Positions 1 to 64,000 of a stretch of DNA of 64,000 nt are shown one piece after another. A program made the position numbers and the translations under genes. Below the pieces are notes generated by a model. It saw only the letters and a program-made list of their open reading frames with translations. It ran no database searches and was not told where the DNA came from. The DNA comes from Halichondria panicea (Eukaryota; Porifera; Demospongiae; Suberitida; Halichondriidae): contig NC_087388.1 in NCBI RefSeq assembly GCF_963675165.1, forward strand, positions 812,800 to 876,799, written 5' to 3'. Each line of letters starts with the position of its first letter. Positions within the stretch are counted from its first letter, which is position 1.

Positions 1-1708
1 CTCTGAAACAGGAATCACCATCGTGTGTTGACAAACAAACTGAACAGTTGAAAACAGATGTACCAACAAAGCCGCCTACAACTACTGAAATAATTTCCCC
101 TATACCTAAACAACTAGCCAAAAATGGCCCTACTGAAACAGTACCTCACAAAGCTCCACCCACAGACTCCCCAGAGAGCGATGATGACTTCAGCTTGACT
201 GAAACTGAGTCACTGATGAGCTCTATAACTGGACTGGAGTCAACCAAACCCCCCACTCCTGAAGTATCGGCAGCTAGTAGTCAGTTATCACTCACGACCA
301 CGGATGACACACTCACTGCCTCCATCGAACCTATGCTGGAGAGGAGTGGACACGGTGGACCTCGTGAGGGTAGTGGACCTTGTGATGATAGTGAAGACGT
401 GGAAGAGGAAATCGAAGAAGTATTATCTGAGGATGAGGAAGACACAATGTTTGAAGACCCTCTACATCAGTCATTAGGTAAACACATTCTTTAAGAACAT
501 TGTCTGTTGATTCCTGTGTTTGTTTGTACGTGCAGGAAGTGACGATGTCCTGAGTGATCTCTCGGAACATTCCAGTGATGAACTCCTCCTATCACATCCC
601 ACACTCAAGCCTGCAGATCTCCCGCCCCCTTCACCGTCACATGATCAAATGAGCGAAGACGATTGGTCGGAAATAACCCCCTCAGTAACGGATCAAGCTG
701 ACAGCAACCCGATCACTTTAAACACTCTAACAGGAGCTACTAATTCTATAGACAATTCGTCCCCTTTTCCCAGACCCACCATATCTATTACAGTCGAGTC
801 TTTTACTCTGGAGGCAGACAGCTCTCTGGAAGATGACTCAAGAGCGTGTAATCTCTTTGTGGAGTACCAGTTCCTGGACTTTGATTTTGGAGAGCTGGAG
901 ACGCCCACCTCGTTACCCAAGCCAGCTCAGGGGGAGAGCATTGCATTCAATTTTGAGAAAGGTGCAGTAGGTCGCTGTACTCTGTACAATAATGTCTCTA
1001 GCTCTCTACATGCACATGCGTTAAATTGTACTATGTAGTATTCCAGTTTTGTATATAATTATGTGTGTATGTTACTGATGAGTTAAATTTGTCTGGTTTG
1101 CAGTGTTTCAGTTAAGCTCTCACCAACTTGATTTGCTGGCTGACATGCTAAAGCCTGGAGACCCATCAGAAGGAAGGTACGTGTGTATATAGAAGCTACA
1201 TGTATTATGTAACTCAAAAACAGTGTTAAATAAATTAATATAGTTTTATTAAACTTTCTCCCCCCCTCCTAGAGTTGTGTTTACGGTGGTGGCTGACCCA
1301 GAGGAGCAGGAAGGTGACTGTGTGGAAGTGGGCACGGCTGAGCTGGACCTCAACAAGGTGGGCTACTGGTAATAATCTACTCAGTTGCACATGCACAGTA
1401 CATGCAATATTGTGAGATCTATAGAATAATTATGCTCTCAATGAATTGTGTGTTGTTTGAATGAATCATTGTTATTGCCTTTCATATGATTATAGATATT
1501 GCAAAATGGTCAAGACTTGCACAGTGAATGCATTGATGGTAAGATATAATATAGTATGCTTAGGAGTGGGTTTGACATTGTTTGATTTGATTATTCCCTC
1601 CGTGCAGTGGTGAGCTGTGATGATGCTGAGACTGATGCTGAGACTGTGGGGTTCCTCTCAGTGACTGTACTAGCTCTACAAACCCTACAAATACTGAACT
1701 CACATTAG
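1..1708 (+). CDS. RPGRIP1L: RPGRIP1L/RPGRIP1-like protein, C-terminal part (partial)
   Basis: Exons 1-477, 536-961, 1104-1176, 1273-1357, 1496-1538 and 1608-1708; the frame is already open at base 3, so the 5' end lies outside the window. About 310 residues are visible. The first 200 or so are acidic, Ser/Thr/Pro-rich and low in complexity. The last ~130 form the C-terminal C2-like (RPGR-interacting) domain of the RPGRIP1 family, with the landmarks VEYQFLDFDFGELETP, KPAQGESIAFNFEK, MLKPGDPSEGRVVFTVV and VEVGTAELDLNKILQNGQD. In other animals RPGRIP1L is a transition-zone protein at the base of cilia that binds RPGR and nephrocystins. This suggests a ciliated animal. The stop is only 183 bp before the next gene's ATG. 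The family call rests on the domain. RPGRIP1 and RPGRIP1L cannot be separated without the N-terminal half. Confidence 0.85.
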
Positions 1709-1890
1709 CTGTCCTTGGAATGTACATTAAATTTGTGTTTTGCATTGCAATAATATTGTCTCTCAACATGGCGTGGTCTTTACAAACTTTACCAGCCCCA
1801 CCCCTCTTTCTTGGGGTCTGGGAAGGGGAATACCCATAAAGCTTTGTTAGTTCGACGACCATTTACAACTCGCCATAAACCGCATGCTCC

Positions 1891-4800
1891 ATGATGATGG
1901 CTTACCTAACCTCCCTGTGTCTACTGGCCCTCACCCTTGCCCCCACTCAAGCTCTAGTGGTCACACTCACCAGCAGCAACTTTGATCAGGTACATATAAA
2001 AACTGTGCTGAAGGCATATGACAGTGAAGCTGCACATAGAATACATTTTTTGATAATTTATTTCTTCTTGCAGTATGTGAACGGAGACAAGTTTGCGTTT
2101 GTTGAATTCTACGCTCCATGTAAGTCGCAAAATTATTTTTCTTATACCGCATAATTATTTTGTTTTATTCTAACACAACGTATTGTGTGTGTATAGGGTG
2201 TGGTCACTGCAAGCGTCTGGAACCTGCGTATGAGGAGGTGGGCAAAGCATTCGACAATTCTGACAGTGTGGTCATTGGCAAGGTGGACGCTGACAGTGAG
2301 AAGGCACTGGGCAGCAAGTTCGGAGTGAGGGGTTACCCCACCCTCAAGTACTTCCCTCAGGGCAGCACAGAGCCAAAAGAGTGAGTGTAAAGTATATTAC
2401 TGTGTGTACTGTGTGTGCTGTGTGTGCTGTGTGTGCTCTGTGTGTGCTGTGTGTGTGTGTGTACTCTGTGTGTGTGTGTACTGTGTGTGCTGTGTGTGCT
2501 GTGTGTACTGTGTGTGCTCTGTGTGTGCTGTGTGTGTGTGTGTACTCTGTGTGTGCTGTGTGTGTGTGTGTACTCTGTGTGTGCTGTGTGTACTGTGTGT
2601 ACTCTGTGTGTGTGTGTACTGTGTGTGTTGTGTGTGTGTGTGCTGTGTGTGTTGTGTGTGTGTTTTGTGTGTGTGTGTGCTGTGTGAACTGTGTGTGTGT
2701 ACTGTGTGAACTGTGTGTACTGTTCGTAATCGTACGGTCCTATAAATCTATCTCATAGTATCTCCCTTTATACAAAACTACTTATTCTATTTAAGGCGAC
2801 CCTCTAAGTATGCGACATTTGAATATTTCGCTTATATAACGCCATTATACATTCACTTGTTGTTTTGTGTACAATCTTGCAAAACATTAAAATTATATGT
2901 GTCACCTTAAATCAAATAAGTCCAGTAATGTGTTCCGTTCATCAAATATAAATTGTACGGTCTTATGAAATCATCTTAGTCTCCCCTTTGATTATGGATG
3001 CCTTATTGTTAATTTGGTATCTAAAGAAAGTGTTTTATTGTCACTGTGGTTCTATACATTTTTGTATAGCTACACCGTATGTACTGTGTGTTACAGTCGT
3101 CAAATAGAAATTGTATAGATTTTGAATTGAGCCTTATTCAGTGTTACTTGTTCCTTGGTACTTTAATAGTTATAATACTTATACTACATGTACTTTTAAA
3201 TTGTTTACTGTCACCGTGGTTCTATATACAGTTACTCTGGTGGTCGCACTGCTGCTGACATCATAGCATTTGTCACCGCCCAGGCTGGGGTCAAGGTACA
3301 AGGCACCAAGAAGGAAATTAGTCACGTTGTTGATCTAAACCCGTCCAATTTTAACGATATCGTCCTGGATACAAACAAGAATGTGCTCGTTGAGTTCTAT
3401 GCTCCCTGTAAGTCAGTGTGTGGTTTGATGGAGGAGGAGGGGGGTGGACTGTAAGTCAGTGTGTGGTTTGATGGAGGAGGAGGAGGGGGTGGAGGAGGAG
3501 GGGGTGGAGTTACTTCTGAATTTATGACTTGTTTTAGGAATGTCTAATTTCAAAACTAAAAGATGCATTTAGTAGTTATTTGACAGAGCTACACTACTTA
3601 TGGTGTACATGATTAGTGATTGCTTTTGGGCCCAAATTGTCTGTTTTCTGAGCAATTTACTTTCGTACTTTGTGGCCTTGAATGTAAATTACTCGCAAGA
3701 CAGTAGAAACTTCATTGAGCCCTACAAATGTCTGCCTTTATTAATATTGTAGCAAAGAGTGAATGTATTCACCTGCCTAGAAATGCATTTAGAGTGTATA
3801 AGCCTCTGCTATATACCAGAGGAGGTCCGACAGGCGCAGTGCAGCTCAAGCAATTGTTACACTCGGCAATAACACACGACGTGGGCGGATAATTATTGCT
3901 CAATCAAAAGCTAATTGCTAGAGCTGCACTGCACCTGTCGTACCTCCTCTGGCTATATACATGTAGCTATTATTATTATGTGTTCATTGTTCCCCTCCCC
4001 TTGTATTCAGGGTGTGGTCACTGCAAGTCACTGGCCCCGGTATATGAGGAGGTGGGAGCAGCCTTCAGTAGGGAGGACGAGGTAAGAGACTCAAGAAGTG
4101 CTAGTTATCTTTGAGGGCCAATACCTTAAGTCCAGAGGAGGTCCGACAGGCACGGTGCAGCTCAAGCAATTAGCCTCTGATTATACTCAGCAAAACATAC
4201 GACGTGGGCGGATAATTATTGCTCAATCAAAGACTAATTGCTTGAGTTGTACCGCGCCTGTCGTACCTCCTCTGCCTTAAGTCTAGAGTGTCCAATTCCC
4301 AAAGTAAAAGATGCATCCTGTAGCTCTGAAGTAGCTCTATCTAATGGTGTGTTTAGATGGCAGTTTGCTTCATTGATAGGATTTATTATTAGTTTTTCCC
4401 TTTCTCACCATACAGTGTGTAGTTGCTAAGCTAGATGCTGATGCTCACAGATCAACTGCTGAGAAGTGAGACATTTCGTAACTAACGGCAATATATTGCT
4501 AGTCTGTTGTTTCTATAGATTCAGCATCAGCGGGTTTCCAACTATCAAGTTCTTCCCCAAGACCAACAAAGATGGCCAAGATGTGAGTGTCAGACTTTGT
4601 GCATACATACGCTATTAACGTGTTGTTGTTGTGTGTAGTATGAGCGTGGGCGGAGTGCTGCTGACTTTGTCAAATTCCTAAACGAAAAATGTGGTACACA
4701 TCGCCAGCTCGGAGGGGAGCTTTCAGAGGAGGTGGGCTCACACTCCACACACACTCCTCACACGTACCTCACACACACCCTCACACTATACACACCCCAC

Positions 4801-6154
4801 ACACACACAGGCGGGCGTGGTGCCGGACATGAACGGACTGGCCAATCGATTCATGAGTACGGCAGTAGACTCTCGTGATACCATTCTCTCCGAGGCCCAG
4901 TCTCTAGCCGAGGGTCACTCTGAACAGCAGTGAGTGGTTGGTACCAGTACAACAAGAGAGTAGCAATGTGTAACGTGCTTTATGGCTATTAAGATTATAT
5001 AAAGATTCCAAAAACCGCTTACCTGGCCTTATATTACTTTAATTATGTAACCATTACCTCATTATAATAATAATTATAGCGTCAATATGTATTTCTGCTG
5101 TGTGGTATTAACACTTTGACTAATTAGAAATGTTTGCTTACTTAGCATATTCTGTGAATTTGTCAGTCTGTATTTAGCCCCTGGGTATAAGCCTTTAACC
5201 GGAGGGGATATTAACACATCCTTCACTTTGTGCCCTTCCCACTCGTTTGTTTTCGTAGGAGAGTTGTGATGATAAATTTAAGTCCCAAAAGACTTGTGTT
5301 TTTTTGCATTCTGGAACTGTTAAATCATCCTATTTATTATGAGCTTCCTAATTTAGGTCCCTGTATTATTAATTAGTTAACCAGTCATTGTTGTGTATAG
5401 AGGCTTTCCTGAGAATATGTTTATCACCCACCCACACTATAGCCGGGTATCTGATAGTGAGCTATTTCCTGTGGACAAGTTTTCAATGGCCTAACATCAA
5501 CGGATGTTTACTACTGTGATGTTAAACCACAATTACAGCCCGGCTGAGTCAGAGCTTCTGTCCCTCCTGGGTACCAGCCATGCAACTGTTAGCCTTGCTT
5601 AGTCAACCTTTATCTATCTATTGGCAATTCCTAGAGTTAGGCCCACTGGGTGCAGCCTTAATGGAGTCACATTTAGTTTTCAGAAGAAAAGCATGTACAC
5701 ACTATAAAATTATAGTAGTTTGAGGCTTCTTGCTAGTTAATGAATTTGCTTCTGTTCAACATCTTTTCAGTTGAATTTTGCCTTTACTACAATTTCTCAG
5801 TATTACAACTGATAGTCTGTGTAGTATATACTGTGTGCATTGTCTTGATTTTAGTCACACAGGTATTGTAATATAAGTGTTACTTAGTTCATGCAGACAT
5901 TGCCTCCTTTGTTGCCTCCCCATGCACACAGGGCCCAGTACTATGTCAAGGTGATGAAGAAGGTACAAGACAAAGGAGACGAGTACGTTACCATGGAGAG
6001 GGACAGACTCGGCAGAATACTTCGTAAGCAATATAATATTATATGCATGCAGTACTTCAGTATTGCTCTTACCTCTGCAGAGGGTGACGTGGGGGGTAAG
6101 AAAGTTGATGAAATTACCAAGAAACGTAACGTGCTGAGGAAGTTTGAACTGTAG
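1891..6154 (+). CDS. Protein disulfide isomerase with two thioredoxin domains and an ERp29c (D) domain
   Basis: Eleven exons: 1891-1989, 2074-2119, 2197-2380, 3232-3407, 4011-4081, 4416-4465, 4519-4582, 4639-4731, 4811-4929, 5932-6023, 6081-6154; 355 residues. Three ATGs lie in tandem at the start, followed by a hydrophobic signal peptide (AYLTSLCLLALTLAPTQA). Two thioredoxin domains follow, each with an active APWCGHC box (Trp49-Cys53 and Trp169-Cys173); in both, the Trp codon is split by an intron at the same place, a trace of domain duplication. The C-terminal ~100 residues are an all-helical ERp29c/D domain. This order (a-a'-D) is the PDI-D/ERp38 type known from plants, fungi and Dictyostelium. 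The expected role is disulfide formation and isomerisation in the ER lumen. The protein ends in RKFEL with no KDEL signal; in Dictyostelium PDI the D domain itself supports ER retention. Two MULE-like MITEs sit in introns 4 and 5. Confidence 0.93.
2402..2725. repeat. GT-rich compound microsatellite in PDI intron 3
   Basis: About 320 bp of (GT)n broken by regular CT/AC steps, starting about 20 bp after the exon 3 donor at 2381. The long Cys/Val-rich open frames across it are artefacts of the repeat. Confidence 0.95.
3817..3951. mobile_element. MULE-like MITE, copy A (PDI intron 4)
   Basis: This 135 bp element begins CAGAGGAGGTCCGACAGG and ends with the inverted form. It is flanked by a perfect 9-bp duplication, GCTATATAC (3808-3816 and 3952-3960). 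Nine-bp target duplications are typical of Mutator-like elements. It has no coding capacity. It is clearly related to copy B at 4133-4274, including the interior GACGTGGGCGGATAATTATT. Confidence 0.9.
4133..4274. mobile_element. MULE-like MITE, copy B (PDI intron 5)
   Basis: This 142 bp element has the same terminal inverted repeat, CAGAGGAGGTCCGACAGG, and shares its interior with copy A. The perfect 9-bp target duplication CCTTAAGTC lies at 4124-4132 and 4275-4283. It is non-autonomous. Confidence 0.9.
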
Positions 6155-6804
6155 AGCTTGACTGTAATATTTATGTATAAATTTTGTAGATGTCTGCTTT
6201 ATTGGAGCGTATAGGTATCAATTTACTAGGTTATTAGAAAATTAATTCTTTGATGTAAAGTTCTTTTTGTATGGCATGAATTCACAAAACATGAAACACA
6301 AGATATTGCACAAGTACTATACATGTAGTCACATAAGAGTTGAAATTATGTGAACTTCTTTTGTATGACCATAATTATCACAAAACATGAAACAGATGTT
6401 GTACAAAGTACTACACGGTCATTAGTGTTTATAATAATGTATTGTGAGAAGCCCGTGTATCTGTAATGACATCACCATCTTTTAGTACTCACTTCCAGGG
6501 ATTGGCTGAGTAGGGTCTATTGTGTGTGCATGCATGGATGCACACGGTGGTGTTAATGGATATAGTGAACGTGCACATAACAATGTTAAATACTAGTATT
6601 AAACTATGACAGAGTAGATACTATCTTGTAACTATAATTATGTCCTTATACCTTGTTCCTCTGTATCTGGAGCTGCATGTAGAGAGAAAATTATAATCGT
6701 TATATTGATTAATGAATTTTCACATACAATAATTTTATGCTCAGCCTACATGTACTACAGCCAGCATTACAGTACATGCATGATGAATGAGGATCCGGCA
6801 CTCA
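6155..6804. other. Intergenic, convergent 3' ends, no gene seen
   Basis: This AT-rich stretch lies between the PDI stop and the stop of the minus-strand gene. It holds a loose direct repeat (the phrase CAAAACATGAAACA occurs near 6285 and 6374). It should contain both 3' UTRs. Confidence 0.6.
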
Positions 6805-7878
6805 CTACATAGCAGCTGGCATTTGCTTGGCTGTCGAGGGGCGACTCCACTGCCCATTGTGGGGACGACGATTCTATGCCAGACAATAAATTGAAAGCAC
6901 AGTATAAATATATATACAGTCATGTGATATATCGTGTATACCTGCCATGAGTTTGTGATGTCAGGGTGTGTTGTGCGAGAGGCCAGGCCGGTGATGGTCA
7001 GCTGGAGGGTGTCTGCAGGTGGAGGGTATATGAAACGTTACCACAAACCGTTCCCCTTACATTCCCCATTATACCTGTTTGGGTACCTATTTCCCTCTGC
7101 ATAGGTATACTCTGACTGTTGTTGAGGGAGCTCAGAATGGCTGCCCAGTTCTCAGCAAATGTTCTACGGTATTTATAGTATTATATAGAATGTGGCAAAT
7201 CTTTGGGCAGATGAACCTCACAACCACTCACCTTGTTTGTAGGTTCTTTACTGAGCTTAACATTGAACTAGTGTTTTTGCTGAGAATTTTCTGTACAGTA
7301 TAATTAGAGAGAGAGATATATAATTTATAGCGTTAGTCTTCGCATCATTTATCATGTGCATGCATTCCAGTGGACCGTGAATCTGTTCGTATTGTTAGCT
7401 TAGTCTGCCCACCAGTTATTTCCGCAATGAATATTGCTAGCAACCATCAACAAACAAATGCACCAAGGTAAATGAACGTACAGGCAGACTAGCTTTAGGC
7501 TAGAGGTACAATTAATTTTTGTGGTATGCTTGTTCGTACGTACCTTGCTGGGCAAGTTTACAGGATCACTCCAGCCTCTCTTCCTTAGTGTGGTCCTGGC
7601 ATTGACAAACTCACCTGCAAAGGGGAACAAAATGAATGCAACCTGTTCCCATACAGCTCTTTGTAGCTATCTAGTCTACAATACAATTGTCATGATTGGT
7701 CACCTCTGTTGCAGGGGGTGCTTGTACGTGTGTGCTCCGTGGGGAGCCTCTTTGTAACGTCGTCCATGCTCATGCGTCGCAAAGTGGGCAGAGCTGGATT
7801 GTACAGCTCAAACTTGACTCCTGCTAACTTTGCGGATGATGGACGCTCCCATCGACTGTGCCCAAGAGTTGCTGCCAT
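6805..7878 (-). CDS. Unrecognised small protein, 153 residues
   Basis: Five minus-strand exons fit in phase: 7704-7878, 7544-7614, 7075-7150, 6942-7012, 6805-6873 (462 nt including the stop). The protein starts MAATLGHSRWERPSSAK, is basic and Arg/Ser/Pro-rich, has no signal peptide or membrane segment, and ends KQMPAAM. All introns are GT-AG and the three internal exons are of similar size (71-76 nt), which supports a real gene rather than a chance frame. The acceptor of exon 3 (GCTGAG before the exon) is weak and is the least certain junction. I do not recognise the family. The composition (short basic motifs, conserved Trp, no domain) is like small axonemal or spermatid proteins, but that is only an impression. 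Confidence 0.55.
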
Positions 7879-8539
7879 CCTGTGGAGCTAGCTCAGTCAG
7901 TGAGTTCTCACTTTGTGACTGCTTTAATTTAATATAAGAGAGTGCTAATCAGTTGAAATCTCAGCTAATTTGAGCTGCTAAAGGTGTGCTAGCTATAGTC
8001 TACAATTGCCTGGGAGGATCAATGAATATGAATTTTTAATGCAATATTAATGCCATTGATTATTAGAATCTATACTATACACTGTGCCATTCTTGCCGTA
8101 TAGATTTATAATATCTAAATAGTAGCGTCTGTTGTACACATAGACTCTACGTTCGTGTTGATAGCCTAGCCATGTACTTACCTAGCTGATAGTGGGGACC
8201 TTTGCAGTACCATATTGTGTAATGTACAGAACTGTGACTGGCCAACCAAACAACGTACTCAATACATTAACTACACTGGAATCTTGTAGCTGAACTGAAT
8301 GCATAATTCCATTGGTTGGCTATAATTTCAGTAATTCCCCTACATGCAGATGGTGGCATGATAACAAAGGATTCAAACAACACCTCTTCCACTTCCCTTC
8401 GATTACTGTGCAGAAACACAATATATAAAGCCTATTTTTTTAGCATGAAGCAAATCAACTTGTTGTATCCCAAGGCAAAGAAGCTAATCCAAGTCTCAAC
8501 ACCAACTTCTCCAACCTTAAGAAACGAACAATTAAAAAA
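7879..8539. promoter_or_regulatory. Divergent intergenic region with TATA box
   Basis: This is the 660 bp between two head-to-head genes. A TATA-like element, ATATATAAAG, lies at about 8421-8430, some 110 bp before the ATG of the secreted-protein gene, and would place its start site near 8455. No comparable element is obvious for the minus-strand gene. Confidence 0.5.
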
Positions 8540-9803
8540 ATGACGACCATTCAATCAGCCGCAGGATTCACAGTTCTTCTTGCTGCTTTTATTTCAGTGT
8601 GCCACGGTGCACCAATTGCTACCGACAACCAGACGAGCGTGTGCAGCTCGTTCCTCTTTCGACCCCCTTACTCTCACCTCATCCATTTCAAACCACTCAG
8701 TGGAGTGACTCGCCTGACCAGGACAAACCTGAACACTCTGTACAGGGCATCGTTGGAACTGAAGAGCAGCGTTGATATTCTTTTACAAGAACTGGTGAGA
8801 TTATACTCGTAAATAATAGCTACTAGTAGCTAGGGTAGAATCTTGTCATGCACACATACACATGCATCTGATCTGAATGCCTTGTTACGTACCTTCTTAC
8901 GGAATAATAAATAACTGTGAACTCGTTGTATTTTCAGGAATGCAGGATTGGAGAGCAGACACCTCGCCCTCACCACCACTGCTTCCTCGATGAAAGAGAC
9001 GAGGCGATCTTTCTCTACAACTCAACTAATGTGAGTAGCTACTGTACACTTTAAGAATCCGCATATATAATTACTTATTTTATCTATTGACTTTTTTCCA
9101 CTGCAGCTGGTCACAGATGCCCACAGGCTAGCTGCAGACCTGTGTCTACTCACTCCGTTCATCACTGCTCTCCAGAGCACACTCTGCTACGAGCAAAACA
9201 ACCATTCAGGCGAGTACACAGATGACTTGAGTGATGTTCGAGGCAGATTCGACGCCCTTCTTAAAGCAATCTCAAATATTACGGGTGTCCCGATAACCAC
9301 TGAGGCCCCTCCAGTCACAGACTCTGTTGAGCAGGAGGAGAACACAGTTCATGGGGATGAAAGCCGGAGTCCAGCAGTTATATCCGGATCTCATCGAAAC
9401 ACTCGCCAGGCTAATCAAATCCCAAATTCAGCAGCTGATGTGGTGAGTGACCAAGCTCCTCTATTATACTATACATGCATGGACATGTTATTTTAGTTGT
9501 AGAAAATGCACAACAATAAAACAAAGATTTTGTGCAATAATTAATTTAATAATTCCTCTGCAGGCCCCTCCTACTCCTAGTCCTATCGTGACAGATTCGA
9601 GTGATTACGATCTGCTCAACCAGGGGAGATCTAGAGGTCGTCGCCAGGCACCTACCAAACCACCCACTGTCGTAACCACACCCCCTACAACTAACGACAG
9701 GTGCTCCTTCCCTCAGAGTGACGAGGATCAATTTATTTATATCTATGAGCTATGGATATCTCTATGGTATCTGAACAATGACCTTAAAGAAATGACCGAC
9801 TAA
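8540..9803 (+). CDS. Unrecognised secreted protein with dibasic cleavage sites and helical segments
   Basis: Four exons, 8540-8794, 8938-9030, 9107-9442 and 9564-9803, all in phase 0; 307 residues. The N-terminus is a clear signal peptide (TVLLAAFISVCHGAP). Residues ~50-170 hold amphipathic helices with Cys residues (ELECRIGEQ, DLCLLTPFITALQSTLC). A long Ser/Thr/Pro linker with possible N- and O-glycosylation follows, with two basic sites (SHRNTRQ and GRSRGRRQAP; the second fits a furin-type RXRR site). The C-terminus ends in another helix, YELWISLWYLNNDLKEM. Six Cys remain after the signal peptide. The layout (signal peptide, helices, processing sites, last helix) resembles a secreted helical cytokine or a prohormone, but I see no family signature. 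AATAAA overlaps the stop at about 9802. Confidence 0.75.
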
Positions 9804-10047
9804 TAAACAATCTAAAAGTGGAATTGAACATTTTATAATTATGATGAATATTATGTTACTATGGCAATTAGTTAGTGATGATAATTACATGGAATTTTTT
9901 TCAACGTTTTTTTAACTTTATATAATTTTTAAATTGTGGTAATATTTGGCTGACAATAATTATTGATGATGCTTTATTCAAACTTAATTTATTATTTGAA
10001 CATCAGAATAATTCCAAAACAATAAAAAGATATGCAGTTGCTATACA

Positions 10048-12898
10048 TCAACTTTTAGTCCCATCTTTGACCTCAGCTATAGAGTCAATGAACATGAGTA
10101 TCTCAGCTACAGTCTTCAATGTCTCAGCCCCAGTTACCAGGTCCCTGTGTGTATGTGTGTGCGTTGCGTGTGTGTGTGTGTGTGATAAGTGGGGAGAGGG
10201 TTAAAAACAAGCATGGTAAAATGTCCCACTAGTACTGTACGAAAACAGGCTTTCTGACAAATGAATTTATGCCACAAATAAGGCAAACCTAGTAAGCCCA
10301 CAAGGCATTAGACATATCCACTGTTACTGGTACAAGGAGTCTAGCCTGTTTTTATGGCCGTACTGTGTAGATAGCATTCAGCCCCCCCTCACACACACAT
10401 GTAGTAGCTACCTGATGGACTGTTCGGCTTTGTGTGAGGCAGTCACCAGTTGTAGGGATGCAAAGTTTGCCTTTTCTCTAACTCCTCTCAGCATCTCTTC
10501 GTACTTCTGATGAACGCTTTGTGGTGACGCCTGAGCCAGCTGGACCTGTGTGTGTGGTATGTGGTGGGTGGGGGGGGGGGGTGGAATTTCAATATTTCCA
10601 AGAGAAAATAATTATCAAACTCCCCAATCAGCTGAGCAGACAATACCAACTGTATATTTTAAGACCTCCTAAAGGATGACGGGGGATTCCACACAACACA
10701 CTACACACTCCCACGGAGTTCCCAGGACATCCCCACCATCTATTATAACAGCCGAGGGAAAATCCACATAATGTGTCTGTGGGTGTCAAAAGTCCCTTGA
10801 AGCTATTGTTTACTTCGACTGAGGGGCTTCCAAAAGACTTCCTGTAGCTATGCTAATTTTTGGCAAAAGATCCATGTACAATCTTATGTACTGAACAACG
10901 AGCAATAATCTACTTATGGGAGGCCATAACTTCAGTAATATCAGAACTAGTAGTTGGCTCTAGACAAGACCCCCCACATGATGATGGTATATGCTCAGAT
11001 CAAAGTTATGGAAAGGCTGTTCAGAGCACGTTGTACGGTATGCTGTTAGCCAAGCAATGAGTGTACCTGTAGTGACTGTATCTCTTGCTTCAGTCTAGCA
11101 ATGGTAGCTTCAGCAGTGGCCGCCCGTTTCTGTGGAGAGACAAAAATAAGATAAGCACAAAACCTGACAACGCAAAGTATAGGTCAGCAAAATTCCTACA
11201 GTTGTGATGAACATGAGAAGGTGTTTGTTTATATTTGTTAATGCGCATTGAAACCTTCTAAAAATGCAATGCAAAGCAAATTACTAACACAGCCTATGCT
11301 ACACTGTTACAGTATAACACCAATGTACAGTGTTCATGTACTATGGTGGTTCAACCAACTATGGACATGCCAGCTACTCTATCAGAGGGTGTACGCAATC
11401 AGAGGGATACTCACAGTGGTGGCGACGAGGTTGCTCTCCACCTTCTGTGCCATCTCCTCCAGTGATCGTGTGTCTTCCTCTTCCTTCCTCCTCAGAGCCA
11501 CCAGCTCTTGTTGTAGAGACGTGTTCCTGGAGGGGGGGGTAGCTAGATAAAGAGGATACAGCTATGATCATATAGTCTTTGAGCAGTTATAACTTTAGTT
11601 CTGAAATTCCTAAAAATTGGACAACCTAAACTCGGAATTCAAAGTAAGTACGTACATTTTAAGGGAAAGGAGTTGTGTAAAGGAAGATAAAGGCCACATG
11701 GACATACTGTACTACTCACCTTTCTTTATGTTTCTTAGTCGCTTGATGTGATTTCTGTACCTCTCCTTTCAGCTTCTCATTCTCAGCTCTCAACTGCAGA
11801 TAACAAGAGTACACGATTGCTATTATCGAAGCTTTTGCTGAGCTCTCTAATGAAGCGAAAACAGGCTCTAGTTAGTAAGAGCCCTATAACTGTAGTACAG
11901 TACAAAACAGTACAGTAAACGATTGCTATATAAGTACACAGTAAGGAGAACCTACAGTACACACTACAGTACAACACAATGTATTACTCTAAATTCACTA
12001 TCAGAGAACTGTCCCTATCCCACTAACCTTCCTGACCAGAGTGCTCTCCCCCTCTCCTGCTAAGACCCTGCTCAAAACTTGAGGGGACTCCTTTGTACTA
12101 GCCTCCAGAGAGCTGCCGAACCAGTCACTGTCTTCATCCTCATCTTTACTGCCTCTACTCGTCAACGACGTGGTTCGGCCATTGGAGACATCACTTGTTT
12201 TGGGTACAGAGGTCAAAGGTGGGCCCAGATCGATCGGAGCATTGGAGGATTTATTGAAAAACAGAGAATCTTCTTCCGTAAGTCCAAAAGAACTGTCAGA
12301 GTCTGACTCAAAAATGTCCGATTTTATCAGAGGGTCTGACACTACTTTGGTATCCTTGCTGGGGCCGGGAGGTGGTCCTCTGTGGGGGGTCTCCTTGCTG
12401 GGGGGGAACAGGTCGTCCAGTTCAGAGCTGCTGCCTTCAGACGAGCCATCTCCCACTAGTCGAGTAGCCTGTGTGTGTGTGTGTGTAGGGGTGAGGGGTG
12501 TAGGGGTGAGAGTGGATGAATGCTGGGGATATGTAACCAATGTAAGGTAACATGATGTGTGTGTGTATTTACCTGACTTTGTTTCTTCGTTTTCTTGGTC
12601 TTAACAAACTTTGTAAACGAGAACGGATTGTCAGCATCTTCTGGAGATAATAATCCATCAGTTGAATTCGTGCATTCAGCTTATAATTCCACATACCTTT
12701 TTCTGGGTCTTCTACCTCTGGAAATAATACATCATCGTTGTTTTTTTTTCTGCGGGTTTCTTTCTTCTTTTTTGTAGACTTCACATTCTTCCCTCCCTTT
12801 TCCAACTGCTCTGAGTGGCCGGTGAGATCAGTGGAGGTCCTCTTCATAAAACTCTTAAAGGAGAAGGGATTATCTTTATCATGTGTAGCTTCAGCCAT
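10048..12898 (-). CDS. ENTR1: ENTR1 (SDCCAG3)-like endosome-trafficking regulator
   Basis: Eight minus-strand exons: 12697-12898, 12573-12640, 12028-12468, 11720-11793, 11415-11526, 11067-11129, 10412-10545, 10048-10144; 396 residues. The N-terminus has two NPFSF motifs (DKDNPFSFKSFMKR at residue ~8 and DADNPFSFTKFVKTKK at ~70) separated by a Lys-rich stretch. A Ser/Asp/Glu-rich disordered middle follows (SSELDDLFPPSKETP), then coiled coil from ~240 on (LRAENEKLKGEV, LQQELVALRRKEEED, TIARLKQEIQSLQ) and a conserved-looking tail, ETLKTVAEILMFIDSIAEVKD. NPFSF near the start plus a C-terminal coiled coil is the layout of vertebrate ENTR1, which works with PTPN13 and retromer on endosomes and in cytokinesis. 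The start is 197 bp from the AGXT2 start on the other strand. Confidence 0.8.
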
Positions 12899-13094
12899 TG
12901 CTTGGAGGTGTGTATAGATCCATGTGGTAATGATCGTTACCAGACAGGCTTATAGATTGTGATTGTATATTGTGCTTTTTTGTTAGTCGACCGTTTTTTT
13001 TACCTAATGGGTCGAGCAACAAAGAAACATAAAATAATAGCTTATAAATTATGACAAAGGGTCGTCGACACACTATCTGCCCTAGCTCTGAAAG
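12899..13094. promoter_or_regulatory. Bidirectional promoter region, ENTR1 / AGXT2
   Basis: 196 bp separate the two start codons. No TATA box is evident. The close head-to-head arrangement implies a shared promoter. Confidence 0.5.
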
Positions 13095-16000
13095 ATGGCT
13101 GCAATACGATTGCTTGGTGCTCGAGCTCAGAGAGCGATCAGCTTGTCTCAGCGATGGAGCTATCTTACTAGGAATGTCTACAGGTCTGCTTCTGGTGAGG
13201 GTCGAGCATGCAATAGCTAGTATTCATTTTTCAGTGTATTTACTGCTGTTTTATTGTAGGTGTCCCTGATCAGATGCCACCGTGTGACTTCCAACCATCT
13301 CCGTACACTGTGAGTACACATACTTATATTGTGCATCATGACCACACCCACCATACTACCCTCAGGGCAAGTCGTACGAGGAGACATTGGCCACTCGTAA
13401 GGAACATGTCAGTCCCGGCTACCTCACCTACTACAAGAACCCCATCCTTATCCATCAGGTGAGACAAAGAGAGGTAGTCAGTCAGACCTGTATTTGTACA
13501 CTGTGCCATTTTATTGCTTGTTTAATAGATAACGATTTCTACTACTAATAAACGTGTTGATGCTAAACATTTTTCGAGCTTTTAAAAGCAAAGATCTAAA
13601 ATTCCTATTAATTGACCTCAAGTCATAGATAGTAGCAAGAGTACATAAGAAGAGAAGAGTGTCGAACTACTGATACTTCTACACAAACACTGTGCACAAA
13701 ATAACGTGACATCCTGTCAATTGCACGTGAGCAACTCGCAATTAATTAATGACGTTTGCACATAATTACGCAATGCTCAGAAGTTGTTAATAGTGAGTAA
13801 AGAGTGCAAGTGAAGAGGATCAACTCGACTATTGTCTCTATTTAGATGATTTTTGTGAAGAGATCGTCTCCTATCAGTGTGCAGTGCAGTGAGCAGCTCC
13901 ATGAGCTCTGAACGTTAAACGCGAACAACTAGCTAGATTTGTTCGATACCACACCCCTAAAAACGTTACGGTTAACATTTACTAGGAGATTACTAGTAAG
14001 TTTACAATACTTTATCACGTGCGAGTCATGTTACTTTGTGCAGTGTTTGTGTAGAAGTATCAGTAGTTCGACACTCTTCTCTTCTTATGGATATACAATA
14101 TACACTGTACCATTTGTTCTTGTAGATATTCTATGATGCTTAGATTATCCGAGGTCGTATATACCACCTCACAATTATATTCACGAAATGCCCACAAACT
14201 AATTACTGGTGCATATTGTCACCTCAGGGTCACATGCAGTGGGTGTTTGATCACACTGGACGGAGGTATCTCGACCTGTTCGGTGGCATAGTGACTGTCA
14301 GCGTGGGCCACTGTCACCCGTGAGCCACTGTCACCCGTGAGCCATCACACCACACATACCACCCACGCAACACATCACACCACCCACGCACATGCACATA
14401 CACACACCCACACACACACTACCCACATGCACACAGCACACACAGCACACACACACTGATAGGTTTGGGGGAGAAAGATGTTTGTTCAGATAATTATGTG
14501 ATTCTAGGAAAATAATAATATTGTCCATTTAAAACTTTCTTCTGTGTACACGTGTTAACCTCCCTCCCCAGGAAAGTGAGTGCCCGTGTCAAGGACCAGA
14601 TGGACAAGTTGTGGCACCTAACTAACATCTACATGCATCCTGGTATCCATGACTACGCAGAGAAGCTTGCCTCAAAGCTCCCTGGAGATCTCAAGGTATG
14701 GTACAGTGATGGCTCTTAGATAGAGCTACAAGATGGTCTGCTTAGATAAACGATTGCTTTCAGCCTCAAATGTTCTGTTTTGAAAGAAAAAGTGTAGCCT
14801 TTGCTTTTAAATAACAATTAAAATAGGCTAATTTTGTTTGTTTAAATTGTCTGGTACAAGCAGTAGCCATATGCAGCTAAAACATGTAGCTTTTATTAAA
14901 GAACACCTCATAATGGACCCTATGTTTCCCTATGCAGGTGGTCTACTTCACCAACAGTGGAGGGGAGGCTAATGAACTGGCCATGCTTATGGCAAGACTC
15001 CACACTGGGGCCTTCGATATCGTCTCCCTAAGGTAAGCTAATCACCTGAGAGTCCATCCCCCCCCCCCGTACTAGCTGGTATATTTATGCTATGCTATAC
15101 CCTCCTTGTGCTACTCTATAAGGTATCTTTGTGCTGCACCTCCCTGTCCAGGAACTGCTACCACGGTACCAGTCCGTACACACAAGGGCTGACTGGAATG
15201 GGGACATGGAAGTACCCCTTTGCTAACGGCTTTGGCGTACATCATGTGAGTGTCACACGACCTTGTTTCACTCATCAGTAAAATTATTATTTTCCCTCAG
15301 GCGATGAATCCTGATGTATATCGAGGACTGTGGGGTGGAAGTAATTGCAGGGACTCACTCTCGCAGACCACCAGGTCATGTGACTGTAGTCAAGGCAACT
15401 GTAATGCATGTGACATGTATGTGGAGCAGTTTAGAGACACGATAAAGTTCAGTGTACCCAAGGGCAAGCTGGCAGCGTTCTTTGTAGAGCCAATACAGGT
15501 TTGCTATCATACACTGGCACTGGCATGTAACCATCTCATAATACAGTGGAACCTCTGTTAACAACCACCTCCGAATAAAGGCCAGTTGCTATATAACGGC
15601 CAGGCACCCAGGTCCCAAATGAACAGTTTGTGTACAAAACAACCTCTCAACAAAGCCCACCTTTGTATAAAAACATTGTTCCTCAAAGATGTCCGTTATA
15701 GAGGGGCTCCACTGTAATTATTATAGTATGCCTTTCAGAGATCCTATATTGTATATCGGGTTTCGAATGCGACATTCTTGAATTATGAATTTTCGCAATC
15801 GAAAGACACGCACAGTGAGCATGCGCATGCAATTTAAAATTCCATGCTTTGTAGAAACGCAATCAGGCTTGTACAGTGTCATTCACTAACCTCGCATCTT
15901 GATATACGGTAAATCGACCCGATATACTTGTCAAAAGTGATGGCAGACTTTGCCTCATGCTTCCTCCACTGCTAACAGGGGGTGGGTGGGGGCACTCAGT

Positions 16001-17645
16001 ACCCGAAGGACTTCCTGCGTAGGGCGTTTGAAGTAACGAGGGAGAGTGGGGGCGTCTGTGTGGCTGACGAGGTGAGACTATCTTTTGTTGCTAGGTAGGG
16101 GGGAGACTACCTTGTGTTGCTAGGTAGGGGGGGGAGACTACCTTGTGTTGCTAGGGAGGGAGGGGGGACTGAAAGGGTACTAGCTTTGTACTGATTGCAA
16201 ACAGGAATACAACATTTTAACCTGACCATTACAACGTAGATCTCTTCCTCTGACTAATAATAAACTCTACAACAGCGGTGCTAATTAACCGTTAAACAGC
16301 TGTAACAATACATAATTGTAGTCACTCAATTGGTTTCGATTGTTTCAATTATAATCTTACATAAGCTGGAATATCTAGAGAATTGCCTTTATGACCATTC
16401 TTGTCTTGTTACTCACAGGTGCAGACAGGGTTTGGTCGTCTAGGTAGCCATTTCTGGGGCTTTGAGGCAGCAGGGGTCACTCCTGATATTGGTAAGGGAG
16501 GGTCAGTGTACGCGTACTATTGGTTATTTTGTACAACACAGTTACCATGGCAAAGGGCATTGGAAATGGATTCCCGTTGGCTGCCGTGGTGACCACACCA
16601 GGTAATACATAATTATAGCATTTGTAAAACTGTTTTCATGATAAAAATTATCTATTTCAGAGATAGCCAGTACGATGACTCGCTCCCTCCACTTCAACAC
16701 GTATGGGGGAAACCCCCTCGCTTGTGCCGCTGGGTCAGCTGTTCTCGACGTGAGTTATATTAAGCTATATATTAGACTATCTAAATCAACGTCTATTTCT
16801 TTCTTTATTCCTCCAATTAATACCGTATTGAACGATTAATACAGTATTTTATCTTATTGAACGATTGTGAGGCTACTAATAACCCTCGAAAACAGCTACA
16901 ATTAAGTGCTATACGGTATGTAATCGTGTCTCTTGTGCAGGTGATTGAGGAGGAGGGGATTCAGGAGAAGGCGGGCAGAGTGGGCAGAGTCTTCATTGAG
17001 CATCTGATGAGTCTACGGGATGAGTTTGAGTGCGTGGGGGACGTCCGAGGGAAGGGACTCATGTTAGCAGTGGAGTTGGTGACAGACAAGGTACGTGATT
17101 ATATAACATAGAAGGTAATTTACCTACTACCATTTAAAAATATTCGTACAGCTCAGGGTAGTGACGTTGAACCTATTGCAGTACAGTTATAGTTTTAAAT
17201 TTCGTATGATGTTCTACAATTAATTAATGCAAATTAATGCGGATTGTACGAAAATTTTCACCATACGAAAATAACCCGCTACATGTATACAGTACAGTAT
17301 ACGTTGTAAACATTTGTAACTCCCCCTCACTGAGTCACACATCACACACACACATCACACCCCTCACACACACACATACACACGTCCAGGCGACCCAAGA
17401 GCCCCTGCCAGCTGCTGATATGAACCAGATATGGGAGGAGTGTAAAGAAAACGGGGTGCTCATCGGAAAAGGAGGTTTCTACGGAAACGTAAGCTACACC
17501 CCTTTACTGAATTCTTCATTAATGACTTCAACTCCCCTATTAGATATTTCGTATCAAGCCTCCTATGTGTGTGACAGAGGATGATGTCATCTTTTCAACT
17601 GGTGTGCTTAGAAACGCCCTGAGGAACTATACACAATCTAAATAG
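13095..17645 (+). CDS. AGXT2: Alanine-glyoxylate aminotransferase 2, mitochondrial
   Basis: Fifteen exons: 13095-13194, 13260-13309, 13366-13458, 14228-14319, 14572-14695, 14938-15032, 15152-15245, 15301-15498, 15979-16071, 16419-16491, 16542-16601, 16661-16749, 16941-17090, 17390-17488, 17544-17645; 503 residues. It is a class III PLP aminotransferase. It has an Arg-rich, acid-poor N-terminus ([16 protein letters not shown]) typical of a mitochondrial presequence, then [59 protein letters not shown] and the PLP-lysine motif [15 protein letters not shown] (Lys342). The mammalian enzyme transaminates alanine or beta-aminoisobutyrate with glyoxylate and also degrades dimethylarginines. Length and motif order are normal. 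Introns 3 and 8 carry inverted-repeat elements. Confidence 0.95.
13643..14090. mobile_element. Foldback/MITE-type element in AGXT2 intron 3
   Basis: About 450 bp bounded by near-perfect inverted repeats of some 65 bp. The left end reads CATAAGAAGAGAAGAGTGTC and the right end is its complement, continuing inward through matching TGATACTTCTACACAAACACTG. The interior is AT-rich and non-coding. No clean target duplication was found. Confidence 0.8.
15544..15714. mobile_element. TA-flanked MITE in AGXT2 intron 8
   Basis: 171 bp with imperfect terminal inverted repeats (CAGTGGAACCTCTGTTA at the left; its partner ATAGAGGGGCTCCACTG at the right), flanked by TA on both sides as in Tc1/mariner/pogo-type insertions. 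Non-coding. Confidence 0.75.
15757..15930 (+). repeat. Interspersed repeat, copy 1 (AGXT2 intron 8)
   Basis: It shares the landmarks CGCAATCGAAAG, GTGAGCATGC and AAACGCAATCAGGCT in the same order with the inverted copy at about 22066-22265. It begins near ATATCGGGTTTCGAATG and ends with a short near-inverted GATATACGG/CCGATATAC motif. Family unknown, probably a MITE. Confidence 0.6.
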
Positions 17646-17870
17646 ACCATTAATTACCGATTGTTTAATCATAACATGTATGTATGACTATCCCTATTTT
17701 TGTAATCCCCTCGATCTATGTATCTTAAAAATAAGTATTTGGTTAAATTTAATGGATTATTTTGTACTCCCATCATAATTTCATAAATTCAAATTAATAT
17801 TGTATTGCTTGACAAAAATAATATAATAGGTGTTAGGACATGTATATATACAAAACTGTTCACTGATTGG
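17646..17870. other. Convergent 3' ends, no gene
   Basis: 225 AT-rich bases between the AGXT2 stop and the C45 hydrolase stop on the other strand. They must hold both 3' UTRs and polyadenylation signals. Confidence 0.6.
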
Positions 17871-21311
<3,441 letters not shown>

Positions 21312-21453
21312 AATAATTTTCTTTTAGCTACTTGAGGTTTTGAGTTCAGAGTTCAGTCTGCAGCGAGCCCCACCCATCTTAGTGCGCATGCGCTATGCAC
21401 ACTGAAGAGTGATAAAGTGGATAAAGGGGCGACCACATGTGTTATTATTGATA
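21312..21453. promoter_or_regulatory. Bidirectional promoter region, C45 hydrolase / MCM4
   Basis: 142 bp between the start codons of two divergent genes. It contains an alternating purine/pyrimidine palindrome, GTGCGCATGCGCTATGCAC, near 21381 that resembles an NRF1-type GCGCATGCGC site. Confidence 0.5.
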
Positions 21454-34292
<12,839 letters not shown>

Positions 34293-34556
34293 CCAGAAAC
34301 TAAACTCTTTAATTAGCTATTATGACCTAAATTAATTAAGACTCCCTGTTATAATAATACAATACATGCATGTATCGATTATTATGTTTTCATTTACTGC
34401 AGAAGTGTCTTCTTGTTTTAATTCCTGTTTAACGTATTATTATTATACAGTTATTAGAATGGATTGCATTTCTAATCCCATCATTATAATTATTCGTCAA
34501 TTAATAATGGATAATAACAACACTGTATATGCAATGCAAGCAAGTGCTCTTCACAG

Positions 34557-34628
34557 AATGCCACAAACATCCACTCTCTGGCCTCAAGGTATAACTTGAA
34601 TTAACCAGAGAGCTTCAAAACGGCCATT
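34557..34628 (-). promoter_or_regulatory. Candidate SECIS element, 3' UTR of the MsrA gene
   Basis: On the minus strand, about 130 nt after the MsrA stop, a 72-nt hairpin has the eukaryotic SECIS plan. The lower stem is AATGGCC/GGCATT (one bulge). An internal loop leads to a non-canonical pair set TGA (5') and GA (3'). The upper stem GCTCTCTGG/CCAGAGAGT is nine pairs including one G-U. An unpaired AA follows 12 nt after the TGA (GGTTAA), and a small top stem TCAAG/CTTGA gives a type-2 form. The base before TGA is T rather than the usual A (or G), a departure from consensus. Its position and the in-frame TGA upstream support the reading. Confidence 0.72.
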
Positions 34629-34758
34629 ACAAAGTAAAGAAACACACACTATAAGAGCCAGTTAGAGCTATAAAACAAATAATCGGTGAATAACAGGACA
34701 TGTAATAAAATAAAACGTGATGCAGCTTCTATAATATAATATTTTAGAGTTTTGAGTT

Positions 34759-36584
34759 TCACCAGCCGGATCCACGTCCGACCAGGCTTTTCACACGCTC
34801 TTGTAGCTTAGTGGAGAGATTAAACGATGGCATCTCCTTTTCCAGGGCCTCGAGGCTACCATGACCACCTACGTAGCCATTGAGACGGGTGGCAATGTGT
34901 GAGGTGATGATCTCCTTGTCTGACAGCCCCAGGGCATCACAGACGTCCCTCTGTTGACGCAGGAGGTACTTCTGGTGATAGCTGCAGGGAGTGGGAAATA
35001 CAGTCATGAAGACAGGAAAGGAGACAATTCAACCCTAAATGTTTGCAGACACGTATGCAGTAGCTTATGCCAACACACTGCAAGCAGGCTAATTGTATTT
35101 ACTTCCTGAGGTGATTCATGCATGTGCCAACCACATGTTAATTAGAGTGTGAATTCATCACAATGCGTGTGTACACAGAGGCCAGGACAAATATAGCAGG
35201 AAATAGCAACCACACTATGACCTCTTAGGAAGGTTAGCAACCACACTATGACCTTTTAGGGATCAATACAGGAAGGTAGCTAGGTCACACAACAGACTGA
35301 CACACACAGTTAGTTAAGGCTGTTATAGAGTAATCACCAAACTAGAGGGGGGAGCAGACAGACTCAGCTGGCTTACCCTTTGGCAACAATAAACTACATA
35401 CCCAGGTAGATGAGTAACAAAAACATTCAATACTATTATAATAATTATGATACCACATTGCAAATGTTTCCCCAGCAACAAGCAACAATGCATAATAAGT
35501 AAAAGCAAACACTTAATGCACTCAGCATTAGTAATAACACAGACTAGATTCTGGGAAGTTATTCACAAATTATAGCTACAATGCACACACACAGCTCAGC
35601 TTAGTACACTCTCTGTGTGTGTGTGTGTATAGTATTAGCATGACCGTTGACTTACTTCTCAGCATCGTAGAATGTCTCTGCCTCTGCGATTTTTGTCACT
35701 ATCTTCTTGCTCGCAGTCTTCTGTCTCTCATCTCTTGTCTCTTCGGCCAATCGCTTCTGCTCGTCACCGTGATAAAAGATGGCTGACATGTACTGCCTCG
35801 AGGCACAACGCGTGGAGTCGTGGTTTTGCCAGAACAATTTGAGCATCTCCGAGTAAGTTGTGACCTTGGGGTCGTACTCAATCTGCATGCTCTCTGTGTG
35901 GTCCCCACTGAGGGAGAAATGTTTGCCAAAACTGTCAACAAAAGCACACAGTTAGGCTAATTACAGTTACAGTAAATTACTTCACCATACGGGCAAGGAT
36001 GTTCTATTTTCCATCCTCCAACTCTACACCCAAATGTGCATATAATTACAGCCTAACACGTGGTAAACTAGGCCTCCAAGGTGGTTAACCATGTCCCTGC
36101 ACACTGTTAATAAATATATATGCTAGCTAAATGAGATTTTGGTGCACTAGTACAAGCTATGTACCTACAAGAATTAAGACAACAGTATACTTATTTACAG
36201 CGTTTTCTTCAAAGCCAGGTATTAAAATGTACCAGTAAAATCAACAGAGCATAGCAAATACATCACGGCTAGCTAGCTAGCTTGCACTTACAGACTGTGA
36301 TACGTCGGTCCTCGTTTCTTCCCCCCAGTAAATCCCACCTTGGTCCTCAGAACCCCCGGGGCACTCCCAAACTGTGCCTCGGGGAACCAGAATCAGCTCA
36401 TCGCAAAGGTGGCTGTCTCGAAGGGAGCATTAGCACTGGCTGCAGGGGTGTCTGTGAGAGTTATCTCATTGGTCTTCTGTGTAATCTCTGTCAGTGGGTC
36501 AGTGGTAGTCATCTCTGGTTCTTGGCTCGTTTCTGCTGGCTTGCTCTTGGGACCTCTTTTGAATAAACGGCGTAATACAGACAT
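34759..36584 (-). CDS. MSRA: Peptide methionine sulfoxide reductase A, selenocysteine form
   Basis: Three minus-strand exons, 36292-36584, 35656-35907 and 34759-34981; 255 residues if the TGA at 36393-36395 is read as Sec. The MsrA catalytic motif GCFWGPE appears as M-S-(TGA)-F-W-F-P-E-A-Q-F-G, with the TGA exactly at the nucleophile (residue 64). Frame and similarity continue on both sides: TKVGFTGG, MQIEYDPKVTTYSEML, KLFWQNHDSTRC, QYMSAIFYHG and AENYHQKYL are all MsrA landmarks. The C-terminus is extended (RLNGYVGGHGSLEALE), as in some non-vertebrate MsrA. The enzyme reduces methionine-S-sulfoxide; Sec normally raises the rate of the first step. A SECIS candidate lies in the 3' UTR. The N-terminal ~60 residues are a poorly conserved Ser/Thr-rich extension. 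The start is 204 bp from the next gene's start. Confidence 0.9.
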
Positions 36585-36787
36585 TGTGTAGATTTAGCCT
36601 TATACAGTCTTTATTGGCAGTGTATAAGATAACTATATTTATAATTACACTGTTTCTTTGTCAGCTATTTTTTTGTCACATGGTCAGCTCGTCACTTTGT
36701 TGCATAGCTACGAGCCCCTCCCCCCTGTCTTTGTGGTCATTATTTTGGTAAAGGCCTCCACGTGGCCCAGAATATTATAAGAGAAAG
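36585..36787. promoter_or_regulatory. Bidirectional promoter region, MsrA / nucleoside-hydrolase-like gene
   Basis: 203 bp between divergent start codons. It includes a CCACGTGG E-box-like palindrome near 36760. Confidence 0.45.
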
Positions 36788-38047
36788 ATGTCCACTCTCA
36801 CTGAGCTGTTTGTACCTGCTTTTGTCACCATCTGCTGCATCCTTGTATCTCTACTGCTGTTGATCTACAAGTGCAAGTCTAGAAAATCTCATAAAACATT
36901 TCTCCTGTTCATCGATGGCCCTGATCCTGACAATCCAGCGTGTGCTCTTGCTCTGTGGAACCATCTTGTAGCCTCTCAAGTACTATCCCCTCATCTTCAT
37001 ATCATCCTCACTGGAAGACCGGTGGATCTGAAAACTAAAAAACAAGTTAAAAGCGATATTCCAATCAAGGAGCAAATACCGAGACAGGATTGGGAACAAA
37101 CGAATGCAGTTCACGCTCGTAAATTATTATCCGACTCGGCAGCTAGGATAAACAATTATCTTATATCATGTGGTCTCAGTTCAAGCTCGTTCACTATCTA
37201 CAATGGCGGGATTGCATTATACGCCCCTATATCTGATGTAGCGCATGATTGGGAATTCCTGTACGACAGGACAGACTTGATTACTGGAGTCTCATCTGAT
37301 GCAGGTACTATCATTTCTGTAGAAGAATACGCATCCCTCATCCAAAAATACAATTCTTTGACTGATGATGATCGAGGAACAACATTAATGTCGTTGCTAA
37401 GGAATTATGAGATGGTGCCATTGTCTCAACTAAGAGTGACTCTTAAACAGACTCAGCATACGGAGCTAAGTGTGTTTCTCGGAGGACCAGCTACTGCAGT
37501 GGTGCGTTTGTTTGAAGGGGACCAGAATAATTCACTTCGCACTAAAGTTGTCGAGTTGTTTGCAATGTTTGGAGCTTTGATGCCGGAGAAAAGCACACTC
37601 CTTGGCAACCAGTTCAATGCAGCGTGTGATATGGAGTCTGCAGCTCAACTGTTTATGGAGAAGATGTTTCCCAACGTTCCAATGTACATTATTCCCACGG
37701 AGACGGCCAAATTACCTGAGCTAATAGTATCTGCAGGTGAGTTAGAGTCACGAGGTGCTCATTCGTATGCTGTTAGCCTGATCAAACTCTGGGAGTCAAC
37801 TCACAATGATTGCCCTCAGCCTATCTTTGATGTTCTACCAGTAATGGCTGCCGTGCCAGAGTTTAAAAAGGCATTCATTTGGAGAAAGAAAAAAGTGGTC
37901 ATTCAAGAATGGATCAAAGATGGAGAGGTCAGACAAAAGTTTATTTTTACCGATACAGACCATGGCTTAATTTATGTGTCAGATGGTACATTTAATTTGA
38001 GTAAAGAATGTTTTTTACAATTCCTTGATTCCTGTTTTAGAGCATAA
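36788..38047 (+). CDS. Nucleoside hydrolase-like protein, membrane-anchored, intronless
   Basis: One exon, 419 residues. The N-terminus is a signal anchor (VPAFVTICCILVSLLLLIY, residues ~9-27) followed by basic residues. The body then starts with FLLFIDGPDPDNPACALALW, a form of the Asp-rich N-terminal motif of inosine/uridine-preferring nucleoside hydrolases (usually DTDPGxDDAxAL). Later landmarks are LGGPATAVVRLF and GNQFNAACDMESAAQLF, the latter like the family's N-x3-D-x2-AA calcium/ribose segment. The first motif is altered, so catalysis is uncertain. The lack of introns among intron-rich neighbours suggests a retrocopy or horizontal origin. A sugar-nucleoside hydrolase or a derived binding protein are the main options. 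Confidence 0.7.
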   Translation: MSTLTELFVPAFVTICCILVSLLLLIYKCKSRKSHKTFLLFIDGPDPDNPACALALWNHLVASQVLSPHLHIILTGRPVDLKTKKQVKSDIPIKEQIPRQDWEQTNAVHARKLLSDSAARINNYLISCGLSSSSFTIYNGGIALYAPISDVAHDWEFLYDRTDLITGVSSDAGTIISVEEYASLIQKYNSLTDDDRGTTLMSLLRNYEMVPLSQLRVTLKQTQHTELSVFLGGPATAVVRLFEGDQNNSLRTKVVELFAMFGALMPEKSTLLGNQFNAACDMESAAQLFMEKMFPNVPMYIIPTETAKLPELIVSAGELESRGAHSYAVSLIKLWESTHNDCPQPIFDVLPVMAAVPEFKKAFIWRKKKVVIQEWIKDGEVRQKFIFTDTDHGLIYVSDGTFNLSKECFLQFLDSCFRA

Positions 38048-38199
38048 GGTTTCTTTCTATGTGACTGTTTGTACCTCCTTGTGTTGATTGCATATATTTC
38101 TAGCCGCCCTCGAATCAAACGTTTTATGTGCATGGCAAGTAGAGACTCAAGCAATGCTCTCAATAGCAGCTATACTATAAGTGCTAGTAACTAGGCACA

Positions 38200-43549
<5,350 letters not shown>

Positions 43550-44470
43550 ATATTTTCAGAATCATTCATTAGCTTAATTAATCACCCTAATGTTTTTGTA
43601 ATGCAATTAATTTTTTTGTGGAACATCAGAAAAAATTCGTGGGAGCGTTACGTGAGGTAATGGTCGTTAAGTGGGCGTTACCTGCGCAGTACATGTAGAG
43701 GAGACTTGTTGTGTCTTGCTAGCTAGTTGTGAAGAGTGAGGAGTGTTTGCACTGAGCTTGCTGTTGGTCTGGATCTGTTGCACAGCAGCTAAAGACAGTC
43801 TGCTGTAAGAGGTTGCTGATTGACGGGAGCTGATTTTGCCCTGAAGGTAGGGAACATTTTGCAAAAAAGGGGGTGGGGCTGCCCATGCAGACATACAGCA
43901 CAAATTATTAGTCTTGCAGCTTTGTTCTAGTTGTTCTTTTGTGGCTATGTCCCCACTATAGTTGTAGCCCCAGTATATTGTCGTGGTCACAGGAGAAAGT
44001 GAATGTGACATTATGCATTTCTTTTCTGGAGCTCAATACTTTTCGTGTTGGCCCAAAATATTAATCGACAATATTATTGTGTAGTACCTACATACATATG
44101 TTGTTAATGACTCGACTGCAAAAGGGCCTAGCAATGAAGCCACAATGATTGTCTAGCAGCAATGCTTATCTATAACTTATAGCCGCAGTAATAATGAGTG
44201 TGGTTATAGTGTGGTCGGGAGTGCACTCCTGGTGTGGTTTATAGTTTTTGAAGGTAGCTATAATTGTTGTTGGCTGATTAGTGTCCAAGACAGTATCTTA
44301 ATCAGCTGATAAAAAAATGTGTCCCTTGGAGCGGTTATAATATTCACAGCGGGTGTGACACACCCCCTATAAAAGTCTCCGGTCATGATTAGGCCTTACA
44401 ACTGTTGCTTTGGTTGTTAACTGCATGATGATGCATTCTGCAGCTAGTGAGTGGTTACAGAAGACACAAG
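43550..44470. promoter_or_regulatory. Intergenic region with TATA promoter of the Reeler-EGF gene
   Basis: Non-coding. A TATA box, CCCCCTATAAAAGTC, at 44363-44377 would give a start near 44400, about 70 bp before the ATG. A GGGGGTGGGGCTG box (43868-43880) is the complement of AGCCCCACCCCC boxes found before the next two genes. Confidence 0.6.
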
Positions 44471-47400
44471 ATGAGGAGTTTGTTGGGAATATTGCTACTC
44501 GTCTCAACGCTGGCCACACCTATTCTTTGTTTTCCGTCAGGCGCTCCAGTAGATGCTTGCGAAGATTTGACACCGAATCACGGAGTTGCATCGCAGACGT
44601 CGCCTAACCCATATCTGTTAGACTTGGAACAATTTAGAGACCCTGAAGATGGAACGTACTACTACATACCTGGAGTCACATACACTAGTAAGTATAATAT
44701 AAAAATCCTAAATCCCATGCACTCAAAACTTATCTCTCTGCAGTCACGCTGAATGCTAGCAGCTCTGGGGTGACTTTCAGGGGGTTCCTGATCCAGGGTC
44801 GAGTTTTAGGGAGTGACCCCGAGAGATCGGATGGATCCTTCCCCCCTCCTGGCCCTTCTAACCCGTACATCTTCCACAACTGCAACACTACTCGGGTATA
44901 TTGATATAGCTGCTATGTAAATGTTTGTCCAGTTGTTTGATGTTTGCAACCTGACTGCCTTTTCTATTTCTTTAGTTTCCGTTGACCAGTGGAGTTACTC
45001 ATGTATCTAATCTTGACAAAACCAGTATCTCCATTGATTGGACTGCACCTGTTGCTGGAACAGGGAGTATTGAATTTGCGTAAGTATAGCTATAATTATG
45101 AAATTAAGCCCTGTAAAATAATTAATACAATCGTATGATGTGCTATTAGCGACTGGAGAGTATACAGCAATTAATCCCGTATCACATCCGGTCCAGTAAT
45201 TGCACGTCGTCATTGACAGCGTGCGATTAATTACCTGTAAATTAATTACACACTGTCAATGACAACATAATTATTGAATAACGGCCGCGGCCAAAAAACT
45301 GCAGAGAACTTCATCATATAATAATTATACGATTAGTTTGGCTACTCGTGCAATAAGGGATTAATAACACTGACTCATAACAAGCACTGGCAAGGTTAAT
45401 AGCACTCGGCTGATTCTCGTGCAATTAGCCATTGCTTGTTACTCGTGCTATTAATCCCATATTGCACTCTTAGCACTAATCACATGTTGTCCTATTACAC
45501 TGTGATGCGTACAGTGATTAATCGTGTATCAGTAATTGCACGTCGTCATTATAACGACGTGCAATTACTGCCTTGACGACCGCGCGTTCGAATAACGGCC
45601 GCGGCAATTTTTTTTTACTAAAACTGCAGCTAAAAATGTCCTTAAACTGCATCACAAACGATTAAAAATCAATAGTATATGGCTACTCGTGCAATACTAT
45701 TAATTATACTAATCCTATATAATTATGTAGGTACACAGTTGTCCAAGTCCAATTAATATTTTGGGCCAACGTGAGAAGTATTGAGCTCCAGGAGAGATGT
45801 AAGCTGTACATGCACTGTTGTCAATGTTACTGATAATCACCATCCCAACCAATACAGCTTGCGTAACACCAGAGTACCGGACAGGCTCTTCTTATTGTAC
45901 TGAGGAGTGTCCTGGCCTCCAAATCGGAAATTATACTTCTCAGTTGTGTGAAGATTGTAAGTTTTCAGCTTGTCAATGCTATCAATTCTAACGTATCTTT
46001 GTTTCCACAGTGCCTGCTGTGTTTATTGCTGCCACTAATGCCACTAGATATTTCTTTTCATTTCCGGATGATACCCCAGTTGGTACTACACTTTTCAAGT
46101 TCACTGCATATGTGGATGAATCTGTGTTTACTGGTGGCCTGTTTGGCATATTTGTCACCATTTCACAAAGTGGAACAATACAGAGTTTGTTTAGTTTCGA
46201 CTCAGGTACACGAGAGAAAAATTACCAAGGTTCAACTTTAAATGATTTAGATCGAATTGGAGCCGTCATAGCAATACCAGAGAGTATTTTCTTATTAAGA
46301 GTAGTTCTAGCGGATGATCCAGTTGAATTTGATTTTAACTTGAACATAGTTCCATTTGGTATTGATAACAGTGGAACTGAGATAACTCAGGACCTTGATG
46401 TCACAGTCTCTGTTACAATCACAAGACCCCCTAGTGAGTTGTGATTTAACACAGCAACTTCTGTATTGTTTTACCCTTTTCTCTATGCTCTCTGTGTAGA
46501 TCCCTGTATTCCTGACCCTTGTATGAATGGAGGAATATGTGATCCTAACTTAGATGCTCAGAATTTCACTTGCATGTGTCCCGCTGCCTATACTGGCTCA
46601 ACCTGCGACACCCTCATCGATCCCTGTGGTGAGGGTGGTCCCTCAAACTGTCAAAATGGTGCCACTTGTACGAATGTAGGCACTACAGGCTACATGTGCA
46701 TGTGTGCTATCGACTTTACTGGACAAGATTGTGATGTTACAATAGACGATTGTGCACAAAACCCTGGTGCTTGTAACAACGGTGATTGTGTAGATGAGGT
46801 AGGAAATTTCTCATGTGATTGCTTCCCTGGTTTCACCGGCAATCGCTGCAGCATTGATATTAATGAATGTGATACAATCGGCTGTGTTAATGGCAACTGT
46901 ACAGACTTAGAAAACAACTTTAGTTGCGAGTGTTATGCGGGTTGGTCAGGATCAAGATGTGAAAACGATATTGACTACTGTAGCCTCGATATTTCTGTCC
47001 ACGGCTTCTGTGATGATCAAGGAGCTACTGCCTGTAACGATGGCAACAGTACGTACACTTGTACCTGTGTGATAGGCTGGACTGGTTACAACTGCTCAGT
47101 GGATATCCTCGAGTGTGATACTAGAGCGTGTATGAACAACGGAACTTGCGATGAACAGCTCTTTGCTGCCTCCATCTGCAACTGTCCGGCGAATTATACC
47201 GGAGAATTCTGTGAGACCTTCTTGTTCCCTTGTTTGTTGGACCCCTGTCAGAATGGAGGTACATGTGTTGACAACGGTTTCCAAGACGGCTCTTACACTT
47301 GCAACTGTACACCTGGTTATACTGGAACTAATTGCTTGGTGGACCTTAACGTTTGTACGAACACTACCTGCGAGAATGGCGGCACTTGTTTCGAAGGTAT

Positions 47401-50400
47401 CGGGAGCAGCTTCTCGTGTATGTGTGTCCCTGGTTACACCGGCCCCGTGTGTGATATTGACCAGGACTTTTGTATGAATGACACTTGCATGAATGGTGGA
47501 ACGTGTCTTGAAGAACCTGGAATTGGAATCAGGTGCATGTGTGCGCCTGGTTTCACTGGGATGTCTTGTCTAACTGATGTCAATTTCTGCAATACTAGTC
47601 CCACTTTCGATTGTTTGAATGGCGGGACTTGTGTTGAAGGTGATGGCATGGCAACGTCTTGTAACTGTACTGATGGTTTCTCTGGAGATAGCTGTGAATT
47701 TGATGGTGAATTTTGCGATACCGACCCAACTTTTGATTGCCTGAATGGTGGTACTTGTGTTGAAGGTGTGGGCACAATGACTGCCTGTAACTGCACTGCT
47801 GGATTTAGTGGAGATAGTTGCCAAAACGATGACGATTTTTGTGATACTAATCCAATCTTTGATTGCCTGAATGGTGGTTCTTGTGCTGAAGGTGATGGCA
47901 TGGCAACGTCCTGTAACTGCACTGCTGGTTTCTCTGGAGATAGCTGTGAGCTTGATGGTGAATTTTGCGATACCGACCCAACTTTTGATTGCCTGAATGG
48001 TGGTACTTGTGTTGAAGGTGTGGGCACAATGACTGCCTGTAACTGCACTGCTGGATTTAGTGGAGATAGTTGCCAAAACGACAATGATTTTTGTGATACT
48101 GACCCAACCTTTGATTGCTTAAATGGTGCCACATGTGTTGAAGGAATCGGCATGGCAACGTCCTGCAACTGTACTGCTGGTTTCTCTGGAGATAGCTGTG
48201 AACTTGACGGTGAATTTTGCGATACTAACCCAACGTTTGATTGCATGAACGGAATATGTGTTGAGGAGGTGGGTGACCTAACGTCATGTGATTGCTTCTC
48301 TGGTTGGGATGGAAACGATTGTAGCGTGGACATTGACTTCTGTGGTACTCCTGGTCAAATGTTCAACTGTATGAATGAAGGAACTTGTCAAGAGGGCATT
48401 GGAAATCTCACTTCTTGCGATTGTGCCACCGGCTACGATGGAGATAGTTGTGAAATTGATCTCGATTTCTGTGCTATTTCTAACCCCTGTCTAAATGGAG
48501 GGATGTGTATCGAAGGCCCTGGGGACGTGACTACGTGTAACTGCACGAGCAGCTATACTGGAGATGTGTGCGAGACCGAGCTCTGCGTTACAGGCAGCTG
48601 CAATTCTAACGGCAACTGTTCGGAGAATACTGGGCAGGCTATATCGTGCGAGTGTGATCTAGGATTTGGTGGCGATAGATGTTTAACTGATATGAGCTTC
48701 TGCTTAAACACAACTTGTATGAATGGCGGTACATGCGAGGATAGAGTGGGGGTGACGGTGGTGTGTATGTGTGTGCAAGGTTTCACTGGTACTACTTGCA
48801 ACATGGATGACCCATCGTTTATATTCTGTCCCTTAAATCCCTGCATGAACAATGGACAATGCTTGGAGCTGTTTGGACAAGAAACTGGTTGCAATTGCAC
48901 GGAAGGTTTTAGCGGAGACAGGTGTGAAATCGATGACGATGTTTGTCAGTTTGTTGTCTGTGAAAATGCCGGCACTTGTGTTGAAGGAATTGGAGCAGAT
49001 TATTCCTGCAACTGTACGCAAGGATTCAGTGGAATGAACTGTGGGAACGATGATGACTTCTGTGCTACCGAGCCCACCTTTGTCTGTCAAAATGGAGGAG
49101 TGTGTGTGGAGGGCTTAGGAGCTGCTACTAGCTGTAATTGCACTCTTGGCTTCTCTGGAGATAGTTGCCAAAACGACGAGGATTTCTGTGATACCGACCC
49201 AACTTTTGATTGCCTGAATGGTGGTACTTGTGTTGAAGGACTGGGTACCATGACTGCCTGTAACTGTACCAACAGCTACACTAACGATAACTGCGACACT
49301 GAGGTGTGCCTTGCTGACAGCTGTAGCTTCAATGGTGTCTGTACTGTGATTCAAGGTGGCAGCGTTTCCTGCGCTTGTAACCCCGGATTCACTGATGATA
49401 GGTGTCAAACTGACTTGAATAATTGTCGATCGGACTATTGTGCTAATGGTGGTACTTGTATTGAGGGCACCGGAATAGCTGTCTCCTGTAACTGTACTGA
49501 GAGGTACTCGGGTGATCGATGTGAGACGGAGATTTGCTTCACTGATAGCTGTAACTCGAATGGTGAGTGCTCAGAGATGATCGGAGGACCCGTTTCTTGT
49601 GTGTGCAATAGTGGTTATACGGGTGTTAGATGTGATATTGATATGGACGTTTGTTCTGTTGGTTCTTGTTTGAATGATGGCACTTGTGTGGAAGGTGTAG
49701 GCCCCGCCTTCTCATGTAACTGTACCGCTGGATTTAGTGGAGATAATTGCGGAAACGATGACGATTTCTGCAGTACCGTTATCTGTCAAAATGGTGCTAT
49801 GTGTGTGGAGGGCCTGGGAACTGCTACTAGCTGCAACTGCACACTCGGCTTCTCTGGAGATAGCTGTGAAATTGATGACGATTTCTGCAACACCAGCCCA
49901 ACGTATATTTGTCAGAATGGCACTTGTGTTGAGGAAGATGGTGCGTTGACCTCTTGCAACTGTGATACTCGATTCACTGGACCTACATGTGATACTGAGC
50001 TTTGCCTTAGCGACAGCTGCAGCAGCCGAGGAGACTGCACTTCTAACGATGGTGGAGCCATTTCTTGCAATTGTAGTACTGGATACGGGGGAAATAGGTG
50101 CGAAATAGACATGGCTTTTTGTGACTCCGAGACGTGCATGAACGGTGGCACCTGTATTGAAGGTGCAGGAGTTATGGTGTCCTGCAACTGTACTGAAGGT
50201 TGGACAGGAATGAATTGCCAGCAAGATGATTCATCCATTGCTTACTGCATGCCCAACAATCCCTGTGTGAATGGCGACTGTATGGAGATCACTGGACCTG
50301 GCTACATGTGCGATTGCTTCCCGGGATTCTCAGGTACCGATTGTGAGACAGATCTTGATGTGTGTACTGACACACTCTGCATGAATAATGGGACATGTAT

Positions 50401-53400
50401 CGAGGGGGTTGGTGAAGATTTCTCCTGCGATTGCCCCCCTGATTACTCCGGCCCACTTTGTGAGGTAGAGCTATGCCGATCAGACTCTTGTTCCAATGGT
50501 GGCAATTGCGTACAAGGAGACACCTCTTTCACTTGCGCCTGTGTCCCTGGCTTCACTGGTGACCTCTGTGAGATCCGTCTCTTCTGTGCTCCCACTAACC
50601 CCTGTGCTAATGGTGGTGCATGTGTGGAGAATGCTACTAGTGCTAACGGCTTCAGCTGTGATTGTTCGACTGGTTTTGGTGGTCCCACTTGTGAGATACC
50701 GCTATGTCAATCAGACTCTTGTCAAGGAGGGGGTATGTGTGTGCAGCAAGCTACTAGCTTCACCTGTAATTGTCCACCTGAGCTAACTGGGGCCGTCTGT
50801 GAAACCACCCTCGAATGTACTCCGAATAATCCATGCCAAAACGGAGGTACTTGTACGGAAGTGAACGGACCTGGCTACACCTGCATGTGTACTACAGACT
50901 ATACTGGGACCAATTGCGAGAGCTCCACTAGCGGTTGTCAGTCCGATAGTCAGTGCCCCTCAGGCAGTTACTGTGAGATAGTCTGCCCGGCCGATACCTA
51001 TCCCAGTCACACCACTTTTCTGAGCGAACCAGTTACGCTTGACGGCAAATCGTTTGTTAGCGTACCCCAGAGCAGGTACCCTAGCCTGAGTGGCGATATC
51101 TCCGTGTTTGCAATATTCCAACAACAACCTGGTACTGATGGCTACGTTTTCTCATATGGGACAGAAGCTTGTCGAAATCTTGCTGTTTTCGTCGACTCTA
51201 AATCGTCAGCAATTCCTCAGATTCGCTTGTACTATACAGGCACAGACACTGATACAAAGATTATCACCGTGGATGCACCAGCTGCTAGTAGCCCAGGATT
51301 GCATTACCTAGTCATCACTCTGGACGTTGGCGCTCCTTCAACCTTCAGGTTCTTCCTGGATGGATCGCTACTCAGTACCGTGAATCCTGTGACCTCTCCC
51401 AACCTGCAGGCCAAGGTGAGCAATGCCCAATTAGAAAGAATTTGTTGTTTTGTTGAATAAAAAAGGTCGATCCCCAAAGCAAGTCTTTATTTTTCAACGC
51501 TAACTGAAGTCAAAGCAAGCTTTTGTATTATGTTGTCTATTTCTTCAATATTCTAATACATGTTATGATCGTTTTCTTATCCCCCAGATAACAGCTGCCA
51601 ACCCTCCCACCGTTCTCGTGGGTGCACGTCTCCCTCGTAGCTATCGTTTCACTGGCACTGTCTACAATGTGGTCATTTTTAGCAGTCTGGTCAACTCCAA
51701 TTTTGTGACCCAGCTGATGACGGATTATACAGGGGGTGCTCTCACTACCGGAGAGTGTGTGAACTACATGGCGAGGGACACAGCTTGCCCACCCCCCACA
51801 CTGGCACCCTCCCTCTATTGTGCCACTAGATCACAAACGTAAGTATGCATTCTCCTTATAGCTATGGGTGGAGTTCGTTTTTTTCAAGATCAGCTATATA
51901 TATAGTAGCTGTTGAATATACGATGTAATTATTTCCCTTGCATAGGTAAACAAAATTGATGTCATGATTAGTTCTCATGCCAATTGTTGATGCAACTCCG
52001 TATGTTTGCTTCTCTGCAAGCTTTCCTATGAATATTATTAACCTCTTTGTTATGACTGTGTCAGTATCACCCACCCTCTCTCTCTGCAGCTGTGATCCAA
52101 CCACTAGATGTCTGCCCACATTCTCAGGGGACTACACTTGTCAACCAACCCCAGGGCAAGGTAACTCAGCAACTATCTCACCTACAATCAATGCATATTG
52201 AAAATATGCAAGGTTATTGTCTAGCTGTCTCGAAAATGTCATTCAGAAATAACTGAGGTATTTTCTTCCTACAGTATGCACTACTGACTCGGATTGTCCC
52301 TCCACCCACTTCTGTGGCAGCGATTTGCCCAGCTACGGTAGCAATTTCTATGACAACAGCGATTCTGTGATCAGTGGAGAGACGGTATTCCTCCAGCAAA
52401 ATGAGATGACATTCGATGGCCAATCCGTCGTCTCTCTATCAACCTCCGTAACAACCTCAATCTCTAATCACTTGACCATCTTTGCCACCGTTCGTCAAGA
52501 ACCTGGAAATGACGGCTACATTGTCGGCAAGGGGATCAACGATCGTATGCGAGACTTTGGACTGTACTTCCGTAGCACAAAGCGCACGGTGTGGTTAGCG
52601 TACGGCTCAGACGGAGTGTCCCCCGGTTTCAGAGAGATTCTGTTCTTCTATAACATCTCCATCGCTGACGGCAACCCTCACTCAATAGCAGCTGTCATTG
52701 ATAGCTCCGTGAACAGAGCAGTGTTGTACATCGATGGAGAAGTGGCTGCCCAGAGAACCTCGCTGCCTAGTGTGCCAGAGTTCAGACCGGACGTGAGCTC
52801 GCATTAAATGGCATTATGTTATGGAATATAGCATTGTGTTTCATCACTAGCTATCTCTTTGGTTGCCAATAACTTGAGTTAGGAAATTCAATTTTAATGG
52901 TTGCATTTTAACATAATAGTATATTAACTATTATGTTTAGATTACCAGCAATTGCTGTCTAGTCTAAATCTATTTATTTGATAAACAAGGCTACTGAAAC
53001 TATCTCTTTCACTTCAACATTCCCCCCCCGCAGATGAATCTACTCTATGTGGGGGGTCGTCCCAGTACTCGACTGTTCCGCTTCAAGGGCACTATCAGTA
53101 ATCTATTCATCAGCAGCTCCGCCCTCTCCCTGGATACTATCAGCGGACTCCACACTCAGGCATTCTCCAGCAGCAATGCCATCGATCCAATCTCTGTGGC
53201 AACCAACTCTGTACGCTACTGTTATCAGTATGTGGGTCAGTACGAGCAGTGTCATGTACAAAACTCTGACACGAAGAACTTCAAGTAAGTAGTTTGTATG
53301 TAAGTATGAGTAGAGACCTTGTAATTTATTCATGGACTGTTACTTTACACAACACCTTCAAATACCTATCCTATAGATCGCATTACGTTGGTAATAACAC

Positions 53401-53896
53401 CATAATTAGTGTATTACATTGTTTTAACTTTTTAAAATTTGGCATTAATTAATGTGTCCTCCTCCCCCCCCCCACACATACACCAGGTGTGTCCTCAGCA
53501 CAGACTGTGTGCCAGAGTCGGACAATGTTGGGTTCACTGCCCTCCCCCTGAGCTCAGATGAGGCTGTCACTATCGAGGGACGTTGTGTGCCCCCCTGTGC
53601 AGAGTGTGATGCCATGGCAACAGACCCCCAGTGCGGCCAGGACGGGAACACATACAGGAACACCTGTTACCTAACATGCGCCCAAATTGCTGTGAGTGGA
53701 GTAGATTAAAAAGCGAAGAGTGCATGGAATAAATGTTTGTTTTTTGCCAACTTTATACTGTGTGGCTAGCTAGCTATAGATATTGTCATGTGTGTTGTCG
53801 ACAGTTTGTATTTGATTACCCTTTTCCCTGCAGTTGCTTCATGATGGTGCATGCATGGACTATGCAGCACTGTACACCCAGTCAGTGGGTGGGTAG
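44471..53896 (+). CDS. Giant secreted Reeler / 37xEGF / 2xLamG / Kazal matrix protein
   Basis: Thirteen exons: 44471-44687, 44744-44895, 44976-45079, 45731-45798, 45858-45956, 46011-46433, 46500-51415, 51588-51838, 52090-52160, 52275-52792, 53034-53284, 53487-53691, 53834-53896; 2445 residues. The ATG at 44471 was chosen because it gives a clean signal peptide (RSLLGILLLVSTLATPILC). A Reeler domain follows (FPSGAPVDACEDLTPNHG, FRGFLIQGR, THVSNLDKTSISIDWTAP, VQVQLIFWANV), then a ~140-residue beta-rich segment. Thirty-seven EGF modules are packed in the single 4.9 kb exon 7. Two laminin-G/concanavalin-like domains follow (LDGKSFVSVPQS; FDGQSVVSLSTS), each ending in an LYVGG-type strand, and the last module is a Kazal domain (CDAMATDPQCGQDGNTYRNT ... 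HDGACMDY). No membrane segment is seen. A role in extracellular matrix or immune recognition is inferred. Confidence 0.9.
45196..45700. repeat. Two diverged ~330-bp direct repeats in Reeler-EGF intron 3
   Basis: Landmarks recur about 320-340 bp apart: TAATTGCACGTCGTCATT (45202, 45533), GAATAACGGCCGCGG (45275, 45591) and GGCTACTCGTGCAATA (45340, 45680). The stretch is rich in TTAAT and hairpins and is probably an old repeat element. No coding potential. Confidence 0.6.
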
Positions 53897-54494
53897 ACCA
53901 CACCCCCATATACTAGTGACACTGATAGTTATTATTAATAGTTAGGTACTCTTAGTTTATCGTGGCATTATTACTAGTTGTATATAGTTACTGTTACCAT
54001 GGACACAAGACTCTCAAAGACAATTACGTACAATATATACAATCTCACTATTATAGTTTTTAAGTTTTGTATAGGCTGATACATTTAATTACTATGCTAT
54101 AGCTAGTACTTTTTTATCCCCCATAAAAAATATTATTGCAAAACGACAAACAAGAAATTAAATATGTCCCATGGGAGGCCAACGAGGCATGTTGTTGTGT
54201 TGTACTGGGTAATTGGTAATCCAATCTTCATGGAATGTGACCACAGGAATCAAAAAAACAAAATGGAATGTGCTTTTCAAACAACTTGGGAATACTCACA
54301 GGAAGTCACTGTGGGTGTTTGCATGTTGAGCCCCACCCCCTTTCTGCAGCTATAAAGGTACTCCACTGAAGCCAGCTATATCATGTATACATTAACTCTT
54401 AACTCTTGAAGACTCAAAGGTAAGTGAATGTGTATTTTTTCTTTAGCTAAAACTCAAATTAAACTTGATGCTCTATTTTTTCAGATCACTAAAG
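53897..54494. promoter_or_regulatory. Promoter and 5' UTR intron of the EGF transmembrane gene
   Basis: TATA box CAGCTATAAAGG at 54347-54358 with an AGCCCCACCCCC box just upstream (54329-54340). A 5' UTR exon appears to end at 54419 (CTCAAAG before GTAAGTG), with the intron closing at TTTTTTCAG 54484, ten bases before the ATG. Confidence 0.65.
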
Positions 54495-56938
54495 ATGAGC
54501 AGTTTATTTTGGACGACCTTCATTCTTCTACTAACTGTGTGGTGTACTGTTCCATCAGACGCACATATCAGCTGCAATCCACAATCTGACACCATCTGTA
54601 TTTGTCCTCCTGGTTTCTCTGGTGACAACTGTACACAAGATATTGACGAATGCATGACTAAAGACTGTTATGGTCATGGTACTTGTACCAATACTCACGG
54701 CTCCTACAACTGCACCTGTGAGCCAGGCTTCACTGGGGATAACTGTCAGCTCAATATCAACGAGTGTGGTCTAGACTCTCCACCTTACTGCGGTGTGCAT
54801 GCACTATGTGTGGATACATACGGATCCTACACCTGCCATTGCTTGCCTGGCTACATGGGAGAGGACTGCGAAGTGGAGATTGATGAGTGCGAACTCTATG
54901 GCTGTGAAAATGGAGTTTGTACTGATTTAGTGAATGATTTTAGTTGCGATTGTTATACTGGTTGGAATGGAGATAGATGTGAAAATGATATTGACTACTG
55001 TTCCCTCGATCCTTCCATACATGGACCTTGTGACGATCGAGGTGCCATTAGCTGTAACGATGGCAACAGTACGTACACCTGCACCTGTGTGGTGGGCTGG
55101 ACTGGTTACGACTGCTCAGTGGATATCGATGAGTGTGAGATCGGTCTTTGCTTAAATGGAGCTACTTGTATGCACTTTCTATTTGGATATTACATATGCA
55201 TTTGTGCCCCAGGCTACAGTGGATATCGATGTGAAATTGACCTAACTCCTTGTGATCCTGATCCTTGCCGGTACGATAGTTCCTGTCTAAATGAACAAAC
55301 CTTCCCTGCAAGATACCCTGATGGAGTAGAAGGCGTCCCACTTCTCAGAACTGGTGACTATTATTGTGATTGCTTACCGGGATTCTCTGGCCAAGATTGC
55401 TCCAACGAATGTCCTAGTGAGCCTTGCATGAATGGTGGAGTATGTTTTGACACAGAAGAAAGTTTCATCTGTCAATGTCCTCCCGGATTCAGTGGCCAAC
55501 TTTGTGATGTTGATCTCGACTTCTGCACGCCAACTACCTGTCTAAATGGTGGTGCGTGTGTGGATGGTATTGGGGACTTGTTTACTTGTCAATGTGTGCA
55601 TGGTTTCAACGGGGCCAGGTGTGAGAACGACCTTCCATTTTGTCTCTTCGACTCTTGCAAAAATAACGGTATATGTGTTGAAGGTTTGGGTAATTCAACG
55701 ACGTGTATTTGCCCTGAGGGATTCAGTGGTCAACTTTGTGATGTTGATCTCGACTTCTGCACGCCAACTACCTGTCTAAATGGTGGTATGTGTGTGGATG
55801 GTGTTGGGGACTTGTTTACTTGTCAATGTGTGCATGGTTTCAACGGGACCAGGTGTGAGAACGACCTTCCATTTTGTCGCTTCGACTCTTGCAAAAATAA
55901 CAGTATATGTGTTGAAGGTTTGGGTAATTTAACGACGTGTATTTGCCCTGAGGGATTCAGTGGTCAAGATTGCAGAGAAGACTTAGACTTTTGCACTGAG
56001 TTGACTTGTCGCAACGGTGGTACCTGTGTGGAAGGACTTGGAATTGTTGTGTCTTGTCTCTGTCCCAATGGAACAGTGGGAGAGCACTGTGAGTTGTACT
56101 TGCGTACCAAACTGACAGGTTATGTAAACAACCATATAACTATACTATATTGTTTGCTATTTTCATTTGCTGAAATTCTTTTGCAAGCGTTTGCTGGGGA
56201 TGTTTTCACTTTTAATACAGCAGCAGACATGTAGACAAAACTTAGTATAAGTACGTACTTAGTATTGTTTTGAAAATATTCTATTGTGACAACGATCTAT
56301 TTTAATAGGTGATCTGCCTGATGAAGGGATGAACATTATTGTACTGATAGTGATCATAGTGCTGGCTGTATTCGGACTCTTCTTCCTGGTCTGTTTTATA
56401 GCAACACTTAGTTGCAGTGGATACTGGGACAGGACAAGAAGAAACTGTAAGTTTAACACACATCTAATCTAAGCATAAATGTTACTTGTACATGTATATA
56501 CTACACATGGAAAAAAGCCATTGTTGTGACGTTATTTAAATCAATGCAGCCTATCAAGCGAATAAGTGGACGTTAGAATACCAGCATAAACGAACTCCAG
56601 TAACCATAGCAGCCCTGGAAAACACTGTCGTGCACCTTGAACTAGACTGTAACTATCGTGATACACAACAGTACAGGGACAACCTGAGTCAAAGCAGCTT
56701 CGAGTCTCAGACAGCCATGGTGCAATTCTCACTCAACAGAACTGGCAGTTTGGGCAGCATTTGGAGCAATCTAGTGCGGACACCTTCGACAAGAAGCTAT
56801 CGGTCCCCTTTCGCCAGGAATCCTTCCGCTAGACAAACTGGAGGTGTGGTCAGAGGGGAGGGACAGCTGGGCGATATTGAGAAGGAGGAACTGGCAGATA
56901 TGCTGGAGATGGGAGTGTCCACCTTCAAGCCAACATAG
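54495..56938 (+). CDS. Type I transmembrane protein with 12-13 EGF repeats
   Basis: Exons 54495-56118, 56309-56446 and 56550-56938; 716 residues. The ATG at 54495 gives the signal peptide LFWTTFILLLTVWCTVPSDA. One partial and twelve full EGF modules fill residues ~30-535; the first ones are calcium-binding type (DIDEC...). Modules 8-9 (LDFCTPTTC, LPFCLFDSC) are repeated as 10-11 by a recent 234-bp duplication. Exon 2 encodes the membrane helix (NIIVLIVIIVLAVFGLFFLVCFIATL), and exon 3 a ~130-residue cytoplasmic tail with Ser/Thr/Arg stretches (RTPSTRSYRSPFARNPSAR) and no kinase or ankyrin domain. No DSL module is present, so it is not a Delta/Jagged ligand. Modules 3-4 are closely related to modules 4-5 of the gene upstream. 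A cell-surface adhesion or receptor role is inferred. Confidence 0.88.
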
Positions 56939-57346
56939 CTACAATTCTGGTGAGTTTTATACCATGTTTTTTTGTGCATTTCGTGATTTTGCTATTTGTT
57001 TTTTGCTGCAGGGAGGAAGGATTATTGAAGCAAGCACACAAACACAAACTCATGACTCATGTATCATTGCTGTTCGCATTTTATATTTTAGGTTCAAATT
57101 CATTTGTTTTTGCTAATTAATTTCATAGTATTTATGCCGTTTTGTATATTAATTTATATACCTACCTACATTATTTTTAACGACAACATTGCATGGGGCT
57201 ACACGTAGATAGGAATCACCCATGGAAATTCTGCAAACCAGCCCCACCCCCTTTTATAGCCTTGAGTCCAAGCGACCTTAGATCGAGGCTATCTAAATAA
57301 TAGATGGGCGTGGCTCGTCCACTGAGCTAGCTAGCTAAAGAGATAA
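56939..57346. promoter_or_regulatory. 3' flank of the EGF gene and promoter of DENND11
   Basis: AGCCCCACCCCCTTTTATAGCC at 57239-57260 combines the same CCCCACCCCC box with a TATA-like TTTTATAG, about 95 bp before the DENND11 ATG. Confidence 0.5.
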
Positions 57347-58252
57347 ATGGCGAGTAGAGACGAGGCAAGAATTCCGCTGCTAGCTGGCACTGATGAATAT
57401 GAAGCTTCACAAGAACTACTGGAGGACATTCAAGTAGAGTATGCCATGAGGACGCCTCCCCGGGAAGTGAGCGGGGAGCACCTGACCACTGGAGGGGGGG
57501 ATATAAAGAGGAGAAAGCATTACTCTGGCAGCGAGATGATAGTGGCTGTGTTTGTGGTAGCTTTCGACACTAAGAAAGGTGCATCTCTTGTGTGCATTCA
57601 GATGAGCTACTGTAAACTGATACCCCATGCACCCACACATACGTACATGTACACCCTGAGGCACGTTTATAAGCTATAAAAGTGTAGCAAGTGCTTATTT
57701 ATTTATAAGTATTGTACAACCTGTGTGTTGCTGTCTGTTTGTACAAGCCTGTTTGTACTGTCCCTCCATCTGGAGTGTACATCGAACTATGTTAGCATCT
57801 ATGTTAGCATCATGTGTAGGCCTTGTGTATCAACCATAAATTATGCTGTCAACAGTGGTGTCATGCATGATCACAACCCCCCTCCCTCCCCCAGGAAATC
57901 TGGTGGAGTGGCGCTATCCTGAAGAGGTTCTACTTTCGGGAGTTGAGTTCAAGTCCATGGCCAGTGGTCTACACAACATGCAGAAGGACTTCATGTAAGT
58001 GTGTGGGGGGGGGGGGGGTAATAGAGTTGAGTAGATATTATGCTTTCTATATGTTTCCTTATCATATTATTATATTAGGAAGTCAACTAATGGCGGAGGT
58101 TCCTGTCTAAGCCTAAAATCTCATTGTTACTCATTATCTGTGCATGGTGCAAAAAAGTAACGTGTGATTCCACCGTCTGACACACACATGTGCTAACTAG
58201 AGACTCTTTACGCCTCTCCTTCCCACATATTAACAGAGCTCTTCACCCTCCT

Positions 58253-58289
<37 letters not shown>

Positions 58290-60859
58290 TCTGACAGCTA
58301 CTTCAAGCAGAACCAGTTGTTCGGTCTCAGCTGCTATGTGAAGATCCCGGTGGCCAACCAGGAGGAGAGGGGAGCCAGAATGAAGTGTGTTGGTCTCTTG
58401 GCAGTCGGCTACTCCAACCTTCACCTGCACATGGACTTCCTTCAAAGACAGGCCAGGTAACCTGTAGTACAGAGGAGGTACGACATGAGTACCTTGATTA
58501 GGCTTGGTCACGTGCAAAATTCAACAATAAAGTCATTGCATGTGACTAATTAACTCAATTTCAGCCTAATTGAGGTACACGTGTCGGACCTCCTCTGCCT
58601 GTAATATATAGTGTTGTATGGGGGGGGGAAGTCTGTTTGTTGGTAGAGTTGGCTATGTAACCTATAGTGTACGGGGGGGCGGTCTGTCTGTCTGTTGGTA
58701 TACATGTAGTTGGCTATCCTTTTCCGATTGACCATTTCTGAAACGGTGTCAATAGTATGATTGTGTTGGTGCCAAGAACACACACTCGCTCTGCACTCAT
58801 TAGGTGTTTCCCCAATCAGCCAAACCTTGTGTAAATATCTGTAGTCAACCTGAGGAAATTGAGTTAGCAATCCCAAAAGTGAAAGTTGTTTTCTGTAGTT
58901 GCTACGATAATTATGGTATCATTATGCGCCAGGGTTTCTTTCAGGATTTTGCACAATTGGGTGAAGTATGTCCAAATATTAAGCAAGTGATCGATCAATA
59001 GGAAATTTATATGCTCCAAGCTGGTGACAGAACATTTCTTCGCAGGTTGAATTACGCCAGCTAACCCGCACTGAAGTAAATAATGCTTAGATTAATACAA
59101 ATAGTAGGTTGCACATAGTCACTGATTGTTTTCTGGCCGGCACACTTTGAAGTAAAGCAAATCCCCATTAAACTATTGCATTCCTTGACTGCCCATAACT
59201 TTAGTCTAGAGCTTGTTGCAGAGTTCAAGTTGTTACTTTACCACTCACCCAGGATACTGGTTGAGACTCCTGGCAGCTATGGGTCATTGGAGGAGTACTT
59301 TAGACACTACCGCTCTCCTGCACAAGTACCACACCCACTAACAGGCCCTGAGGCCACCAACTCAGTGGAGGTGAGTGTCACAGCATAGCTGATCTTTTTC
59401 GCCATAATTACTGAGTTCAGAGCTAGCTTGTAACTCTACATATATACCCACATGTTTGCTCTCATTTCTAACCCCCATCCCCCCAGGCCTGTCATCCTTC
59501 TGGTTGCTTCACTACCTACTTGCAGTTCTTTGGTGCCTCCATCTTCGTTCTGTGGAAACTGGCACTTCTCAAGAAGAAGATCATATTCTTCTCACCACCT
59601 CCAGTTGGGGCTCTCTGTCACAGAGGTAATAGATGTGTGGGTGTGTACGGTTGGGGCTCTCTGTCACAGAGGTAATGGATGTGTGGGTGTGTACGGTTGG
59701 GGCTCTCTGTCACAGAGGTAATGGATGTGTGGGTGTGTACGGTTGGGGATCTCTGTCACAGAGGTAATAGATGTGTGGGTGTGTACGGTTGGGGCTCTCT
59801 GTCACAGAGGTACTGTGTGTGTGGGTGTGTACGCACTGTTGTGAATAACTCTACAGGACACTATAATTATATTCAATATTTTCGTAAAATTGCATTTGTA
59901 CATTAATTCACATCCTCAACTCTGTACTATAATCCCGCCCCCTCCACACACACACACACACACAGTGTACTGTACGTGTCTACTGACCTCCCACGTCCTC
60001 CCTAACGACCTCAACACAGAGTGCAACCCTCAGTTCTACGTCAACGTGGCTGACATCGATGCCATGACAACCATGGACTCGTACGTGGCCTGTACAACTG
60101 AGAAGATATTCCAAATCAAGACCCAGCTATACGATGTGTTTGTGGATGGTGAGAGAGTGACCAGTAATCAGGAGAGGATGGACCCACTGCTCAGGGTCAA
60201 CCAGTGCGATGAGCAGAGATATGAGCACTTGAACCATCTGAGGTGAGCTGATAGTTTTTGGGATCACTCGTAGTTGATTTACGTGAGTGTCTTGTCTGTG
60301 TAGGTCGAACCAAAGGATAGCCTCAGGTCGGAGGAGTAGAAATGATGAGCTGGGATTTGCTGAGTAAGCACTGTTTGTACATGCATTCCCTATGATAACT
60401 GTGTAGCGACTAAACTACCACAAACTTGCTTCTCTGTAAACATGTAAATCAATTCAATGCCTGTATAATTTACTCTACCCTCACATGATTTCCCCCGCAC
60501 CCACACCACCCCCTCCCATCACACACACACACACCCTCCTATCACCCACACCACCCCCTCCCATCACCCACACCCTCCCACCACACACACCCCCTCCCAT
60601 CACCCACACACACCCCCTCCCATCACCCACCCACACCCACCCCCACAGGTTCTTCCAGGAGCTCAACTGTCAGATGTTTCGTACGGTGATGGATGCAGCG
60701 AGCAGTGAGGACCATGTGCTCACCATGGAGATGGTGGAGAGTGTGGGACTGGACCCTCTCAAAGACAGACAGTTTCTGACTGAGCTAGCTAGTGTGTACG
60801 ACCTCAACATGACTGTACAGAGGTCCACTAGTTTTGACCTGCTCACTTGTTGCATGTAG
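57347..60859 (+). CDS. DENND11: DENN domain-containing protein 11 (LCHN)
   Basis: Eight exons: 57347-57578, 57895-57994, 58298-58456, 59253-59370, 59487-59625, 59966-60242, 60304-60363, 60649-60859; 431 residues (human 455). Landmarks shared with the LCHN family are IVAVFVVAFDTKKGNLVEW, GVEFKSMASGLH, ERGARMKCVGLL, FFGASIFVLWKLALLKKKI, FSPPPVGALCHRVYC, YVNVADIDAM and SYVACTTEKIF, then GLDPLKDRQFL near the end. DENN proteins act as Rab exchange factors; LCHN itself has been linked to Rab10 and neurite growth. The exon 4 acceptor at 59252 was chosen over an earlier one because it gives the family-like ILVETPGSYGSLEEY join. A MULE-like MITE lies in intron 3 and the exon 5 donor is embedded in a minisatellite. 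Confidence 0.92.
58470..58597. mobile_element. MULE-like MITE, copy C (DENND11 intron 3)
   Basis: 128 bp with ends CAGAGGAGGTACGACA and TGTCGGACCTCCTCTG. Its 9-bp duplication is CCTGTAGTA / CCTGTAATA (one mismatch) at 58461-58469 and 58598-58606. Same family as copies A and B at 3.8-4.3 kb. Confidence 0.85.
59604..59833 (+). repeat. 46-bp minisatellite that duplicates a splice donor (DENND11 exon 5/intron 5)
   Basis: Five copies start at 59604, 59650, 59696, 59742 and 59788. Each contains the last 22 coding bases of exon 5 and its donor (CTGTCACAGAG followed by GTAAT, or GTACT in the last copy), then GTGTGGGTGTGTACG. Confidence 0.95.
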
Positions 60860-61072
60860 TGTGTTGTATGTGTTGTATGTGCATTCTCGTATGTGACATG
60901 TGCTTGTGTATATATATATATTAATAATAACGTGGACTGTTCACTGGTTTTTATCTCATAGTAATGTTAATTGATATCAATAATTATTTATTTTGATCAA
61001 TAATCTCTGACATAATGATATGATACTATAATTAGAACAACACGAGACACTTATTTCCTACACAGCTAATAA
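60860..61072. other. Convergent 3' ends of DENND11 and EMC4, no gene
   Basis: 213 AT-rich bases with a TATATATATATTAATAATAA stretch near 60909. Confidence 0.6.
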
Positions 61073-62592
<1,520 letters not shown>

Positions 62593-62797
62593 TCTCTCTA
62601 AGCAGTGGTGTCAGATATACTGATAGGGGATAGCAGGAACACACACAGCAGACAGAGCTAGAGAAGACTACACAGTTACTTTAGCAATTGGTAATGATCG
62701 CCACATCAAACCAAACAAAAGCAACACCACGTGGACCCCAGCTTTCAGAAAGAGAAGAACAACAGAACAACAAGAACAGAGAGGCTAGCAGGCAGAG
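62593..62797. promoter_or_regulatory. Bidirectional promoter region, EMC4 / NOP10
   Basis: 205 bp between divergent start codons of two housekeeping genes. No TATA box is apparent. Confidence 0.5.
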
Positions 62798-63381
62798 ATG
62801 CATCTCATGTACTACATGGACGAGCAGGGCAAGAGAATCTACACTCTCAAGGTAATAGAGGTTACCCCATAATCGTTTAGTAGCCACACATAATTGTCAA
62901 TGACCTAGTCTGTCCCTGTTGCTCTGTATAACTGTATAATTATGTATAAATTTTATGTAGATCTAGTCAGGTGTTCCTTCTAGGAACTTCCTGTCAGTAT
63001 GTTTAATTTCTGACGCACAACAATCTATTCACCTTGTGTAAATGTAAACTCATACTGTAAAGCATCGAAAGCATCGATTATATGTCTGATTATCTACTTA
63101 CAGAAAATGTCCCCCTCTACTGGGAAACCAACATCGTCAGCACATCCAGGTACGTGTAGTGTGTACGTGGTCTATCATTGTGTACGCTATGAACAGTGTT
63201 TAATATTTCATAAATTTTTTGCTTTGTATTTTTCTAGAATAACTTGTCACTATTTCTTTCTTACCTCTCCCCCGCCCCTCCAGCTCGATTCTCCCCGGAT
63301 GACAAGTACGCCAGACAAAGGATTATTCTCAAGAAAAGATTCGGACTACTGATAACACAAACTGCACCACGAATTGAATGA
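62798..63381 (+). CDS. NOP10: H/ACA snoRNP protein NOP10
   Basis: Exons 62798-62851, 63104-63149 and 63284-63381; 65 residues (human 64). The sequence follows the family closely: [19 protein letters not shown], then [20 protein letters not shown] and [13 protein letters not shown]10 binds the pseudouridine synthase dyskerin in box H/ACA particles and telomerase. Both introns are GT-AG and the frame is complete. Confidence 0.96.
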
Positions 63382-64000
63382 ACCTTGACCTCCATGTGCA
63401 CAGTATATAAATGTCATAGTGCTGCTGTGTGTTATCATAATTATTGTCCATTGTACATACCATTGTACATGCACTGTCATCGCTTAAATTGTTGGCTTAG
63501 TTCATAATTGGGGCGAATGACAAATGTGTACAAACCACAGCATGACCATATGCATGCATAGATATTAGTATTTATGGACCATGTGTGTGTATGTTGCGGA
63601 TATCATTTTCACTGTTTGAGAGTGACGTAGTATATGAGTACCGTATAACGTGCATGGTTTGTACTAAAACTACCATACCGTATAAGCTCTATTTAAGGCG
63701 CCACATACAAATATTTTCGCTGGTATATAGGTGGCTGTATTCAGAGGTGGAAATTAGTTTTGAGGCTGAGGAAAATAGAGGGCCGCCTTCTAATTGGAGC
63801 TTTTCCAACCTCTAATACGGTTACCTTTACCAGCGTAAATATTTTTATGTGGCGCCTTAAATAGAGCTTATACGGTAGTTGGATACTCCTCTTTATGAAC
63901 TCTTGGTATGTGTTATAGTTTACAGCGCCAGAAAAAATTAATTCCATTTCTGAGTGACGCATCTTTTAAGAACATAAAAAATTGCGTTCAGCCCAGGTCA
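63382..64000. other. 3' flank of NOP10, no gene seen
   Basis: Apart from the MITE at 63678-63875, the stretch is unique AT-rich sequence. No exon of a further gene was recognised before the window ends. Confidence 0.5.
63678..63875. mobile_element. TA-flanked palindromic MITE
   Basis: 198 bp with TIR CCGTATAAGCTCTATTTAAG (continuing through GCGCCACAT) and its exact complement at the right, between TA dinucleotides. The first bases (CCGTATA) are shared with the nested MITE of MCM4 intron 8, so they may use the same transposase. Confidence 0.88.

Follow-up and report, generated by a model that had tools for sequence, protein, structure and literature searches.

Does the sponge Halichondria panicea make a methionine sulfoxide reductase A (MsrA) with selenocysteine (Sec) at its catalytic site, and which signals in the mRNA would serve such a protein? 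The question is raised by a 64,000-nucleotide stretch of contig NC_087388.1 (hereafter the window), in which an MsrA gene on the minus strand carries a TGA where the catalytic Cys of the family belongs and is followed by a hairpin with the plan of a SECIS. A preliminary description of the window had drawn attention to both; the TGA that ends the gene, and the run-on to Ser-Lys-Leu behind it, had been overlooked. Here we give an account of the gene, its hairpin, the selenoprotein genes found elsewhere in the genome, and the two UGA codons of the predicted mRNA.

The MsrA gene and its catalytic codon

The gene consists of three exons between 36584 and 34759 on the minus strand. Reading of the spliced frame showed that the GT-AG joins keep the frame, giving a coding sequence of 768 nt (255 residues and a stop) whose sole internal in-frame stop is the TGA at codon 64. 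The features, in window coordinates, are as follows.

36292-36584, minus strand: exon 1, from the ATG to a GT donor, 97 complete codons plus 2 nt; contains the predicted Sec codon, and the PF01625 match begins here
36393-36395, minus strand: in-frame TGA, codon 64, at the catalytic Cys position, in the context S-U-F-W-F-P-E-A-Q-F-G
35656-35907, minus strand: exon 2, catalytic domain, with active-site residues E103, Q136 and Y137
34759-34981, minus strand: exon 3, with H184 and Y187, the C-terminal helical domain PF20939 and the terminal TGA
34759-34761, minus strand: terminal stop TGA of MsrA; of the 12 selenoprotein genes to which a SECIS was assigned, no other ends in UGA
34744-34758, minus strand: candidate readthrough or second-Sec extension N-S-K-L, closed by TAA and ending in the prototype of the peroxisomal PTS1, SKL
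34557-34628, minus strand: form-2 SECIS element, with the TTGA core at 34618-34615, helix II at 34613-34603 and 34583-34573, the AA at 34602-34601 and the 3' GA at 34571-34570
34417-34422, minus strand: ATTAAA downstream of the SECIS, a candidate variant poly(A) signal

The most probable start of exon 2 is 35907, behind the acceptor TTTCTCCCTCAG; this start was preferred because it produces the family sequence TYHSLGDHTES, as in solved relatives. An acceptor 24 nt upstream was rejected, since it would add eight residues (FGKHFSLS) that are missing from those relatives. No AATAAA was found within 558 nt of the MsrA stop.

The predicted protein matches the catalytic domain PF01625 (PMSR) with 142.2 bits and PF20939, named 'Selenoprotein methionine sulfoxide reductase A, helical domain' (MsrA_helical), with 41.1 bits, each against a Pfam cut-off of 23.7. 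In the whole genome PF01625 has two matches only, both of them exons of this gene. Among 30 PDB sequences retrieved by sequence search, the top six cover both domains (E 6.2e-47 to 1.7e-45), and the best of them (E 6.2e-47) is aligned over residues 52-249, with codon 64 falling on its residue 16; the solved structures of such relatives also supply the fold. We take these six to be the MsrA of Clostridium (Alkaliphilus) oremlandii (PDB 4lwj, 4u66), the numbering of which matches that of PMC4333827. The active-site residues named there outside the GCFWG motif (Tyr47, Glu55, Gln89, Tyr90, His137 and Tyr140; PMC4333827) are all present in the alignment, as Y95, E103, Q136, Y137, H184 and Y187. For the C. 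oremlandii enzyme the helical domain is described as essential and the Sec form as 20-fold more active than the Cys form (PMC4333827). The preliminary description had placed the TGA at the catalytic Cys of MsrA with family similarity continuing behind it, and both statements hold: the similarity runs on from codon 64 through all three exons.

It had further asked whether TGA and Cys codons alternate at this site among relatives, and in prokaryotic DNA they do. Of 531 prokaryotic relatives the best 80 were taken, and in 75 of these the catalytic codon could be read (5 were unreadable; the motif allowed for a stop or for any of C, W, S, T, A and G): it was TGA in 65, TGT in 9 and TGC in 1. The DNA evidence for alternation is prokaryotic, and animals are represented by protein records that are truncated or bear W. 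In the 120 protein relatives listed of 298, the Sec column holds W in 44, C in 11, I in 1 and no residue in 64; the W of the 44 metagenome relatives is probably TGA translated by code 4. The nearest named relative among the same 120 is from Amphimedon queenslandica; this partial record is 69% identical over 74% of the query, and its first residue is the one directly after the Sec. The introns of the gene and this relative point to a sponge and probably to a demosponge. No MsrA relatives were found among viral contigs.

Cys132 (35807-35805) sits in the active-site loop T-x-C-x-x-Q-Y; of the 14 eukaryotic or metagenome relatives aligned, 12 share it, as do 34 of 120 among the matches listed, and it is absent from C. 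oremlandii MsrA. This Cys might resolve the selenenic acid.

At the other end of the protein, the basic N-terminus M-S-V-L-R-R-L-F-K-R-G (36584-36552) is like those of two protein relatives (P0006 and P0022), and this segment is a possible targeting or membrane-binding peptide. Head-to-head with MsrA, on the plus strand at 36788-38044, lies an uninterrupted frame for a 419-residue nucleoside-hydrolase-like protein with an N-terminal hydrophobic stretch; PF01156 is found on most of its relatives listed, and the closest records are 100% and 90% identical. Tail to tail with MsrA, the plus strand carries at about 34128-34289 an open frame that looks like the C-terminus of MCM4.

The hairpin and the selenoprotein genes of the genome

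The UUGA core of the hairpin begins 140 nt past the MsrA stop, a position compatible with location in the 3' UTR. The TGA of the 5' core (34617-34615) and the 3' GA flank the helix as the GA/GA quartet requires. Helix II has 11 register pairs by descriptor, three of them G-U, and 10 of these are present in the minimum free energy (MFE) fold; the unpaired AA stands 12 nt after the TGA of the core, with a small top stem above. The SECIS plan noted in the preliminary description is thereby upheld, with two corrections: its 9-bp stem comprises 10-11 pairs when G-U pairs are counted, and its distance of 130 nt past the stop is that of the hairpin base and not of the core.

The hairpin has an MFE of -25.9 kcal/mol (z -2.88), and 3 of 200 shuffles fold equally well. 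An ungapped SECIS descriptor gave two matches in 128 kb (both strands), with 1.275 expected per 64-kb strand and 0.025 at the score of the MsrA hairpin, as estimated from 40 Markov shuffles. With an energy descriptor, five matches were obtained on both strands of the 64-kb window, of which the MsrA hairpin was the best (-17.2 against -9.3 kcal/mol for the next). When the 500 nt after the MsrA stop were dinucleotide-shuffled, none of 5000 sequences reached -17.2 and 59 reached -8 kcal/mol.

An Rfam scan of 34300-36700 at E up to 10 did not call the hairpin, and it was not listed in a whole-genome search with RF00031 at the same limit, nor does it reach the SECIS_1 gathering score. The base before its UGA is U, in place of the A (rarely G) of the canonical core. 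Because the GA/GA quartet, and not this base, was taken as defining, the hairpin is filed as a variant form-2 SECIS.

The genome (131 Mb, 39 contigs) was searched for the machinery of Sec synthesis and for further selenoproteins. A tRNA-Sec gene was found with 73.4 bits and was typed as SeC by ARAGORN; of the nine matches in the family search four exceed the cut-off, this gene and three that ARAGORN types as tRNA-Ser. SepSecS is matched in six pieces. The selD match, in two pieces, is below the cut-off, and the same search also yields sub-cut-off matches in 14 of 14 control genomes; from an upstream UGCK motif and a downstream SECIS it would be SPS2, an assignment more weakly supported than tRNA-Sec and SepSecS.

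Pfam and NCBIfam searches combined with frame reading revealed at least 14 Sec-type genes besides MsrA: GPx, a SelW/MIEN1-like gene, Sep15, SPS2, two SelL-like genes (UxxU), an AhpC-like gene (UxxC), two SelU-like genes, two thioredoxin reductases (GCUG and ACUG), two SelR genes and SelO (TUSS). The names presumably apply, having been given from family matches and characteristic motifs. The list was built from partial gene models, and the last exons of the SelW-like gene and of SPS2 were assigned by resemblance. PF13911 has matches in three of the genes, namely the SelL genes on C9 and C16 (UxxU) and the sponge AhpC-like gene on C15 (UxxC), whose SECIS elements lie 48-51 nt after the stop. Three protein records of the SelL UxxU kind (P0121-P0123) end exactly ahead of the first UGA. 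The AhpC-like Sec proteins have been termed sponge-specific (PMC3473315).

A SECIS was assigned to 11 of these 14 genes, making 12 with MsrA. The GPx element was located through Rfam and by eye and was missed by the descriptors, which supplied the others. A position after the stop was demanded for assignment because the descriptors also yield decoys; matches inside coding sequence, elsewhere or on the opposite strand were not taken as SECIS. Within the stretch around Sep15, the SelU-like gene on C3 (RRFGU) and the SelR gene on C17 (RFU), the descriptors found no convincing SECIS, and the elements of these three genes may be of another shape or lie farther away.

In the 12 assigned elements the base before UGA is U in five (MsrA, SelW-like, AhpC-like and both thioredoxin reductases), A in five (GPx, SPS2, SelL on C16, SelR on C11 and SelO), G in one (SelL on C9) and C in one (SelU on C2). 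The published core rule is worded as 'always AU (rarely GU)' (PMC11227280), and for Amphimedon GUGA is given in 12 of 21 SECIS (PMC3473315). The TTGA core of MsrA, which the preliminary description had called unusual, is thus unusual against the literature and common within its own genome, where five of 12 share it. A literature search at listing level found no report of a selenoprotein SECIS with a UUGA core; three of the papers listed contain TTGA somewhere in their text, and the Amphimedon elements drawn in the supplement of PMC3473315 may include some. RF00031, searched against the genome at E up to 10, hits three places (after GPx, the AhpC-like gene on C15 and SelO), none above the gathering score; it lists three of the 12 assigned elements and misses eight of the 11 that do not belong to MsrA. 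A MAFFT alignment of the SECIS of the genome misaligned their 3' arms. Six of the 12 elements, with U or C, break the AUGA/GUGA rule on which searches lean; because half of the cores break the rule and Rfam lists only 3 of 12, selenoproteins of such animals may be missed.

Two other readings of codon 64 have to be weighed against Sec. The gene might be a Cys-type MsrA spoiled by a nonsense mutation or a sequencing error, and indeed TGC or TGT is a single base change from TGA and the genome holds no PF01625 match outside this gene. Against such a pseudogene, TGA is the commonest codon in the readable prokaryotic relatives, nothing else interrupts the 255-codon frame, a statistically strong SECIS lies downstream and the genome contains other Sec-type genes with SECIS; we regard it as highly improbable. 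It is just as hard to believe that the TGA is read as Trp or Arg, by a general code change or by plain readthrough. The W in the column of 44 of the 120 listed metagenome-type protein relatives would speak for this, but catalysis requires Cys or Sec at the position, which is established Msr chemistry (PMC4333827), no further internal TGA occurs in the MsrA frame, and a tRNA-Sec is encoded in the genome. What tells against Sec itself is the UUGA core, which is off the AU/GU rule, and the silence of the Rfam SECIS models. The earlier proposal that this animal makes a Sec MsrA is nevertheless supported by the alternation of codons, the tRNA-Sec and SepSecS genes and the hairpin statistics, and on this sequence evidence the gene almost certainly encodes a selenoprotein methionine-S-sulfoxide reductase A of the two-domain type, with Sec at codon 64 inserted by way of the form-2 SECIS.

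In such a protein, the ribosome would decode the UGA of codon 64 as Sec, the SECIS in the 3' UTR bringing SBP2 and eEFSec with the Sec-tRNA. The selenol would then attack methionine sulfoxide, whereupon methionine would be released, and a glutaredoxin or thioredoxin pathway, perhaps with Cys132 as intermediary, would reduce the selenenic acid.

The terminal UGA and a possible Ser-Lys-Leu extension

MsrA is the only one of the 12 genes to end in TGA, the other 11 ending in TAA (8) or TAG (3). Past this UGA the frame continues with N, S, K and L and closes with TAA, so that an extended product would end in SKL, the prototype PTS1 (PMC4207609). In the window and the 11 other loci, with MsrA counted, SKL ends 3 of 4358 stop-to-stop stretches that start with TGA and 3 of 11793 of any start; the PTS1 consensus [SAC][KRH][LM] ends 13 of the 4358.

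The distance from stop to SECIS core also sets the gene apart. In the eight other genes with Sec far upstream the gaps are 48, 51, 51, 51, 59, 65, 75 and 84 nt, whereas in the three genes with C-terminal Sec they are 101, 123 and, for SelO, 182 nt. These three are the longest of the eleven, which is one of 165 arrangements; the long SelO gap was forecast before its value was seen, the search for SelO having first been meant to enlarge the SECIS sample. The MsrA gap, despite an upstream Sec, falls in the C-terminal-Sec range (101-182) and not in the upstream-Sec range (48-84). A minimum of 51 nt for Sec insertion has been reported, with a UGA nearer the SECIS not recoded (PMC3737529), so that a long gap is understandable in a gene that has to have a UGA near its end decoded. 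Gaps of 138 and 124 nt are given for the thioredoxin reductases of Euplotes (PMC3737529). The gap of MsrA possibly groups it with genes whose last UGA is meant for reading.

As a complement to Sec at codon 64, and not a replacement for it, the terminal UGA might sometimes be recoded. Either Sec-tRNA, directed by the SECIS that serves codon 64, or ordinary readthrough would then yield an isoform of 260 residues that ends in U/X-N-S-K-L and is imported into peroxisomes; we consider this possible and somewhat unlikely. It is favoured by the terminal UGA that none of the 11 other selenoprotein genes shares, by the rarity of SKL extensions, by a gap like those of the C-terminal-Sec genes, among which the SelO value had been forecast, and by the 51-nt minimum and the Euplotes distances (PMC3737529). 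In eukaryotes every UGA in frame may be open to the action of a SECIS (PMC8704476), and LDHB and MDH1 are known to gain a PTS1 when their UGA is read through (PMC4207609). On the other side, the pattern was spotted post hoc and in one species, and the stop is followed by AAC (UGA AAC), whereas the known genes with high readthrough have UGA CU. The proteins of aligned relatives also end at this position, and the terminal UGA is taken to serve as an ordinary stop because they do. None of the 120 relatives listed of 298 ends in SKL, and one (P0059, CRM) ends in a tripeptide of the PTS1 consensus. Some SECIS, moreover, are position-restricted, human TR1 being described as confining Sec insertion to its natural position or the close vicinity (PMC3737529, PMC8704476).

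A fuller proposal, which in our opinion is doubtful, has one SECIS serving two UGAs. Codon 64 would give the catalytic Sec, and the terminal UGA would be a selenium-dependent switch: when it too is read as Sec, Ser-Lys-Leu would be uncovered and a share of the enzyme would go to peroxisomes. All this would take place in a genome that accepts whichever base precedes UGA in the SECIS core. If it were true, the terminal UGA would be a dual-use stop and Sec codon that sorts a protein between compartments, and if the second UGA were recoded, peroxisomal targeting would be governed by the supply of selenium. A literature search at listing level found no report of Sec used for peroxisomal targeting.

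Comparison with known systems

In comparison with eukaryotic form-2 SECIS (RF00031 and the literature), the MsrA element shares the GA/GA quartet, a helix II of 10-11 pairs, the AA bulge at 12 nt, the small top stem and the position 3' of the stop; it differs in the U before its UGA, where A (rarely G) is usual, and in having no Rfam call.

MsrA is listed among the selenoproteins of Amphimedon, Trichoplax, Nematostella, Capitella and Branchiostoma, with both Sec and Cys forms in invertebrates (PMC3473315); the preliminary description was right in attributing Sec-MsrA to 'a few animals', five genera being named in that source. Because a sponge Sec-MsrA has already been published (PMC3473315), that of H. 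panicea is not new in kind. It lengthens the published list of animal Sec-MsrAs, and the SECIS core result matters more. With the metazoan Sec-MsrAs it has in common the Sec at the catalytic site, and with the Amphimedon record the identity given above; the UUGA core and the terminal UGA followed by NSKL and a stop are features of the H. panicea gene that may set it apart.

Like the 1-Cys selenoprotein MsrA of C. oremlandii, the sponge protein combines a catalytic with a helical domain, retains the active-site residues and is predicted to have Sec for Cys. It reads SUFWF and not GUFWG, has 51 residues ahead of the aligned part and contains two more Cys (132 and 196) where the bacterial enzyme has none, and its SECIS is eukaryotic, not bacterial.

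The possible extended isoform would resemble the readthrough isoforms of MDH1 and LDHB (PMC4207609) in its UGA stop, short extension and C-terminal PTS1, and would differ from them in its stop context, AAC against CU. Because the mRNA of MsrA is a selenoprotein mRNA with a SECIS, the residue inserted at its terminal UGA could be Sec.
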